A DNA stretch of 64,000 nt from Anaerolineae bacterium (lineage in GTDB: Bacteria; Chloroflexota; Anaerolineae; Aggregatilineales; Ch27). The position numbers and the translations under genes were made by a program. Position 1 is the stretch's first letter. Every line of letters begins with the position of its first letter. Under the pieces are notes generated by a model. It saw only the letters and a program-made list of their open reading frames with translations, had not been told where the DNA came from and searched no databases. Of the stretch, positions 1-64,000 are shown in pieces. The stretch covers positions 1 to 64,000 of the forward strand of contig JABLXG010000010.1 in assembly GCA_013178165.1 (NCBI GenBank). The letters are read 5' to 3'.

Positions 1-2
1 CG

Positions 3-197
3 CTTCGCCAGGCCACCAATCCCCGTCGCTTACGCCAGCGCATCTATGACCTGCTCGACCAGCTTTTTGCCTTGCCGCTCGCCGCTCCCGGCGATACCCA
101 GAACGTCTACTTGACCCTATTCGCTCCTCAAGACCTCCAGAAAGGAGAGGACGGCCCGGTAACATTATCAAATGAACGAACCATTCCCGTTCGGTAA
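3..197 (+). CDS. Transposase C-terminus (partial)
   Basis: This is the last 64 residues of a protein whose start lies left of the window. It reads LRQATNPRRLRQRIYDLL, then a leucine-rich helix and a short tail, and stops at TAA. The basic helix resembles the tail of DDE integrase-type transposases (ISNCY or IS481-like), but this is a memory match, not a search. The stop codon lies inside one of two identical 13-base motifs (157-169 and 192-204), as expected where a transposase gene runs into its terminal repeat. The catalytic domain is outside the window, so family and activity cannot be judged. Confidence 0.5.
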   Translation, partial: LRQATNPRRLRQRIYDLLDQLFALPLAAPGDTQNVYLTLFAPQDLQKGEDGPVTLSNERTIPVR

Positions 198-204
198 CAT
201 TATC
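157..204. repeat. Direct repeat pair, probable transposon end
   Basis: The 13-mer CGGTAACATTATC occurs at 157-169 and 192-204, with starts 35 bases apart. The second copy overlaps the transposase stop codon. Repeated short motifs of this kind are typical subterminal transposase-binding sites. The outer boundary and any target-site duplication cannot be set without the other end. Confidence 0.5.
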
Positions 205-366
205 TTTTGATTTGACAGGGCAGGCTGCCGGGTATTTCCCCGGTCGAAACGGGCCGATCACTGAACACGCTGCCCTTCCCGCGCGGCCTGCCGCCTTTTG
301 GTTTACCCCGATCTGTGGTTAACTTAGTGGCCAGTGAACCGTACCGCGACAGAGGGGGAAGTTCAA

Positions 367-2190
367 ATGCCATCCCGATCCACCACTGGCCGCATCCCGC
401 TGGAGGAGCTGGCCAGCCTGCCATCGTTTTACCTGCCGACAGTCGCCCATGACCGCCGCCAGATCGCGTTTTACAGTGATCAATCGGGGACGCTGGAGCT
501 ATACATCATGGCGCCGCAGGCAGGCGCTGAGCCACGCCAGGTCAGTCACGGCGAGCTGCCGCGGGCGATCCACGCCGGGTATGTGTGGGCCAGAGATGGC
601 CACACGATTTACTTCGCCAGGGATAACGACGGCGACGAGCAGCATAACCTGTGGCGTATTGACCTGGCCACTGGCCGCGCCGAGCAACTCAGCAATACGC
701 CCGCTGCTCAGGAATATCCGGAAGCCGCCAGTCCGGATGGACGCACGATCTACATCCGCAGTAACAAAGATGACCAGATGAACATCTACGCCTTTGATGT
801 GGAGACGCGCGTCCATACCCGCCTGACCTTTTACCGTTTCCCCGTCTGGAATCTGATCCTGAGCGACGACGGACGGCGGATCGCGTATACCGCCAACGAC
901 ACTGACGACCTGCAGAATACTGATGTCTACGTGATGAACGCCGATGGGAGCGATCCACGCTGCGTCCTGCGCACCCGTATCGGGACCAAAGACAATGTCG
1001 CTGACTGGAGCACGGACGGGCGCTTCCTGGCCGTCGGCTCCGATGCCAGTGGCTGGACGCGAACCGGCGTGCTGGAGCTGGCGACCGGGGCGCTGCGCTG
1101 GCTCAGCCTGGATGGCCAGAACACCATCCCCGGCAAATTCTCGCCGGATGGTTCGAAACTCCTTGCCTACCGTAATGCCGATTCGGCGGTAGACGTGGTC
1201 GTCTATGACGTTCGCAGCGGTGAGGCGATCCCGGTGACTTTGCCGCCCGGCCTGGCCTACGACGCCGACTGGCTGGACGATGAGCGCTTTATGGTCAACA
1301 TCCAGACCGATCGCACCCGTCCGGAGCTATGGGCTTACCGCTTAAGTGATGGTCAGAGCGTCGTCCTGCTCCCGGCGCAGTACGGCTCGATCGACCCGGC
1401 GCTGTTCGTCGGGCACGAGTACATCTGGTATCCCTCCACCGATGGCACGCCGATCCCGGCCATTGTCTACCGCCCGCGCGACCGGCAGCCCGGCGAGCGC
1501 AGCCCGGCCATCGTTCACATCCATGGTGGCCCAACCGGGCAGTTCTTCCGCGGTTTTGACGTCTTTGCTCAGTTCCTGGCTGACCGGGGCTATGTGGTCA
1601 TTGAGCCAAACCCGCGTGGCAGCACCGGTTACGGCGTCGATTTCCGCGACGCCTGCCTCAAGGATTGGGCTGGCAAGGACCTGGAGGATATTGAGGGGGC
1701 GGTCCACTACCTGCGCAGCCAGCCGGATGTCGATCCGGAGCGCATCGGCGTCTTTGGCGGCAGCTATGGCGGCTATATGACCTACATGGCCATGACCAAG
1801 AAGCCCGACCTGTGGAAGGCGGGCGTGGCCTGGGTGGGCATCACCGATCTGCTACTGCTCTATGAAAACAGCATGGAGCACTTCAAGTACTACCTGCGCC
1901 AGCAAATGGGTGATCCGGTGGCGGACGCTGAGTTGTGGCGCGACCGCAGCGCGATTCATTTCGCCGACCGGCTGCGCGGCAAACTGTTGATCGTGCACGG
2001 CGTCAACGATCCACGCTGCCCGCTGAACCAGGCGACGACTTTCCGCGACCGGCTGCTGGAACTGGGCCGCGTAGAGGGCGAAGATTTCGAATATGTGGAG
2101 TTGAGCGAGGAAGGGCACGGCTCAACCGACATCAGCCAGAAGATTCGGGCCTATACGCTTCTGGCAGATTTCATGGCACGGCGGCTGTAA
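367..2190 (+). CDS. S9 family peptidase (prolyl oligopeptidase-like)
   Basis: A 607-residue serine peptidase that should cleave short peptides, probably in the cytoplasm because no signal peptide is visible. The N-terminal two thirds has WD40-like/PD40 propeller repeats (SPDGRTIY, SPDGSKLLAY and similar); the last ~250 residues form the alpha/beta-hydrolase domain. The nucleophile is Ser466 in GGSYGGYM, with Asp548 in GVNDPRCP and His584 in EEGHGS completing the triad. The start at 367 is preferred over an in-frame ATG at 334 because AGAGGGGGA lies just upstream. It resembles acylaminoacyl-peptidase/DPP-type members; exact substrate unknown. It follows the transposon end and shows no sign of damage. 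Confidence 0.9.
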   Translation: MPSRSTTGRIPLEELASLPSFYLPTVAHDRRQIAFYSDQSGTLELYIMAPQAGAEPRQVSHGELPRAIHAGYVWARDGHTIYFARDNDGDEQHNLWRIDLATGRAEQLSNTPAAQEYPEAASPDGRTIYIRSNKDDQMNIYAFDVETRVHTRLTFYRFPVWNLILSDDGRRIAYTANDTDDLQNTDVYVMNADGSDPRCVLRTRIGTKDNVADWSTDGRFLAVGSDASGWTRTGVLELATGALRWLSLDGQNTIPGKFSPDGSKLLAYRNADSAVDVVVYDVRSGEAIPVTLPPGLAYDADWLDDERFMVNIQTDRTRPELWAYRLSDGQSVVLLPAQYGSIDPALFVGHEYIWYPSTDGTPIPAIVYRPRDRQPGERSPAIVHIHGGPTGQFFRGFDVFAQFLADRGYVVIEPNPRGSTGYGVDFRDACLKDWAGKDLEDIEGAVHYLRSQPDVDPERIGVFGGSYGGYMTYMAMTKKPDLWKAGVAWVGITDLLLLYENSMEHFKYYLRQQMGDPVADAELWRDRSAIHFADRLRGKLLIVHGVNDPRCPLNQATTFRDRLLELGRVEGEDFEYVELSEEGHGSTDISQKIRAYTLLADFMARRL

Positions 2191-2267
2191 CCGCGGTCAA
2201 ATTGCGCTGCATCGGCGCGCTGGCCGCCAACTATCCGGCAGGGCGAATTCGCAGGGGAGAAATGACA

Positions 2268-2786
2268 ATGTCCACCAAGATTCTGGTGACCTATGCCAGC
2301 CGGGCTGGCGCTACCACCGGCGTAGCTGAAGCCATCGGCCAGGCACTGGTCGAGTGCGGAGCAGAAGTTGATGTACGCCCGATGCAGGAGGTCACCGATC
2401 TTGCGCCCTACCGGGCGGTAGTAGCTGGCAGCGCCATCCGGGGCGGGAAGTGGCTGCCAGAAGCCATGCAGTTTATGCGGAGGCATCAGGCCGCGCTCGC
2501 CAGCAAGCCCTTTGCTGCGTTTCTGGTGTGCATCACCCTGGCCATGCCGAATAAGAGCTACCACCAGGGAGTGGCCACGTGGCTGGCGCCGGTGCGCGCC
2601 CTGGTCAGGCCGGTGAGTGAAGGTCTCTTTGCCGGGGCACTGGACTTCAGCCATGTGCCATTCACTTTCGATACGCTGTTCATGCGTCTGGCGGGGACCA
2701 TCGGCATCTTCCCCAGGGGCGATCACCGCGACTGGGACGCCATTCACGCCTGGGCCGTCAGCCTGAAGCCGTTGCTAGGGGTGTAA
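2268..2786 (+). CDS. Flavodoxin-like protein (HemG/FldA type)
   Basis: A 172-residue flavodoxin-fold protein. The N-terminal KILVTYASRAGATTGVAEAI is the FMN-phosphate loop of the flavodoxin domain found in menaquinone-dependent protoporphyrinogen IX dehydrogenase. GSAIRGGKWLPEA matches the second conserved strand, and DWDAIHAWA near the C-terminus is usual for this group. ATG at 2268 is chosen because AGGGGAG lies 8 bases upstream; an ATG at 2262 is too close to that site. A paralogue lies at 43691-44194. No heme gene is nearby, so a role in heme synthesis is not supported; a generic FMN electron-transfer role is safer. Confidence 0.8.
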   Translation: MSTKILVTYASRAGATTGVAEAIGQALVECGAEVDVRPMQEVTDLAPYRAVVAGSAIRGGKWLPEAMQFMRRHQAALASKPFAAFLVCITLAMPNKSYHQGVATWLAPVRALVRPVSEGLFAGALDFSHVPFTFDTLFMRLAGTIGIFPRGDHRDWDAIHAWAVSLKPLLGV

Positions 2787-2871
2787 CAGCAGCCGGGGGA
2801 GTTGATCGGGAGGATATTCCGGTGGTGGGCCGGGGCAGTGGGACACACCCCGGCCCGAAAGGAGCAGGAGG

Positions 2872-4317
2872 ATGAGACACGCCCGGATACTCATCGCAGT
2901 GATGGCAATCCTCACAACACTGGGCTGCAACCTGATCGGGACATCCACGTTGATAAACCTGCCACCCACGCCAACATTGACGCCGACCGCGCTACCGACC
3001 GCCACGGCGATCCCCCTGCCCACGTTCACGCCGGTCGTGCTGCCGCCGGTGATCCTGCCGACGGCTATCCCGCCACTCCCGACGGCTATCCCGGCCACCC
3101 CCACGCCGGAGCCAGCGCGTATCCGCTTCGCCACCGGCGCGACCGCCGCCACGCTGCCCAACCAGGCGATTGCCGCCGGCGGCGTGCTGCGCTATGTGCT
3201 GGGGGCCATGAGCGGCCAGGCGCTGCTGGCGGAGATCACCCCGCTGACGGCTGCCGGCGGCCTGTCGCTAACAGTCTATGGGGTTAGTGGGACGCTGCTG
3301 GGCCGGACTGCACCAGGGGTGCTTTCCTGGACGGGGGCGCTACCCGCCAGCGGCGACTACGTGATCGAGGTGACCAATATCGGTGCACCGGCCGCCTTCA
3401 ACCTGGCGGTGACCATCCCGCGCCGGGTGACGATCCCGGCAGGGGAGACAACAGTGTTCCTGGGCGGCAGTGTGACCGCGCCCAGCGCCAACACCTACCT
3501 GCTGAGCATCGCTGCCGGGCAGATGCTGATGGTCGATGCCAGCACGCCGGGCGGCAACATCTGGTTGGCAGTGCGCGGCCTGGATGGGACAGTGCTGCTC
3601 GGTCCGGAGCAGGGCCGGATGGACTGGGCAGGGGCCGTCCCCGCTGCCCAGGATTACCTGATCAGCGTTGGCGGGGCGGCGGGAACAGCCGAATACACGC
3701 TGCAGATCACCCTGCCGAAGCGTATCGTCTTTGCCACCGGGGCGACTTCAGCGACAATCATGGGCAATCTGGCCGGGCGCGACCCGCACCTCTACACGCT
3801 GGAGGCCGGCGCGGGCCAGATCATGAGCGCCAGCGTATCGGCGCCCTCCACCGGCAACAACGTCTGGCTGACCATCAGCGGCGCAGACGGCACTGTCCTG
3901 CTGCGCCCGGAGGCGCTGCAAACGATCTGGATGGGGCGCCTGCCGGCCTCGCAGGTCTACATCCTGACGGTGCAGGGCGATGGCAACCCGGCGGCCTACA
4001 CGCTGCAGGTTTCCATCGCCCGGCGGGTCTCCTTCACACCGGGCAGCACGTCAACCGTGCTAGAGGGCACGATCGTCCTGCCCGAGGGGGTGGAATATGT
4101 CCTGGAGGCGCGGGCCGGGCAGACACTGACCTACAGCGTGACGCCCGGCGACCGCGTGTACGTCACCCTGGTCGGCGCGGATGGCTCTCCGCTGGCCCGC
4201 TACCAGCCTTCCTGGAGCGGTGTATTGCCGCTGACACAGGATTACCTGCTACGGGTGGCGGCGGCCGGCGGCGCGACGGGCATCGGCTACCGGCTGGAAA
4301 TCAGCATCACGGGCTGA
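2872..4317 (+). CDS. Repeat-containing probable lipoprotein
   Basis: A 481-residue exported protein. A short hydrophobic signal ends at TTLGC (Cys19), a loose lipobox. A linker of about 60 residues rich in Pro and Thr follows (TPTLTPTALPTATAIPLPT), then four repeats of roughly 100 residues, each opening with an R-x-x-F/I-x-x-G-x-T strand (near residues 82, 183, 283 and 382) and containing a Y-x-L-x-V/I pattern. The repeats look like PPC-type beta domains. AAGGAG lies 7 bases before the ATG. It probably sits on the outer face of the cell; ligand unknown. Similar modules occur at 22971 and 39107. Confidence 0.75.
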   Translation: MRHARILIAVMAILTTLGCNLIGTSTLINLPPTPTLTPTALPTATAIPLPTFTPVVLPPVILPTAIPPLPTAIPATPTPEPARIRFATGATAATLPNQAIAAGGVLRYVLGAMSGQALLAEITPLTAAGGLSLTVYGVSGTLLGRTAPGVLSWTGALPASGDYVIEVTNIGAPAAFNLAVTIPRRVTIPAGETTVFLGGSVTAPSANTYLLSIAAGQMLMVDASTPGGNIWLAVRGLDGTVLLGPEQGRMDWAGAVPAAQDYLISVGGAAGTAEYTLQITLPKRIVFATGATSATIMGNLAGRDPHLYTLEAGAGQIMSASVSAPSTGNNVWLTISGADGTVLLRPEALQTIWMGRLPASQVYILTVQGDGNPAAYTLQVSIARRVSFTPGSTSTVLEGTIVLPEGVEYVLEARAGQTLTYSVTPGDRVYVTLVGADGSPLARYQPSWSGVLPLTQDYLLRVAAAGGATGIGYRLEISITG

Positions 4318-4422
4318 AACTCCCCCGGCGGGCGGTTGAGACCTGAGCATACCCGCCAGACGGCACACCGTTGTATAGTAGGGGTACGGCGCTAAGCGCC
4401 GCCAGCCCCGTGAGGAGGTGCC

Positions 4423-5574
4423 ATGCAGATCAAGCGTACACAGTACGAGGAAATCGAAGCCCGGACGCTGGCCCCTTATGCCACACTGGCCCGGGACAGC
4501 CGGGGCCGCCAGTATCCGGAGGAGGAGCAGGACTACCGCACTGCCTTCCAGCGCGACCGCGACCGCATCATCCACACTACCGCTTTCCGCCGCCTGGAGT
4601 ACAAGACCCAGGTGTTCGTCAACTACGAGGGCGATTACTACCGCACCCGCCTGACCCATACGCTGGAAGTCGCCCAGATCGGGCGCAGCATCGCCCGCGC
4701 CCTGGGCGCTAACGAGGACCTGGTCGAGGCGATCTGCCTGGTACACGACATCGGTCACTCGCCCTTCGGCCATTCCGGGGAGCGCGTGCTCAACGAGTTG
4801 ATGGCCGACTATGGCGGTTTTGACCACAACAAGCAGTCGTTGCGCATCGTCACCAAGCTGGAACGGCGCTATCCGCACTGGCCCGGCCTCAACCTGACTT
4901 TTGAGGTGCTGGAGGGCATCGTCAAGCACGAGTCGGAGTACGACATCGCTGACGCCGCCGATTACGCCCCTGACCGGCGTGGCAGCCTGGAAGCCCAGAT
5001 CTGCAACATCGCCGACGAACTGGCCTACAACGCCCATGACCTGGACGACGGCCTGCGCTCCGGGATGCTGCGCGTGGAACAGGTGCGCGATCTGGAACTG
5101 TGGCGGATGCTGAGTGATAGCATCGGCTGGGACGGGCGCGATTTCAACGACATGATCCGCTACCGCTTGATCCGGCGGATGATCGGCCTGGAGATCGACG
5201 ATGCGATCGCCTACACCGCTGCCCGCCTGGAAGAAGCTAACCCGCGCTCGCTGGAGGAACTGCAACACCTGCCCTTTAACGTCGTCGGCCATACGCCGGA
5301 TTACGTCCGGATGAACCGCGAATTGAAGGATTTGCTCTACAGCAAGCTTTACAGCCACTACCGGGTCAAACGCATGGCGGCCAAGGCGGAACGCTTTATC
5401 ACCGACCTGTTCAACGAGTACGTCTCCCACCCGGATGAACTGCCGGATACCGTTCAGGCCCAGCTTGAGGAGCGCAGCCTGCATCGCACCGTCTGCGACT
5501 ACATCGCCGGGATGACCGACCGCTACGCGCTGGAGGAGCACCAGCGCCTGTTCGATCCGTTCGTGCGGCCCTGA
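4423..5574 (+). CDS. dgt: HD-domain dGTP triphosphohydrolase-like protein
   Basis: A 383-residue HD-superfamily phosphohydrolase of the deoxyguanosinetriphosphate triphosphohydrolase group, which hydrolyses dNTPs to nucleoside and tripolyphosphate. Diagnostic stretches are RDRIIHTTAFRRLEYKTQV (His51), TRLTHTLEVAQI (His79) and CLVHDIGHSPFGHSGE, holding the metal-binding His108-Asp109. Length matches the bacterial short (non-E. coli) dGTPase group. GAGGAGG precedes the ATG, and a TATAGT -10-like box lies at 4374-4379. It stands alone between a lipoprotein gene and a convergent small gene. Nucleotide preference cannot be read from sequence. Confidence 0.88.
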   Translation: MQIKRTQYEEIEARTLAPYATLARDSRGRQYPEEEQDYRTAFQRDRDRIIHTTAFRRLEYKTQVFVNYEGDYYRTRLTHTLEVAQIGRSIARALGANEDLVEAICLVHDIGHSPFGHSGERVLNELMADYGGFDHNKQSLRIVTKLERRYPHWPGLNLTFEVLEGIVKHESEYDIADAADYAPDRRGSLEAQICNIADELAYNAHDLDDGLRSGMLRVEQVRDLELWRMLSDSIGWDGRDFNDMIRYRLIRRMIGLEIDDAIAYTAARLEEANPRSLEELQHLPFNVVGHTPDYVRMNRELKDLLYSKLYSHYRVKRMAAKAERFITDLFNEYVSHPDELPDTVQAQLEERSLHRTVCDYIAGMTDRYALEEHQRLFDPFVRP

Positions 5575-5581
5575 CGCCAGT

Positions 5582-5923
5582 TCAGCGCAACCAGGGGGGA
5601 CGACGCTCCGGCGGGCGGGCCGTGAGCGGATCCGCGTCAATCTCCGGCGGGGCGATCACGCTCACCAGCAGCCGCCCGTCGCGGCAGGCGATGCGGTGGA
5701 TCATATCCCCTGCGCCCAGTGCAGCGTGGATGGCTCCCAGGCGCGGCTCCAGCGCAGCTTCCTCCACGATCACCAGTTCCGCCCCGGCGGTGGTATCCAG
5801 CGGGTGCAGGCGGCATTCCCGGAGCACAGTACGTAGCGCTGCGTAACGAGCGCGAACGGTTTCGTCCTGGCGCAGCGTGATCCACAGCAGACAGCGATCG
5901 GGTCGGATGGGCGGGAAGTGCAT
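5582..5923 (-). CDS. Small protein of unknown function
   Basis: A 113-residue protein with no recognised domain. The sequence suggests an alpha/beta fold (LLWITLRQDETVRARYAALR, then ELVIVEEAALEPRLGAIHAA) and ends in a proline/arginine-rich tail. The internal ATG at 5923 is chosen over 6046 because AAGGAG lies 8 bases before it. It is convergent with the dGTPase gene, 7 bases apart. I considered a Cas2-like fold and found no supporting context. Coding status rests on the good ribosome site and soluble composition. Confidence 0.6.
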   Translation of the reverse strand: MHFPPIRPDRCLLWITLRQDETVRARYAALRTVLRECRLHPLDTTAGAELVIVEEAALEPRLGAIHAALGAGDMIHRIACRDGRLLVSVIAPPEIDADPLTARPPERRPPWLR

Positions 5924-6128
5924 CGGGCAGACTCCTTGTGCAACCTTCAGCAACGAGTATGGCCTGCCCAGTATACCGGAGATGAGGACAGGAGCACGGA
6001 TTAGCCTTGGTGTTTTTCCATAGCCGTATCCGTGCCCCATCACCACTCACGCCCCGTTTGCCACGCAGGCAGTGACCATGCCATACTGGATGCCAGAACG
6101 GTTGATCTCCGGAGAAAAGTGGGAACCC

Positions 6129-7331
6129 ATGAGCGCACCCGATCCCTTTGGCCCGGATATCCAGCAGGCGTACCGGCTGGCCAGAGATGGCGATCGCGAG
6201 GGCGCGCTGGCCATCCTGTACGGCATCGTGGCCATCGCGCCCGATCACCGCGACGCCTGGTGGCTGATCACGCAGGTGACGCCGCACACCCACCAGCGGG
6301 TGGAAGCCCTGCGCCGCGTGCTGCAGATCGATCCGGCCTTTGCCCCGGCCCGCCAGCTGGCCGCCCGCTACGGTTACCTGGACAAGCCCACGCTGCCATC
6401 CGCGGGTCAGGCTGCGGCGCCGCCTTCGGCGCCACCGCCTGCGCCGGATTACCGCAGCCATCCTGTAACACCAGCCGGGGACGTGCCCGCACCACCCGCG
6501 GCTCCGGCGTATCCTGAGCAGGCCTACCCGCCCTACAGCGGGACCCCGGCCTATGAGGTCTCCGCGCCGCCGCCTGCCCCGGATTACGTCAGCCACCCGG
6601 CGGAGAGCCATCCAGCGCCTGTGCCGCCCTTGGAGCCAGGCGAGCCGATCCCGCCGCCGGGCCGCACCCGCCGCCGCCCTGAATCTGACTGGGAGATGGA
6701 GCCAGAACCGGAGCATCGCCCAACGCCCCGCCAGCCGGTGCAAATCCAGCCGTTTCTGGTGGTCAATGGCGGGTGCGTCAGCGGGTGCTTTTCGCTGCTG
6801 CTGACCATCCTCGCCGGCAGCGTCCTGGCCGTGCTGATGATCGGAGAGTCGGTCAGCCTGGCCCTGCAGAACGTGGGCGCATTGCCTGCCGGACAGTCGT
6901 TGCCGCTGAATCTGGTCCCGGCGGTCGTGCTAACGGCGTTGCTGGCCTTCCTGCGCACCGGTCCTGTCCTGTTGCCCATTGATTTCAGCGCTATAGTCCC
7001 CGGCCTGGACCCGGCTAACCTGCCCAATCCCGCCCAGGTCTTCGGCGGGGCGTTGAATACCCTATGGGCGTCACTGGGCTACCCGGCCCAGACCGGCGAT
7101 GTCATCATCGCCCGCCTGTCTACCCTTGGGGCACAACTGGATATTTTAGGCTGGCTACTGCCGGTGCTGTGGCTGGGCGGCTGGGTGATCCTGGCCTTCC
7201 TGTTCGTCTTCATGCGGGCGCGCGCCGGGCGGCTGTTACACTGGTTCCTGAGCACGGTCGGGCTGTGGTTGCTGGCGGGCGCGGCGGTCAGCATGGCGCT
7301 GCTCCTGTTCCGCCTGGCCAATGGAGGATGA
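6129..7331 (+). CDS. TPR-like membrane protein with Pro-rich linker
   Basis: About 400 residues. The first ~80 form TPR-like helices (AYRLARDGDREGALAILYGI, then ALRRVLQIDPAFAPARQLAA). A proline/alanine-rich linker of ~120 residues contains an APPPAPDY-x-SHP motif twice. The C-terminal ~200 residues hold four hydrophobic segments (ISGCFSLL-like start, then MIGESVSLAL region, WLLPVLWLGGWVILAFLF, and a final helix before the stop). The start is uncertain: ATG 6129 has GGAG 14 bases away, while ATG 6072 would add 19 residues. The stop overlaps an ATG of the next gene, suggesting one transcript. Probably a membrane scaffold; role unknown. Confidence 0.65.
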   Translation: MSAPDPFGPDIQQAYRLARDGDREGALAILYGIVAIAPDHRDAWWLITQVTPHTHQRVEALRRVLQIDPAFAPARQLAARYGYLDKPTLPSAGQAAAPPSAPPPAPDYRSHPVTPAGDVPAPPAAPAYPEQAYPPYSGTPAYEVSAPPPAPDYVSHPAESHPAPVPPLEPGEPIPPPGRTRRRPESDWEMEPEPEHRPTPRQPVQIQPFLVVNGGCVSGCFSLLLTILAGSVLAVLMIGESVSLALQNVGALPAGQSLPLNLVPAVVLTALLAFLRTGPVLLPIDFSAIVPGLDPANLPNPAQVFGGALNTLWASLGYPAQTGDVIIARLSTLGAQLDILGWLLPVLWLGGWVILAFLFVFMRARAGRLLHWFLSTVGLWLLAGAAVSMALLLFRLANGG

Positions 7332-7336
7332 GGCTG

Positions 7337-8083
7337 ATGGCCGTGCTGCGGCTGATGACACTCAACCTGCGCGTCTCCAGCGCGGATGATGGGCCGAACG
7401 CCTGGCCGCTGCGCTGGCCATACCTCAAAGCGCTGCTCAACACGCTGCGCCCGGATATCTTTGCCGCGCAGGAGTGCATGCCCGACCAGCTGGTGAACAT
7501 CACCGGCGACCTGGCGGGTTACTTCGCTTACCCCGGCCCGGATACCATGCTCGCCGATGGCCGGTCGCTGCGCAATCCATTCTTCGTTTGCCAGCCGTGT
7601 ATCCTGCCCCGCGCGGAGGGTGCGCTGGCGCTCAATGAAACAGGCGTGATCGGGCAGGTGAGCTGGGATGGCCGCGAGCCGCGCCTGGCCCACCTGCTCC
7701 ACTTCCAGACCTGGACGCTGGTCAACGCCCATTTTGACGCCTGGAACTGCGAGCGGGCGCGGCTGGAAAGCGCCCGCCTGCTGGTGGAAACGCTCAGGGA
7801 CAGGCCCGCGGCGGTGGTGGTGGGCGATCTTAATTGCACGCCGGACTCAGCGCCGATTGAGGTGTTCCGGCAGGCTGGCTACAGCTCGGCGGCGGATACC
7901 CTGCCGCCCTGGATCGACCGGCGCACCTTCCACGATTTCACCGGCAAGGGAATCGCCGAGCTGGATTACATCCTGCTGCGCGGGGTTAACCTGCTGGAAG
8001 TCCAGATTCCCCGTCCGCGGGCGCGTCCGCCGTTCCTTTCTGATCACGATCCGCTTGTGGCGGACATCGAAGTGCTGGACTGA
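7337..8083 (+). CDS. Endonuclease/exonuclease/phosphatase family protein
   Basis: A 248-residue protein of the EEP fold (DNase I-like Mg-dependent phosphodiesterases). It shows LRLMTLNLR at the start, DIFAAQECMPDQL (catalytic Glu), VVVGDLNCTPDSAPIE (the D-x-N metal/active-site motif) and a C-terminal FLSDHDPLVADIE holding the catalytic Asp-His. GGAGG lies 9 bases before ATG 7337; ATG 7328 overlaps the previous stop (ATGA) but sits too close to that site. The substrate could be nucleic acid, a phospholipid or an inositol phosphate. No signal peptide is visible. Confidence 0.85.
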   Translation: MAVLRLMTLNLRVSSADDGPNAWPLRWPYLKALLNTLRPDIFAAQECMPDQLVNITGDLAGYFAYPGPDTMLADGRSLRNPFFVCQPCILPRAEGALALNETGVIGQVSWDGREPRLAHLLHFQTWTLVNAHFDAWNCERARLESARLLVETLRDRPAAVVVGDLNCTPDSAPIEVFRQAGYSSAADTLPPWIDRRTFHDFTGKGIAELDYILLRGVNLLEVQIPRPRARPPFLSDHDPLVADIEVLD

Positions 8084-8092
8084 GCGGGCGGC

Positions 8093-8581
8093 TCAGTCCA
8101 GCTTGTAGCCGATCTTGCGCAGGAAACCCTTGCGCCAGGCAATATCTGCCTCGCCTTCGATGCCCTGGCTGCGGAAGCCATCGATCACGCCCAGGATACC
8201 GCGGCCCTGTTCGGTCTCGGCCAGGATGACCTGCGTTGGGTTGGCGGTAGCGCAGAACAGACGGACGATCTCCGGCACACGGTTCAGGGCGGGGATCACG
8301 TTGATCGGGTAGAAACCCTCCCCCAGGAACAGGATGAAGCTATGCCCAGCGGAAAGCGCCAGCGCGTTACGCCGCGCCAGGTCGATTAGCGCCTCGTCCG
8401 TGCCTGTCCAGCGCACCAAGCACGCGCCCGATGCTTCGCAAAAGGCGAGGCCAAATTTGATTCCCGGCACGCTGCTGACCAGCGCCTCATGCACGTCCTC
8501 CACTGTCTTGATGAAATGGCTCTGGCCCAGGATGAAGTTCAGTTCCTCCGGTTTCTCAATGGTCACCGTGATCAGGTTCAT
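8093..8581 (-). CDS. Adenosine-specific kinase family protein (DUF355)
   Basis: A 162-residue protein matching, from memory, the small Adenosine_kin family (PF04008), first described in Archaea and hyperthermophiles. Recognisable segments are EKPEELNFILGQSHFIKTVE, GIKFGLAFCEASG, GHSFILFLGEGFYPINV and FCATANPTQVI. Length is typical. GGAGGAG precedes ATG 8581; upstream in-frame codons lack a site. The family is named for adenosine binding in a structural study; its physiological role is unsettled. It is convergent with the EEP gene, 9 bases apart. Confidence 0.85.
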   Translation of the reverse strand: MNLITVTIEKPEELNFILGQSHFIKTVEDVHEALVSSVPGIKFGLAFCEASGACLVRWTGTDEALIDLARRNALALSAGHSFILFLGEGFYPINVIPALNRVPEIVRLFCATANPTQVILAETEQGRGILGVIDGFRSQGIEGEADIAWRKGFLRKIGYKLD

Positions 8582-8687
8582 CGCGTTCTCCTCCGGCACA
8601 TGCGCTGTTACAGGCGGATGCATGCCCGCCACTCCTACTGTAGTGCCCGTGCGGCGAAAAGACAACGAGAAAGGCCGGGCGCGGGGG

Positions 8688-10877
8688 TCAGTTGAGCGCG
8701 TCCAGGCGCAGGGTATACGTCGCTGGCTGGAGCGTGTAGTCGGTCATGCCGCTGATGATGATCACCGCCGGGTTATCCGGCGCCACCTCGACCGTCCACT
8801 CGCCAGCCTGCCCGCCGCCGGGCATCAGCAAGCGCTGCACGCGCAGCGGGCGACCGGTCACCAGCTCGACCAGGAATTCCTGCGGCAACGCATTGGTGAT
8901 GCGCGACCAGCCCTCGGCCAGCCAGTCCCCAACCAGCTCTGCATCGTCAGAGAAGCCCAGTTCCGGGATGGCGATGTCGTCCAGCAGCCAGCCGTTGCGG
9001 GTGAAAGCCTGATCGGTCACATACTCGAAGCGGATCAGGACTTCCCCGCCAGTGAACGGCGTCAGGTCGATCGTCTCCTGTACCCAGGCAGCTTCCGGGC
9101 GGATGCGCCGTTCCGGGTGCTCCCCCAGCGTAACCTGCAGGACGATCTCCTGGCCGCCGCGCCGGACAGTGACCGGCACAGTTTCCGCCGGACGGTAGCG
9201 GTTAAGCAGCGTCACCAGATCGGCGGAGGCGAGAGAGTCGCCACCGATAGCCAGCAGCTGATCGCCGGGCTGCATCCCCGCGGCTGCCGCGCCGCCGCCG
9301 GGCAGCAACCCGGTCACCAGGCCCGTGGCAGTGTCGAGCGTGATGCCGAGGAAGGGGGCGGGGCGTATTTCCGTCCCGCCAGCGCTGTAACCGGTGATGC
9401 CGGGGGCAAAGGCGCGGTGATTGGGGTCTTCCCGCGTGGTGGCAGAAGTGGTCAACGGCGTCCAGGTACGACCGCCATCCGTTGAGGCGCTGACATACCC
9501 GTAGTCCCAGAACGGCTCCATCTCGTACCAGGTCCAGTACGTCAGGGTGGCCCTGTCCAGACCGCTGAGGTCAAAGGCGCGGGTCAGGCGCGGGTTGCTC
9601 TGGTCAGAACGGTTGGCCCAGTACATGTACTCGCCGCTGTGGGCAGTCGTCGGGACGATGCTGACCGTCCGGTTGCCGCTGAAGCTCAGGCGCAGCGTCT
9701 GCGGGGAGGCGCTTTCCAGCAGGAAGTAATCCGCCCCATGCTGGTTAACCGGGCGATCCTGCAGGAGGGCCGGATAAACGTTCACCCGCCCGGTCAACGC
9801 AGCGCGGCCTCCGGCCAGGTCTATACGGCGGTAACCAAAGCGCCCATCCAGCAGAGTCGGGTTGTTCAGCAGGTTGGCCACCAGCCAGTCGGCGAAGACA
9901 TCGGCGAAGGTGATCGCCCCGCCCGTCTGCGGGTCAGTCGCACCCAGCGCTGCCAGGGTGCGATCGATCCCGGCGATGCCGTCCGCCGGCTCCCCAGCGT
10001 GCAGGCGCACAAAGTCCGGGCCAAAGCGCTCCTCCAGGTAGGCGAAGAACAGCGCCGCCGCGCCGTAGTAAGGGGAGGGCTGGTCGATATCCCAGGCATT
10101 CAACTGAACGCCGGGAGCAGCCAGATAGCGCTGGATGGCCTGCGTGCGTGGCCCAACCGTCAGGAAAGCACCCAGTTCGGCGGTTCCCTCGGTGACCCAG
10201 GTCTGCTCGTTTTCGTCCCGGTTCTTCTGGATCATGTGGACGAATTCGTGGGCCAGCACGTACAGGTAAGACGACGAGTCGAAGGGCACGTTATCCGCAG
10301 CAATCACAAACATTTCATGCTCGTTGCTGGAGGCGAAGATTTGCTGCGGGTAGACGCTGGTGTCGTTGAAATAGCCGCCGACCGTCTCGCCGATGTTGGT
10401 GGCATGCAGGATGTAGATGTGCGGATCCCCGTCGATGCCCGGCGAATCTTCATTGCCAAAGAGGGTGCGCACCGCTGGAAATAGGCGATTGTCCAGGAAA
10501 GCGGCCACCTCGGCCAGCAGGTCAGCGTCATAGGGCACGCCCACTTCCACCCACAGGTAAACTCCGGGGGTAGCAGCGGCCAGTTCCGCTTCGACGGGAG
10601 TGATGACGAACGTGTCGTTGTTGCCCACAAAGAAGGTTTCCCGGTCGCCGGGGGCATAGGCGGGGGCGGGCGGAATCGAGATCTGCGCAGCGCCGATCAG
10701 CCCGCCAAGCCGTTCGGCCAGGTCAGGTGCATCCCTGATGGGGATGCTAACCTCCTGCAGGGTACGCAGCGTCTGCAGGCTGCTGTTGCCGCCCTGCGCC
10801 GCAGCGGGCACCGCCGCCAGCAACAGGACAGCCAGGACGATCGTGATATGGTGCAAGAATACCCGTAAACTGTTCAC
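8688..10877 (-). CDS. Secreted zinc metalloprotease with PDZ domain
   Basis: A 729-residue exported protein. A signal peptide (ITIVLAVLLLAAVPAAAQ) covers residues ~10-28. The gluzincin motif HEFVH is at 210-214, and the likely third zinc ligand Glu230 lies in WVTEGTAELGAF. The middle region carries aromatic beta-sandwich stretches like those of immune-inhibitor-A-type (M6) proteases. A PDZ domain (LLPGGGAAAAGMQPGDQLLA) sits near 490-570, followed by another beta domain. The start codon is GTG. It probably digests extracellular protein or processes surface proteins. A PDZ inserted between beta domains is uncommon for this class. Confidence 0.8.
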   Translation of the reverse strand: MNSLRVFLHHITIVLAVLLLAAVPAAAQGGNSSLQTLRTLQEVSIPIRDAPDLAERLGGLIGAAQISIPPAPAYAPGDRETFFVGNNDTFVITPVEAELAAATPGVYLWVEVGVPYDADLLAEVAAFLDNRLFPAVRTLFGNEDSPGIDGDPHIYILHATNIGETVGGYFNDTSVYPQQIFASSNEHEMFVIAADNVPFDSSSYLYVLAHEFVHMIQKNRDENEQTWVTEGTAELGAFLTVGPRTQAIQRYLAAPGVQLNAWDIDQPSPYYGAAALFFAYLEERFGPDFVRLHAGEPADGIAGIDRTLAALGATDPQTGGAITFADVFADWLVANLLNNPTLLDGRFGYRRIDLAGGRAALTGRVNVYPALLQDRPVNQHGADYFLLESASPQTLRLSFSGNRTVSIVPTTAHSGEYMYWANRSDQSNPRLTRAFDLSGLDRATLTYWTWYEMEPFWDYGYVSASTDGGRTWTPLTTSATTREDPNHRAFAPGITGYSAGGTEIRPAPFLGITLDTATGLVTGLLPGGGAAAAGMQPGDQLLAIGGDSLASADLVTLLNRYRPAETVPVTVRRGGQEIVLQVTLGEHPERRIRPEAAWVQETIDLTPFTGGEVLIRFEYVTDQAFTRNGWLLDDIAIPELGFSDDAELVGDWLAEGWSRITNALPQEFLVELVTGRPLRVQRLLMPGGGQAGEWTVEVAPDNPAVIIISGMTDYTLQPATYTLRLDALN

Positions 10878-11061
10878 CGCCCTGCCCCATGCTCAATCTG
10901 CCCCCATGATAACACGATACGAAGAATCCAAAAACAATACGGCGATGCAACTCGTTCCTGCTTTGTAGCATGGCGAGTCAGTTGCCGCCCGGACTCACGC
11001 CTCTGATCTCCTGTTTCCTTTTTGGCCCGCCGGGGGCTGCCCGCTGGCGCCGCCGGTAGGG

Positions 11062-11067
11062 TATAAT
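11062..11067 (+). promoter_or_regulatory. Candidate -10 box for the fusion gene
   Basis: TATAAT lies 46 bases before the chosen start. No convincing -35 is seen at the usual spacing. Confidence 0.45.
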
Positions 11068-11112
11068 CCCGGCGCTTGCGCCACCTGCCGCCCACCTATG
11101 AGGTGTGTTTTT

Positions 11113-14100
11113 ATGCGCCGCCGTGCGCCTGACCTGCTGATCATCCTGTTGCTCCTGTTACTGCCGCTGATCTATTATGCGCCGGTTACGCTGGGCGACC
11201 GCACCCTGCTGCCCGCCGACAACCTCTATCAGTGGCAGCCTTTCCGCGCCTACCGGGAGGTCGTCCGCGCTCCTGAGGTGACGCACAACGCCCTGCTCTC
11301 CGACCTGATCCTGGAGAATTACGTCTGGAAGCAGTTCATCCGGGAAAGCATCGCCAACCGCGAGTTGCCGCTGTGGAACCCGCACCTGTTCGCCGGCGTG
11401 CCCTTCCTGGCAGCGGGTCAGCACAGCGCCCTCTACCCGCTCAGTCTGCTGCATTACATCCTGCCGCTGGAATCGTCGTACGGCTGGTACGCCGTGATCC
11501 AGCTATGGATCGCCGGTCTGACCATGCTGGCGCTGGCGCGTGGGCTGGGCCAGGGGCGGATCGGCGCGACGGTCGCGGCGGTGAGCTGGCAGCTCAGCGG
11601 CTTTTTCCTAGTCAGCACGGTTTTCCCGATGATCCAGAGCGCAGCGGCCTGGCTGCCCCTGTTGATTCTGATGATCGAGTACGTGGTCCGCAGCCAGCCG
11701 CTGTTCAACCGCCCGGCCACGCTGCCCTGGGCAGCCGCCGGAGCCGTGACGCTGGCCCTGGTCATCTACGCCGGACATGTGGAGATCACGTACTACACGC
11801 TGCTGGTGATGGCCTTTTACGCGGCCTGGCGGCTGCTGGCCGGATGGTGGGCGACCCGGCGGGAAGGCGGGGCAACCGGCTGGCTGCTGCGGCGCGGGAC
11901 CTGGCTGGTGGCCATGGTCGGGGCGGGCTTGCTGCTCGGCGCGGCGCAGATCGTCCCTCTGATTGAGCTGGTCAGCCGAAACTTCCGGGAAGGCTCGGCC
12001 ACGCTGGAGCAAATCCTCGGCTGGGCTTACCCCAAGCGGCAGCTGCTGGCCTTTCTGATGCCCAACTTTTTTGGCAACCCGGCCCACCACGCCTACTTCG
12101 ATGTGTTCAGCCGCCAGATGGTCCCGGTCAGCGTCAACGCCCTGGGCCAGCCGATCACGGTTATTGACTGGGGGATCAAGAACTATGTCGAGGGCGGAGC
12201 GTACCTGGGCATCCTGCCGCTGGCGCTGGCCGCCTATGCGCTGGCGAGCGCCTGGCGGCGCGGTGCAGATCGTGATCTACCCGCCGGACGACCCTACCGG
12301 GCGATCTTCGCCGCGCTGGGGGCAATCGCCCTGACCTTTGTCTTCGGCCTGCCGACCTACGCCGTGCTCTACTACCTGCTGCCGGGCATTAACCAGCTGC
12401 ATAGCCCGTTCCGCTGGGTGTTCCCGCTGACACTGGCCGTCGCCGTACTGGCCGGGTTCGGCGCGGACGCGCTGGCGCGGCGGGTGGATAGCCGCCTGAC
12501 GCGCTGGTTCGGGTGGGGGCTGACCGGCGCGGGCGGGCTGACCCTGCTGGGGCTGGCGGGCAGCTATGGTTTCTATCCGCAGCTTGAGCCGCTGATCGAC
12601 CGGGCGCTGCGCTCGCTGGCCCTGGCGGAAAACGCCTTCGCTGACGCGCGGATGTTCTACAGCTACCAGTTCACTAACGTCCTGTTGCTGGGTGTGTTCC
12701 TGCTGCTGGCTGGCGGGATGTTCCTGCTCAACCAGCGAGCGTGGGCGTTGCCGCCGCGTCGGGGATGGTTGCCGCTCTGGGCGGTGCTGGCGGTGATTGT
12801 CGTCGCCCTCGACCTGCTGATCGCCTCGGCGGGCTTCAACCCGGCGGCGGATCCCGCCCTGCTGGACTTCACGCCGCCCGCCTTCCAGTGGCTGCGGGGC
12901 AAGTATGCGGAGGAAGGGTCGTTCCGGATCACCACCCTGGACGCGCCGGGGGCCAATACCGCCAACGCCAACATCCCCTGGATGTTCGGGCTGGAGGACG
13001 TGCGCGGCTATGACAGCATCATCCCCCGCCAGTACACAGACTATATGCGCCTGATCTCGCCGCAATTCCAGCTGGAATACAACCGCGTCGCGCCCCTGAC
13101 AACCGATTACCTCCCAGCCCTTGACTCCCCCCTGCTGGATATGCTCAACGTGCGCTACATCATGACCGAGAGCACGATCGAGAATCCGATCTACCGCCTG
13201 GTCTATGAAGACGAAGCGGTACGCATCTACGAGAACACGCACGTCATGCCCCGCGCCTACACCCTGCCCGTGCGGGCAACGCTGACCTATGACTCCCTGG
13301 CGGGCTTTCAGGAGTTGCTGAACACGCCGGGAATCGACCTGCACCGTGCCGTGCTGCGCTACGACCCGGCGCAGCCGACTTCTGCCGCGGGCGCATTGCT
13401 GGACGCCGATCCCGTCCCGCAGGTGATCACCACCTACCGGGGACTGACTGTCCTGATCGACGCGACGATCAGCGAGCCGTCATGGCTGGTGCTGGCTGAC
13501 AGCTACTTCGAGGGCTGGCGGGCCTTCATCCGTCCCGCCGGGGCAGACGACGACTACGAGCAGGAGCTGCCGGTGATGCTGGTCAACGGCAACTTCCGCG
13601 CCGTGCAGATCGATCCGGCAGCGCTGGCGGAACACTACGCGGAGGCGGCGACCTCCGGCACAGTGACGCTCTCCAATACGTGGACGGTGCGCTTCCGCTA
13701 CAGCCCGGCTTCGTTCCAGATCGGCGCATTTCTCAGCTTCATCACCGGGGCGGCGATCGCTTTTGCTGCGGGGGTCTGGCTGTGGCGGACGTTCTACCGG
13801 AGCAGCGATGAGGAGGCTGGCACGGTGCAACGCCTGGCCAAAAACAGCGCCGTGCCCATCCTGATGAACTTGTTCAACAAAGGCATCGATTTCGCCTTCG
13901 CCTTCATCATGCTTCGCGTGCTGGGGCCGGAGAACGCGGGTATCTACTACTACGCCGTGGTCGTCTTCGGCTGGTTCGACATCCTGACCAACTTCGGCCT
14001 GAACACCTACCTGACACGGGAGGTTGCCCGCCGCCATGAGCAGGCCGGGCGCTACCTGCTCAATACCAGCCTGCTGCGGATCGGGCTGGCCGCGCTGGGC

Positions 14101-15351
14101 GTGCCGCTGCTGATTGGCTTCCTGGCAACCCGCCAGGCGACGGTCACGCCGCCGCTGACGCCGGTCGCCATCGGCGCGATTGTCCTGCTGTACATCGGCT
14201 TGCTGCCTAACAGCCTGAGCACCGGCCTGAGCGCGTTGTTTTACGCCTTCGAGAAGGCCGAATACCCGGCGGCCATCGCCACTGTCAGCACATTCTCCAA
14301 GGCCGTGCTGGGGCTGCTGGCGCTGGTGGCCGGGTGGGGCGTAGTGGGTCTGGCCGGGGTGAGCATTATCACCAACCTGATCACGCTGGGGCTGATGCTG
14401 TGGCTGGCCAGGCCATTGCTTGGCCCGCGCCGGGAAATGGCCGGTCTGCAGGTCGAGCGCAGCCTGATCCGCCATATGCTCGGCGAATCCTGGCCGCTGA
14501 TGATCAACCACCTGCTGGCAACAATCTTCTACAAGATCGACGTGATTCTGATGGAGGCGATCAACGGGGCGACAGTCGTCGGCTGGTATAGCACCGCTTA
14601 CAAGTGGCTGGACGCCCTGCAGGTCATCCCGGCCTTCCTTTCGGCGGCGTTGCTGCCGGTCATGAGCCGCCAGGCGCAGGAAGACCCACCCGCGCTGGTG
14701 CGCAGCTACCGGCTGGCGGTTAAACTGCTGGTGCTGGTCGCCCTGCCGGTGGCGGTGGCCACGACCTTCGTGGCGGGTGCACTGGTGTTGTTCCTGGGCG
14801 GGGAGGAGTACCTGCCCGACGGGGCGGTGGCGCTGCAGATCATGGTGTGGAGCATCCCGCTGGGTTGGATCAACAGCGTGACGCAATATGTGCTGATTGC
14901 GCTTGATCGCCAGCGACTGCTGACGCGGGCCTTCATTATGGCGGTGGCGGTCAACATCACCGCCAACCTGATCCTGCTGCCGCTCTACAGTTACCGGGCG
15001 GCAGCCGTGATCCACATCATCAGCGAGGGATTGCTGCTGGCGCTGTTTTTGGGGATGCTGCGCCCGGCGCTGCGGGAGCACATCCCCGCTGATGCCACAG
15101 CGCGAACGGTGGCGCTGCCCCGTCTGCTGGGGCGTCCGGCGCTGGCAGCGGCACTGATGTTCAGCGTGATGGCGGTATTATGGGGCGTGAATGGTCCATT
15201 GGCGCTGGCGGCAGGAGTCGGGGTCTATGCGGGGACGTTGATCGCGCTGCCGCCGTTTGACGCCGGGGAACGGGCGCAGCTACGCCCTTTGCTGCCCGGC
15301 CAGCGGCAACAGGCCAGACCGACCGCGGCAGAGAGTATCCCTGGCGAATAG
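11113..15351 (+). CDS. YfhO-type membrane protein fused to flippase
   Basis: A single uninterrupted 1413-residue reading frame. Residues ~1-890 resemble YfhO-family membrane proteins: an N-terminal helix, then RELPLWNPHLFAGVPFL, many hydrophobic helices and a soluble beta-rich segment ending near FRIRYSP-like strands. After one further helix, residues ~900-1413 form a polysaccharide flippase (RfbX/PolySacc_synt type) with ~12-14 helices, opening VQRLAKNSAVPILMNLFNKG. The fusion suggests glycosyl transfer to a lipid-linked glycan coupled to its export. ATG 11113 has AGGTG 7 bases upstream; ATG 11098 is an alternative. Neither junction nor flippase shows frame damage. Confidence 0.8.
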   Translation: MRRRAPDLLIILLLLLLPLIYYAPVTLGDRTLLPADNLYQWQPFRAYREVVRAPEVTHNALLSDLILENYVWKQFIRESIANRELPLWNPHLFAGVPFLAAGQHSALYPLSLLHYILPLESSYGWYAVIQLWIAGLTMLALARGLGQGRIGATVAAVSWQLSGFFLVSTVFPMIQSAAAWLPLLILMIEYVVRSQPLFNRPATLPWAAAGAVTLALVIYAGHVEITYYTLLVMAFYAAWRLLAGWWATRREGGATGWLLRRGTWLVAMVGAGLLLGAAQIVPLIELVSRNFREGSATLEQILGWAYPKRQLLAFLMPNFFGNPAHHAYFDVFSRQMVPVSVNALGQPITVIDWGIKNYVEGGAYLGILPLALAAYALASAWRRGADRDLPAGRPYRAIFAALGAIALTFVFGLPTYAVLYYLLPGINQLHSPFRWVFPLTLAVAVLAGFGADALARRVDSRLTRWFGWGLTGAGGLTLLGLAGSYGFYPQLEPLIDRALRSLALAENAFADARMFYSYQFTNVLLLGVFLLLAGGMFLLNQRAWALPPRRGWLPLWAVLAVIVVALDLLIASAGFNPAADPALLDFTPPAFQWLRGKYAEEGSFRITTLDAPGANTANANIPWMFGLEDVRGYDSIIPRQYTDYMRLISPQFQLEYNRVAPLTTDYLPALDSPLLDMLNVRYIMTESTIENPIYRLVYEDEAVRIYENTHVMPRAYTLPVRATLTYDSLAGFQELLNTPGIDLHRAVLRYDPAQPTSAAGALLDADPVPQVITTYRGLTVLIDATISEPSWLVLADSYFEGWRAFIRPAGADDDYEQELPVMLVNGNFRAVQIDPAALAEHYAEAATSGTVTLSNTWTVRFRYSPASFQIGAFLSFITGAAIAFAAGVWLWRTFYRSSDEEAGTVQRLAKNSAVPILMNLFNKGIDFAFAFIMLRVLGPENAGIYYYAVVVFGWFDILTNFGLNTYLTREVARRHEQAGRYLLNTSLLRIGLAALGVPLLIGFLATRQATVTPPLTPVAIGAIVLLYIGLLPNSLSTGLSALFYAFEKAEYPAAIATVSTFSKAVLGLLALVAGWGVVGLAGVSIITNLITLGLMLWLARPLLGPRREMAGLQVERSLIRHMLGESWPLMINHLLATIFYKIDVILMEAINGATVVGWYSTAYKWLDALQVIPAFLSAALLPVMSRQAQEDPPALVRSYRLAVKLLVLVALPVAVATTFVAGALVLFLGGEEYLPDGAVALQIMVWSIPLGWINSVTQYVLIALDRQRLLTRAFIMAVAVNITANLILLPLYSYRAAAVIHIISEGLLLALFLGMLRPALREHIPADATARTVALPRLLGRPALAAALMFSVMAVLWGVNGPLALAAGVGVYAGTLIALPPFDAGERAQLRPLLPGQRQQARPTAAESIPGE

Positions 15352-15374
15352 GCAAAAGGCTACCGGAGCAACCG

Positions 15375-15725
15375 TCAGTTGACGTCGACGACCTTGAACG
15401 TGTACTTGTCCGCATGGCGGACGGTCGTCAGCTTCAACCCCAGGCGCGGATCGCGCAGCAACTGGCGGACGAACGGATTGCTCATCACGCGCATGGTCAC
15501 CTGCTGGTCGCCCCGGATCAGCGTGACCCGGTAGATATTGATGAAGCGCGCCTCGCCGAACCAGTGTGTTTCCACCAGCACCTCTTCCCCCAGCCCCCAG
15601 CCTTCCTGCAAGCAGCGGGCGAGTTGATCGCCGCTGGCGTACCGCTGGGAAGGTGACCAATAGCGGAACTGGCTGGGATCGGCGCTGGTGTATTCGTAAT
15701 TCGACAACACATTCCGCACCTGCAT
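15375..15725 (-). CDS. Hypothetical protein, 116 residues
   Basis: A soluble, mostly beta protein rich in charged residues (VLVETHWFGEARFINIYRVT, then LKLTTVRHADKYTFKVVDVN). It shows no signal peptide, helix-turn-helix or known motif. AAAGGAG lies 7 bases before the ATG, so it is probably translated. It lies downstream of ftsH on the same strand, 246 bases away. Function not recognised. Confidence 0.65.
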   Translation of the reverse strand: MQVRNVLSNYEYTSADPSQFRYWSPSQRYASGDQLARCLQEGWGLGEEVLVETHWFGEARFINIYRVTLIRGDQQVTMRVMSNPFVRQLLRDPRLGLKLTTVRHADKYTFKVVDVN

Positions 15726-15801
15726 CGTAACACTCCTTTGAAAACGCTAAAACCAGGACTACATAGACACTCTCCGGGCCTGCCGCCCGATCGGCAATGG
15801 T

Positions 15802-15889
15802 TATAATGCCGACCTATTAAGGCAAGTTAAAGACCGCCCTAAAATCTGATGAAAGGTCTGTGAACCGGCTCACCACAACGGGAGCCGGT
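15802..15889 (+). other. Structured intergenic stretch after ftsH
   Basis: Between two minus-strand genes there is a TATAAT at 15802-15807 on the plus strand and, further on, a perfect 8-base inverted repeat ACCGGCTC/GAGCCGGT (15864-15871, 15882-15889). No uracil tract follows on either strand, so it is not a standard terminator. It may be a small RNA or an ftsH 3' structure. Confidence 0.3.
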
Positions 15890-15971
15890 CCCCGACGCCT
15901 GTGGTAACCGGGACGAACAGCCCAGCGCGTTGTTGTGCCCTCCTTCCAGCGCCACAAACCGGACGCCGACG

Positions 15972-17867
15972 CTAGGCGGCTTCAGGTTGTGAGGCGGTCG
16001 CTTGCTCCGGCAAGGTGGCTCCCAGCTCCTTCAGACGCTGCTGCAGGTAGGCGCCGTCCATATCTTCGGTTTCCAGCAATTCCTGCGCCAGGGTCTCCAG
16101 CACATGGCGATTGGTTTCCAGAATCCGGAGGGCACGGGCGTAATTCTCTTCGACGATGCGCTTAACTTCCTGGTCAACCACCCGCTGCACATCGGGGCCG
16201 GTCAGGGCCTGCTCGCCAAAGCCGGGCAGGAACGCCCCTGCTTCCCGCCTGACAACAGCAAACGGGCCGACCTGCTTGCTCATGCCAAATTCGGAAACCA
16301 TCCGCCGGGCCAGATCGGAGACGCGTTGCAGGTCATCCGCAGCGCCTGTAGAGGCTTGCCCGAAGATGACCGCCTCTGCCGCCCGACCGCCAAGCAAAAC
16401 TGCGATCCGGTCGTGCAGCTCAGCCTCGCTGAGCAGGTAGCGATCTTCAGCGGGGAGTTGCATGGTAACACCGAGAGCCGCAACCCCTCGCGGCACAATT
16501 GACACGCGGTGAACGGGATCAGCGCTAGGGAGCAGGCTGGCCACCAGGGCGTGCCCCATCTCGTGGCAGGCCACGATGCGGCGTTCGCGGTCACTCAGGG
16601 CGCGGTTCTGACGCTCCAGGCCCATCATGACCCGGTCGGCGGCGTTTTCAAAATCGATCATCTCCACTTTGTTAGCGCCCCGCCGGGCAGCCAGCAGGGC
16701 CGCCTCATTGACCAGGTTCTCCAGCTCCGCGCCGGCGAAGCCAGGCGTACGGGCGGCAATCACGTCCAGGTCGACGCGCTCATCCAGGACAATGTTCCGG
16801 GTATGAACTTCCAGGATGGCGCGTCTGCCCTTGCGATCCGGTTTGTCCACCACAATCTGCCGGTCAAAACGCCCCGGACGCAGCAGGGCAGGATCAAGGA
16901 CTTCCGGCCGGTTGGTGGCGGCCATGATGATCACGCCGGAGCGACTGTCAAAGCCGTCCATTTCTGAAAGCAGCTGGTTCAGGGTTTGCTCGCGTTCCTC
17001 ATGCGTAACGGGGGATTGCTGCCCGCCGCGTGCGCGCCCGATGGCATCAATCTCGTCGATGAAGATGATGCAAGGGGCTTTTTCGCGCGCCTGTTTGAAC
17101 AGGTCGCGCACCCTGGCCGCGCCCACCCCGACGAAAATCTCGATGAAATCGGAACCGGTCAGGCTGAAGAAAGGCACGCGGGCTTCCCCGGCCACCGCCC
17201 GCGCCAGCAGGGTCTTGCCCGTGCCCGGCGGTCCAACGAGTAGCACGCCCTTTGGCACCCGCCCACCAAGACGCTGATAACGTTCCGGTGACTTGAGAAA
17301 ATCTACAATCTCGCGTAACTCAGCGACGGCTTCATCCGCGCCCGCGACCTGATCAAAGGTGACATCCACACTCCCCTGATCCCAGACACGCGCGCGGTTA
17401 CTGCCAAACATCAATGCCTGATGCTGTCCTGGCAGGCGGTTGATCAGAAAGCGCCAGGCCAGCACCAGCACAATCACCGGCGCAACCCATGACAGCAGGG
17501 TCATCAGGAAGCCGGGTTCCTGCGGTTGAAGCCCGGCGAATTCGACACCGGCAGCCTGCAGCCGCTCCAGCAACTGCGAATCGTCCATATTGGGCAGACG
17601 CTGGACGGTGAACACCTGTTCCTGGCCGTTAACCGTTGTGAACCACAGGATGTCTTTGTCGCGGATGAGCACGCTGTTGACTTGCCCACTCTCAAGGGCA
17701 GCCAGGAATTCGCTATAGAGCCTGACCTCCGGCTCAAGGGGCGGGAACAGTAGCCATTGCACGCCAAGCCAGATGCCGATCGAGACCACCATATAAATGA
17801 GTGAGAAGATCCACTGGCGCCGTCTGTTCTCGCGTTGCAGTTTGTCGGCCTGTTCCTTTTCTTTCAT
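15972..17867 (-). CDS. ftsH: ATP-dependent zinc metalloprotease FtsH
   Basis: A 631-residue membrane-anchored AAA+ protease that degrades misfolded membrane and short-lived cytosolic proteins. Two transmembrane helices (around residues 20-42 and 120-140) flank a short extracytoplasmic domain. The AAA module shows GPPGTGKT (Walker A), [11 protein letters not shown] (Walker B), the pore loop [14 protein letters not shown] and [13 protein letters not shown] (arginine finger region). The protease has HEMGH in place of the usual HEAGH, with the third ligand in [17 protein letters not shown] precedes the ATG. Full length and intact. It stands alone, with AT-rich promoter-like sequence around 17990-18010. 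Confidence 0.95.
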
Positions 17868-18054
17868 CGTATCTTCCCCGGCTACACCCCAGTTGGCGGA
17901 AAGCTGCGCTCTTCACCAGCAGCTTTCACCCTGTTCCCGGTGAGCTATGGATCGCTATTGCACCTGCTATGGACAATCGCCAACAGCCACTTCCTTATAC
18001 AAAGTATACAAGATTTGCCAGGAGAAGGCGCAGGAAAACCCCTGGAGTAGATAG

Positions 18055-18091
18055 CAGGCGGCCCCGGATCGGGTAAATCCAGGGCCGCCTG
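18055..18091 (-). terminator. Hairpin terminator after LysM/M23 gene
   Basis: A perfect 10-base inverted repeat (CAGGCGGCCC / GGGCCGCCTG) with a 17-base loop just past the stop of the minus-strand LysM/M23 gene. The downstream tract is only weakly T-rich. Confidence 0.5.
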
Positions 18092-18113
18092 TGCATCTCA
18101 GATGACATCCAGC

Positions 18114-19457
18114 TCAGAAGCCGACGTAGAGCAGCGGATCGGTGGGGATGTCGTTGTAGCGGATTTCAAAGTGCAGGTGCGGGCCGCTGGAGTTGCCGGT
18201 GCTGCCTACCCCGCCGATCACCCCGCCGGCGGGAACCATCTGCCCGCAGCCGACGTCGATGCGGCTCAGGTGGCCGTAGAACGTGGTGAACGGGCCGTGC
18301 GCCAGTACCACCAGGTAGCCATAACCCCAGTCGTTCCAGCCACGATAGATCACCCGCCCCGGCGATGCGGCGTAGACAGGCGTGCCCGGCGAAGCGGAAA
18401 GATCGACGCCGGTATGGAAAGCAGTGAAGCCGCGCACCCATGCATACGACGATAGCGGTCTGGCGAAGTAGCCTGTGCCGCCCGGATTCGGCTGGCGGCC
18501 ACAACTCCCCGGCTGGCCCGGTGCAAAGGAGATATACCCGGCCTCCGAGGAGCCGCCGCCCCCGCCGCCGGAACGCTCCACAACCGGGTTGTACGTCCAG
18601 TCGTTGTAGGTGCTCGTTCCGCCGGGGACGACCACGTATGTCCCGCTGCGGACGATGGTCTCCGGCGTGGCCCCGAACAGGTCGTTGTACTCCGAATTGA
18701 TGATGTCGTAGGGGTCAACATTGTACTTGTCGGCGATGGCCTGGATGGTCTCGTCAACCAGGGCGCGGTGATAGACGCCATCAACCGGCAGGATGTATAG
18801 CTGGTTGCCGGGACGCAGCGCAAAAACGACATTGCGATCATTCGACCAGGCGATGGTGTCCTTTTCCAGCCCGAAGCGCTCAGCGATGGCGGTGATGGTA
18901 TCGCCTTCCTGGATCGTGTAGGTGATGACCTCGGCGCGCGGGCGCTCCGGTACGATGGTGAAGGGGCTATCCCGGCGCTCCACCGGCTCGTAGGCGACGT
19001 TAAGATCAGCGGGCGGGCGGGAAAGCAGGACAGCGATTTGCTCCGGGCCAAGCGTCGGCTCAATCGCCGGGAGTGGGCCGCCCTGAGCCGGCACGGTCAA
19101 CGGTGTATCTGTTGGCGCGGCAGTAGCAGCCTGAACAGAGGCGGGCGGTGTTCCCGCCGCTGTGCCGCGCAGGAGGGGCAGAGCGACGATCAGACCGGCG
19201 ATGATGGTCAGCGCGGCGGCCAGCAGGACCAGCGCCAGCCCCAACGCGCGCCGCCACATCGGCAGTTCGTCCGGCGTCTCATCGCTGCCAACTGGCCGCA
19301 TCACCTGCGACGGGCTGGTATCGGCCAGCGGGTCGATGGGCGGCTCATCCTCCAGACGGACCGGCGGCAGGCCACGGGGCGGTGTCTGTGGCGAATCCTC
19401 CGGTGGGCGTTCCGGTTCATCGGGGGTTGCTTCGTGATCGGCAGTAAACCAGCTCAT
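18114..19457 (-). CDS. LysM and M23 peptidase envelope protein
   Basis: A ~447-residue cell-wall hydrolase. An acidic, proline-rich cytoplasmic N-terminus is followed by one transmembrane helix (ALGLALVLLAAALTIIAGLI). Two LysM-like modules come next (ITYTIQEGDTITAIAERFGL and ALVDETIQAIADKYNVDPYD), then a glycine/serine-rich linker. The C-terminal M23/LytM domain keeps all zinc ligands: FHTGVDLS (His, Asp) and GPHLHFEI (HxH). It should cut peptidoglycan cross-links or, if inactive, activate other hydrolases. ATG 19457 is chosen because the upstream extension is unlike the family; a distant GAGG is the only ribosome site. Chloroflexota with thin walls often keep such genes. Confidence 0.85.
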   Translation of the reverse strand: MSWFTADHEATPDEPERPPEDSPQTPPRGLPPVRLEDEPPIDPLADTSPSQVMRPVGSDETPDELPMWRRALGLALVLLAAALTIIAGLIVALPLLRGTAAGTPPASVQAATAAPTDTPLTVPAQGGPLPAIEPTLGPEQIAVLLSRPPADLNVAYEPVERRDSPFTIVPERPRAEVITYTIQEGDTITAIAERFGLEKDTIAWSNDRNVVFALRPGNQLYILPVDGVYHRALVDETIQAIADKYNVDPYDIINSEYNDLFGATPETIVRSGTYVVVPGGTSTYNDWTYNPVVERSGGGGGGSSEAGYISFAPGQPGSCGRQPNPGGTGYFARPLSSYAWVRGFTAFHTGVDLSASPGTPVYAASPGRVIYRGWNDWGYGYLVVLAHGPFTTFYGHLSRIDVGCGQMVPAGGVIGGVGSTGNSSGPHLHFEIRYNDIPTDPLLYVGF

Positions 19458-19560
19458 TAGCGTTACATCCTCATTCCATCCAACGTGTGCCCCCCGCAAT
19501 GCGCCCGGTAGCATAACACAAACCCTCCGGCACGCCAAGCGGCGGAGGGTCTGGTTCAGG

Positions 19561-19646
19561 CGGAGAGGGCGGGATTCGAACCCGCGAGGGGGTTAACCCT
19601 ACTCGCGTTCCAGGCGAGCGCATTAGGCCATCTATGCTACCTCTCC
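19561..19646 (-). tRNA. tRNA-Ser (GGA)
   Basis: An 86-base cloverleaf. The acceptor stem GGAGAGG/CCTCTCC is perfect. The anticodon stem CTCGC/GCGAG encloses loop CTGGAAC, giving anticodon GGA. A long variable arm (GGGTTAACCCC) and discriminator G are the class II serine features. The T-loop is GTTCGAATC. The 3' CCA is not encoded. Confidence 0.95.
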
Positions 19647-19698
19647 GGATAGGCTTGCCTGGCCGGCAAAACGCCGGCTGGCGGCTTGGTGTGTTTTG

Positions 19699-19704
19699 AT
19701 TATA
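19699..19704 (-). promoter_or_regulatory. -10 box for tRNA-Ser
   Basis: TATAAT on the minus strand about 53 bases before the tRNA 5' end. The -35 (CTGGAA, 17 bases further) is weak. Confidence 0.45.
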
Positions 19705-19734
19705 GCAAATCCCCGGCGTGTTTCCAGAGCCGAT

Positions 19735-20547
19735 TCACCCCCCGCGCAGGGCGATCAGAGCCGCCAGCAGCGCAGCCAGATTCTCAAAGACGTGATCCGG
19801 CTGGAAGGGGCTGCCCGGCAGATCGGCGGCCTGCGTCTCCCCGCTGAGCACCAGGGCGGTCTGGATCGGCGCCGCCTGCCCCATAGCGATGTCGGTGTAC
19901 AGCCGATCGCCGACCATGCACAGCGCCTCCAGCGGCAGTCCCAGCCGCGCTGCGGCCATATCCAGGATATGGCGGTTGGGCTTGCCGATGATCACTTCCG
20001 GGCGGCGGCGGGTTGATGCTTCCACAAAGGCGATGATCGCACCAATATCGGGGATGACACCACCGGCTACCGGGCAGTTGAAGTCAGGATGGGTGGCGAT
20101 ATAGGGCAGCCCGGCCCGCACCAGGTCGCACAGGCGAGTCAGGCGGGCGTAATCGATCGTGGTATCAAAGCCCAGGACGACGCAATCCGGCGTACCCATA
20201 TCGGACTCAAAGCCAAAGGCGCGGAACTCCTCGACCAGATCGGGCGTGCCAAAGATGGCCGGATGGGTATACGGGGTCTGCGTCCGCAGGTACTGGGCTG
20301 TGGCGGAGCCGGAAGTCAGGATGCGCTCCGGGGGGATGGTCAGCCCCAGCCCGGCCAGTTTGCGGACGTACGCGGCGCCATTGCGTGATGAGTTGTTGGT
20401 CAGCAGCAGGACAGGCAACCCTTCCCGCGCGGTATAGATCAGGAAGTCCGCTGCACCGGGTAGCAGGCGATCGCTCAGGTAGAGTGTGCCATCCATATCC
20501 AGCAGAAACCCGCGAACAGCAGCCAGCGGGCGAGAAACGTCGTTCAC
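19735..20547 (-). CDS. HAD-IIA phosphatase (NagD-like)
   Basis: A 270-residue HAD-superfamily hydrolase, subfamily IIA. Motif I is FLLDMDGTLYLSD (nucleophile Asp17, acid Asp19), motif II LLLTNNSSR, motif III lysine in VIIGKPNRHI and motif IV MVGDRLYTDIAMG. The C2B-type cap lies between. This pattern fits NagD, 4-nitrophenylphosphatase or phosphoglycolate phosphatase-type enzymes that dephosphorylate small sugar phosphates or nucleotides. The start codon is GTG with AGAGGTG 8 bases upstream. It lies between two tRNA genes with no operon partner. Substrate cannot be assigned. Confidence 0.9.
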   Translation of the reverse strand: MNDVSRPLAAVRGFLLDMDGTLYLSDRLLPGAADFLIYTAREGLPVLLLTNNSSRNGAAYVRKLAGLGLTIPPERILTSGSATAQYLRTQTPYTHPAIFGTPDLVEEFRAFGFESDMGTPDCVVLGFDTTIDYARLTRLCDLVRAGLPYIATHPDFNCPVAGGVIPDIGAIIAFVEASTRRRPEVIIGKPNRHILDMAAARLGLPLEALCMVGDRLYTDIAMGQAAPIQTALVLSGETQAADLPGSPFQPDHVFENLAALLAALIALRGG

Positions 20548-20766
20548 CCTTCACCTCTTCCAGCGGACAGTCAGCCACGCGCGGCCTGAGCATACTGTGC
20601 CGGGCGTCTTCGCGCCACGCCTCAGGCGTTTTCCCCGCCAAAAAGGTTTTCAATTCGGCACAGATCGATTACACTACAGGGTGTCAGCATGTGCGGCGCG
20701 GTTTTGAGAAGGAGTCGGGAGACTTGCCGACCGGCGTGCGGGCAGCGGCGGCCTGCACCAGACCAT

Positions 20767-20795
20767 TGTCAATGCGGCGGCGCTGTGCTATACTA
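20767..20795 (+). promoter_or_regulatory. Sigma-70 promoter for tRNA-Val
   Basis: TTGTCA (20767-20772), a 17-base spacer, then TATACT (20790-20795). The tRNA begins 14 bases after the -10. This is the best consensus promoter in the window. Confidence 0.75.
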
Positions 20796-20808
20796 CGGTG
20801 CATCAACG

Positions 20809-20881
<73 letters not shown>

Positions 20882-20956
20882 CAGAAAAGCACAAAGCCCG
20901 TGTTGCCGCGTGAACGCCGTTCCCGCGGCTTTCGTTTGTGGGAGGGGACACGCCTC

Positions 20957-22834
20957 TTGATAACACGCAACACGCTGTCCCGCCTGGATCGCTCACTATC
21001 GATTCTGCGCTGGCTGCTGGTAGCCGGCGTCGTCATCCTGGCGCTGGGGATGCCCGCCCTGGACCCGCAACACGGCGAGGTGCTGCGCGGGCGGTTGCTC
21101 TTTGCGGCGGTGCTGGGCGCGCTGCTGGCGCTGGCCAACGCCGGGTTGCTGCTCTGGACGACCTCGGATAGCCCGATTCCAGGCACGGTCAGCGTCGCCC
21201 TTGATACTGCCTACACCCTGTTGCTGTTCTGGGCGTCGCACGGTCTGACGCCAGTGTTGCTGGGGGCGGGCACACTGCCGATCGTGGTTGGCGCGTTGCG
21301 CGTGGGCAGCCGCCACAGTGCGGTTGCCGCTATCACGCTGGCGGTAGCGGCCCCATTGCTGTATGGCTTTGCCATCGCCCCCTACGGCGGCGAGATCACG
21401 CCGGTCATGCTGGCCAGTGGCGCTTTGCTGTTGATCGCGGCGTATATCGGCCTGCCGGTTAGCACCGCCTCGCTGGGCTGGATCGGGCATCAGGCCGCCC
21501 TCAAGGCGCAAAAGGAAGAGGCCAGCAGGTTACGCGCCGCGCGGGAACAGGTCCGCGCCATCTACGAGATGGCCTCCACATTGAGCGCCACGCTCAATTA
21601 CCAGGCCGTGCTGGATGCCGCGCTGGATGTAGGCGTGGTCGGCCTGCGCGAGATCGGCTCCAATGCCCGCGTGGTCAGCGCCGTGCTGCTCTATGACGCA
21701 AATACCGGCCAGCTCAAAGTCGCCAACGCTCGCCGCCTGACTCACGCCGATATGAAGAAACAGGTTCCCGGCCGGCAGGGGGCGCTGGGTCTGGCCCTCC
21801 GAAAGGCGGAGCCGGTCTTCACCAGCGACGCCCGCCGCGACCCGGAACTGCGCTACTTCGTCGCCTTTCAGGATGCGCGGAGCATCCTGTGCGTGCCATT
21901 GCGGGCTGGCTTTGACAACTATGGCGTGCTGGTCTTCGGCTGCAACCTCCCTAACGCCTTCAGCGAAGATCATGTTGAACTGCTCTCGGCGATTGCCAGC
22001 CAGGCGACCATTGCCCTGCAGAACGCCACGCTATACCAGAACCTGCTGGAGGAAAAAGAGCGGATTATCGAGGTCGAAGAAGACGCCCGCAAGCAACTCA
22101 GCCGCGACCTGCACGATGGCCCGACACAGGCCGTCGCCGCCATCGCCATGCGCGTCAACTACATCCGCCGCCTGCTGGAGCGCGACCCTGATCAGGTCCC
22201 GGCGGAACTGCAGAAGGTGGAAGAACTGGCCCGTAAGACCTCTAAAGAACTCCGCCACATGCTCTTCACCCTGCGTCCGCTGATCCTGGAAACGCAGGGG
22301 CTGCTCCCGGCGCTCAAAGAGCTGGCCACCAAAATGCGGGAGACACACGACCAGAACGTGATCCTGGAGATTCAGGAGAACGTCGACCGCTATATTTCCG
22401 CCCGCGATCAGACTGTGATCTTCAATATCGTGGAGGAAGCGGTCAACAACGCCCGCAAACATGCCGAAGCAGAACACATCTGGGTGCGGCTGGCCCGCCA
22501 GGATCGCTACCTGGTCCTGGAGGTTCAGGATGACGGTGTCGGTTTTGACGTCGGCGCGGTAGACGCCAACTACGACCAGCGCGGCAGCCTGGGGATGCTC
22601 AGTCTGCGCGAACGGGCCGAATTGCTGGATGGCACGCTGCGTATCGAAAGCGCCGAAGGTCAGGGCACGCGCATCATCCTGATCGTGGAGATCGAGCCGG
22701 AAGTGCTGGCTGCTGAAGCGAACGAGGCAGAAAAGAGCAATACCGCCCCCACCCAGCCAGCCACGCCGCCTGTCGCCTCCCCTTCCACGCGCAGCCAGAC
22801 GCTGCCTGGTAGCAGCGTCAATCGACAGCATTAG
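20957..22834 (+). CDS. NarL-type sensor histidine kinase with GAF
   Basis: About 625 residues. Five or six N-terminal hydrophobic helices (to ~residue 175) lead into a coiled linker, a GAF domain (~residues 195-365), then HisKA_3 with the phosphorylated His386 in LSRDLHDGPTQAV, and an HATPase_c domain (EEAVNNARKHAEA, LEVQDDGVGFDV, GSLGMLSLRERAE). The C-terminal tail is proline/serine-rich. It should autophosphorylate and signal to a LuxR/NarL-type regulator, but none lies next to it. TTG 20957 is chosen because GGAGGGG lies 10 bases before it; other in-frame upstream starts fall in the tRNA. The signal sensed is unknown. Confidence 0.85.
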   Translation: MITRNTLSRLDRSLSILRWLLVAGVVILALGMPALDPQHGEVLRGRLLFAAVLGALLALANAGLLLWTTSDSPIPGTVSVALDTAYTLLLFWASHGLTPVLLGAGTLPIVVGALRVGSRHSAVAAITLAVAAPLLYGFAIAPYGGEITPVMLASGALLLIAAYIGLPVSTASLGWIGHQAALKAQKEEASRLRAAREQVRAIYEMASTLSATLNYQAVLDAALDVGVVGLREIGSNARVVSAVLLYDANTGQLKVANARRLTHADMKKQVPGRQGALGLALRKAEPVFTSDARRDPELRYFVAFQDARSILCVPLRAGFDNYGVLVFGCNLPNAFSEDHVELLSAIASQATIALQNATLYQNLLEEKERIIEVEEDARKQLSRDLHDGPTQAVAAIAMRVNYIRRLLERDPDQVPAELQKVEELARKTSKELRHMLFTLRPLILETQGLLPALKELATKMRETHDQNVILEIQENVDRYISARDQTVIFNIVEEAVNNARKHAEAEHIWVRLARQDRYLVLEVQDDGVGFDVGAVDANYDQRGSLGMLSLRERAELLDGTLRIESAEGQGTRIILIVEIEPEVLAAEANEAEKSNTAPTQPATPPVASPSTRSQTLPGSSVNRQH

Positions 22835-22910
22835 CGCCTGTCCGCAAATTCCTCCAGGACTTCAACCAAACCTTGCCGCCAGAGGAGGCAACGTGCCCGC
22901 ATGTTGTATG

Positions 22911-22949
22911 CGCCGGGGGGCGCGGCAGTAGCCTGGAACGCCCCCGGCG
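22911..22949. terminator. Shared hairpin between convergent genes
   Basis: A perfect 9-base inverted repeat (CGCCGGGGG/CCCCCGGCG) between the convergent kinase and SH3-protein genes. There is no T tract on either side, so termination strength is uncertain. Confidence 0.4.
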
Positions 22950-22970
22950 AATCGCCGCGATCGGCGGCCT

Positions 22971-24707
22971 CTACGGGCTGATCTCGCTGATGTACAGCGT
23001 GCCGGCAATGAACTGATCGGCGCTCCAGCTGGCTACCCAGATGTCATAGCGCCCGGCCGCCGGGCTGCCGAAGAGAATCTGCGGGTTGGGGTAGCCCAGG
23101 CCGTCATCGTCGCAGTACCACGCACCGTTAGGCGCGTTGATCACCAGTGTCGTGTCGCCGCCGCCGATGAAGTAGAAGCGCAGCAACCCGGCGGGATTGT
23201 TGTATTGCACGGAGAAATCCGGGTTGGAGCGGGCAAAACCCTGGCAATTCCCGCCCAGGTAACCCACATTGATCGGCCCGCCGCTGGTGATGCCAACCGT
23301 ACGCGGATCGGGGACAAAGCCGCCGTTCAGCGTGATACTCCCGTAGGTAGGCGGCGCGCTGAAATCAAGCGTTCCGGCGACGCCAACGTTGACCGAGACC
23401 GTGCGCAGAACCTCCGAGTTGTCGCGCAGGATCACCCGCAGGGTATACGTCCGGCTGGCGGCGGGGCACTCCTGGCGCGATCCCTGACCGGCCACACCCT
23501 GGCCTTCATAATAGACTGCCTGCACATTGTTCACGTCCCAGGCGACTGTCACACACTGGCCGGGGGCGATGGTCACGCTGGTTACGCCGTTGACCGTGAA
23601 AGCGATCTGCGGCACGGCGGCGGTAGAAGTCGGCGCGGGGGTGGGACTGGGCGGCGGGATGATCACTGCCAGGCCGCCACAGGGGCCTTCCGTCCGCGTC
23701 ACACTGCCCGAAACCCAGCCTTGTCGCCCGCCCAGGTTGACCACCCACCAGGTGCCTTCCGCGTTACGCCCGATCACGTCCAGGTAATTCCCGACGAAAA
23801 GCGATCCGATGGCCGGGTAGTTCGTGCCGGGGCCAGTGCGCACGTTGACGTTGACACTGGCGCTGGGGGTAACCCGACAGACAAATGGCGTGGGCGGCAG
23901 CACGGAAGTCGGCGTGGGGAACGGCGTGGGGCTGGGTAATGGCGCTACCGTAGGCAGGAGCGCCCCGGTCGCGCCGACGGTCAGCGCCACCGTGAGCGTC
24001 CCGCCGATCTCCGCCACCACCGGGCGGATGATCGCGCTGTAGTTGCCACCGGTAGGCTGCAGGGTCAGCTGGATGCTGCTCAGCGCGTCGCCATCCAGGC
24101 CGGCGATCAGCCGTCCGGTCGGCCCGAAAACCTGTGCCAGAAAGGCGAAGCCGGGGCTATTTGTCGCCAGGCTGAGCGTGAGCGCGGCGTTCGGGCTGCC
24201 GGTAAAGACCAGGTCAACCGGCGGCGAGCCAGGCGGCAGATCAAGCATCACCGGAGCGCCCACTGCCAGCCGCCGCAACATGCCAGCGGCCTGGCCGTCC
24301 AGCGCCAGGGCAAAGTCGCCCAGCACCCCCTCCCGACTGGTGACCAGCAGGGCATAAACACCGGTCCTTGCCAGCCGGTGGGTGATCAGGGCGGTGTTCC
24401 CCCCTTCCGGGCTGAAGGGATTATCGTCGCTGATGGCCACCTGACGCTGATCCGGTCCCAGCAGGCTGAGGCTGGGAATCAGGCCACGGGTCAGGCCGAC
24501 CACCTGGGCGGTGATCTGGTCACCAGCATTGCCGCTAAAACGATAGATGGCAAACGGGGCGGCGCTGGTCAGGCTGCCGGTCACCCCGCTGCCATAGCTG
24601 ATCGATCCCTGAGCCTGGACGGTGCCCGGCAGCGTCGCCGCCAGGATCAGCGTCGCCGCCAGCAGCCAGCGCCCGGCGCTCTTGAGACCGGGAATCCGCG
24701 TGAACAT
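22971..24707 (-). CDS. Secreted PPC/SH3 domain protein
   Basis: A 578-residue exported protein. A signal peptide ends near GTVQAQG. Two PPC-like beta domains follow (IYRFSGNAGDQITAQVVGL near residue 50; a second near 150-240). A proline-rich linker (PSPTPFPTPTS) precedes a bacterial SH3-type domain (VNVRTGPGTNYPAIGSLFVG), then another linker, an Ig-like segment (IAPGQCVTVAWDVNNVQAVY) and a C-terminal beta domain ending in WYCDDDGLGYPNPQI. GGGAGG lies 5 bases before ATG 24707. The domain order parallels 39107-40501, so the two are paralogues. Probably a cell-surface or extracellular binding protein; ligand unknown. Confidence 0.8.
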   Translation of the reverse strand: MFTRIPGLKSAGRWLLAATLILAATLPGTVQAQGSISYGSGVTGSLTSAAPFAIYRFSGNAGDQITAQVVGLTRGLIPSLSLLGPDQRQVAISDDNPFSPEGGNTALITHRLARTGVYALLVTSREGVLGDFALALDGQAAGMLRRLAVGAPVMLDLPPGSPPVDLVFTGSPNAALTLSLATNSPGFAFLAQVFGPTGRLIAGLDGDALSSIQLTLQPTGGNYSAIIRPVVAEIGGTLTVALTVGATGALLPTVAPLPSPTPFPTPTSVLPPTPFVCRVTPSASVNVNVRTGPGTNYPAIGSLFVGNYLDVIGRNAEGTWWVVNLGGRQGWVSGSVTRTEGPCGGLAVIIPPPSPTPAPTSTAAVPQIAFTVNGVTSVTIAPGQCVTVAWDVNNVQAVYYEGQGVAGQGSRQECPAASRTYTLRVILRDNSEVLRTVSVNVGVAGTLDFSAPPTYGSITLNGGFVPDPRTVGITSGGPINVGYLGGNCQGFARSNPDFSVQYNNPAGLLRFYFIGGGDTTLVINAPNGAWYCDDDGLGYPNPQILFGSPAAGRYDIWVASWSADQFIAGTLYISEISP

Positions 24708-24850
24708 GAGCACCTCCCTGTACTGCTCAATGGCCTGTCAAATCACCCTGATCGTAGCACGATGCTGTGCGGCGCGATATTCAGGATCAGCGCCACTCCC
24801 GGCCCCATCCCGCGCTCGTCGCGTCGGTTCTTCATGAGCGAAGCTACCTG

Positions 24851-24856
24851 TATAAT
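24851..24856 (+). promoter_or_regulatory. Candidate -10 box
   Basis: TATAAT lies 44 bases before the 24900 start; the -35 (TTCTTC, 17 bases upstream) is poor. Confidence 0.4.
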
Positions 24857-24899
24857 GGGCAGCAGGCCGAAGCAATACCCGCTGGTAAGGAGGGCGATT

Positions 24900-26426
24900 A
24901 TGGGCGGATGGATCTGGCGGCTGGGGTTAGCGCTGATGCTGGCGGCAGGGCCGCTGCTGGCGCCTTTGAAGGGGGAACAGGTCGCGGCGGCCAGTTCGTG
25001 GTCGGTCTGGCTCTACCAGCAGGAAACAGGTCGTCTGGTGCATCTTTTTCCGGATGGCACGCCGGGCGCGTCGCTGACGCTGCCGCTGCCGCCCGGGGTG
25101 GTGGAATATCCGTACGAGCTGGCCGTGTCGCCAGATGGGACGCTGTTGGCGGCCTGTGTAACCAGCCCGGCGGAGGTCACCACAGTCTACATCTTTGACC
25201 TGGCGGCTGCCGTACCCCGGGCATCTTATACGGTCCCCGGCGGGCGGATCGAAGGGTGCCTGCTGGGCCGCCAATCCTTTAGTCCGGACGGCAAGCAACT
25301 GGCCTTTGGCCTGATGTACCACTATCCTGATCCCGCCGATCCCCGCCCCGACTGGGAAGTGATCATGATGGACACGGCGACCGGGGCAATGCCGGGTCGT
25401 CTGGCGTCCACTTCGCCGGCGGTGGCCGCCCTGGGCCGTAACTACGCCGGGACATGCCCTGCCGTCATGGCCTTCACGCCGGGGATGGTGGCCTTCGCCC
25501 CGATCGCCTGGGGCACAGAAGGCTTCGCCGAGTACGACAGCCTGGTCTGGCAACCGGGCAACGGCGCGGTCAGCCTTTATGGGCCGTATGGCAAGATCAG
25601 CCTGGACTACTTCGGCCAGGAGACGATCTGGATCGAGGTGCGCGATGACTTTCCCGTCGCCTCGCCGGGCGACACGCCAGCTCATCCGTTCAACGTGGTG
25701 ATGTTCGCCGGGAGCGCCGGGGCTGCCTGGCAGCCGATCTTCCATCAGAGCGGGGCCATCGTGGAGCAGGCGCTGTACATCGAGGGCGGGCGGCGCATTG
25801 CCATCCGTACCTCCGCCGCGCCGGGGTCGTCGCACTGGTGGGCGCTGGATCGCGGCGGTGGCAGCGTTTTGCTGAGCATCCCGGAAGCGGTCTATGCGGT
25901 ACGGGGGACGCCCGATGGCTACGTGTACCTGAATCCGACCGGCGGCCCAACCGGCGGGCCGTTACTGGTCGAGCAGCGCACGGTCGGCAGTGCGCCAGGA
26001 ACTTACAACCTGTGGACGGCGGAGGCCGGGTCGTTCTGGCAACTCCTGTGGGTCACGCCGCTGGCCGCCGCCCCGGGTCTGCCGCCCTTCCCGGCGGTGT
26101 TGCCGCCGCTATCGCCTGGCCTGCTGGTGACGCCACCGTCGGCAACGCCGATCCCGGCGGCGCTACCGGCGCTGACCGTTGGCGGGGCGGCAGTGGTGCA
26201 CACCACCGAAGGCGATCGTCTGCGCGTCCGCAGCGGCCCCGGGACGGACTTCCCGGTGCAGTTTGAACTGCCCAACGGCACGCCGGTCACGCTGATGAGC
26301 GGCCCGGCTGCCGGTAGCGGCTATACCTGGTGGTACATCCGCACGCTGGATGGGCGCACCGGCTGGGCGGTCGATGGCGTGTCGGATGCTGGCGGCTGGC
26401 TACAAACGCTGATCCCGACCGGCTGA
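24900..26426 (+). CDS. Secreted propeller-like protein with SH3 domain
   Basis: A 508-residue exported protein. A signal peptide (WRLGLALMLAAGPLLAPL) is followed by WD40-like/TolB-type repeats (LAVSPDGTLLAACV, FSPDGKQLAFGL) to about residue 385, a short proline-rich linker and a C-terminal SH3b domain (LRVRSGPGTDFPVQFELPNG, ending DGRTGWAVDG). AAGGAGG lies 6 bases before the ATG. It is transcribed divergently from 22971-24707 with 192 bases between. Both carry SH3 modules, so they may act on the same wall or surface target. Function inferred only from domains. Confidence 0.75.
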   Translation: MGGWIWRLGLALMLAAGPLLAPLKGEQVAAASSWSVWLYQQETGRLVHLFPDGTPGASLTLPLPPGVVEYPYELAVSPDGTLLAACVTSPAEVTTVYIFDLAAAVPRASYTVPGGRIEGCLLGRQSFSPDGKQLAFGLMYHYPDPADPRPDWEVIMMDTATGAMPGRLASTSPAVAALGRNYAGTCPAVMAFTPGMVAFAPIAWGTEGFAEYDSLVWQPGNGAVSLYGPYGKISLDYFGQETIWIEVRDDFPVASPGDTPAHPFNVVMFAGSAGAAWQPIFHQSGAIVEQALYIEGGRRIAIRTSAAPGSSHWWALDRGGGSVLLSIPEAVYAVRGTPDGYVYLNPTGGPTGGPLLVEQRTVGSAPGTYNLWTAEAGSFWQLLWVTPLAAAPGLPPFPAVLPPLSPGLLVTPPSATPIPAALPALTVGGAAVVHTTEGDRLRVRSGPGTDFPVQFELPNGTPVTLMSGPAAGSGYTWWYIRTLDGRTGWAVDGVSDAGGWLQTLIPTG

Positions 26427-26455
26427 ACCGGAGAATTTCCGCGCCCCATCAACGG

Positions 26456-26484
26456 ACCGGGGCAGCCGTTCAAGCTGCCCCGGT
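26456..26484 (+). terminator. Hairpin terminator
   Basis: A perfect 11-base inverted repeat (ACCGGGGCAGC / GCTGCCCCGGT) with a 7-base loop, followed by TGTGGG. It lies between convergent genes and may serve both. Confidence 0.55.
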
Positions 26485-26511
26485 TGTGGGAAAAGCGGTT
26501 GCTACAGTGGG

Positions 26512-26844
26512 TTAGCCCGGCTCAGCCACGGGCCGGGACTCGGCCAGGGTGGGGGTGGCCTCCAGAATAGCGCGAGCCACTGCTTCGTCAGCAGCGATGA
26601 TGGCCAGACGCCCGCTCCAGTTGGGATGCAATTGCCCGCCCTGGACGGCGGACCAGGCCGTACCTTCGGCCTGCGGTGTACTGTGCTCCAGCTCAAACAG
26701 TAAATCAACCGGGTGCGCAACGGTATCCAGCAGGGTGTTCACCACATCCAGCGCCAGGTGATGATCGCGCCAGTTCCAGCCCTCCTCGTAAACGATGCGG
26801 ATCGCCGTCTGCGCTTCGTTACTCCATTCCACGCGTATGCACAT
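26512..26844 (-). CDS. Small protein of unknown function, 110 residues
   Basis: A soluble acidic protein opening CIRVEWSNEAQTAIRIVYEE and containing DVVNTLLDTVAHPVDLLFEL and RLAIIAADEAVARAILEA. The alternating strand/helix pattern is reminiscent of STAS-like SpoIIAA folds, but no conserved serine motif is evident, so this is only a hint. AAGGAGG lies 7 bases before the ATG. Convergent with the propeller gene. Confidence 0.65.
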   Translation of the reverse strand: MCIRVEWSNEAQTAIRIVYEEGWNWRDHHLALDVVNTLLDTVAHPVDLLFELEHSTPQAEGTAWSAVQGGQLHPNWSGRLAIIAADEAVARAILEATPTLAESRPVAEPG

Positions 26845-26951
26845 GCGCTACCCTCCTTGCCTCTATCATACTATGCCGGGAGGGCCGCACACCCCTTTTT
26901 AATGGGGTTTTCATATTCGCCTTCAGGAAGCGCTGCCAGATTTTTCAGAAC

Positions 26952-27016
26952 TGACACACCCCGCTTCAAAATTGTCACATCCCGCGCCCAGGGGGTACAC
27001 CTGCATATGCTACAAT
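26952..27016 (+). promoter_or_regulatory. Direct-repeat operator and extended -10
   Basis: Two near-identical 13-mers, TGACACACCCCGC (26952-26964) and TGTCACATCCCGC (26973-26985), start 21 bases apart on one face of the helix. Then an extended -10, TGC TACAAT (27008-27016), with no -35. This layout fits an OmpR/PhoB-type activator site, possibly for the downstream regulator itself. Confidence 0.5.
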
Positions 27017-27093
27017 GCGGAAAAGCGCTATGGGCGAATATCACCGCCCGGCTACGTCGTCTTTGTACTGGTTGAACATCCTGCAAGGCAGAC

Positions 27094-27813
27094 ATGGACA
27101 GTCGCCCGCAAATTCTGCTTGTTGACGATGAGGCGTCGGTGACCTCAACTCTCACCACGTTTCTGGAATTAAGTGGCTTTGAGGTCGCGGTAGCCCGCAA
27201 CGGGGAGGAAGCGCTGGCCATGCTGGAGCATCTTTCCCCTGCGCTGATCGTGCTCGATGTGCTGATGCCGCGCCTGGATGGCCGGGAAACCCTGCGCCGC
27301 CTGCGGCAGGGCGGCAACTGGACGCCCGTGATCCTGCTGACCCAGATCGCGGGGACACCTGAACGGATCATGGCCTTTCAGGAAGGCGCGGATGATTACC
27401 TCAACAAGCCCTTCGATCCTCAGGAACTCGTTGTGCGTATCCGGGCCGTCCTGCGGCGAGTCAACGTTGGCCGGCAGCTCCATAGCGCCCGGCAGCTGGT
27501 CTGCGGGCCGCTGAGTCTGGATCGGCTGGCGCGTCGCACCTACCTAAGCGGGCGAGAGATCGCGCTCACCCCGAAGGCATTCTCCGTCCTGGAATATTTG
27601 ATGTTGCACCCGGATGAGATTGTTACCCGCGAACGCCTGCTGGATACCATCTGGGGCTGGGATAATGTGGTTGGGACGCGCGTCGTGGACACGCGGATCA
27701 CCGAACTGCGCAAAGCCCTGGGCGACGATCCGGCTAGGCCAACCTTCGTTGAGACAATTACCGGCCAGGGCTACCGGTTCGTTGGGCAGGTCTCGGAAGC
27801 CTCAACAGGATGA
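27094..27813 (+). CDS. OmpR-family response regulator
   Basis: A 239-residue two-component regulator. The receiver domain has ILLVDDEASV (Asp11/12), phospho-acceptor Asp55 in LIVLDVLMPR, LLTQIAG with the conserved Thr, and YLNKPFD with the Lys. The C-terminal winged helix (residues ~135-235) includes IALTPKAFSVLEYLM, RERLLDTIWGW and ETITGQGYRFVG. It overlaps the kinase gene by the ATGA at 27810-27813, so the two are translationally coupled. A direct-repeat site upstream suggests autoregulation. Target genes are unknown. Confidence 0.93.
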   Translation: MDSRPQILLVDDEASVTSTLTTFLELSGFEVAVARNGEEALAMLEHLSPALIVLDVLMPRLDGRETLRRLRQGGNWTPVILLTQIAGTPERIMAFQEGADDYLNKPFDPQELVVRIRAVLRRVNVGRQLHSARQLVCGPLSLDRLARRTYLSGREIALTPKAFSVLEYLMLHPDEIVTRERLLDTIWGWDNVVGTRVVDTRITELRKALGDDPARPTFVETITGQGYRFVGQVSEASTG

Positions 27814-28715
27814 GTCGAAAAGGATGGTGGTTACTGCTCCCGCTGGGCCTGGGCCTGGCCGGAGTCATGCTGCTGGCGCGGGTGACACTGCCGGGCACAG
27901 GGCTGTTCCTCTCCCGCGATCTGGACCTGCTGTTGATCCTGTTCAGCTTGAGTCTGGCCATCTTCGCGGCGGTTGTCCTGATCGTCAAAGAGGTAATGGA
28001 GCATCTGCGTCAGCAGAGCATCGAACAGGCCCGTGCTGAAGCCTTCGCCGAGCATCTGCGCTTCCTTCAGCGGCTGGATCACGAATTCAAGAATCCGCTA
28101 ACTGCGCTGCGAGCGGGCCTGGGCACCCTGGCCCTGACGCTTCCCAACGAAAGCCAGCAGCAGATCGTCCGGACGCTGGACATGGAAGCACAACGACTGA
28201 GCCGTCTGGTCGCCGATCTGCGCAAACTGGCCGAACTGGAAAGGCTGCCCCCGGAGTTCCAAGAGTTTTCGGTAGGGGATTTTTACGCGGAGATCAGCGA
28301 GCTTGGTCGTGAACGGCCCGAATTGCGCGACCGCCAGTACATTCTCTACCTGGCACCAGAAGCAGCGAACCTCCGGCTGGTGGGCGACCCGGATCTGCTG
28401 CTTCTGGCGGTGCACAACCTGCTGGATAACGCCTGCAAGTATACTGTCCCCGGCGACCGGATTGAGTTGCGTATCTTCCCGGTTGAGGACAGTCTAGTCA
28501 TCCGGATGACTGATACCGGGATTGGCATCCCTGAAGCGGAAGTGCCGCTGGTATGGGAAGAGTTGTATCGCGGCGGGAACACCCACGATATTCCCGGTAA
28601 CGGCATTGGGCTGGCGCTGATCAAGACCATTATCGAACAGCATCAGGGCAGCGTGAGCCTGGACAGCCAGATCGGCCAGGGGACAACCGTCACTCTTTAC
28701 CTGCCACTGGCCTAG
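27810..28715 (+). CDS. Sensor histidine kinase, minimal input
   Basis: A 301-residue kinase that pairs with the regulator just upstream. Two N-terminal helices (residues ~6-25 and 38-60) are separated by only ~12 residues, so no periplasmic sensor is present. HisKA has His91 in LDHEFKNPLTALRAG. The ATPase domain shows the N box LLDNACKYT, DTGIGI and GNGIGLAL. Such intramembrane-type kinases often sense membrane stress or rely on a partner membrane protein; the neighbour at 28852-29403 could be that partner, which is inference only. Confidence 0.92.
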   Translation: MSRKGWWLLLPLGLGLAGVMLLARVTLPGTGLFLSRDLDLLLILFSLSLAIFAAVVLIVKEVMEHLRQQSIEQARAEAFAEHLRFLQRLDHEFKNPLTALRAGLGTLALTLPNESQQQIVRTLDMEAQRLSRLVADLRKLAELERLPPEFQEFSVGDFYAEISELGRERPELRDRQYILYLAPEAANLRLVGDPDLLLLAVHNLLDNACKYTVPGDRIELRIFPVEDSLVIRMTDTGIGIPEAEVPLVWEELYRGGNTHDIPGNGIGLALIKTIIEQHQGSVSLDSQIGQGTTVTLYLPLA

Positions 28716-28733
28716 GTCACCGGCAGCCGGTGT

Positions 28734-28767
28734 TTCGAATCTGATACGCCATGTATCGAGATTCGAA
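28734..28767. promoter_or_regulatory. Long imperfect palindrome
   Basis: TTCGAATCT-GATAC, loop GCCAT, then GTATCGAGATTCGAA: arms of 14 and 15 bases with one bulged base. It lies between the kinase stop and the next gene, with no T tract after it. The AT-containing arms look more like a protein-binding palindrome than a terminator. Confidence 0.45.
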
Positions 28768-28851
28768 CGCGGACATCACAGCCGTTGAATACCCATCTGG
28801 TACACTGCAAGTATCAAAACGAGGCTGGTGATGTTCCTGACAGGAGAAGCT

Positions 28852-29403
28852 ATGAATATCAAGACAGGGTTACGGGTGCTAATTGCGCTGGCCGTCATCG
28901 TCGCTGTAGTCTACTGGGCGGTCGATTCGACGCGCAGCAGAACCTATACCGGGGACGAGATCAGTTTCAACATGGGCAGTGGGAGCGTTGTTATCAGCCA
29001 TTCGGCTGAGGAAGCGGCGCTGGCGCGGTTCTCCACCACTGGCGTGCGCGGTACGTTTGCCATTGCCAGCAATGCCCTGGAGGTCTCCGTCAGTTCCACC
29101 CGGCAGGGCACCGGAGCCAGCGCGGTCAATACCGTTGAGCTGGAAGTGCCTCCGGGAACCGCGGATGTACGGGTGACACGTGGTACAGACGTGAATCTCA
29201 CGCTCGAAGGGGCTAAGGCGGCAACAGTGATCTTCACCCCACAGAGTGAAGAGGCTACGCGCACCACCTATATCGCGGCTGCCATCGTCATCCTGGTTGC
29301 CCTGTTCTATATCTCGCGTACCTTCAACCACGGTTGGATCGGCTGGCTACGGCGGCGGGGCCAGGTCAAGACCATTGGCGACACGGAACAGGCGTCCACC
29401 TGA
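28852..29403 (+). CDS. Two-helix membrane protein, unknown
   Basis: A 183-residue protein with an N-terminal helix (LRVLIALAVIVAVVYWAV), a beta-rich exported domain of ~95 residues (EVSVSSTRQGTGASAVNTVE, ELEVPPGTADVRVTRGTDVN) and a second helix (TYIAAAIVILVALFYISRTF) before a basic tail. The central part resembles short DUF4097/adhesin-like beta repeats seen in bactofilin-type or anti-sigma partners, without firm identity. CAGGAGA lies 4 bases before ATG 28852. It follows the two-component pair by 136 bases. Confidence 0.7.
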   Translation: MNIKTGLRVLIALAVIVAVVYWAVDSTRSRTYTGDEISFNMGSGSVVISHSAEEAALARFSTTGVRGTFAIASNALEVSVSSTRQGTGASAVNTVELEVPPGTADVRVTRGTDVNLTLEGAKAATVIFTPQSEEATRTTYIAAAIVILVALFYISRTFNHGWIGWLRRRGQVKTIGDTEQAST

Positions 29404-29446
29404 ACGAGGGCCTGACGGTCTCCGCAACCGCAAACAGACACATGGG

Positions 29447-29475
29447 AAGGCCGGCGATCCATCCGGCCTTTCTTT
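29447..29475 (+). terminator. Rho-independent terminator
   Basis: AAGGCCGG, 8-base loop, CCGGCCTT, followed by TCTTTC. Ends the transcript of the 28852 gene. Confidence 0.75.
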
Positions 29476-29505
29476 CACCCCCCACCGGACGCTCCATAGC
29501 AGGAT

Positions 29506-29511
29506 TATAAT
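29506..29511 (+). promoter_or_regulatory. Candidate -10 box
   Basis: TATAAT 53 bases before the 29564 start; no clear -35. Confidence 0.4.
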
Positions 29512-29563
29512 GGCAGACGCCCGGCTAAGATGAACGCCACAACCAACATGGGGCAGACCACAA

Positions 29564-30136
29564 ATGAGACGTAAATTCACCCTTTACGAGATATTTGACC
29601 GCCTGCTGGTACTGGTGCTGGGTCTCGTGATTATGGGAGTTGTCGTCCTGCTGGCCGTCTCAGTAGCCCGGCGTCCGACCCCGACGGTCGACCTGCAGGA
29701 AGGTGTTGAAGAACTGGCGGAGGCAGCAGCCGAGCTTCAACAGGCAGTGGACGCCCTACGCGCCAACACCGACGACCCGGCCATGGCCAGCGAACTAGGC
29801 GCCATTGAACAGCGACTGGACGTTGTAGACCGGCAACTGGAGCTGCTGCAACAGCAGGTCGACAACCCGGACCTGGAAGCAATAGACGTTGTGGAGGGAG
29901 AACTGCCGATATTGCCGGAAGAGGTTGAAGCTATCCAGAAAGACTTCAGCCACACGGTCACCGCTGCTTCCTGGCTGATCGGCAGCCTGAGTATTGCGAC
30001 GGCAGTAGCCCTGGCCATCGTGCTGAATGAGCGGCGCCGCCGCCACAGGAGACGCCTGCCCCCCTTGCCTTTTCCCCCGCCAGCTTCGCCCAGTGACATG
30101 AGCGTTCCCCCTGCAACAGGGAACGACTCCGATTGA
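29564..30136 (+). CDS. Membrane protein with coiled coil, unknown
   Basis: A 190-residue protein. One N-terminal helix (LVLVLGLVIMGVVVLLAVSV), a ~65-residue acidic coiled coil (EELAEAAAELQQAVDALRA, then EQRLDVVDRQLELLQQQVD), a second helix (ASWLIGSLSIATAVALAIVL) and a basic then proline-rich cytoplasmic tail (ERRRRHRRRLPPLPFPPP). Topology places the coiled coil outside the membrane. No good ribosome site is visible before the ATG. It lies between terminators and forms its own unit. Function not recognised. Confidence 0.65.
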   Translation: MRRKFTLYEIFDRLLVLVLGLVIMGVVVLLAVSVARRPTPTVDLQEGVEELAEAAAELQQAVDALRANTDDPAMASELGAIEQRLDVVDRQLELLQQQVDNPDLEAIDVVEGELPILPEEVEAIQKDFSHTVTAASWLIGSLSIATAVALAIVLNERRRRHRRRLPPLPFPPPASPSDMSVPPATGNDSD

Positions 30137-30151
30137 TGGGTACCAGCCAGC

Positions 30152-30186
30152 GGGGCGCGGCGCGGTCGACCGCCACGCTGCGCCCC
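30152..30186. terminator. Shared GC hairpin
   Basis: GGGGCGC at 30152-30158 pairs with GCGCCCC at 30180-30186 between the convergent 29564 and cydB genes, followed by GTTC on the plus strand. The inner bases extend the stem partly. Confidence 0.4.
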
Positions 30187-30208
30187 GTTCGCAGTCCCCG
30201 CCAGTGAC

Positions 30209-31225
30209 CTAATACTCCAGCTTACTCTTCGTACTGATGCGCTTGCGGAAAACCCAGTACGTCCAGCCCTGATAGATCAACACGATCGGTACCAGGGTCA
30301 GGGCCACGACCGTCATCACCTGCAGCGTGTATTCGCTGGAGGAAGCGTTGTAGATCGTCAGGCTCCAGTCCGGGTTGAGGCTGGAGACCATCACCCGCGG
30401 GAACAGCCCGCGGAAGACGGTAATGACCGTCAGGGCGATGTGCAGGCACATCGTGAAGAAGCCCCAGCCAAAGCGTTTATCGTTGACCAGCCAGCCGGTT
30501 GCCAGCAGCGCCGCGCCGGAACCGATGGCTGTGATAGGCGGCACCACGCCCTGCGTCGTCAGCACATCCGTCTCAAAGTAGCCGAGGACGACCAGCAGGG
30601 CAACCAGAACGGTCAGGACAGGGCCGGCTTTCTTGGTCATGGCTTCCGCCCGCTCACGGACAGCGCCATCCGTCTTGAGCGCCAGGAAGATCGCGCCGTG
30701 TACCACAAAGGCGGCTACCGCCACTGCCCCGGCCAGCAACCCCAGCGGATTGAGCAGGGTCAGCAGATCGCCAGTGTAGATCATGTTCTCGTCGATCGGC
30801 ACGCCGCGTACGATATTGGCCAGGGCCACCCCCCACAGCAATGCCGGCAGGAAGCTGCCAAGGAAGATGGCGCGATCCCACCACTGCCGCCAGCGCTTGC
30901 CGGGCTGTTTGCTGCGGAACTCAAAGGCCACGCCGCGCAGGATCAGAGCCAGCAGCATCAGCACCAGAGCCAGGTAAAACCCGCTGAAGAGCGTAGCATA
31001 CCAGTGCGGGAAGGCGGCGAACATCGCCCCGCCAGCAGTGATCATCCAGACTTCGTTGCCATCCCACACCGGCCCGATGGTGTTGATGATCTGGCGGCGC
31101 TCACGATCGGTCTTGCCCAGAAAGGGTAGGAGCATCCCCACGCCGTAGTCAAACCCCTCCAGGATGAAGAAGCCGATGAACAGCACGGCAATCAACAGGA
31201 ACCACAGGGCATTCAGCTCGATCAT
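30209..31225 (-). CDS. cydB: Cytochrome bd oxidase subunit II
   Basis: A 338-residue integral membrane protein, partner of CydA in the quinol-oxidising, oxygen-reducing cytochrome bd complex. It has about eight helices, and shows ILEGFDYGVGMLLPFLG, GPVWDGNEVWMITAGGAMFA and FPHWYATLFSGFYLALVL, the most conserved CydB segments. Length is normal. AGGAGG lies 7 bases before the ATG and the cydA stop is 11 bases upstream, so it is co-transcribed. No CydX-like small ORF was noticed after it. Confidence 0.95.
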   Translation of the reverse strand: MIELNALWFLLIAVLFIGFFILEGFDYGVGMLLPFLGKTDRERRQIINTIGPVWDGNEVWMITAGGAMFAAFPHWYATLFSGFYLALVLMLLALILRGVAFEFRSKQPGKRWRQWWDRAIFLGSFLPALLWGVALANIVRGVPIDENMIYTGDLLTLLNPLGLLAGAVAVAAFVVHGAIFLALKTDGAVRERAEAMTKKAGPVLTVLVALLVVLGYFETDVLTTQGVVPPITAIGSGAALLATGWLVNDKRFGWGFFTMCLHIALTVITVFRGLFPRVMVSSLNPDWSLTIYNASSSEYTLQVMTVVALTLVPIVLIYQGWTYWVFRKRISTKSKLEY

Positions 31226-31236
31226 CTCATCCCCTC

Positions 31237-32634
31237 CTAGAAGGTCATCTCCACGGCTTCCAGAGCCGGATCCGCTTCATCCGCCTTGAAGAACACATGA
31301 TCGGGCTTCATGGCGAAGTAACGCAGCAGGAAGATATCGATCGCCATCAGCGCACCATAGATCAGGGTGAAGGCGAGCAGGGAGAAAAGCAGCATGCCGG
31401 TTGTCACATTCGGGGAGACGGCTTCCTCCACCCGCTGCAGGCCAAAGACGATCCACGGTTGGCGGCCTACTTCAGTCAGGATCCAGCCGGCGGTATTGGC
31501 GATATAGGGCAGCAGGATCGCCAGCGGCGCCCAGCGCAGGAAGCGCCCGGCCCCTTCCAGCTTCCCGGCCCGGATCAGGTAGAAGGCATAGAGGCCCACA
31601 AGCAGCATCAGTACACCCGCGCCGACCATCGCCCGGAAGCTCCAGTAGTTGATGGCGATGGGGGGAATGTAGCTAACGCCCGCGCCATAGGCCTGTTCGT
31701 ACTCCTGCTGCAGGTCCAGAAAGCCCTTCACCTCCCCATCCAGGCGGTTGTAGGAGAGGATGCTGAGCAGGTAGGGGATGCGGATCGAGAAGATTTCCTC
31801 ACGTTCATCCAGGCTGCCAATGGTGAAAAGCGACAGGCCCGCCGGGTCTTCGCTCTGGAATAACCCTTCAGCGGCGGCCACCTTCATCGGCTGGGTGCGC
31901 ACCATATGCTGCATCTGACTATGGCCAATAAAGATAACCGCGATCACGCCGATCAGGCCGTACACCGTGGCCCAGCGGAAGGACGTCCGGAAGACCTCCT
32001 GGTAGTTCTCGGTCTTACGCAGCAGATGCCAGGCGCTGATGCCCAGCACGAAGAAGGCGGCAGTAGTGAGGCCACTGGAGAAGACGTGGGGGAACTGCAC
32101 CCAGACGTTGGGATTGGCCAGCAGGGCGAAGAAATCGGTCATCACCGCCCGACCACCCTCGATGGCGTAGCCAACTGGTTGCTGCATGAACGAGTTAGCG
32201 ACCAGAATCCACAGCGCCGAAACATTGGAGCCGATCGCCACCAGCCAGATGGCCGCTGTGTGCGCCCACAGCGGCAGTTTATCCGCACCGAAGATCCACA
32301 CGCCAAGGAAGATCGACTCCAGGAAGAAAGCCAGCAACGCTTCCACGGCCAGCGGCGCACCGAAGATATCGCCCATAAAGCGGGCGTACTCCGACCAGTT
32401 CATCCCGAACTGGAATTCCTGGACGATGCCTGTCACCACCCCCATGGCGAAGTTGATGGCAAACAGCTTGCCCCAGAAGCGGGCCATCTTCCAGTAGGTC
32501 TCATTGCCGGTGCGCCAGTAGACCGTCTGCGTGATGGCCACAAAGACGGAAAGGCCCAGCGTCAACGGGACAAAAAAGAAGTGGTAAACCGTCGTGATGG
32601 CAAATTGCAGCCGCGCAAGTGAGAGAGAATCCAT
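31237..32634 (-). CDS. cydA: Cytochrome bd oxidase subunit I
   Basis: A 465-residue heme-bearing subunit that oxidises quinol and reduces O2 to water at high affinity. FAITTVYHFFFVPLTLGL contains the heme b595 ligand His near the N-terminus, VQFPHVFSSG the b558 His, and TEVGRQPWIVFGL the conserved GRQPW of the quinol side. The region between helices 6 and 7 is short, as in short-Q-loop enzymes. ATG 32634 has GGAGG 7 bases upstream; the longer open frame before it is not CydA-like. First gene of cydAB, with a promoter at 32795-32822. Confidence 0.95.
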   Translation of the reverse strand: MDSLSLARLQFAITTVYHFFFVPLTLGLSVFVAITQTVYWRTGNETYWKMARFWGKLFAINFAMGVVTGIVQEFQFGMNWSEYARFMGDIFGAPLAVEALLAFFLESIFLGVWIFGADKLPLWAHTAAIWLVAIGSNVSALWILVANSFMQQPVGYAIEGGRAVMTDFFALLANPNVWVQFPHVFSSGLTTAAFFVLGISAWHLLRKTENYQEVFRTSFRWATVYGLIGVIAVIFIGHSQMQHMVRTQPMKVAAAEGLFQSEDPAGLSLFTIGSLDEREEIFSIRIPYLLSILSYNRLDGEVKGFLDLQQEYEQAYGAGVSYIPPIAINYWSFRAMVGAGVLMLLVGLYAFYLIRAGKLEGAGRFLRWAPLAILLPYIANTAGWILTEVGRQPWIVFGLQRVEEAVSPNVTTGMLLFSLLAFTLIYGALMAIDIFLLRYFAMKPDHVFFKADEADPALEAVEMTF

Positions 32635-32794
32635 ATTGTCGCCTCCACAAATATCTCCCGCACAACCACACCTCAGCCGGCTTGCCGCACAACAAGAAAG
32701 GGCCTGCCCGGACGCCTGGAGGCAACGAAAGGGGAATGTGGCGCCGTGCGGCAAAATACCCCGGCTTTCACAGATTGATGGTAGCCTGTTATGT

Positions 32795-32822
32795 ATTCTA
32801 GATCGCGTACTAAATCGCTCAA
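32795..32822 (-). promoter_or_regulatory. Promoter for cydAB
   Basis: On the minus strand TTGAGC, 16-base spacer, TAGAAT. It lies 161 bases before cydA, leaving a long 5' leader. I saw no clear Rex or FNR box around it. Confidence 0.5.
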
Positions 32823-32901
32823 CATTGTCGGAGTGCAGGGGCATGTGTGACGAATGTAACTAACGCGGGTCCGTGACCTGGTGGCCCCCGGAAAACAAAC
32901 A

Positions 32902-32942
32902 GGGACGGCTGCTGGCGTCCCCTCACAACCAGCAACCGTCCC
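32902..32942 (-). terminator. Strong hairpin terminator, minus strand
   Basis: Arms of 14 bases (32902-32915 and 32929-32942) with one mismatch; on the minus strand the stem is followed by TGTTTGTTTTCC. It ends the small gene at 33069-33323. Confidence 0.65.
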
Positions 32943-33068
32943 CAAGGCAGTCCCGGCAGGCCGGGCCAACCGGCGGCGTCCCCTCTTACGCCGGGGTGTG
33001 CCCGGCTCCGGCCAGGACCCGGAGTAAGTGGCAATATGGCGCGTATGGGCGACTCATCAGCGCCCCGC

Positions 33069-33323
33069 TCAGCGGGCGCCCTGCCAGCGCCGCTCTACCA
33101 TGGCGGTATCGACGGGCGGGCGCTGCTCCGCTGCCTGGTGACGCTCGGTGCTGCGTGCCTGAAGCCACAGGCCGAAATCAGTAAGAGCGCGGCCCAGCAG
33201 GGCCAGCAGTGGCGTGTAGAACGGGCGGGCGCCGGCCTGGCGGCGCAGATCGTGCTTAAGCTTCTCTTCCAGAAGTCGGTCACGATACAAACGGGCATGA
33301 TCTTCCGGTGGCAACAACATCAT
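33069..33323 (-). CDS. Small basic protein, 84 residues
   Basis: A short arginine-rich helical protein (EDHARLYRDRLLEEKLKHDL near the start, LLALLGRALTDFGLWLQAR in the middle). AGAGGGG lies 7 bases before the ATG and a strong terminator lies downstream on the same strand, which supports real expression. The middle helix is amphipathic rather than transmembrane. Not recognised. It lies between cydAB and an ArsR-type gene. Confidence 0.5.
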   Translation of the reverse strand: MMLLPPEDHARLYRDRLLEEKLKHDLRRQAGARPFYTPLLALLGRALTDFGLWLQARSTERHQAAEQRPPVDTAMVERRWQGAR

Positions 33324-33446
33324 AGCGTTTCCCCTCTTTACCTGTGATTCTGTCCTAACCGTAAAGGATGGACGGACTGCAGTTCAGTCCGCGGCGAACG
33401 GTGCGTGGTGCTCGGCGGGGCGGGTTGCGCCCCTGGACGGTACATC

Positions 33447-33477
33447 CCGGTCGGGTCCCCTCTTGACCCCGACCGGC
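33447..33477. terminator. Hairpin after the ArsR-type gene
   Basis: CCGGTCGGGT and ACCCCGACCGG form an imperfect stem with one bulged C, just past the stop of 33487-34599 on its strand. No T tract. Confidence 0.35.
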
Positions 33478-33486
33478 GCGAAGGTG

Positions 33487-34599
33487 CTACAGCTTCAAAA
33501 ACTGGCGCAGAGCGGCCAGCGTATCGTCAATCCGGGCCGGGTTGAGCCGGTAGCATTTGGCGTTCTCCTGCCGCCGCTCGATCAGGTAGCCGCTGGCGCT
33601 GAGCTGGGTCAGGTGCCGGGAAGCGGCGGACTGGCTGAGCGACAGGCGGGTGATGATGTCCTGGGCGCACAGTTCGCCTTCCTCAGCGATCAGACCCAGG
33701 ATGCGCAGGCGCGTTTCATCGGCCAGCGCCCCCAGGCGGACAAGCAACTCGGCCCGGCTGAGCGCGGACGAACTGGAGTGCATCCCGGCGGGCAGGCGAG
33801 CGCCAAAAGCCAGCCAGAGCGTTGTCCCATCGCTGAAAGTGCCCTGGTGAGGGCCGATGTGCGGCGATGGGATGAAGACAACGCGGGTATGCTCCTCAAT
33901 GTAGCGGCGCAGCTTGTCCTCCAGCGGTGCACCAATGACATACTCGGCGGCGGCGGTCTTGTCCATGGCGCTGAGATCGACGCGACGGAAGGCTTCCACT
34001 GCCTCCTGCAACATCGGGCGGACGCGAGTCCACTCGGTGGCCAGGTAGTCATGCCACATCTGGCGCAGGTAGTCGACAATAGTCTTCCGCAGGCGCGGCG
34101 GATCGTTGAGCAGGGCATGAGCCTGCAACTCGAGCTCCGGGACGACGATCGCGCCAGGGAAGGCCGCCTGCAGAAAGGCTACGTAAGCGTCGGGGTCAGC
34201 CAGCAACGCAGCCGGGTCAGGCAATGTTTCCGGTGTATAGCTGCCCTTGCGGCAGGCGATGGTAAAGTACCGGTCCAGAAGCTGGTCGCGCAGGGCCTCG
34301 CCCGGCAGACTTTCCAGATGGTTGACATAAGCCGGGAAGCTGGGCCAGCTGCGGTCGGGATCGACGATGTAGTACAGGCCAATAAAAACCAGGCGGTGCA
34401 GGGCGATCTGCTCCGGCGTCATAGCGGCGGCCACGCGAGTTACCCAACCGTCCAGACCGATCAGGTCCTGCTCAGACATCTGCTCGCAGCACGTCCAGGT
34501 CAGCAGGCGTAGGCTGGTGATGGCATTGAAGGCCGGCTCCAGGCTGACGCTGAGCGTGGCGACTTCAGAAGTATGCAGAAACTCGGTGGTCTGGGGCAT
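33487..34599 (-). CDS. ArsR-family regulator with large N-domain
   Basis: A 370-residue protein. The first ~270 residues are a helical domain without a recognised motif (a DUF5937-like ligand or dimer domain is possible). The C-terminal ~90 residues are an ArsR winged helix: LGALADETRLRILGLIAEEG, then ITRLSLSQSAASRHLTQLSA and GYLIERRQENAKCYRLN. It lies divergent to a DrrAB-like ABC exporter, with a palindrome between. GGAG is 9 bases before the ATG. Likely a repressor of itself and the exporter; the inducer is unknown. Confidence 0.8.
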   Translation of the reverse strand: MPQTTEFLHTSEVATLSVSLEPAFNAITSLRLLTWTCCEQMSEQDLIGLDGWVTRVAAAMTPEQIALHRLVFIGLYYIVDPDRSWPSFPAYVNHLESLPGEALRDQLLDRYFTIACRKGSYTPETLPDPAALLADPDAYVAFLQAAFPGAIVVPELELQAHALLNDPPRLRKTIVDYLRQMWHDYLATEWTRVRPMLQEAVEAFRRVDLSAMDKTAAAEYVIGAPLEDKLRRYIEEHTRVVFIPSPHIGPHQGTFSDGTTLWLAFGARLPAGMHSSSSALSRAELLVRLGALADETRLRILGLIAEEGELCAQDIITRLSLSQSAASRHLTQLSASGYLIERRQENAKCYRLNPARIDDTLAALRQFLKL

Positions 34600-34651
34600 G
34601 GCGACGCGCTCCGCCGCGCGATCTCACTTGCGTACATTCCGGTCAATCTGC

Positions 34652-34673
34652 TTTACCCACTTAAACGGGTAAA
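34652..34673. promoter_or_regulatory. Palindromic operator
   Basis: TTTACCC, an 8-base spacer, then GGGTAAA, perfect 7-base arms. It covers about +4 to +25 of the regulator transcript predicted from the promoter at 34684-34712, so binding should block it. Confidence 0.6.
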
Positions 34674-34683
34674 CTGCATTTAT

Positions 34684-34712
34684 AGCGTACACCTGTTCGA
34701 ATAGCCTGTCAA
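34684..34712 (-). promoter_or_regulatory. Promoter for the ArsR-type gene
   Basis: TTGACA (minus strand, 34707-34712), 17-base spacer, TACGCT (34684-34689). The -35 is perfect. Confidence 0.55.
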
Positions 34713-34858
34713 GATTCATCGCCTTTTCTCATCTAATTTTCATATTTCCTTCAGGACTTTCTCAGATGCTGGATGTATAGTTTTTGTTGATAATTTGTTT
34801 ACCATATCTCGTCATTTTGCGGCGTGCGATTTCCCGCCCGCCGCCAGGGGGAAAACTG

Positions 34859-35815
34859 ATGTCCAACCGCGAGATTCAAGTCACTAACCTGGTCAAGCGC
34901 TATGGCGACTTCACCGCCATCGACGGTGTATCCTTCCGCGTGGAAGCCGGGCAAATCTTCGGTTTCCTGGGGCCGAACGGCGCCGGCAAAAGCACCGCCG
35001 TCAAGATCATGACTACCCTGGCCCTGCCATCCGCGGGCGAAGTCCGCGTCGGCGGCTACGATGTGGTCAGCCAGGCCGGCCAGGTGCGCCAGATCGCCGG
35101 CGTCGCCCTGCAGGAAATCGGCCTCGACCCGCTGATGAAGGCTACCGAACTGCTGATCATGCAGGGCCAGCTCTTTGGGATGAGCCGCCAGCAGGCAGCA
35201 GCCCGCGCCCGGCAACTGCTGGAGATCGTCCGCCTGACCGACGCTGTGGAGAAGCGCGTTGGCAAGTACAGCGGCGGGATGCGCCGACGGCTTGACCTGG
35301 CCCTGGCGCTCGTCCACGAACCGGAGATCCTCTTCCTCGACGAGCCAACGACCGGCCTTGACCCGGCCAGCCGCCGCGATGTATGGGAGGAAGTGCGTCG
35401 TCTTAACCGTGAACTGGGCATGACCATCTTCCTGACCACCCAGTATTTGGAAGAAGCGGACGAACTGGCCGACCAGATCGCCATCATCGATCGGGGGCGG
35501 ATCGCTGCCGCTGGCTCCCCCGCGGAGCTCAAAGCCCGGCTCAGCTCAGACGCGATCAACGTCACCTTTGGCGATGAGGCAGCCGTTGAGCAGGCCCGCA
35601 CCGCCCTGGCTGACATGGCCGATCAGGTTCAGGTCGACCGCCGTGTGCTGCGTCTGTACCTCAACCGCGCGGCAGAGGCTGTTCCGGCAGTGGTACGACG
35701 GCTGGAGCAGGCTGGCCTGGAGCCGCAATCGCTGACGTTGACCCAACCTACACTGGATGATGTCTTCCTGGCGGTGACCGGCCAGCGCTTTCAGGCGGAA
35801 GAAAAAGCAGCCTGA
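34859..35815 (+). CDS. ABC exporter ATPase (DrrA-like)
   Basis: A 318-residue ATP-binding subunit. Walker A is GPNGAGKST, the signature YSGGMRRRLDLA, Walker B LFLDEPTTGLDP and the switch follows in FLTTQYLEEADELADQ. The C-terminal ~90 residues match the DrrA/daunorubicin-resistance extension. It powers export through the permease 62 bases downstream. AGGGGGA lies 6 bases before ATG 34859; the longer frame to 34784 is leader. A TATAGT at 34776-34781 may be its -10. Substrate unknown: drug, lipid or glycan. Confidence 0.92.
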   Translation: MSNREIQVTNLVKRYGDFTAIDGVSFRVEAGQIFGFLGPNGAGKSTAVKIMTTLALPSAGEVRVGGYDVVSQAGQVRQIAGVALQEIGLDPLMKATELLIMQGQLFGMSRQQAAARARQLLEIVRLTDAVEKRVGKYSGGMRRRLDLALALVHEPEILFLDEPTTGLDPASRRDVWEEVRRLNRELGMTIFLTTQYLEEADELADQIAIIDRGRIAAAGSPAELKARLSSDAINVTFGDEAAVEQARTALADMADQVQVDRRVLRLYLNRAAEAVPAVVRRLEQAGLEPQSLTLTQPTLDDVFLAVTGQRFQAEEKAA

Positions 35816-35877
35816 GGCACCCTCTGCCGAACAGTCGACAGAACCTGCACATGTCAATGATACCTGGAGAACGAACC

Positions 35878-36714
35878 ATGGCTGTGACAACAATGACCGG
35901 CGCCCGCCCGCAGGTGGGTGCCCCCCTGACCACCCCGCGCCTGCCCCTGCTGCGCCAGATCGCGCTACTGGCCTGGCGCAACCTGGTAACCATCTCCCGC
36001 ACCCCGGAGGCTATCCTGCCGCCGGTAGCGATCAGCGTCTTTTTCCTGGTGATCTACCAGTCCACGCTGGGCGGGGCAGCCAGTTTTCTACCAGGCCTGG
36101 CAGGCAAGAGTTACCTGGGCTTTATCCTGCCGCTGTCGATCATCAGCTCGTCGCTGGCCGGGGCGGGCATTGCCGCCCAGAACCTGGTGCGCGATCTTTC
36201 CAGCGGCTACTTTGACAAGCTGCTGCTGACGCCGGTCAGCCGCGCCGCGCTGGTGCTGGGGCCGATCCTGGCCGGGGCGGTGATCCTGGGCCTGCAGGCG
36301 AGCATCGTCATCACCGTCGGCCTGCTGCTGGGCCTCCAGCCGGCGACCGGCCTGCCGGGCCTGCTGGCGGTGATCGGGCTGGCCGTGCTGCTGGGGACGG
36401 GCTTCGCTGGCTTCACCGTCTCCGCCGCGCTCGGCTCCGGCAGCGCCGCCGCCACTCAGGGCGCAGGCTTTATCTTTTTCCCGCTAACCTTCCTGACGGC
36501 CAGCTTTGTCCCGCTGGCCCTGTTGAGTGGCTGGCTGCGCACCGCCGCTGAACTGAACCCGATCACCTACGTGCTGGAAGCCATGCGCAGCCTGCTGCTC
36601 ACCGGCTGGGATGGCGAGCTACTGCTGAAGGGTGTGGCGGCCACGTTGATCCTGGCGACGGCCATGTACGCCCTGGCCGGCTTTGCCCTGCGGACACGCA
36701 CCCGCCGCAAGTAG
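35878..36714 (+). CDS. ABC exporter permease (DrrB-like)
   Basis: A 278-residue membrane subunit of the ABC-2 type with six predicted helices. Recognisable are ALLAWRNLVTISRTPEAI near the start, FIFFPLTFLTASFVPLALL (the conserved ABC-2 segment) and LNPITYVLEAMRSLLLTG near the end. GGAGA lies 7 bases before the ATG, and the upstream ATPase is its obvious partner. Together with the ArsR-type repressor this makes a regulated efflux cassette. Confidence 0.9.
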   Translation: MAVTTMTGARPQVGAPLTTPRLPLLRQIALLAWRNLVTISRTPEAILPPVAISVFFLVIYQSTLGGAASFLPGLAGKSYLGFILPLSIISSSLAGAGIAAQNLVRDLSSGYFDKLLLTPVSRAALVLGPILAGAVILGLQASIVITVGLLLGLQPATGLPGLLAVIGLAVLLGTGFAGFTVSAALGSGSAAATQGAGFIFFPLTFLTASFVPLALLSGWLRTAAELNPITYVLEAMRSLLLTGWDGELLLKGVAATLILATAMYALAGFALRTRTRRK

Positions 36715-36749
36715 AGGCCGGTCGCGCCATCCGCAGATGAACTCATACA

Positions 36750-36792
36750 GACGTCGGGCCGGGGAGTCACCCCCAACGCCCGGCGTCTTTTC
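36750..36792 (+). terminator. Rho-independent terminator
   Basis: A 10-base stem (GACGTCGGGC with GCCCGGCGTC, one G-T pair) followed by TTTTCG. Ends the exporter operon. Confidence 0.75.
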
Positions 36793-36902
36793 GTCCCCCG
36801 GCCACAGATCGGCCCCAAAGCGGCCACACCTGTCGCCCCGTTCCACCGCGGCCTGCCCTACCCTGATGGGTGAGCACCATCTGGCCGGAAAGGAGGCTCC
36901 CC

Positions 36903-37415
36903 ATGCCGGAATGGACGACGATGAGAACCTTGGTTACGGGCGACCTGGTCACCGAAGAGGATATGGCCGCCCTGCGCGGCAATCTGCACTATCTGCTTGA
37001 CCCCAACAAGGTTCGCCTGATCCACAACAGCGGCAGCGGCTACACCACAACCAGCACCAGCTTTGTGGACATCGACAGCGCCAACCTGAGCATCACGCTA
37101 CAGACGCACGGCGGGCCGGTGCTGGTCACCTTCGCCGCCAACGCCTACGCCAGTAACGCCAGCTACCGCGCCCGCTTTGATCTCAGCGTGGATGGGACGC
37201 GCTACACCGGAATGCCGCTCGGCCTGCTGCAGGCGTCCAACCTGGGCAACGATGTGACCGCTGCGACGCCGGTCGCTTTCGCCGTGCTGGTCACCGGCCT
37301 GGCAGCCGGGACGCACACCTTCCGCCCGCAGTGGTGTGTGACCAGCGGCAGCACGGTATCGCTGGTTTCGTACACGGCTTACAACGCGATCGCGCTGGCC
37401 GCTATTGAGCTGTAA
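36903..37415 (+). CDS. Beta-rich protein, tail/fibre-like
   Basis: A 170-residue protein beginning with a short helix then a beta-sandwich region (SGYTTTSTSFVDIDSANLSI, HGGPVLVTFAANAYA, RFDLSVDGTRYTG, GTHTFRPQWCVTSGSTVS). Such sequences recur in phage tail or fibre-associated proteins and in bacterial surface proteins. No signal peptide. GGAGG lies 6 bases before ATG 36903; upstream starts lack one. It pairs with the small gene 12 bases downstream. Whether this is a phage remnant or a cellular pair is undecided. Confidence 0.6.
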   Translation: MPEWTTMRTLVTGDLVTEEDMAALRGNLHYLLDPNKVRLIHNSGSGYTTTSTSFVDIDSANLSITLQTHGGPVLVTFAANAYASNASYRARFDLSVDGTRYTGMPLGLLQASNLGNDVTAATPVAFAVLVTGLAAGTHTFRPQWCVTSGSTVSLVSYTAYNAIALAAIEL

Positions 37416-37427
37416 GGAGCGCCCGAA

Positions 37428-37787
37428 ATGCCGGACATGACAATCGAGAAAACGACCATCAATCCGGAAAGGCTCGATGCCGAACTGCGGGCGGCACTGG
37501 GGGAAGCCTGCCTGGGGCTGAGCTTCAGCGAGGGCCGGGTGCGTGTGCACCTGGCTGCAGCGCCCACGCCGCAACAGGCCGCGCTGGCCGCGGCCATCGT
37601 GCGCGATCACGACCCCGCTCGCCTGACCGGCGCCCAGCAGACCGCCCGTGAACGGGAGACATGGCCGGTATTCCGGCTAGACAGCGAAGCGCTGGCTGCT
37701 GAATTCGCCGCGCTGGACGAAGCCGCCTTCCGCCGGGAGGTCGCCCGCGCCCTGGCCGCCCTGCGAACCCTGTTACGCGGCAGCTAG
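37428..37787 (+). CDS. Small protein paired with 36903 gene
   Basis: A 119-residue soluble, alanine- and glutamate-rich protein, largely helical (ERLDAELRAALGEACLGL; AALDEAAFRREVARALAAL). AGGAG lies 8 bases before the ATG, and the gene starts 12 bases after its neighbour, so they are co-transcribed. Its stop overlaps the stop of the convergent aminotransferase gene. No known family recognised; a phage-type chaperone or assembly role is a guess. Confidence 0.65.
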   Translation: MPDMTIEKTTINPERLDAELRAALGEACLGLSFSEGRVRVHLAAAPTPQQAALAAAIVRDHDPARLTGAQQTARERETWPVFRLDSEALAAEFAALDEAAFRREVARALAALRTLLRGS

Positions 37788-38914
37788 GCCGGTGTTGACG
37801 TGGCGGCAAGGGCCTCTCTCAGCGCGGCGACCACGCGCTCGATCTGCGCTTCGGTCATTTCCGGGTAGATTGGCAGGCTGAGGATCGTCCGGGCTGCCGC
37901 TTCCGTATGCGGAAAGTCGCCGCGCCGTGTGCCCAGAAACTCCAGCGCGGGCTGCAGGTGCAGTGGCAGCGGGTAGTGGATGCCCGCGCCAATGCCACGC
38001 TCGTGCAGGGCGGCCAGAATACGGTCGCGGCGGGCGGCCTCGACCCGGATGCAATAGATGTGGTAGACGTGCTCCGCGCCGGGCAGCGTCACGGGCGGGA
38101 TCACCCCCGGCAGGTCGCGCAGGGCGGCGGTATAAGCGGCGGCAATGCGGCGGCGGGCGGCGTTCCAGGCATCGAGGTTGGGCAACTTGGCCCCCAGGAT
38201 CGCCGCCTGGAGCGCGTCCAGTCGTTCGCCATAGCCGATCACGGCATGCTCGTACTTGCTGGTGCGGCCATGATCGCGCAGCTGGGCGATCTGATCGGCC
38301 AGCGCGTCATCATCGGTGCACACAGCGCCAGCGTCGCCATAAGCGCCCAGGTTCTTGCCGGGGTAAAAGCTGAAGGCGGCGGCTACCCCCCACTGCCCGG
38401 CCCGCCGTCCCCGGTAGCTTGCTCCATGCGCCTGCGCCGCATCCTCGATCACGGGCAGGTTATGGCGGCGGGCAACGGCCAGGATCGCATCCATAGGGGC
38501 CAGCTGGCCGTAGAGGTGGACGGGCATGATGGCCCTGGTGCGCGGCGTGATCGCCGCCTCGATCTGATCCGGGTCCAGGTTGTACGTCGCCGGGTCGATG
38601 TCAACAAAGACCGGCCAGGTGCCCAGCGCGATCAGCGGTTCAACGGTGGCGATGAAGGTGTGCGGCGTGGTGATCACCTCGTCGCCAGGGCCAATCCCCA
38701 GCGCCTTAAGGATCAGAAAGATGGCCGCCGTGCCACTGGCGACGCCTACCGCGCGGCGGGTGCCCTGGTAAGCGGCGAAGGCCTCCTCAAAGGCCCGCAC
38801 CTCCGGCCCGCCGATAAAGCCGGTGTGCGCCAGCACCCGGGCGATGGCCGCGTCAATGGCCTGCCGGTGCGCGGCATACTGGGCCTTGAGATCAACCAGA
38901 GGTATCTCATCCAC
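37784..38914 (-). CDS. DegT/DnrJ/EryC1/StrS aminotransferase
   Basis: A 376-residue PLP enzyme that aminates nucleotide-activated keto-sugars for surface polysaccharide. GTAAIFLILKALGIGPGDEV binds the phosphate, VIEDAAQAHGA carries the PLP-Asp and FSFYPGKNLGAYGDAGA the Schiff-base Lys187. The N-terminal IPLVDLKAQY and C-terminal FLGTRRGDFPHTEAAA are usual. Full length. No sugar-dehydratase or nucleotidyltransferase gene is adjacent, so the exact sugar (for example UDP- or dTDP-linked) is unknown. The ribosome site (GGGAG) is 13 bases from the ATG. Confidence 0.9.
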   Translation of the reverse strand: MDEIPLVDLKAQYAAHRQAIDAAIARVLAHTGFIGGPEVRAFEEAFAAYQGTRRAVGVASGTAAIFLILKALGIGPGDEVITTPHTFIATVEPLIALGTWPVFVDIDPATYNLDPDQIEAAITPRTRAIMPVHLYGQLAPMDAILAVARRHNLPVIEDAAQAHGASYRGRRAGQWGVAAAFSFYPGKNLGAYGDAGAVCTDDDALADQIAQLRDHGRTSKYEHAVIGYGERLDALQAAILGAKLPNLDAWNAARRRIAAAYTAALRDLPGVIPPVTLPGAEHVYHIYCIRVEAARRDRILAALHERGIGAGIHYPLPLHLQPALEFLGTRRGDFPHTEAAARTILSLPIYPEMTEAQIERVVAALREALAATSTPA

Positions 38915-39106
38915 ACCGTCCGCTCCCTTCTATACGCCGCCGGCCACCCCGCCGGGCAACGCCCCCATTATACCGTCCCGCCAACCAGTACAAGAGTCGT
39001 GCTTCTGCCGGGCAGCAAAAAAGCATATGATGAAAGCAGCGCAGCCGCGATCGGCCCTGCGCCACTTATCGCCCAGGCCGACAGAAACTTCTTGTGAGGA
39101 AGGCCT

Positions 39107-40501
39107 ATGCACTGGTTGGTCCGGATTTCTGCACGATCATCGTCGATTCATACCTGCCTGCGGTTATTGATCCTGTTCATTCTAGTGATGGGGGGTACCG
39201 CCGGGAGCCTGCAGGCGCAGGGTAACCTGCTCACCTACGGCACGACCGTCGTCGGCACGCTCACAGCGGAAGCCCCGCTCGGCTTCTACATGTTTAATGG
39301 CACGGTGGGCGACCACGTGACCGCTTACGTCATCGGCATTACACCAGGCATGGTCCCGGCGCTGAGCCTGATGGGCGTCAACCAGCGCCAGCTGGCCGTC
39401 AGCCAGGGCGATCCGCTGCTGGGGGCCAGCGGCGCAGCGCGGATCAGCTATCGTTTGCCAGACACCGGCCTGTACACCCTGATGATCACCAGTACCGGCG
39501 GGACACCCGGCGAGTTTCTGCTGCATCTGGGGGCGCGCCCGGCGGCAGCCAGCCTGGGCCTGGTGCCGAACGTCCCGGTGGCGATCAACATCCCACCCGG
39601 CGCTGCGCCGATCCAGTACAGCTTCGACGCCGACCCGACCGGCCCGCTGACCCTGCAAATCCTGAGCACAACACCTGGTTTTGCCTTCAGCGCCCAGGTC
39701 TACAACCCGCTGGGCCAGCTCATCGGCCTGCTGGGTGGTCCCGGCTTGCAGGGGACAGACCTGACCATCGGTCCGGATAGCGGCCTGTACGAGATCGTCC
39801 TTTCCGGCTGGGCGCCGGAGGCGTCCGGTGCGCTGACGCTGCTGCTGAGTCCGGGCGGCGGGGCGGCCCCTGTCGGCGTGCCCCCCACCCCTGCACCACC
39901 TACGGAAACGCCGCAGGCATCGGTCTGCCTGGTACGCACGGCGGGCAGCACCAATGTCAACATCCGCAGCGGCCCGGCGACCGTCTTCCCCGTCATCGGG
40001 ATGCTCAACCCCGCCAGCAGCCTGGAGGTCATCGGCCAGAGTCTGGATGGAAGCTGGTATGTGGTCAACTTCGCCGGGCAACGCGGTTGGATTTCCGGCA
40101 CGGTCACCCGGCTGGAAGGGCCATGCAGCAGCCTGCTCTTCTTTGAAAGCCCGCCCACACCCACCCCGCTACCCGCCACCGCCACGCCGACCCCGCCGCC
40201 CGGCGCGATCATCAACTTCACGGTGAACGGCACCGGCGCGATCACGGTTGGCCCCGGCGGGTGCGGCACGGTCTCCTGGTACACGGAGAACGTCCGCGAG
40301 GTCTACTACCAGGGCGTTGGCGTCTCCGGGATCGGCTCCCGTGAGGAATGTCCGGCGACCACGACAACGTACACCTTGCGTGTGGTCCTGCAGGATGGCA
40401 GCGTCACCGAACGCTACGTGACCATTAATAAACTATCTCTCATCATCACCCTGCCGCCGATTATCACCCTGCCGCCAATCATCACCCTGCCCGGTCCGTA
40501 A
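39107..40501 (+). CDS. Secreted PPC/SH3 domain protein (paralogue)
   Basis: A 464-residue exported protein. A signal peptide ends at SLQAQG, two PPC-like domains follow (GFYMFNGTVGDHVTAYVIGI near residue 60), then a proline-rich linker, a bacterial SH3 domain (TNVNIRSGPATVFPVIGML), a second Pro/Thr linker and an Ig-like segment (ITVGPGGCGTVSWYTENVRE). It matches 22971-24707 module for module, but the last ~120-residue domain there is missing; the protein ends instead in an I-T-L-P-P-I repeat. AGGAAGG precedes the ATG. Probably surface-exposed; ligand unknown. Confidence 0.8.
   Translation: MHWLVRISARSSSIHTCLRLLILFILVMGGTAGSLQAQGNLLTYGTTVVGTLTAEAPLGFYMFNGTVGDHVTAYVIGITPGMVPALSLMGVNQRQLAVSQGDPLLGASGAARISYRLPDTGLYTLMITSTGGTPGEFLLHLGARPAAASLGLVPNVPVAINIPPGAAPIQYSFDADPTGPLTLQILSTTPGFAFSAQVYNPLGQLIGLLGGPGLQGTDLTIGPDSGLYEIVLSGWAPEASGALTLLLSPGGGAAPVGVPPTPAPPTETPQASVCLVRTAGSTNVNIRSGPATVFPVIGMLNPASSLEVIGQSLDGSWYVVNFAGQRGWISGTVTRLEGPCSSLLFFESPPTPTPLPATATPTPPPGAIINFTVNGTGAITVGPGGCGTVSWYTENVREVYYQGVGVSGIGSREECPATTTTYTLRVVLQDGSVTERYVTINKLSLIITLPPIITLPPIITLPGP
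40445..40498 (+). repeat. Three 18-base tandem repeats in the gene end
   Basis: ATCACCCTGCCGCCGATT and two near copies (starting 40445, 40463 and 40481) encode I-T-L-P-P-I repeats that form the last residues of the protein, so length may vary by slippage. Confidence 0.7.
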
Positions 40502-40523
40502 AGCGTCTTGCTTGCAGGTCCGG

Positions 40524-40554
40524 GGGCGGCCCTCAACCGGGGGCCGCCCTTTTT
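40524..40554 (+). terminator. Rho-independent terminator
   Basis: GGGCGGCCC, 8-base loop, GGGCCGCCC, then TTTTT. Placed after the PPC/SH3 gene. Confidence 0.8.
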
Positions 40555-40593
40555 GTGTTGCGCTCTGGCGCTTCCGGGGAGGGCAGGCCCTGT

Positions 40594-41181
40594 TCAGTAA
40601 GGGCGGCAATAGGTCAGCGTCGGGACTTCTACGCCATCGGTGAAGGTGAGGGTAGTGATGGAAGCGGTTTCCGGGAAGGGGTTGATCAGGAACTGCGTTT
40701 CCAGCGTAAAGGGCAGGCCACGCACCCACAGGTGCATCCACAGCAGCAGCTCCCCATGAGTGACGGCGACGACTTCGCCCTGCGGGAAGCGGCGACGCAC
40801 CCGGCGGATGAAGCGCTGCGCCCGGTTAAAGATGTCTTCCGGCTGTTCGTAATGGGGCGGGATATCCGTGAACATATCCCAGCCGCTAGCTTCGAGCTCG
40901 GCCAGCGGGCGGCCTTCATGGGGGGTATGCGTCTCATCCAGCAGGCGGGAGATGCGCACGCGCAAATCGGGATGCTGACCGGCGATGATCCGGGCTGTCT
41001 GGACGGCGCGCAGACGCGGGCTGCTGAAGACAGCCGCCAGCGGGCGCGCCTGCAGGACTCTGGCGGCGGCCTCCGCCTGCACCCGGCCCGTTGCACTGAG
41101 CGGGAAGCGGGGCAGCCGCCCATAAAGCAGCTGCGCCGGGTTGTGTACCTGACCATGCCGGACAAAATGGATGACGGTCAT
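40594..41181 (-). CDS. Histidine phosphatase family protein (copy 1)
   Basis: A 195-residue phosphoglycerate mutase-like phosphatase. VIHFVRHGQVHNP carries the RHG phospho-histidine motif; VFSSPRLRAVQTARIIA, DETHTPHEGRPLAELEA and VVAVTHGELLLWM (second histidine) complete the site. It dephosphorylates a small metabolite, or a sugar phosphate in nucleotide or cobamide side pathways; substrate unknown. ATG 41181 is preferred over a TTG at 41217 because AGGA precedes it. It lies directly after a close paralogue on the same strand. Confidence 0.85.
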   Translation of the reverse strand: MTVIHFVRHGQVHNPAQLLYGRLPRFPLSATGRVQAEAAARVLQARPLAAVFSSPRLRAVQTARIIAGQHPDLRVRISRLLDETHTPHEGRPLAELEASGWDMFTDIPPHYEQPEDIFNRAQRFIRRVRRRFPQGEVVAVTHGELLLWMHLWVRGLPFTLETQFLINPFPETASITTLTFTDGVEVPTLTYCRPY

Positions 41182-41213
41182 AAGCCCATCCTGGCGTCGC
41201 CACAGAACGGCGG

Positions 41214-41795
41214 TCAATACGGTCGCAGGTAGCTCAGTGCTGGCAGGCGCGCGCCATCGACAAAGGCCAGCGTGGTGATTGACGCGGTGGCGGGATAGGC
41301 GGCGCGATTCTTGGTGTCATCGGTGAAGGGGATGCCGGCCACCCAGAACTGCACGGCCAGCACAATGTCGCCGTGGGTGACCACTGCTACCTCCTGGCCA
41401 GGGTAAGCCGCCCGCAGCCGTCCGATCAGGCGCAGGACGCGCCTGAGGACATCCTCCGGCGTCTCATAGCCGGGCGGCAGATCGGCGTAGAGCCGCCAGC
41501 CCTCGGCCTCCAGATCGGCGGTGGCGCGACCCTGATGCGGGCTGCGCACTTCATCCACCAGCGTGGAAAGGCGCAACGGTAGCCCGTGCGGGCGGGCGAT
41601 GATGGCAGCCGTCTGCCGGGCGCGCAGGCGCGGGCTGCTGATCACAGCAGTCAGCGGGCGATCCTGCAGGTACGCCGCGGCGGCGGCGGCCTGCTCAAGA
41701 CCCCGCTGGCTCAGCCGGTAACGCGGCAGCCGCCCGTAAAGAATGTGCTGCGGGTTATGCACCTCGCCATGGCGAACAAAATAGATGGTAGTCAT
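41214..41795 (-). CDS. Histidine phosphatase family protein (copy 2)
   Basis: A 193-residue paralogue of the preceding entry with the same order of motifs: TIYFVRHGEVHNPQHILYGR, VISSPRLRARQTAAII, DEVRSPHQGRATADLEA, EVAVVTHGDIVLAVQFW. The two share the unusual end A-S-I-T-T-L-x-F-x-D-G and a closing LRPY/CRPY, so they arose by tandem duplication. A good ribosome site is not obvious. It lies upstream in the operon; 32 bases separate the genes. Divergence suggests different substrates. Confidence 0.83.
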   Translation of the reverse strand: MTTIYFVRHGEVHNPQHILYGRLPRYRLSQRGLEQAAAAAAYLQDRPLTAVISSPRLRARQTAAIIARPHGLPLRLSTLVDEVRSPHQGRATADLEAEGWRLYADLPPGYETPEDVLRRVLRLIGRLRAAYPGQEVAVVTHGDIVLAVQFWVAGIPFTDDTKNRAAYPATASITTLAFVDGARLPALSYLRPY

Positions 41796-41915
41796 CAAAC
41801 CCGTCGGGGTCAACAGCCGGTGGGGCAAAACGCAGCCGCCAGCAAGACACAGCCCAGACCCTCAGGCCCGCCAGAAAGGGGCGGTCTGGCGCCTGGCCGC
41901 GCTTATTCTACCCGG

Positions 41916-42194
41916 CTAGGCGGCGTTTTCAAAGGCGGCGACGATCCGCTCCGCCTCCTGGTATTCAGGGCTGCCGGGGGTGGCCTTCTCCAGGATGGCG
42001 GTCGCCTGGATGTACTGCTCAACCGTGATGGTCTGGCCGGCGCGCTGCAGGCGGTTGTGCTGCTCGATGGAAAGCCACAGGCGCTCTTCGGCGGTCAGGG
42101 CGCCTAACTCACGCTCGACCTCGATAACCTGTTCTTCCCGCAAGGCCCCCTGCTGCTCCAGCAGCGCCTTAAGCCGTTCAAAGGCCTCAGTCAT
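41916..42194 (-). CDS. Small helical protein, 92 residues
   Basis: A charged, fully helical protein (ERLKALLEQQGALREEQVIE; EYQEAERIVAAFENAA at the end). GGAGGA lies 6 bases before the ATG. The pattern suggests a coiled-coil dimer. No known family. It lies upstream of the phosphatase pair on the same strand, 120 bases away. Confidence 0.65.
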   Translation of the reverse strand: MTEAFERLKALLEQQGALREEQVIEVERELGALTAEERLWLSIEQHNRLQRAGQTITVEQYIQATAILEKATPGSPEYQEAERIVAAFENAA

Positions 42195-42438
42195 GCAAAT
42201 TCCTCCACAGTAAAGCCGCGCGGTCTCCTGTCCGGGTCAGGTAAAAGGGCACGCGCTGCACAGCGGCTGAAGCCAAGCCGGAACATCTTCACCAGGCACG
42301 ATTCAGCCTAGCGCACAACCCGCGGCCTGACAACAGACCTTTATTCCTACTCCTCCCCCGCGCAACCCGGCCCGCTCCCGGCGCGTATAGATCAACAGCA
42401 TCATCGCCCACTAGCACACACAAGGGGGGTAAAAAAAC

Positions 42439-43092
42439 ATGCTTCAAGAAAAGAATCGGGGGCGCATCATCGCCGGGGCTGCGCTGATTCTGCTGGGTCT
42501 GGCCCAGATCATCACCAACAGCGTTGACGCATCGTGGGAAGTCTGGATGTGGGTTGTGGCGCTGGCTGTGTCGGCCATCGGCTTCGGCTGGCTATACCTG
42601 GCTGAGCGCCAGGTCTGGCAGGTCATTGTGGCTTATGTCTCCGCTGCGGTGCTGGTCGTTGTGGTCATCGCTGCCGTGCTCAAGTTGAGCGGCGTCTGGG
42701 TGCCAGTGATTGTGCTGCTGCTGATCGCCGCGCCCTTTGCCTATAGCGCCTACCGGACCCGCCAGTGGGGACTGGCCATCCCGGCCTATGTCCTGGTAGC
42801 GATCATCCCGGTGCTGTTCCTGGGGGAGGCGGGCAATGAGTCCCAGCTTGTCCCGGCTTATGTCCTGGGCGTGATTGGCCTGCCATTCATCGTTGCCTAT
42901 CTCTACACCCGCCAGTGGCCGCTCCTCATCCCCGGCGGGATCATGGTGCTGATGGCGCTGGCGTTCCTGTTCAGTGCGGTCGAAACGGTTGGCCCGGTCA
43001 TCAGTGTTGTCGTGGCGGTGATCATGATCGTGGCGGGCGCCTATATGCTCCTGGCCGGGCGCGGAGAGGAAAAGCCCAAGCGCGAAGGTTAG
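42439..43092 (+). CDS. Polytopic membrane protein, unknown
   Basis: A 217-residue protein with about eight helices in four hairpin pairs (IIAGAALILLGLAQIITN, VWMWVVALAVSAIGFGWLYL, and so on), ending in a short basic tail (RGEEKPKREG). Internal similarity between halves (TRQWGLAIPAYVLVAIIPVL and TRQWPLLIPGGIMVLMALAF) indicates duplication of a two-helix unit. GGGGGG lies 9 bases before the ATG. No conserved catalytic motif was seen. Alone between convergent genes. Confidence 0.7.
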   Translation: MLQEKNRGRIIAGAALILLGLAQIITNSVDASWEVWMWVVALAVSAIGFGWLYLAERQVWQVIVAYVSAAVLVVVVIAAVLKLSGVWVPVIVLLLIAAPFAYSAYRTRQWGLAIPAYVLVAIIPVLFLGEAGNESQLVPAYVLGVIGLPFIVAYLYTRQWPLLIPGGIMVLMALAFLFSAVETVGPVISVVVAVIMIVAGAYMLLAGRGEEKPKREG

Positions 43093-43180
43093 GCAGCGTG
43101 CCTGTACCCGGCCCAGAGGCAATCCGGAGTACTCACCGGGGTGGTCAGGGATGGCCACCCCGGTTCCTGTTTCTCATCGA

Positions 43181-43690
43181 ATTCTTATAAAAATGACTGG
43201 ATTTATCAACAAATGTGTGCTATGGTACGTATGGTTGAGCGTGAAAACGCTTGATCGGCAGAGTCCACCATCCCAACCCCATCACTGCCCGTGGACTCGC
43301 CTGCACAGACGAAGCTACTGACATTGACCCTCAATGTTCAATCCCCCCCCTGTAGCATCGTCTGTGCAGGCGAGTTCACCGTTGAAGCCCACTATCACAC
43401 TCCGGACTTAGCCGGGCATCGCCATCGTCAATCTCCATTATTGCTCATCGCCGCCCGCATCGTTGATCGTTGCTGCCCCATCCCTACCGGGCGATGCCAT
43501 CTCAACTGAGACAGGCTCCTTATACCAGCATCTGTGCCCTCCTGGAGCCTGTTTTGGAAAGCACACGGCGGCTCCTGAACATTCAGGGGCCGCCGTACTG
43601 CATTATTGCCGGGCGACAGGGCACGTTGCAAAATTCGCAACGCCATCGCCCACGACTTCTGCCGGGCTATCTTCCTATACCAGGAAGAAC
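43181..43690. other. Hairpin-dense intergenic region
   Basis: A ~500-base stretch without a credible gene, between convergent genes. It contains at least seven inverted repeats: AGCGT-GAAA-ACGCT (43239-43252); GAGTCCAC with GTGGACTC (43261/43291); the long palindrome at 43291-43379; GGCATCGCC with GGCGATGCC (near 43425/43490); ACAGGCTCC with GGAGCCTGT (43511/43543); a 15-base hairpin at 43565-43596; and nested GGGCGA/TCGCCC around CGTTGC/GCAACG (43611-43651). The density far exceeds what terminators need, suggesting structured RNA or a decayed element. No known RNA class recognised. Confidence 0.5.
43291..43379. repeat. Long imperfect palindrome
   Basis: The left arm runs from GTGGACTCGCCTGCACAGAC and the right arm from TCGTCTGTGCAGGCGAGTTC; about 22 bases pair with one mismatch, and the stem continues through a GCTAC/GTAGC step. 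Inside sits a perfect ACATTGA-CCC-TCAATGT hairpin. Confidence 0.75.
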
Positions 43691-44194
43691 TCACCCGGCC
43701 AGCTGCGCATAGGTTTCCCCCGTCCAGGCCCGGATCGCATCCCAGTCGCGGAAGTCGCCCTCCGGCGGTTTCATCATGCGCATCATCATCTTCTCCAGCA
43801 GGCCCAACCGCGCCGGCAGCATCCTCCCGGCGAAGAATCCTTCCGCCTGCGGGGTGAAGATGGCCCGCACAGGGTCGAGATAGGCATGCACGGTCTGGCG
43901 GTTTTCCGGTGTGTCCTCATGTAAGGTCAGGCACACGGTGAAGAACGCGGTTGGGCGCTGGCTCAGCGCGTCTTTGTGCGCTTCCACAAAGGACACCGCT
44001 TCCTTGAGCCACTGGCCAACACGGATGGCGCTACCGACAAAGGCCAGATCATAGCCGTCCAGGTCGCGCACGTTCTTGATCGGCACTACGTCCACTTCAG
44101 CGCCTGCTTCCCGCAACACCTTGCCCATGAATTCGGCCACCTCAGCCGTGGCGCCGGTCTTGCTGGCATAGGCGACCAGGACTCGCTTGCTCAT
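43691..44194 (-). CDS. Flavodoxin-like protein (paralogue)
   Basis: A 167-residue flavodoxin-fold protein, paralogous to 2268-2786. VLVAYASKTGATAEVAEFMG is the FMN-phosphate loop, LAFVGSAIRVGQWLKEAVSF the second signature, and EGDFRDWDAIRAW the C-terminal HemG/FldA-like end. FTVCLTLHEDTPENRQTVHA differs from its paralogue. AGGAG lies 12 bases upstream. It follows a CydD-like ABC gene by 113 bases on the same strand and may share its transcript, so a redox link to cytochrome maturation is possible (inference). Confidence 0.82.
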   Translation of the reverse strand: MSKRVLVAYASKTGATAEVAEFMGKVLREAGAEVDVVPIKNVRDLDGYDLAFVGSAIRVGQWLKEAVSFVEAHKDALSQRPTAFFTVCLTLHEDTPENRQTVHAYLDPVRAIFTPQAEGFFAGRMLPARLGLLEKMMMRMMKPPEGDFRDWDAIRAWTGETYAQLAG

Positions 44195-44243
44195 CTCGTC
44201 AATATGCTCCTGTGTGATGATCGATTTGAAAGGGTACCCCCCT

Positions 44244-44268
44244 CTGTACCATTACATACGTTGTACAG
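44244..44268. promoter_or_regulatory. Inverted repeat upstream of flavodoxin
   Basis: CTGTAC and GTACAG, perfect 6-base arms 13 bases apart, 50 bases before the flavodoxin start. A repressor site is possible; nothing more can be said. Confidence 0.35.
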
Positions 44269-44307
44269 ACCGGTGAGTTGCACCACATTGCAATCTGCGC
44301 GACTGGA

Positions 44308-46053
44308 TCAGCCAGCCAATAGCTGGGGATCGTAGGCCGCCAGCAACCGGCTGTACAACCCACCCGCCGCCCGCAATTCCGCATGAGAGCCGCTCTCGAT
44401 CACACGCCCCTCATCGAGAACGATGATCCGATCGGCGCGGGCAACCGTGTGCAGGCGGTGGGCGATGATCAGCGCCGTACGCCCGCGCAGCAGCCGCCCG
44501 ATCGCCTCCTCCACCAGCGCCTCGCTCTCAGCGTCCAGGTGAGCAGTTGGCTCATCCAGGATCAGCAGCGGCGCATCGCGCAGGAAGGCGCGGGCCAGGG
44601 CGATCCGCTGCGCCTGCCCGCCGGAAAGGCGCGCCCCGCGTTCCCCGATCACGGTCGCGTAGCCGTCCGGCAGGGCGCAGATGAAGTCATCGGCGCCAGC
44701 CTGTCGGGCAGCGAAAATGACTTCGTCCGGCGTGGCTCCGGGGCGACCCAGGCGGATATTCTCCAGAATGCTGGTGTTGAACAGGTACGGCTGCTGGGGA
44801 ACCCAGGCCAGCCGCGCCCGCCAGACATCCGCGGCGATGGCCGCCAGCGGGACGCCATCGACCGTGATTGTCCCGGAATCGGGCGCGATGAAGCGCAGCA
44901 GCAGTGCAGCGATCGTGCTCTTGCCCGCGCCAGACGGCCCGACCAGCGCCACCTGCTGGCCCGGCTCCACCATGAAGGTGACGCCGTCCAGGGCGACGCG
45001 CCGCCCGCCATCATAGGCGTAGCGGATATCGTTGAAGGCGATGCACATCCGCTGAGGGACGGAGCGGGAGGGCACAGTCAAGGAGGGGGCCGATGCGACT
45101 GCCGGTGTTTCCAGGATGTCGAAGATGCGCACCGCTGCCGTTACACCGCTGATCCCGGCGTGGAAGCGCACGCCCAGTGTCCGCAGCGGCAGGTAGTATT
45201 CCGGAGCCAGCACCAGCACAAACAGCGCCCCCTCGAAATCGAGCAGGCCGTACAGCAGCCGCACGCCGATCTCCACCGCCACAATTGCCGTGCTGAGCGT
45301 GGCAATTAGCTCCAGAGTCAGCGCGGAAAGAAAAGCCACCCGCAGCACGCCCAGCGTGGTCGCCCGCCAGCGATCGCTAATGCTGGCGATGACCTCAACC
45401 TGGCGGCGGCTGCGCCCGAACAGCTTGAGCGTCGTCAGACCCTGCAGGGCGTCCAGGAAGTGGGCGCTCATCCGGCTGAGCGTCTGCCACTGGCGGCGGG
45501 TGACTCCCCGCGCCAGCGCCCCGATCAGCACCATAAAGAACGGGATCAGCGGCGCGGTGAGCAGCAACACCAGCCCCGAAAGCGGCTCCAGCGGCAGGAT
45601 AAAAGCGAGGAAGGTCAGCGGGACCAGCGCGGCCAGGACCAGCGCCGGCAGATAGTCGCGGAAATAAGCATCCAGTTCCTCCACGCCCTGCAGGGCGGCG
45701 GCAACCAGTTCGCCGCTGCGTTCGCCGCCCGTATAGGCCGGGCCAAGCGCCAGCAGGTGGCTGTACAGTGCCGAGCGCAGGGCCTGTTTGATCCGCCCGG
45801 CCAGCGCATCAGCAGCGGACACGCTCAGCCAGGCAACCCCCGCCCGCGCCAGCGCCAGGCCGGCCAGCGCCAGCAACAGTGGCGTCACCTCGACCAGCGT
45901 CTGCCCGCCCAGGAAGACCCCGGCGATGGCCCGGCTGAGTACGCGAGCCTGCAGCACCAGCAGCACCCCACCCAGCACACCGAGGCCAACCGTCAGCGCC
46001 AGCCGGGGACGCTCCCCGCGCAGCAACCTGAGCAACCGCCTGTCGAGATTCAT
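44308..46053 (-). CDS. cydD: CydD-like thiol/heme ABC exporter half
   Basis: A 581-residue fused permease-ATPase. The six-helix domain shows the CydD hallmarks GPAYTGGERSGELVAAALQG, DAYFRDYLPALVLA and LAPEYYLPLRTLGVRFHAG; the ATPase has GPSGAGKST, LSGGQAQRIALA and LLILDEPTAHLD. CydDC exports glutathione/cysteine and is needed for cytochrome bd assembly; cydAB lies 12 kb away. The partner CydC is not adjacent, and no other ABC half-transporter gene of that type is in the window. GGGAGG precedes the ATG. The gene symbol is by similarity; other ABC exporters of this group exist. Confidence 0.82.
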   Translation of the reverse strand: MNLDRRLLRLLRGERPRLALTVGLGVLGGVLLVLQARVLSRAIAGVFLGGQTLVEVTPLLLALAGLALARAGVAWLSVSAADALAGRIKQALRSALYSHLLALGPAYTGGERSGELVAAALQGVEELDAYFRDYLPALVLAALVPLTFLAFILPLEPLSGLVLLLTAPLIPFFMVLIGALARGVTRRQWQTLSRMSAHFLDALQGLTTLKLFGRSRRQVEVIASISDRWRATTLGVLRVAFLSALTLELIATLSTAIVAVEIGVRLLYGLLDFEGALFVLVLAPEYYLPLRTLGVRFHAGISGVTAAVRIFDILETPAVASAPSLTVPSRSVPQRMCIAFNDIRYAYDGGRRVALDGVTFMVEPGQQVALVGPSGAGKSTIAALLLRFIAPDSGTITVDGVPLAAIAADVWRARLAWVPQQPYLFNTSILENIRLGRPGATPDEVIFAARQAGADDFICALPDGYATVIGERGARLSGGQAQRIALARAFLRDAPLLILDEPTAHLDAESEALVEEAIGRLLRGRTALIIAHRLHTVARADRIIVLDEGRVIESGSHAELRAAGGLYSRLLAAYDPQLLAG

Positions 46054-46226
46054 GCGCGTCTTTCACCTCCCTGCGCCGGTTATACCGAAATCAGGGCAGG
46101 TGCCGCCAGAAGTTGCCCGTAGATCAGGCAATATATGCTAGAATCTGTACTAAGAGGGGGTATGTTCACGGGAAAGCCCGGCAGCAGCCGGATACCGCCG
46201 GGCATGCAAGAGGACAGGACTCCCGT

Positions 46227-46739
46227 ATGTTCATCACCGCCATTCGGACGCTTTACGCCTATAACGCCTGGGCTAGCGCCCGCGTTCTGGCCGCCGCCAG
46301 TCAGCTCACCGGCGACCAGTTCACCGCCCCGGTTCCCGGACCCGGCGCGAGCTTCTCCTCTGTCCGCGATACGCTGGTGCACACCCTCGGCGCGCAACGG
46401 CACTGGCTGGCGCGCTTCCGCCATTGGGAGCCGCCGGAGTTCCTGACCGCTGCGGAGTGCTCTGATCTGGCCACATTGCAGGGATGCTGGGACGCCGTTG
46501 AGACGGACACGCAGGCCTTCGTCGCGGCGCTGGACAACGACCTGCTGGGCACGGTCATCACCTACACCACCCGCTGGGGCCGGACGTACAGCTACCCGCT
46601 GTGGCAGATGATGATCCACCAGGTCAACCACGCTACCCATCACCGCAGTGAGGCCGCCATGCTGTTGGCGCACTGGGGCTACCCGCCGGGCGAGCTAGAC
46701 TTCATCACCTACATCGACGAACAGAACGCCAGGGCTTGA
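46227..46739 (+). CDS. DinB-family protein
   Basis: A 170-residue four-helix-bundle protein of the DinB/YfiT superfamily (metal-dependent thiol transferases or uncharacterised damage-inducible proteins). The metal ligands appear as His in RDTLVHTLGAQRHWL and two His in HQVNHATHHRSEAAMLL, the usual spacing. AGGA lies 8 bases before ATG 46227. It converges with, and overlaps by 35 bases, the next gene on the opposite strand. Substrate unknown. Confidence 0.87.
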   Translation: MFITAIRTLYAYNAWASARVLAAASQLTGDQFTAPVPGPGASFSSVRDTLVHTLGAQRHWLARFRHWEPPEFLTAAECSDLATLQGCWDAVETDTQAFVAALDNDLLGTVITYTTRWGRTYSYPLWQMMIHQVNHATHHRSEAAMLLAHWGYPPGELDFITYIDEQNARA

Positions 46740-47787
46740 GCAAAACCGGCAACGCCACCACCAGGAGCAGTATCCCCAGCAGCCCGCCCGCCAGCAACCA
46801 GACGCCGCGCCAGTCCAGTGGCAGGGCCGCGCTCCCTTCCGGCAAGATCGGGATCGTCGAGTCCACATAGCGCATGATCTGCTCCCAGGCCGGGGTTGGC
46901 GTGCCCGCCCGCCGGAAAAGCACCCGGCATTCAGCGTCCAGCGCAGCCATCTCATCACGGGCGGCGTTGGCATGGCTGGCCACGGCCAACTCGGCCATGG
47001 CCGTACGGGCCAGCCGGGAGAGCAGCAGCACCAGCAGCGGCTCCGGCAGCCAGCGGTAAACCTGAATAGCCGCTGGCACCAGTGGAAAACCGAGCGCCCG
47101 CAGCGCCTGAAAGCCCTCACGAGCGGCCCGCACCGCCAGCGTGATAGCGTCGCGGGTGTGTCCAGCGCGGTAGATATCCCCGCCAGCGGCGTAAACCGCC
47201 CCGGCCAGCGGCAACACCAGCGCGGCATGCGCTTTGAGCCAGGCATCGATGGCCGGGCTGATCACCACATCAATCCCGCCATCGGCGAAAGCATCAACGA
47301 TCTCGCGCAGGCGCGGCGTGACCTGCCCGTTCAACTCCCCGATGACCAGGCGGATCCGTTGTGCCCCGCCGGTGTGGCGCACGATGTGCCCCTCCCGCGT
47401 GCCGCCCACCGTGGTGAAGCCGAACAGCACCCGCTCGCGGCCCAGCGCCGCCGCGTAAGCGTCCGGCCCGGCGGCGTTATTGCCCAGGAACAGCACCGCC
47501 GGAGTCGCCTTGTTAGCGGCCAAGACTGGCAGCACGTCGGCCACCTGGTTCTTGCGCATGCACACCACGATCAGATCATAAGCTTCGGTGGGCGCCAGCG
47601 CTTCCACCAACGGCACCGTTGTTGTGCTGCGGATGCCTGTACGCGCGTCCTCCAGGACAATGCCATGCTCGCGCAGGTCGGCCAGCCGCCTGCCGCGCGC
47701 CAGCAGGCTCACCTCATGCCCGGCGGCGTAAAGCCGCGCCGCGATCACACTGCCCTGCACCCCGGCCCCGTAGATCAGAATTTTCAT
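46705..47787 (-). CDS. Ketopantoate reductase-like dehydrogenase, TM tail
   Basis: A 360-residue NADP-dependent reductase of the ApbA/PanE family, which converts 2-ketopantoate to pantoate in coenzyme A synthesis. ILIYGAGVQGSVIAARL is the Rossmann start; VCMRKNQVADVLPVL carries the catalytic Lys and GNNAAG the substrate Asn. The all-alpha C-terminal domain is present, but a hydrophobic helix (LLAGGLLGILLLVVALPVLL) is appended, which normal PanE lacks. GGGAGGG lies 9 bases upstream. Many such homologues are not PanE, so a related 2-hydroxyacid dehydrogenase is possible. No pan gene nearby. Confidence 0.78.
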   Translation of the reverse strand: MKILIYGAGVQGSVIAARLYAAGHEVSLLARGRRLADLREHGIVLEDARTGIRSTTTVPLVEALAPTEAYDLIVVCMRKNQVADVLPVLAANKATPAVLFLGNNAAGPDAYAAALGRERVLFGFTTVGGTREGHIVRHTGGAQRIRLVIGELNGQVTPRLREIVDAFADGGIDVVISPAIDAWLKAHAALVLPLAGAVYAAGGDIYRAGHTRDAITLAVRAAREGFQALRALGFPLVPAAIQVYRWLPEPLLVLLLSRLARTAMAELAVASHANAARDEMAALDAECRVLFRRAGTPTPAWEQIMRYVDSTIPILPEGSAALPLDWRGVWLLAGGLLGILLLVVALPVLLKPWRSVRRCR

Positions 47788-47918
47788 GGGTTCTGTCCCT
47801 CCCCTCTAGTCGTCATTGTACGCCCCTTCCCGTTGACTGGACAAAGCCGCCTACGCTCCCTAAAATACCCGGCAAATGCGCCGCCCACCCTGAGTGCACG
47901 CAAGAGTGTGACCCCACC

Positions 47919-48686
47919 ATGACTCACCTCAAGCCGATCCTGCGCCGCTTTCCGCCCTACCTGTGGCTGGCCAACCGCTACCGGGGTCTGCGCCGCCTGC
48001 TGGCCTACCCGGAAACAGCCCGCGTCGGCGTGACCAGTTACGACGACTACTGGGACGCCAAGGCAGGGAGCGGCCTGGGCAAGCTCTCGCCCTTTCGCCG
48101 GGCGCGGGCGGAGGCGCTGGCCCGTGTCATCCCGCCCGGCAGCAAGGTGCTCGACCTGGGCGTGGGCGACGGCGCGATCCTTAAGTATCTGGTCGAGCAA
48201 CTTGGCATTGACGCGCACGGCGTAGATATCTCCCCGAAAGCGGTCGAGTATTGCCGATCGATCGGGCTGGATGTGACGCTGGCAGATATCAAACAGCCGG
48301 TCAGCACTTTTATCGACACCGACTACGACTGCATCCTCATGAGCGAAATTCTGGAGCACATCCCCGACCCGGAGGCGCTGTTGAACGATCTGCGCCACCG
48401 TGCCCGGATGTTGATCGTTAGCGTGCCGAACACCGGTTACCACCAGCACCGGCTGCGTCTGCTGCTGGGCCGCTTTCCACTGCAATGGGTAGTGACACCC
48501 GGTGAGCACCTGCGGTTCTGGACGGTGGCGGACTTCCGCTGGTGGGCGGCGCAACTCGGCTTCCGCATCACGCAGCAGATCGCCTACCAGGGCACGCCCA
48601 TTCTGCGCGATGTGTGGCCCAACCTGTTCGGGGAAGCGATGATCTATGTGCTGGAAGATGCCCGCCAGGAGCCGCCCGCACCATGA
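47919..48686 (+). CDS. Class I methyltransferase (MetW-like)
   Basis: A 255-residue SAM-dependent methyltransferase. Motif I is VLDLGVGDGAILKYL, the acidic loop GVDISPKAVEY, and post-motif LMSEILEHIPDPEALLNDL. The later region (LLLGRFPLQWVV, GEHLRFWTVADFRWWA) is like MetW or sugar/lipid methyltransferases in polysaccharide clusters. No ribosome site is convincing. The stop overlaps the ATG of the next methyltransferase (ATGA), so both come from one mRNA. Substrate unknown, but the glycosyltransferase neighbours suggest a glycan or its lipid carrier. Confidence 0.82.
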   Translation: MTHLKPILRRFPPYLWLANRYRGLRRLLAYPETARVGVTSYDDYWDAKAGSGLGKLSPFRRARAEALARVIPPGSKVLDLGVGDGAILKYLVEQLGIDAHGVDISPKAVEYCRSIGLDVTLADIKQPVSTFIDTDYDCILMSEILEHIPDPEALLNDLRHRARMLIVSVPNTGYHQHRLRLLLGRFPLQWVVTPGEHLRFWTVADFRWWAAQLGFRITQQIAYQGTPILRDVWPNLFGEAMIYVLEDARQEPPAP

Positions 48687-49375
48687 CCGCCGTGCCGAAG
48701 TATCACCGGGATGCCCTTTACGACCCGGCAACCGCCCACCCTGATGAAGCGCACAGCATCCTGATGCGCCTGATCCCGCGTGGGAGCTGCGTGCTGGAGC
48801 TGGGCTGTTCCTCCGGCTACCTGTCTGGATACATGGAAGCGGCGCTGGGCTGCCGTGTGACCGGCCTGGAGATCGATCCGGCAGCGGTGGCCATCGCTGC
48901 CGGGCGGTGCAGTGAGGTGTATACAGTCGATCTGGATGTGCCGGGGGCGCTGGCGGTGGCCGGGGCCAGTGGGCCGTATGACGTGCTGCTGGCGGCGGCG
49001 GTGCTGGAGCACCTCAGGCAACCGGAGCGGGTGCTGGCGGAGGCGCGGACGCTGCTGAAGCCAGGCGCGCGCGTGATCGTCTCGCTTCCCAACATTGCCC
49101 ACTGGCGCTACCGGCTGTTGTTGCTGCTGGGCCGCTTCGATTACACTGACTACGGGGTGCTGGATCGCACCCACTGCCACCTGTACACGGTCCGCACCGG
49201 GCGGGCGCTGCTGGAACAGCAGGGCTACCCGGTGGAGGCGCTGTACATCACCGGCAGCGGTCTGCAGACTCTGCTCAATGCCCTGGCTCGGCGGCGGGGA
49301 CGTCCATTAGCCGCGCCAGTGCTGCCCGGCCTGCTCGCTACCGAACTGATCTACGTCGCCCGCAACCCCGGCTGA
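48683..49375 (+). CDS. Class I methyltransferase (MetW-like)
   Basis: A 230-residue SAM-dependent methyltransferase similar to the preceding one. Motif I is VLELGCSSGYLSGYM, the acidic loop GLEIDPAAVAIAAG, and AAAVLEHLRQPERVLAEART follows. The second half (IVSLPNIAHWRYRLLLLLGR, DRTHCHLYTVRTGRALLEQQ) mirrors the upstream gene, including an -RLLLLLGRF- stretch, so the two probably arose by duplication. It overlaps its neighbour by 4 bases. Convergent with a GT2 gene, overlapping by 25 bases. Confidence 0.82.
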   Translation: MTAVPKYHRDALYDPATAHPDEAHSILMRLIPRGSCVLELGCSSGYLSGYMEAALGCRVTGLEIDPAAVAIAAGRCSEVYTVDLDVPGALAVAGASGPYDVLLAAAVLEHLRQPERVLAEARTLLKPGARVIVSLPNIAHWRYRLLLLLGRFDYTDYGVLDRTHCHLYTVRTGRALLEQQGYPVEALYITGSGLQTLLNALARRRGRPLAAPVLPGLLATELIYVARNPG

Positions 49376-50217
49376 GCCTCCCGGCGGTCAAGCAGGTGGC
49401 GGGTTAGCCCGGCAGCGGCGATCAGGGGCGCAGCGCGCAACCGGCCAAAGTGCTTGCGGGCATAGACGGCCAGGTCTGCATAATACATCTGCCGGGCACG
49501 ACGGCTGATGTGGCGGGTGGTGGCCCGCTCAGCGTGGGTGATGACCGCCCCGGCCAGATACTGCACCGTATACCCCCTTGCCTTTAGCCGCCAGCACAGG
49601 TCATCGTCGCTGAAGTACATCGGCATAGCCTCATCGAAAAGGCCAACCATCTCCAGCGCGGCGCGGCGCAGCAGCATGCATGAACCGGGGGCTACGTCGA
49701 CCTCCCGATCGCTCAGACGATTCCAGTCCGCGTACCACATCCGGGCACGCCGCGCTTCCCGCCAGACGGGCAGCAGCGCCCCCGCGAAGGTCGCCCCCAG
49801 CCACAGGTCAGCATAGGTGTTGAAGCGGGAGCAGATCGGCAGTGTCGTCCGTCCATCCGTCCAGACCTGACGAGCCGTCGCCAGCCCGCAGGCAGGATTA
49901 GCCTCCAGATAGGCCGCCAGCGCCTGCAACGCGCCGGGATGCAATTCGGTATCCGGGTTCAACACCAGGATCGCATCGCCCTGTGCGGCGCGGATGGCCA
50001 GGTTGTTGCCCGCGCTGTAAAAGGTATTGCGGCCTGGCAGGATCAGTCGGGCCGCCGGGTAGCGCGCCTGGACCAGAGCCACCGAGTCATCCATACTGCC
50101 GTTATCGACCACGATGATCTCAGGCTCCAGGTCGGCGGCGTAGCGGGTAATGGACTCCAGGCAGCGCACCAGCAGGGGGGCGGTGTTGTAGCTGACAATG
50201 GCGATCGAGAGTCTCAC
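49351..50217 (-). CDS. Family 2 glycosyltransferase
   Basis: A ~288-residue inverting glycosyltransferase of the rhamnosyltransferase-type GT2 group. IAIVSYNTAPLLVRCLESI opens the GT-A fold; IIVVDNGSMDDS and ILVLNPDTELHPGAL hold the nucleotide and DXD-type sites, and PMYFSDDDLCWRLKARGY the catalytic base region. GTG 50217 is chosen because GGAG lies 5 bases upstream; a TTG at 50232 has none. No transmembrane helix. Probably adds one sugar to a surface glycan. Confidence 0.85.
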   Translation of the reverse strand: MRLSIAIVSYNTAPLLVRCLESITRYAADLEPEIIVVDNGSMDDSVALVQARYPAARLILPGRNTFYSAGNNLAIRAAQGDAILVLNPDTELHPGALQALAAYLEANPACGLATARQVWTDGRTTLPICSRFNTYADLWLGATFAGALLPVWREARRARMWYADWNRLSDREVDVAPGSCMLLRRAALEMVGLFDEAMPMYFSDDDLCWRLKARGYTVQYLAGAVITHAERATTRHISRRARQMYYADLAVYARKHFGRLRAAPLIAAAGLTRHLLDRREAQPGLRAT

Positions 50218-50250
50218 GGGCGCTCCATCCAACCAGGGCAGGTAATCGGA

Positions 50251-50280
50251 TTGGATTATAGCTGATCCCGCGTTTATAAT
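50251..50280 (+). promoter_or_regulatory. Promoter for the 50352 gene
   Basis: TTGGAT (50251-50256), 18-base spacer, TATAAT (50275-50280), 71 bases before the start codon. Confidence 0.45.
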
Positions 50281-50351
50281 TCGCGTGCGTTTTGCAGCCT
50301 GGATTGCCCCCGAGCTGCGAAGGGGACGAGAAGCGGATAGAGGCTGGCAAG

Positions 50352-52058
50352 ATGGCCCTGCTGAGGAAAAACGGATACGGTGCCAAGCTGGCCTTTGTGG
50401 TCCTGCTGCTGCTCTTTGCCGCCGGGCTACGGATTCCTGGAATCACCTACGGGCAACCGGATCCGGCGTACTTCCCGTCCTATGCCAGGAACCAGACGCT
50501 TAGCCCCAACAGTGCTTTCCATCCAGATGAATTTCATCAGGTGAGTAAGCCGCTTCAAATGTTGCTGCGGCGACAACTACACCCGCAGTTTTTCGAGAAT
50601 CCCAATTTTCTGATCAATCTCAACTTCGTAACGTACTGGCTGACCAACGCGGAAGATGGGCTTACGCTTGCCGATCGGGAGAACATTGACGGCACAGATC
50701 AGGACATTGGCGCGCGGGAATACGCCCCCTTCCGGCTGTATGTTCAAACACGCTATTTCTCAGCGCTGGGCGGGTTACTGGCGGTGGCGGGTGCATTCGC
50801 GCTGGGGAAGCAACTGAGCGGCCATCCCTTCGGGGGAGCAATAGCCGGGCTATTGACAGCGGTCTCATTGCCGATGGTGCAGCATGCGCATTATGCCACG
50901 ACCAGCAGTCTGGCCGCAGGATTTGCGGCAGTAAGTGCATGGGCGGCCCTTGCAACGCTACGGGAGAATCAAGGGCAGCGCGGCCTGCTGGTACTCAGTG
51001 GGATTATGGCCGGGCTGGCAGCAGGCTGTCGGTACAATGCGGCGGCGGTGTCACTTGTGTTGTTCTTTGTGGGGTGTGTGTTGCTATACCGTAACCCATC
51101 AAGAGCCATGCTCCGTCAAGTGTTACTGGGATGGTTGTTGTTCCCGGTGAGTTTCGTGCTGACCACCCCTTACCTGCTGCGTGATCCAGCAATGTTCTTG
51201 CACGATTTTCAATATATCAGCAATCAGTACGTGGCCGATGGCGCTACGGGAGTATCGAAATGGGTGGGACTGTTTTATGAATACCGGTATCTGGTCGTAT
51301 TTGGCGTAGGTATTCCGGCGACCGTATTGGGTGTACTCGGCGTCGCTATAGCATTCTTTCGCCCGCGCGTATCCCGGCAGGGAAACTCCACGGCTTTACC
51401 CATGTTGTTGTTGCTGGGGTTCATTGTGCCTTACAGTTATGTGGTCCTGCGGACGGTTCGCCCCAATATGGCGGAACAAATGCTGGTACCGATAATCCCG
51501 GTGTTTGCTGCCCTGAGTGGGTTGGGGGCAGTGCAGCTACGCACATGGTTACCCGGCCCCGCCCAGGTGCGGGGCGGGCTGATCGCAGCAGCTATCGTGG
51601 CCATGCCGCTGGTCTATACATTGCCTGCTCTTCAGTTGTTCCACACAGATACCCGCGATCTCATGACCGCCTGGATCACAGAACATGTCCCCCCTGGAAC
51701 AACTATTCATCTGAATGGGTCATACAATGTTGCGCTGGACCCGGCCTACTTCCCGCAAACGCAGAACTATTACGGGTCATACCCTACGCCGGAGGAACTC
51801 CGTGCTTCCGGCGTAGACCTGGTGCTATTGTCGGATGCGCTGCTTTACGATGATCTTCTGAATCCGCTGATCACACCCAGTCAGAAAGAGTTCATACGTG
51901 ACTATCTGGCACTCTGGGATAATCTGCCAGTGTTGGCACGGGTAGAGCGGCCCGTCTGGCCGGGTTCCGACCAGTTCATGAATAGCATGCGCATCTGGCA
52001 CAGTCCAACGCTGACCCTGTACTGTTTGGATGAAGCGGCCTGTGCCGCCATGCGCTGA
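50352..52058 (+). CDS. GT-C type membrane glycosyltransferase
   Basis: A 568-residue membrane protein with ~10-12 helices, the first right after a basic N-terminus (AKLAFVVLLLLFAAGLRI). An exported loop contains NSAFHPDEFHQV, where the D-E pair is like the catalytic acidic pair of GT39/ArnT-type enzymes that use lipid-phosphate sugars. The C-terminal ~120 residues are soluble (YFPQTQNYYGSYPTPEEL). AGAGG lies 8 bases before ATG 50352. Third-position bases look less GC-rich than neighbours, hinting at later arrival. Acceptor unknown. Confidence 0.75.
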   Translation: MALLRKNGYGAKLAFVVLLLLFAAGLRIPGITYGQPDPAYFPSYARNQTLSPNSAFHPDEFHQVSKPLQMLLRRQLHPQFFENPNFLINLNFVTYWLTNAEDGLTLADRENIDGTDQDIGAREYAPFRLYVQTRYFSALGGLLAVAGAFALGKQLSGHPFGGAIAGLLTAVSLPMVQHAHYATTSSLAAGFAAVSAWAALATLRENQGQRGLLVLSGIMAGLAAGCRYNAAAVSLVLFFVGCVLLYRNPSRAMLRQVLLGWLLFPVSFVLTTPYLLRDPAMFLHDFQYISNQYVADGATGVSKWVGLFYEYRYLVVFGVGIPATVLGVLGVAIAFFRPRVSRQGNSTALPMLLLLGFIVPYSYVVLRTVRPNMAEQMLVPIIPVFAALSGLGAVQLRTWLPGPAQVRGGLIAAAIVAMPLVYTLPALQLFHTDTRDLMTAWITEHVPPGTTIHLNGSYNVALDPAYFPQTQNYYGSYPTPEELRASGVDLVLLSDALLYDDLLNPLITPSQKEFIRDYLALWDNLPVLARVERPVWPGSDQFMNSMRIWHSPTLTLYCLDEAACAAMR

Positions 52059-52143
52059 AACACAAGGCTGAAGCATGGCAGCCTCATGCAAGCCAGGCTG
52101 CGCATCGGGCCTCCCCCCTCTTCGCCTCCCCTGCAGCCCGCGC

Positions 52144-52172
52144 TTATCAGCGCCTGATGGATGCGGTACAAT
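52144..52172 (+). promoter_or_regulatory. Promoter for cysS
   Basis: TTATCA (52144-52149), 17-base spacer, TACAAT (52167-52172), 58 bases before the start. Confidence 0.55.
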
Positions 52173-52229
52173 ACCGGCAGACAAAATTGTTGTAGCACAG
52201 GGATTGCCCACGCAGGACGGAAGGGACTT

Positions 52230-53687
52230 ATGACACTGCGAATCTTCAACGTGCTTGGCCGGGAAAAACAGGAATTTGTGCCCGTGGAGCCGGGCAAAGT
52301 CAACATGTACGTGTGCGGTCCAACCGTCCAGGACTACGCGCATGTGGGCCACGCCAAGACTTACATCAACTTCGACATGGTGGTACGCTGGCTGCGCTAC
52401 AGCGGCTGGGACGTGCTCTACGTGCAGAATATCACCGATGTCGGCCATCTGCTGGATAGCGGCGAGGACCGCATCCTCAAGAAAGCCCGCCAGCTGGCCG
52501 CCCGGCCCATGCAGATCGTGGAGTACTACACCCGCGAATACTTCGCCGATATGGACGCCCTGGGCGTCACGCGCCCGGACATCAGCCCGCGGGCCAGCGG
52601 GCACATTCCGGAGCAGATCGCCATGATCCAGCGCCTGATCGACAAAGGCCATGCCTATGTCGTGGATGGCAATGTCTACTTTGATGTGCGTTCGTACCCG
52701 GAATACGGCAAGCTCTCCAACCGCCGCCTGGAAGATCAGGAGGCGGGCGCCCGCGAGGATGTGCGCGATGAAAAGCGCCATCCGGAAGACTTTGCCCTGT
52801 GGAAGCGGGCTGAACCAGAGCATATCCTGCGCTGGGATAGCCCGTGGGGAGTGGGCTTCCCCGGCTGGCATATCGAGTGCTCGGCCATGGCAGGCAAGTA
52901 CCTGGGCACCACCTTTGATATTCACGGTGGCGGCGTCGATAACATCTTCCCGCACAACGAGTGCGAGATCGCCCAGAGCGAATGCGCCCATGACGCGCCC
53001 TTCGCCCGCTACTGGATGCTGACCGGCAGCCTGCAGGTGCCGGATGAGGACGGCGTCCCGGTTAAGATGTCCAAGAGCCTGGGCAACTTCTACACGATCA
53101 AAGATGCGCTGAAAAAGTGGCGGCCCGAAGCGATCCGCCTGTTCATGTTTACCTCGCATTACTCCAACCCGATCGTTTTCAGCGAGGAAGCGCTGGATAG
53201 CGCGGTCAGGGGCTGGGAACGGCTCTATGGCGCGGCCCGGCTAACCCGCGCCATGATGGCCGCCGCGCCGGAAGGCGATGCCGGAAACGCAATTCTGGCC
53301 GAGGTAGCGCGGGCGCGGGCCGATTTTGCCGCCGCCCTGGATGACGACTTCAACGCCCCGCTGGCCCTCAGTGTCCTGCAGACTTTCACCCGCGAGGTCT
53401 ACACCCTGCTGAACAGCGGGACGGCGATCGGGCGGGGTGTGCTGGAGCAGATCGACGCGGTGTACCGCGACCTGGGCGGCAAGGTCCTGGGCATCATTCC
53501 TGAACGCGATGCGGCCAGCGCCAACGCTGAGCGCGAAGCCGGGCTGATTAACCTGCTGGTGGCCCTGCGTACAGAGGCCCGTGCCCGCAAGGACTGGGCG
53601 ACTTCCGACCGCATTCGTAACGAGCTGGCCGCGCTGGGAATCACCCTGGAGGATCGGCCAGAAGGTACACTGTGGAAGGTGAGCTAG
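52230..53687 (+). CDS. cysS: Cysteinyl-tRNA synthetase
   Basis: A 485-residue class I synthetase that charges tRNA-Cys. The N-terminal [17 protein letters not shown] holds the HIGH-type HVGH and the first zinc Cys; [12 protein letters not shown] the second Cys; [19 protein letters not shown] the His and Glu zinc ligands (this variant has HNEC where many have HHEN); [11 protein letters not shown] is the KMSKS loop. The C-terminal helical and anticodon regions are complete. Start ATG 52230 follows GGAAGGG. A promoter and a terminator flank it, so it is a stand-alone gene within the polysaccharide region. Confidence 0.96.
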
Positions 53688-53732
53688 CGGGGGTGGTATT
53701 CTGAAAGGCGAGCGGACACAGGAGCAGGGGAC

Positions 53733-53763
53733 AGCGGCGGACGGGTTCCGCCGCTTGTTCTGT
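53733..53763 (+). terminator. Rho-independent terminator after cysS
   Basis: AGCGGCGGA, 5-base loop, TCCGCCGCT, followed by TGTTCTGTT. Confidence 0.7.
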
Positions 53764-53850
53764 TAGCTGCGCTGGCGCGGTCGTGACCTCGCCCCCTGGC
53801 CGGGGTTATTGCTGAGGGATGGCAGTTGCAGGGCAGGAGGTGAAACGGGT

Positions 53851-54621
53851 ATGTCGGAATTTCTGTACGGTCGCTGGCCGGTGCTGGAATCGTTGCGGGC
53901 CAACCGCCGCCACTTTGAGCAGCTCCTGCTGCTGGAGACAGTGGAGGAAAAGGGGCCGATCCTGGAGATCATCAGCACGGCGGAGGCGCGTGGGGTAGGC
54001 ATCCGCCGTGTGCCGCGCCGTGTCATTGACGACCTGGCCAAAGGGGCCAACCATCAGGGTGTGGTGCTGCGCTGCGGCCCGTATCCCTATGCCACGCTGC
54101 GCGACCTGCTGGATACCTCGGTGCTGCGCCACGAGCGCAACTTTTTCCTGGCGCTGGACCTGCTACAGGACCCGCAGAATGTGGGCAGTCTGCTGCGTAT
54201 CGCTGACGCGGTCGGTTTGCACGGCGTCATCCTGCAGGAACGGCGCGGCGTCGGTGTCACCGAGGCGGTGGTCTCGGCTTCTTCCGGCGCGGTGGAGCAT
54301 CTGCTGGTCGCCCAGGTGGGCAATCTGGTTTCTGCCCTCAAGGAACTCAAAGATAATGATGTATGGATTGTCGGCCTGGATATCGGGCCGAATATCCAGC
54401 CCCTGGATCGGGTTGACCTGAACATCAACCTGTGCTTCGTGCTGGGCGGGGAAGGCGACGGCATGCGCCGGCTTGTGCGCGACACCTGCGATCTGCTGGT
54501 CACGCTGCCCATGCGCGGCCATGTGGAAAGCCTGAACGTGGCGACGGCGGGATCGATCGCGTTATACGCTGCCTGGCAGGCACGTGGCTGGCAGGGCTGG
54601 GCGCTGGCGGAGCAGAAGTAG
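53851..54621 (+). CDS. rlmB: SpoU rRNA/tRNA 2'-O-methyltransferase (RlmB-like)
   Basis: A 256-residue SPOUT-class methyltransferase; RlmB methylates G2251 of 23S rRNA. The N-terminal SpoU substrate-binding domain (LYGRWPVLESLRANRRHFEQ) is followed by the knotted catalytic domain with motif 1 LLQDPQNVGSLLRIADA, motif 2 CFVLGGEGDGMRRL and motif 3 PMRGHVESLNVATAGSIALY. GGAGGTG lies 8 bases before ATG 53851. It lies next to cysS, an arrangement known in several bacterial genomes. TrmH-type paralogues differ subtly, so the site is inferred. Confidence 0.9.
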   Translation: MSEFLYGRWPVLESLRANRRHFEQLLLLETVEEKGPILEIISTAEARGVGIRRVPRRVIDDLAKGANHQGVVLRCGPYPYATLRDLLDTSVLRHERNFFLALDLLQDPQNVGSLLRIADAVGLHGVILQERRGVGVTEAVVSASSGAVEHLLVAQVGNLVSALKELKDNDVWIVGLDIGPNIQPLDRVDLNINLCFVLGGEGDGMRRLVRDTCDLLVTLPMRGHVESLNVATAGSIALYAAWQARGWQGWALAEQK

Positions 54622-54647
54622 GCAGCGGAAGGATGCCGGGAGCTGGG

Positions 54648-55751
54648 ATGCCAACCATCAGTGTGATCGGCGCCTTTAAGGCGCATTACCCGCGCAACCA
54701 GATCCTCCGTGCCGGGCTGGAAGCCTGTGGCTGGGAGGTACGGGCTGCGCCGATTCCCAGCGATCGGCGCACCTTTGGTCGCCTGGGGTTGTTATGGCGG
54801 ACGATGCACCAGGAAGCGCCCACGACGGACGTGTTCCTGTTGGCGGCGTTTAACCAGCTTATTGCCCCGTTTGCCCTGTTGTTCGGGCGCTGGTTAGGGC
54901 GACCGGTGGCGGTCGATTACCTGGTCGGCCTGTACGACAGCGCTGTGCAGGATCGCGAAACCCTCTCCCCGCGCTCGCTCAAGGCAGCGATCTGGCGCAC
55001 GGTGGATCGCATCAATTGCGCCCTGGCTCCGCTGATCTTCACAGACACAGCCGCTCACCGAACGGCATTCAGGACGATCGTCGGGGCGGCAGCCGATCGG
55101 CTGGGCGTAGTCCCGGTTGGCGTCTATCCCGAATGGTGGCATCCCGGTCTAGTCCCCGATACTGATCCAGCTCGCCGCGACCTGCTGATCCAGTTCTTCG
55201 GTACGTATATCCCCTTCCACGGGGTGGAGGTAATCCTGGAGGCAGCGCATTTGCTGCGCCATGATCCCCGCCTGCGCTTTGAATTGATTGGACGTGGGCA
55301 AACCTATGCAGCTATGCGCCGCCGGGCGGAAGCGCTGGGGGTGGCCAACGTGACCTTCGTCGATCCGGTGCCACCGCCGGAGTTGCCGGCCCGTGTCGCG
55401 GCAGCAGATATCTGCCTGGGGGTGTTCGGCGCGCGCGCCAAAACTGATTACGTGGTGCCCAACAAGCTTTTCCAGTGCCTGGCGCTGGGCAAACCAGTCA
55501 TCACGGCGGAGTCGGCGGCGGTCCGGGAATTCTTCACGCCGGGCGAGCACCTGCTGACGGTGCCGCCGGGGGACGCCAGGGCGCTGGCGGCAGCGATCCG
55601 CGCCTTGGTAGAAGCACCGGACGAGCGCGCGCGGCTGGGCGCGGGGGCCGCAACGGCCATCGGGGATGCCTTCACTCCGGCGAGTATCGTCCGATCGCTG
55701 TTGCCAGAGCTGGGCGCACTCGTAGATCGGCCTCAGGAGCGGCGGCGATAG
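54648..55751 (+). CDS. Family 4 glycosyltransferase
   Basis: A 367-residue retaining glycosyltransferase (GT-B fold). TISVIGAFKAHYPRNQILRA opens the N-terminal Rossmann domain; the C-terminal domain has LIQFFGTYIPFHGVEVILEA, FELIGRGQTYAAMRR, DICLGVFGARAKTDYVVPNK and ALGKPVITAESAAVREFF with the sugar-nucleotide Glu. GGAG lies 5 bases before ATG 54648; 54633 is too close to a site. It overlaps the opposing gene by 19 bases. Soluble; donor and acceptor unknown. Confidence 0.85.
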   Translation: MPTISVIGAFKAHYPRNQILRAGLEACGWEVRAAPIPSDRRTFGRLGLLWRTMHQEAPTTDVFLLAAFNQLIAPFALLFGRWLGRPVAVDYLVGLYDSAVQDRETLSPRSLKAAIWRTVDRINCALAPLIFTDTAAHRTAFRTIVGAAADRLGVVPVGVYPEWWHPGLVPDTDPARRDLLIQFFGTYIPFHGVEVILEAAHLLRHDPRLRFELIGRGQTYAAMRRRAEALGVANVTFVDPVPPPELPARVAAADICLGVFGARAKTDYVVPNKLFQCLALGKPVITAESAAVREFFTPGEHLLTVPPGDARALAAAIRALVEAPDERARLGAGAATAIGDAFTPASIVRSLLPELGALVDRPQERRR

Positions 55752-57217
55752 AGGGTGACGGACTCCAGATCGTTCGGCATTTCTGCTGTGTCCAGCACCA
55801 CATATCGTTCGTTGAGATAGGCGAGTTGCATACCCGGAATCTGATTCCGCCAGCGCTCAATGACCAGCACATAGGGCGGTGGATCGGCTTCTAGCGCTGC
55901 CCGGAGCGCGTCTGCGACGCCGGGAGTGCTTTCAAAAAAGTAAGCCTGCATCCAGAAACGGGGGGGAAGATAACCGCTGACCGGATAGAAGTTGTCAGTA
56001 GGATCGATGTCCGGCAGGATCCAGACCTGTGTGCCGGGCGGGGCGCCGGTTTCCTGCCTGACCCAGGCGGCAAGCGGGTAATGTGTGTCCAGCTCGGCAT
56101 TCAACGGCCCTAGCTTGATCCGGTAATACACGGGCAGAACGAAACCTGGCAGGAACACCAGCAGCAACAGAACAACAGCGGCGCCACGCGCAAACCGCTG
56201 TCGGCCCTGCCAGAGCGTGTCAAGCCCGCCCGCAGTCATGAGCGCGACAAATGGTACCGCTCCTGAAAGGTGGAAGCGCCCATAACGTGGGTAGACCGGA
56301 GTCAGCATAACAAGCAGGAGGAGCGCCAGCAGCATGGCGCGTTGCCCCCAGAAGGCTCGGCGGCGTAGCGCATCGATCAGGTAGACCGGGACAAGGGCCA
56401 GCCATACTGCCAGGAGCAGCCCGTCCGATAGAGAAGGCCAGCGGCTGTATTGCCCGATGTAGGTATCCAGCGTCGCGCCAAATTGCACCAGGGCGCGCTC
56501 CAGAAGCCCCTGTGCCAGGAGTATTGTTGCCGCCGTGGCCGGGAGGATGGTTACCCCCAGGCTGAACAGCAGGAGATCACGCCCGGTCGCACGCCAGTTG
56601 CGGGCAGGCGCGGCGGCAACGCGCCAGAGGATAAACGCTCCTGGCACCAGCACGCCCTGATTCTTGGTGATGAGGACCAGCCCGATCAACAGGCCAGCCA
56701 GGAAGATGCGCCATCTATGCGTCTCAACCTCATGCCAGCACATCAGCGCCAACAACGTGTAGAACCCCATCATGACTTCGAAGTACAGTGCGTGATCCAT
56801 CAGAACGGGGCCCCAGGCCACATAGGCTGCCGCCGTGACCACAGCGATGCCCGGAGACCACCATTTGCGTGCCAGCCAGGCCAGCGCCAGCAGGGTGAGC
56901 GTAACTACAACCGCCATGCTCAATCGCAGGCGCAGGATCGGATCAGGAATCAGAGTGGTAAGCCATGCTCCAAGCCAGAGGTGCCCCGGGGTATACCCGA
57001 TGCGGATATTGTCATATAGCCGGTAGGCGGGATGGTTCATCACCCAGGGGAGCGCGACAACGGACATGTGCATCTTCATGCGCAGGATAAAGCTGTACAT
57101 GATCGCCTGATAGACAGATAATGCGATCAGTATTCCTGGGGCCAAAGTGCGGCTGTGCGTGATGCGCTGGAAATACGTCAGGGGATCTGCCTTATTCCAG
57201 TTCGCGGTGTATTTCAT
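55733..57217 (-). CDS. GT-C type membrane glycosyltransferase
   Basis: A 494-residue membrane protein with ~9-10 helices (LAPGILIALSVYQAIMYSF first). The loop NHPAYRLYDNIRIGYTPGHL and the later ITKNQGVLVPGAFIL region fit GT39-like lipid-sugar transferases, though no clear D-E pair stands out. The C-terminal ~110 residues form a soluble domain (TQVWILPDIDPTDNFYPVSG). ATG 57217 has AGGG 9 bases upstream; upstream ATGs lack one. Like 50352-52058 it seems less GC-rich at third positions. Overlaps the GT4 gene end. Confidence 0.72.
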   Translation of the reverse strand: MKYTANWNKADPLTYFQRITHSRTLAPGILIALSVYQAIMYSFILRMKMHMSVVALPWVMNHPAYRLYDNIRIGYTPGHLWLGAWLTTLIPDPILRLRLSMAVVVTLTLLALAWLARKWWSPGIAVVTAAAYVAWGPVLMDHALYFEVMMGFYTLLALMCWHEVETHRWRIFLAGLLIGLVLITKNQGVLVPGAFILWRVAAAPARNWRATGRDLLLFSLGVTILPATAATILLAQGLLERALVQFGATLDTYIGQYSRWPSLSDGLLLAVWLALVPVYLIDALRRRAFWGQRAMLLALLLLVMLTPVYPRYGRFHLSGAVPFVALMTAGGLDTLWQGRQRFARGAAVVLLLLVFLPGFVLPVYYRIKLGPLNAELDTHYPLAAWVRQETGAPPGTQVWILPDIDPTDNFYPVSGYLPPRFWMQAYFFESTPGVADALRAALEADPPPYVLVIERWRNQIPGMQLAYLNERYVVLDTAEMPNDLESVTLYRRRS

Positions 57218-57307
57218 CGGAGAAGACCCTGCCGTTGCCTGTTTGAGACGCATTGGTATATACGCTGCTCTTCGCCGCTCAAAAGCATATCTTAAAGGGG
57301 CACTCCC

Positions 57308-57676
57308 ATGCAATTCCTCTTCAAGCGACTGCTTCGCTTTCTGTATTCGCGAGCAGGATATCGCCTTTGACCGCCGCGGTATCCCCCCGACCGCTGCACG
57401 TTCATCCACGCTGACATCTACAACCAGCACTATCACCCCTGGGGTATCCCGATGCAGGAATACCAGCTGTCACTGGAAAACGCGTCTATCGATCTGGCGC
57501 TGGTCTTCTCGCTCTTCACCCACCTCAACCAGCCCGATTCGGCCTGCTATTTCAGGGAGCTGGCACGGGCGCTCAAGCCGGATGCAGTGGCTTTGCTCAT
57601 CTTCTTCCTGATAACAAAGGACCGCCGGGCGCGAGGGAACTCCCCCACGCCCGGCGAGGATCGTTTCCAGGCTTAG
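57308..57676 (+). pseudogene. Methyltransferase remnant
   Basis: A decayed SAM methyltransferase. AAAGGGG and ATG 57308 begin a normal N-terminus (MQFLFKRLLRFLYSRAGYRL), but TGA follows at codon 21. Past the stop, the same frame continues CTFIHADIYNQHYHPWGIPM and FSLFTHLNQPDS, and LARALKPDAVALLIFFL, the second half of this methyltransferase family. The SAM-binding middle (motif I) is missing, implying an internal deletion of perhaps 100 or more codons, and the C-terminus is short. It is therefore unlikely to make an enzyme. Confidence 0.6.
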
Positions 57677-59115
57677 CGTTGCCTGCTGCGGCGGGTAGTG
57701 ACCGGCGCGGGCGGCTTTTCCTCCACGCCTTCCCTCGCGCCGGCGGCCGTGGCCGTCTCCGGCTTGAAGAGATCTTCCCATGTCTCGCCGCGAGCCATCC
57801 GGCTCAGGTTGTCCTCGATCACATCCTGGGCCTGCAGCACGCCCTGGCTCCAGTTGTCGCGCTCGTCAGCCAGAACCTGCTCCACATCGTCCACAAACTT
57901 CTCGATGTCAGCGGGCATAGCGGTGTTCTCTTTGATCCGGTAGTCGGCGGCCAGTTCCTCGATCTTGGCCAGGGTGGCGGCATAAACCCGGAAGTTCTGC
58001 TCGTGGGCCATCAAGGCCAGCCAGGTGACGATGGCCGTCACCAGGGCGGCAGTGACCGCCGCAAACTCGCTCAGGTTAAAGGCAGTTAGCAGCGCGCCCA
58101 ATCCGCCAAACAGCAGGATCCATATGCGATAGTAACGCGAACGTCCGTAGTCGCGCTTGATACGGTCGCGGTACCAGTTAAGTTGGGGGATCAGCCGCAG
58201 ACGGAAGTACTGCTCCACATCCAGGGGGGCGTAACCATCGTCCTGGTCGGGCAGGTACACGTGGTTAGGCTTGACCGGCCCGCTCTCCGGGTTGAAGTCC
58301 TCACTGAGCATCGGGGCGGTGACCCCCACCTCGGAGAGCGTCTCGCGGGCCTTTTTGACCACCGCGTTAAGCCCTTCCAGGTCGGCGGTCGTCAGGTCTT
58401 CGTAGTAGTTGCGCACACGCAGGGTGTAGATCGCACGGCGGATTTGCTCCGCCGCCAGGCGGAAGCCGATCCAGTTGCGCCGCGATTCAAAGCGCGAGGC
58501 GAAATCCAGCAGGCCGGCGCTGACCAGCGGCAGGGCGATCAGCACCATGATCAGCAACGTGCGCATCCAGGGCAGGATTGTCCAGCCGCCCACCACAGCG
58601 GCGATCTCCGCCGATCCATTGCTGACAATCCAGAAGAACCCGCCCGCCGCAAACAGTATCAGCCCGAAGATCACCGCGATGACGCTCCTGATCCGCCGGG
58701 CGCGCTGGCCAGGAGGCGTCTGGCTCCGCGCCAGCGATGCTGCCTGCTGGCGGCCGGTCAGCAGGCGCATCATATCGTCCAAACGGCGACGGGTTCCATC
58801 GGCTACCGGCTCGATGTTGCGCGCCCCCAGGATCAGGCGCAGGCCAACGATGAACAGTGCCAGACCGGCCACCAGAAAGAGCAGCCGCCAGTAGCGCGAA
58901 CTGTCTTCCACCACGCTCATCACCGACAGAATGGTGGTCAGCAAAGAGGCGACAATGATGTAGAAGCGGATGCGCTGGTAGCGCATCTTGAGCATGCTGG
59001 ATTGCCGGTCGTAGCTGTTGAAGCGGTGCCAGGCATAGGCCAGGGCAGTCTCGTAGCCCTTGACGTATTCGGTCGAGGATGTCCCTGCTCCGCCCAGCGC
59101 GGTCGAATCAGACAT
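57673..59115 (-). CDS. Tandem SLATT/DUF4231-like membrane protein
   Basis: A 480-residue membrane protein with two related halves. The N-terminal half has AWHRFNSYDRQSSMLKMRYQ then two helices (residues ~50-95); two further helices lie at ~145-205; the C-terminal half has LRLIPQLNWYRDRIKRDYGR then two helices (~335-375) and a cytoplasmic HEQNFRVYAATLAKIEELAA helix. This resembles SLATT-type 2TM proteins, predicted pore-forming effectors in nucleotide-signal defence systems; here no cyclase or SLOG gene is adjacent. AGAGGGGG precedes the ATG. It lies 51 bases after a response regulator gene. Confidence 0.65.
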   Translation of the reverse strand: MSDSTALGGAGTSSTEYVKGYETALAYAWHRFNSYDRQSSMLKMRYQRIRFYIIVASLLTTILSVMSVVEDSSRYWRLLFLVAGLALFIVGLRLILGARNIEPVADGTRRRLDDMMRLLTGRQQAASLARSQTPPGQRARRIRSVIAVIFGLILFAAGGFFWIVSNGSAEIAAVVGGWTILPWMRTLLIMVLIALPLVSAGLLDFASRFESRRNWIGFRLAAEQIRRAIYTLRVRNYYEDLTTADLEGLNAVVKKARETLSEVGVTAPMLSEDFNPESGPVKPNHVYLPDQDDGYAPLDVEQYFRLRLIPQLNWYRDRIKRDYGRSRYYRIWILLFGGLGALLTAFNLSEFAAVTAALVTAIVTWLALMAHEQNFRVYAATLAKIEELAADYRIKENTAMPADIEKFVDDVEQVLADERDNWSQGVLQAQDVIEDNLSRMARGETWEDLFKPETATAAGAREGVEEKPPAPVTTRRSRQR

Positions 59116-59166
59116 GGTCCCCCTCTTTCTGGCCGGAGACGAGTCGCGGCCATTGCCTGATTATGG

Positions 59167-59847
59167 CTATTCTTCCCGGAGTACGTAGCCGACCCCGCGC
59201 ACGGTGTGAATCAGACGTGGCTCACCGGGACCTTCGGTCTTCTGCCGCAGATAGCGCACGTACACCTCGATGATATTGCTCTCCCCGCCGAAGTCGTAGC
59301 GCCAGACCCGGTCGAAGATCAGATCACGGGTCAGCACCTGACGCGGGTGACGCATGAACAGTTCCAGCAACTCGTATTCCTTGGCTGTCAGGTCGATCAC
59401 GCGCTCGCCACGCTGCGCCCGCCGCGTGCCAGTATCCAGTGTCAGATCGGCGAAGCGTAACACTTCCGGCGTTGAGCTGGGCTGTGAACGGCGGAAGAGC
59501 GCCCGGATGCGGGCCAGTAGCTCGTCGAAGGCAAATGGTTTGACCAGGTAATCATCCGCCCCGGCGTCCAGCCCCGCTACGCGGTCGGAGACGCCGTCGC
59601 GGGCGGTGAGCATCAGGACGGGCACATCGCTGGCGGCGCGCAGGCGACGGCAAACCTCGATGCCGTCCAGACCGGGCAGCATCAGGTCGAGGATAACCAG
59701 ATCCGGCGCGACATCACGGGCTTTCTGCAGCCCACCGGGACCATCCATCGCCACGTCAACGGTATAGCCCTCGTAGATCAGGCCGCGCCGCACCGTCTGA
59801 ACGATCTGCTCGTCGTCTTCCACAATCAGGATACGTTCTCCGGCCAT
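59167..59847 (-). CDS. OmpR-family response regulator
   Basis: A 226-residue regulator. The receiver has [11 protein letters not shown], phospho-Asp54 in [11 protein letters not shown], the conserved Thr in VLMLTARDG and Lys in YLVKPFAF. The winged helix includes [33 protein letters not shown] and [13 protein letters not shown]. It starts right after the propeller gene stop (TAAATG), with GGGGAGGAG inside that gene, so it is translationally coupled. No histidine kinase is adjacent; the phosphate donor is unknown. Confidence 0.93.
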
Positions 59848-61854
59848 TTAGCGGACTCCTCCCCACTGCAGGTTCCAGATGTTGCCCGGCGTGCTGATGG
59901 CGACTCGTTCACCCGTTTCCAGGTTGAGGATCACCAGCCGCCCGGACAGCCCGAATTCATCGTAGCTGGCGTTACGCAGGCCAGCGGCAAAGCTGCCTCC
60001 CGGCGCCAGGAGGGGTGCTTCGATCAGGCCACCCTGGCCCTGGGGGATAGGCAGCGCGTCAGGCAGAATCGGCACCAGGAATGGTTGGGCCACGCCCGGC
60101 CCCATGATATCCCCGCCGGGAGCACGCAGGATTACGGCTGCCGCGCTGGCCAGCGGACGGGCATCAAAGATGTGCCAGCTGTTGTCTAGAATGGTGGTAT
60201 AGGCGCTCAGATCTGCCGGGTTGACCACATACAGGCCCGGCTCCGTATAGGCGTATCCGTAGTCCCAGGCCAGCACACGCCCGTCCGGCAACCAGGCCCC
60301 ACGCCCGGCAGCCGTCGGCAGCGGGCGCGCCTCGCCGCCGGTGATCGGCAGCAGGGCCAGGCTGCGCCCTTCGTAGTACCCGACATCGATCAGCAGCATC
60401 GTGCCGTCTGGACTCCAGCGCGGGTTCATATAGACACGAATATCAGGAGGCGGTGTATCTTCAGAGAAGACATCGGTGATCAGTTCGGTGCGCGCGCCGC
60501 CCGTCGCTGGGATCAGCCAGATGCCATCCCGCACAAAAGCGATCAAGCGGCCATCCGGACTCCAGGCTGGCTGGCCCCCTGCCCCTACCCGCTCGCCGAT
60601 CGGGGAAAGTTCGCGGGATGCAGAACCGTCAACGGCAGCGGCCAGCAGGCGTCCGCCAGAGGAGTAGGCGATCTGGCTGCCGTCTGGCGCGACGGCGAAG
60701 TCAATCACGCTGCGCGGCTCGCCGGTGATCGCCATCGCCGGGCTGCCATCCGCCGGCAGTCGCCACACCTGGGCCACCCCGGCCTCATCCCGGCTGAGGA
60801 AGTAGAGGTCAGCGGGCAGGGTCAGGCCGGCGACCTCTGCCGGAGCGGGCGGCCCCCAGGCATAGGCTTTGACGCCCTCCATGATCGGCTGGCGAGTGTT
60901 GGTGCGCGGCTCCACAATCGTCAACGCGCCGTCGACCGTCTCGATCAGGGCAGTGCCATCGGGCAGCCAGCGCATGGCCGCCGTCAGTTCGCGGCTGCTT
61001 TCCACCGGCGTAAAATCACCGCCTGTCAGGCTGACCGTCCCAAAGCGCCGGGCAGCAAAACGCTGGCCGCTGGCTTCATGCACCAGAAAGACCAGCCGCG
61101 CCCCCTCGACCACCATCGGACGACTGACAATGGTCTCTGCTCCGACCAGCGTGGTCTGTGCTCCACTGGTCACGTCCAGGGTGATCAGGCCACCGGTGGG
61201 CGGGGCCAGGGCCAGCACGCCCTCACGTACCCAGGCCAGCCCGGCTGAGGCCGGGATTTGCCCGATGTAGGCCATGCCATCTACCTGACGTCGGTATACC
61301 CACCAGGAATCGGCCTCAGCTTCCGCCGCCAGGTAACCGCCGCCCGGCGACCAGATCAGGTTCAAGAAGGGGCCACCGGAAAGATCGACAAAGGCCGGCC
61401 CGCCGTTTTCCCCCAGCCCGGCCAGATAGACGCGCAATCCGGCGGCGGTGGTGTAGGCGATAGCCGTGCCATCAGGCGACCAGGCCAAGGTCTGGCCGCG
61501 CCCAACAATTGGCGGCTGTCCGGCCTCCTCAAATTCCAGCACCTGCCCGCTCAGACCATCAATAGAGGTGATAGCCAGGAAGGGGCCTGTCCCCCCCGTG
61601 TCCGGCGCAGCAGTGCGGTAAGCCACCCACGCCCCATCCGGCGCAACGCCAAAATCGATCACCTTCTGGTCGGGCGAGGTGACGGCAGTGGCAAAGCGAG
61701 CGCCAGCTTCCAGCCGCATCACCTGCCCGCCCTCAAGCAGAACAAACAGATCGGCGCCCAGGGATGGTCCCTGAGCAGCCACCAGCTGGACCGGCATGAG
61801 CGCCAGCAGCGCCCCTACCAGCAGCACAATCCCCCGGTTCACGTGACGCAGCAT
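59848..61854 (-). CDS. Secreted TolB-like propeller protein
   Basis: A 668-residue exported protein. A signal peptide (GIVLLVGALLALMPVQLVAA) is followed by two sets of WD40-like/PD40 repeats (LAWSPDGTAIAYTTAAG, WSPGGGYLAAEAEADS, VAPDGSQIAYSSGGR, WSPDGRLIAFVRDG, PRWSPDGTMLLIDVGYY). Two such propellers could fit. ATG 61854 is used; a GTG just before is an alternative. It is the first gene of a three-gene unit with the regulator and the SLATT-like gene. A role as the external sensor for that unit is a hypothesis. Confidence 0.8.
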   Translation of the reverse strand: MLRHVNRGIVLLVGALLALMPVQLVAAQGPSLGADLFVLLEGGQVMRLEAGARFATAVTSPDQKVIDFGVAPDGAWVAYRTAAPDTGGTGPFLAITSIDGLSGQVLEFEEAGQPPIVGRGQTLAWSPDGTAIAYTTAAGLRVYLAGLGENGGPAFVDLSGGPFLNLIWSPGGGYLAAEAEADSWWVYRRQVDGMAYIGQIPASAGLAWVREGVLALAPPTGGLITLDVTSGAQTTLVGAETIVSRPMVVEGARLVFLVHEASGQRFAARRFGTVSLTGGDFTPVESSRELTAAMRWLPDGTALIETVDGALTIVEPRTNTRQPIMEGVKAYAWGPPAPAEVAGLTLPADLYFLSRDEAGVAQVWRLPADGSPAMAITGEPRSVIDFAVAPDGSQIAYSSGGRLLAAAVDGSASRELSPIGERVGAGGQPAWSPDGRLIAFVRDGIWLIPATGGARTELITDVFSEDTPPPDIRVYMNPRWSPDGTMLLIDVGYYEGRSLALLPITGGEARPLPTAAGRGAWLPDGRVLAWDYGYAYTEPGLYVVNPADLSAYTTILDNSWHIFDARPLASAAAVILRAPGGDIMGPGVAQPFLVPILPDALPIPQGQGGLIEAPLLAPGGSFAAGLRNASYDEFGLSGRLVILNLETGERVAISTPGNIWNLQWGGVR

Positions 61855-61974
61855 CACAACTCTACTCTCTTTAGCCCTGTGACAGGATTCCGGTTTGCTT
61901 CAGTATAGCGCAGATTCAGCCCGCTGCCTGAACAGATGTCGCCAATTCATTCACGCCCATTCCCCTCCCTGGCG

Positions 61975-62014
61975 GGCAAAAAATAAAGGCCCTGCTCCAA
62001 GGGGAAACAGGGCC
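61975..62014 (-). terminator. Rho-independent terminator
   Basis: On the minus strand GGCCCTG, 13-base loop, CAGGGCC followed by TTTATTTTTTG. Ends the pilin transcript. Confidence 0.8.
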
Positions 62015-62038
62015 AGTGGGATGGAAAACAGCGTACAA

Positions 62039-62257
62039 CTAGAAGAGCAAAATCAGACCACCGCCTGCACCGCCCGTTTGTGGGACATAGCCCATACCAG
62101 CGATGATGTTGCTGAAGATGTTGCCAATCGCCGGCCCAAGCAGGGCCAGAATGACGATGACAACAATAGCGACCAGGACCAGAATCAGCGCGTACTCAAC
62201 AAGACCCTGGCCCTCCTCCCGAAATCTGGTGAGAAGATTGTGTAGCCATCTGGACAT
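62039..62257 (-). CDS. Flp/Fap-type pilin
   Basis: A 72-residue prepilin of the type IVb tight-adherence group. The leader MSRWLHNLLTRFREEG ends before QGLVEYALILVLVAIVVIVI; processing after Gly by a TadV/CpaA-type prepilin peptidase is expected, leaving the Glu at +5 and the hydrophobic helix. A glycine-rich end follows (GGAGGG). AGGAGA lies 9 bases before the ATG. No other tad genes lie in the window, so the assembly machine must be elsewhere. Confidence 0.88.
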   Translation of the reverse strand: MSRWLHNLLTRFREEGQGLVEYALILVLVAIVVIVILALLGPAIGNIFSNIIAGMGYVPQTGGAGGGLILLF

Positions 62258-62428
62258 AGGACAAGTTCTCCTGCTGATAAAAGCGGATACTAGCAGAATA
62301 GCATGATTTTATTTTCCGTGCCAGCATCCTTGTAGTACTATGACAGGCAGCCCAATAGCCAGTGATATCGGGCTGTTGAACGGCGAGCCTGGCTGTAAGA
62401 TCATCCAAACACGCAGGAAGGCGAGATC

Positions 62429-63244
62429 ATGGCGTTCGGCAACCGTGACGGAGCCTACTATATGCCTGGCGGCGAGCCATTCTTCTTCCGGGGCGGCCGG
62501 GTTGGCTGTCTGTGCGTGCATGGCCTCAACGCCACGCCACAGGAGATGTTGTGGCTGGGCAAGTCTCTGGCGGCCAGAGGCTACACCGTCTACGGCCCAC
62601 GCCTGACCGGGCATGGCACGACCATCCAGGACATGCGCCACACCACCTGGCACGACTGGTACGGGGTCGTGCTGGATGGCTACCATCTGCTGCGCCAGCA
62701 GTGCGACCGGGTCTTCGTGATCGGCCTCAGTCTGGGCGGTGTGTTGAGCCTGCACCTGGGCACGCGGGAAACGCCGGATGGCGTGGTCGACCTGGCCGGG
62801 CCGCTGGTGCTGGATAATCCACTACTGCCTTACGCCCGCTACCTCAAAATCGCTTGGCGTTATACCCGTCGCAATCTGGACGACAACCACCGGCGCATCG
62901 ACCAGCGAATGCGGGAGATCCAGGCCCGCCAGGATGAGCCGGTCATTGGCCGGGCAGCCTATGGCCATTTTCCGGTGGCCAGCCTGGCCGAGCTATATGA
63001 CCTGGGCCAGGTGACACTGGAGCGACTGCCGCGCCTGACCGCGCCGCTACTGTTGATCTACTCAGAGGCAGACCGCACCGTCCCGATCCGCAACCTGGAG
63101 ATGGTCGCCCTGCGGGCCGGGACACCCCCTACCCACCTGCACCGCCTGCGCCTGACCCGTAGCGATCACCTGCTCACCCTGGACGAAGAGATGGAGACGG
63201 TCTTCGAGACGGTAGCCAGCTTCGTGGACAACTACGCGGGCTAG
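62429..63244 (+). CDS. Alpha/beta-hydrolase (carboxylesterase-like)
   Basis: A 271-residue serine hydrolase like Est30-type thermophile carboxylesterases and monoacylglycerol lipases. CVHGLNATPQEML gives the oxyanion region; GLSLGG holds nucleophile Ser101, SEADRTVP Asp215 and RSDHLLTLDEE His247. AGGAAGG lies 7 bases before the ATG. No signal peptide. It is convergent with the GNAT gene. Substrate cannot be fixed, but short-chain esters are usual for the group. Confidence 0.88.
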   Translation: MAFGNRDGAYYMPGGEPFFFRGGRVGCLCVHGLNATPQEMLWLGKSLAARGYTVYGPRLTGHGTTIQDMRHTTWHDWYGVVLDGYHLLRQQCDRVFVIGLSLGGVLSLHLGTRETPDGVVDLAGPLVLDNPLLPYARYLKIAWRYTRRNLDDNHRRIDQRMREIQARQDEPVIGRAAYGHFPVASLAELYDLGQVTLERLPRLTAPLLLIYSEADRTVPIRNLEMVALRAGTPPTHLHRLRLTRSDHLLTLDEEMETVFETVASFVDNYAG

Positions 63245-63248
63245 CCGC

Positions 63249-64000
63249 TCAGCTGAAGCGATAGGTACGGTAGTCACAGACCGGGTGATAGCCGATCTTC
63301 TGGTAGATACTGTTAGAGGTGGGATTGGCCAGGTCGGTGAACAGCGCGCAATGCTGCCAGCCCTGGTCCAGCAGCCACTGGCTGAGCGTTGCCACGCAGG
63401 CTGTGGCGTAACCCCGGCGCCGCTGCTCCGGTGGCGTGTATACCGGTCCGATGCTGATGCACGTCCGGAGTGGGCGGGTGGTCCCGGCGAACGTCACCGG
63501 TTGCCCGCCATCTTCCCACACAAACAATTCGCCGGCGGCAATCCGCACCCGGATGCGTGTGGCTGTGTCTGATGGCGGGTTATCAGGGGTGGCTTCCGCC
63601 TCGAAGGCCGCCATCCAATCGGCCAGCAGCGGCGCATCCGCCTCCACCGCCTGGCGGAAGCGTCCGGGCGGCGCTGGCGGCGGGATCACGTCCTCCAGGC
63701 AGTACAGCCGCATATCTCTGACCAGCCGGGCGGTCTGGCCGGTGGCCTTCGCCCAGGCAGCACCGAACGCTTCGGCGGCCGCTTCCGGCCCGGTCACACC
63801 CGGTATGGACCAGCCGGCGGCCAGTAAGCCATCCACCAGGGGCGGCAGCGCAGCGTGATCAGTGGCCACCAGCAGTAGCGGGTATGGTGGCGTCATCACC
63901 GCAGCGACAGCCAGCCGCCCGGCATCCGTTACCGTGGCGAAGAGGAGATCGCTCTCCGGCGGCGCACCGCGCATCCGCCGGGCGACCCCCAGCAACAGAC
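63249..64000 (-). CDS. GNAT-family acetyltransferase (partial)
   Basis: At least 250 residues; the frame is still open at the window edge, so the start is missing. The N-terminal part (LATVTDAGRLAVAAVMTPPY) and C-terminal GNAT domain (ISIGPVYTPPEQRRRGYATA, then FTDLANPTSNSIYQKIGYHP) fit the two-domain FR47-like GNAT group. The RRRGYA segment is the acetyl-CoA pyrophosphate loop. An in-frame TTG at 63995 exists but is unlikely to be the true start, because homologues begin about 25 residues earlier. Substrate unknown. Confidence 0.82.
   Translation of the reverse strand, partial: LLLGVARRMRGAPPESDLLFATVTDAGRLAVAAVMTPPYPLLLVATDHAALPPLVDGLLAAGWSIPGVTGPEAAAEAFGAAWAKATGQTARLVRDMRLYCLEDVIPPPAPPGRFRQAVEADAPLLADWMAAFEAEATPDNPPSDTATRIRVRIAAGELFVWEDGGQPVTFAGTTRPLRTCISIGPVYTPPEQRRRGYATACVATLSQWLLDQGWQHCALFTDLANPTSNSIYQKIGYHPVCDYRTYRFS

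Follow-up and report, generated by a model that had tools for sequence, protein, structure and literature searches.

A hairpin-dense interval between convergent genes

The window analysed here is a stretch of 64,000 nucleotides, and its gap at 43181-43690 lies between a membrane-protein gene (without a Pfam match) and a convergent flavodoxin-domain gene (PF12724, E 6e-29). A repeat search of this gap revealed a GAAA-looped stem at 43233-43256; a 28-nt pair, 93% complementary, at 43291-43318/43352-43379 with a 33-nt spacer; and further inverted repeats at 43415-43423/43490-43498, 43506-43519/43544-43557 and 43565-43579/43582-43596. Folded as a plus-strand RNA, positions 43220-43700 reach -206.7 kcal/mol as compared to -144.1 +/- 5.6 kcal/mol in dinucleotide shuffles (z = -11.1), with none of 100 shuffles as stable, and the minus strand of 43165-43700 gives z = -5.9 against shuffles of the same kind. 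The features of the locus are as follows:

42439-43092, plus strand: membrane-protein gene, 5' neighbour of the RNA
43135-43164, plus strand: intrinsic terminator of gene 42439-43092, a 13-pair stem followed by TTCCTGTTTCT, outside the RNA
43180-43192, plus strand: UP-element-like A+T block AATTCTTATAAAA, identical in all three genomes that carry the RNA
43198-43226, plus strand: predicted promoter (sequence and alignment), with -35 TGGATT, a 17-nt spacer and an extended -10 TGC-TATGGT
43232-43387, plus strand: conserved RNA core of ~155 nt
43233-43256, plus strand: 5'-terminal hairpin H1, GGTTGAGCGT-GAAA-ACGCTTGATC
43257-43290, plus strand: C-rich linker ACCATCCCAACCCCATCACTGCCC, unpaired by computed accessibility
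43291-43379, plus strand: H2, a 28-position near-perfect hairpin with arms 43291-43318 and 43352-43379 (repeat search and fold)
43321-43337, plus strand: H2b, a small stem-loop in the apical loop of H2, ACATTGA/TCAATGT
43341-43351, plus strand: exposed C8 loop ATCCCCCCCCT, proposed target-binding seed
43415-43498, plus strand: H3, a weakly supported helix of GGCATCGCC/GGCGATGCC closing a pyrimidine-rich loop
43506-43557, plus strand: hairpin H4, with an invariant CAGGC/GYCTG core
43565-43596, plus strand: hairpin H5
43691-44194, minus strand: flavodoxin-domain gene, convergent

An earlier, sequence-only reading had taken the whole interval for a possible non-coding RNA, citing at least seven inverted repeats, a GAAA tetraloop stem, a long palindrome and a nested hairpin at 43611-43651. 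The structural density between convergent genes is confirmed by the located repeats and the folding energies, and the tetraloop stem and the palindrome correspond to H1 and the arms of H2. The inverted repeats are present, some of the seven hairpins lying outside the RNA; the nested hairpin is present in the window and lost in the sister species described below. The extent of the RNA was overestimated: its promoter begins at 43180 and the RNA itself at ~43232, while the 3' part of the interval is fast-evolving intergenic DNA. Positions 43180-43387 very probably hold an RNA gene with its promoter, and 43600-43690 is best read as ordinary intergenic DNA.

Elsewhere in the window, two tandem overlapping minus-strand genes (40594-41828) encode closely similar proteins; the second (41214-41828) belongs to the histidine phosphatase superfamily (PF00300), and the first looks by eye like its paralog.

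Distribution and conservation of the RNA

The RNA sequence is present in one copy in its own genome, a second match being the palindrome against its own reverse strand. R1, a covariance model built on the promoter and the core, matched 3 of the 154 genomes of the order; among 396 genomes from the class and 400 from the phylum it found nothing new under stricter filters that may lose weak matches. A syntenic copy is held by the MAG 'Chloroflexi bacterium S1bins113' (G001), a sister species of the same genus. In 'Aggregatilineales bacterium D110_maxbin.037' (G002), of the same family and another genus, the copy is at a non-syntenic locus. Of the two genes around it, both assigned by eye, one is WD40-like and the other, which is convergent, encodes a secreted, glycoside-hydrolase-like protein. 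The G002 ortholog of the window's upstream neighbour is on another contig, with no RNA copy beside it. Two more members of the family (G003 and G004, 82-84% complete) yielded no homolog with every first-look candidate scored, and plasmid records yielded no match. A viral-contig match to CTCGCCTGCACAGACGA (L017) and a Thiomargarita match to the C8 pattern (L016) were rejected as chance, each occurring without the remainder of the RNA.

Comparison of the window with G001 revealed a single difference in the 150 sites of 43231-43380 (99.3% identity), as compared to 78% identity at third codon positions of the neighbouring gene (22% differ) and 67% in the intergenic DNA of 43381-43510. At the third-position rate, the binomial probability of one or no change in 150 sites is 3e-15. 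The sole difference in the core falls on an A.A mismatch inside H2. Judging from the alignments, the core is unlikely to code for protein, because it shows no third-position drift and its loop differs by 7 nt in length in G002.

Positions 43490-43523, in the 3' half of the RNA region, also match a G002 sequence (L007 1501-1535) at 91% over 34 nt, on the strand opposite to a gene that looks MTAP-like by eye; this stretch is not conserved in G001, and the resemblance may reflect chance or an antisense relation.

A conserved promoter-like sequence precedes the core

The counterpart of the promoter in G002 has -35 TTGATT, a 16-nt spacer and -10 TATGCT, the last again preceded by TG. The promoter-region pattern occurs once in each of 3 of the 154 genomes of the order, and these are only the genomes that carry the RNA. 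A strict consensus promoter scan did not list 43198-43226; its conservation and spacing suggest that it serves as the promoter. Transcription is predicted to start at ~43233, which is also where the invariant block and hairpin H1 begin.

A promoter-like stretch, ACTATGGTATAATAC (TATGGT/TATAAT), which resembles the -10 of the new RNA, is found upstream of the genome's RNase P RNA (L021, ~1470-1500).

Helices are maintained in different ways

Of the three homologs available, two have nearly the same core, and covariation statistics are accordingly thin. H1 is kept as a helix in G002 with its letters rewritten: of 8 pairs, 4 are changed on both sides and 2 on one side, and every pair still forms. 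A hairpin like it arises in 1.25% of shuffles. H4 comprises 14 pairs in one of the genomes and 15 in each of the other two; no pair is broken, 4 are changed on both sides and 3 on one side, its register in G002 being anchored on the CAGGC core. H2b shows one both-side and one one-side change in G002. For H3, one both-side and one one-side change in G002 stand beside two broken pairs, and a helix as large arises in 43% of shuffles, which leaves H3 plausible and weakly supported by the alignment. The sequence-only reading had named compensatory stem changes as the support to look for, and H1 and H4 provide them among these three sequences; together with the near-invariant 5' block, the retained promoter and the second, non-syntenic locus, they uphold its non-coding RNA reading.

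H2 behaves differently: its arms are almost sequence-invariant in the three genomes, without any compensatory change, the differences in G002 being a G-U change at one pair and a new mismatch at another. The loop sequence ATCCCCCCCCT is identical in the three RNAs, has an unpaired probability of ~0.95-1.0, and is the only long unpaired stretch common to all of them. Within the linker, GAGTCCAC (43261-43268) has an alternative partner, GTGGACTC (43291-43298) in the 5' arm of H2, and in this alternative helix G002 replaces one T-A pair by C-G.

At the 3' side, a GC-rich hairpin lies at the place matching H5 in G002. H5 is likely a bidirectional 3' end, used by the RNA and by the convergent flavodoxin gene; its tail is T-poor on both strands, and a clear T-rich terminator of the RNA was not seen in the window genome.

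An orphan RNA gene and its possible modes of action

Taken as sequence evidence, these data very probably reflect a new, lineage-restricted small RNA gene on the plus strand. The RNA is previously undescribed and absent from Rfam, a literature search found no described sRNA from Aggregatilineales, and its known range is so far three genomes of one family. The predicted transcription unit has the marks of a trans-acting small RNA gene: its own promoter, an orphan position and conserved structure. In the mechanism that we favour, an independent RNA would be transcribed on the plus strand from its own promoter, starting at ~43233 and probably ending at H4/H5 (some 330-370 nt, of which ~155 nt would form the functional core). 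H2, the long hairpin that follows the C-rich linker, would present an 11-nt single-stranded loop, AUCCCCCCCCU, which would pair in trans with the G-rich ribosome-binding sites (RBSs) of a set of mRNAs and block their translation. We infer transcription, repression and the identity of the mRNAs that it would meet, and we consider the statement as a whole, from orphan gene to blocked G-rich RBSs, somewhat probable.

Other readings deserve weight to different degrees. The same RNA gene could have a protein or another RNA as its main partner, the C8 run being a protein site (a sponge or scaffold), or it could switch between conformations, with GAGUCCAC (43261-43268) and the 3' arm of H2 as rivals for GUGGACUC. 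This family of readings, the switch included, is unlikely, though it would account for the retention of the H2 arms in sequence, as expected if an arm joins two pairings, and for the compensatory change kept in the alternative helix; against it, protein sequestration usually shows repeated sites and a single C8 loop is present here, and H2 dominates the calculated fold. That the H2 arms are conserved without compensatory change, which RNA structure alone leaves unexplained, counts against the mechanism that we favour. A bolder version, which we hold to be improbable, would see a new RNA class: a sequence-invariant, rigid hairpin of 22-28 bp with a single C8 loop, whose 5' arm is contested by a 5' segment so that active and inactive folds are switchable. 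The DNA-level conservation of the arms would also suit an element in which H2, as a 28-position inverted repeat with a 33-nt spacer, is recognised by a protein or recombinase and the remainder is incidental. We find this highly improbable: the conserved promoter immediately precedes the conserved block, pairing rather than sequence is kept in H1 and H4, the element has a single copy per genome, and the non-Watson-Crick cells of H1, H2, H2b and H3 comprise 12 G-U vs 2 A-C on the plus strand, as expected for a plus-strand RNA.

Readings in which the locus holds no RNA of its own, or one that acts only in cis, fare worse still. Ordinary intergenic DNA, with terminators and chance structure, would fit the terminator of the upstream gene at 43135-43164, the position of H5 where the flavodoxin gene should end, and the fast divergence of the 3' third of the interval from G001. 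Such a reading, or that of a decayed mobile element, which the sequence-only reading had named as its own possible undoing, has very little to recommend it given the 99.3% identity of the core, the second locus in another genus, the compensatory changes and the single genomic copy. High structure, conservation and an own promoter would equally befit a cis-acting leader or riboswitch; in both genomic contexts, however, a same-strand downstream gene is absent and the next gene is convergent, and therefore there is no mRNA for the RNA to lead, which makes this the least credible of the readings considered.

G-rich ribosome-binding sites as candidate targets

For the preferred reading, that of a trans-acting RNA with a C8 seed, we surveyed RBSs in 1.22 Mb of the genome using a simple home-made gene caller. 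A run of at least six G at RBS distance precedes 15 of the 919 called genes, gene 42439 among them, as compared to 0 of 919 for a run of at least six C; the RBS of gene 42439, AAGGGGGG, is one possible C8 target. Computed duplexes of the loop with G-run RBSs range from -16 to -23 kcal/mol, and a GGAGG control gives -5.9. G-rich RBSs show opportunity, not targeting, because they are expected anyway from anti-Shine-Dalgarno pairing. A search for exact GGGGGGGGAT sites in the window genome (G000) and in G001 and G002 revealed no consistent conserved RBS target among the matches listed.

A G7 RBS is found at C4:244131 of G000 and a G6 RBS at C1:298219; the genes behind them, named by eye, are apparently nrdR and that of a succinate dehydrogenase membrane subunit. 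Candidate targets of this kind, with G6-G8 RBSs, make the C8 idea directly testable.

Comparison with known RNAs

Consistent with the sequence-only reading, which recognised no known RNA class, no family of Rfam 15 lies at or near its gathering score at the locus. The best low-score matches are eukaryotic microRNA precursors, which cover the long hairpin only and fall far below their gathering scores. Like 6S RNA (RF00013), the new RNA is an orphan, highly structured gene of housekeeping type; it differs in that H2 is without the 6S central bubble, and identity is ruled out by a negative scan of the window and by the genome's 6S RNA on contig C34 (71.3 bits). RNase P RNA (RF00010) is similar in length and has its own promoter; it too is excluded, the genome's RNase P RNA being on contig C22 (272.7 bits).

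C-rich single-stranded stretches of the RsaE-type sRNAs of Bacillota pair with Shine-Dalgarno regions. The likeness is one of general idea only, namely the C-rich single-stranded stretches; these RNAs belong to another phylum, and Rfam scans gave no sequence or structure match to them. PMC4409812 describes RsaE.

The closest parallel is 6C RNA (RF01066; B11 or ncRv13660c of mycobacteria). The B11/6C sRNA of mycobacteria represses via C-rich loops that act on G tracts in RBSs, and a reporter with loop mutants showed repression of a gene with six G in its 5' UTR (PMC10470900). Both are orphan sRNA genes with one or more exposed C runs in hairpin loops and a proposed action on G-rich RBSs, a pairing that is energetically possible for the new RNA by calculation. 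6C, an RNA of Actinobacteria, is modelled over 75 positions and has two hairpins with C loops, whereas the new RNA, of ~155-370 nt and from Chloroflexota, carries a single C8 loop on its 28-position hairpin (the H1 loop is GAAA) and also has a 5' hairpin apart from it and an extension at the 3' side. At the locus, cmscan reported no 6C match at E up to 5, against a gathering score of 47 bits; the best 6C scores in the three genomes (19-27 bits) are below this cut-off and at other loci, and sub-threshold 6C matches also occur in 4 of 14 control genomes. Since the 6C model does not recognise the locus, we do not regard the new RNA as a 6C member or homolog; by hypothesis, and by analogy, it would work like 6C. 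If action through the C8 loop is true, RBS regulation by C-rich loops arose independently in Chloroflexota and Actinobacteria.
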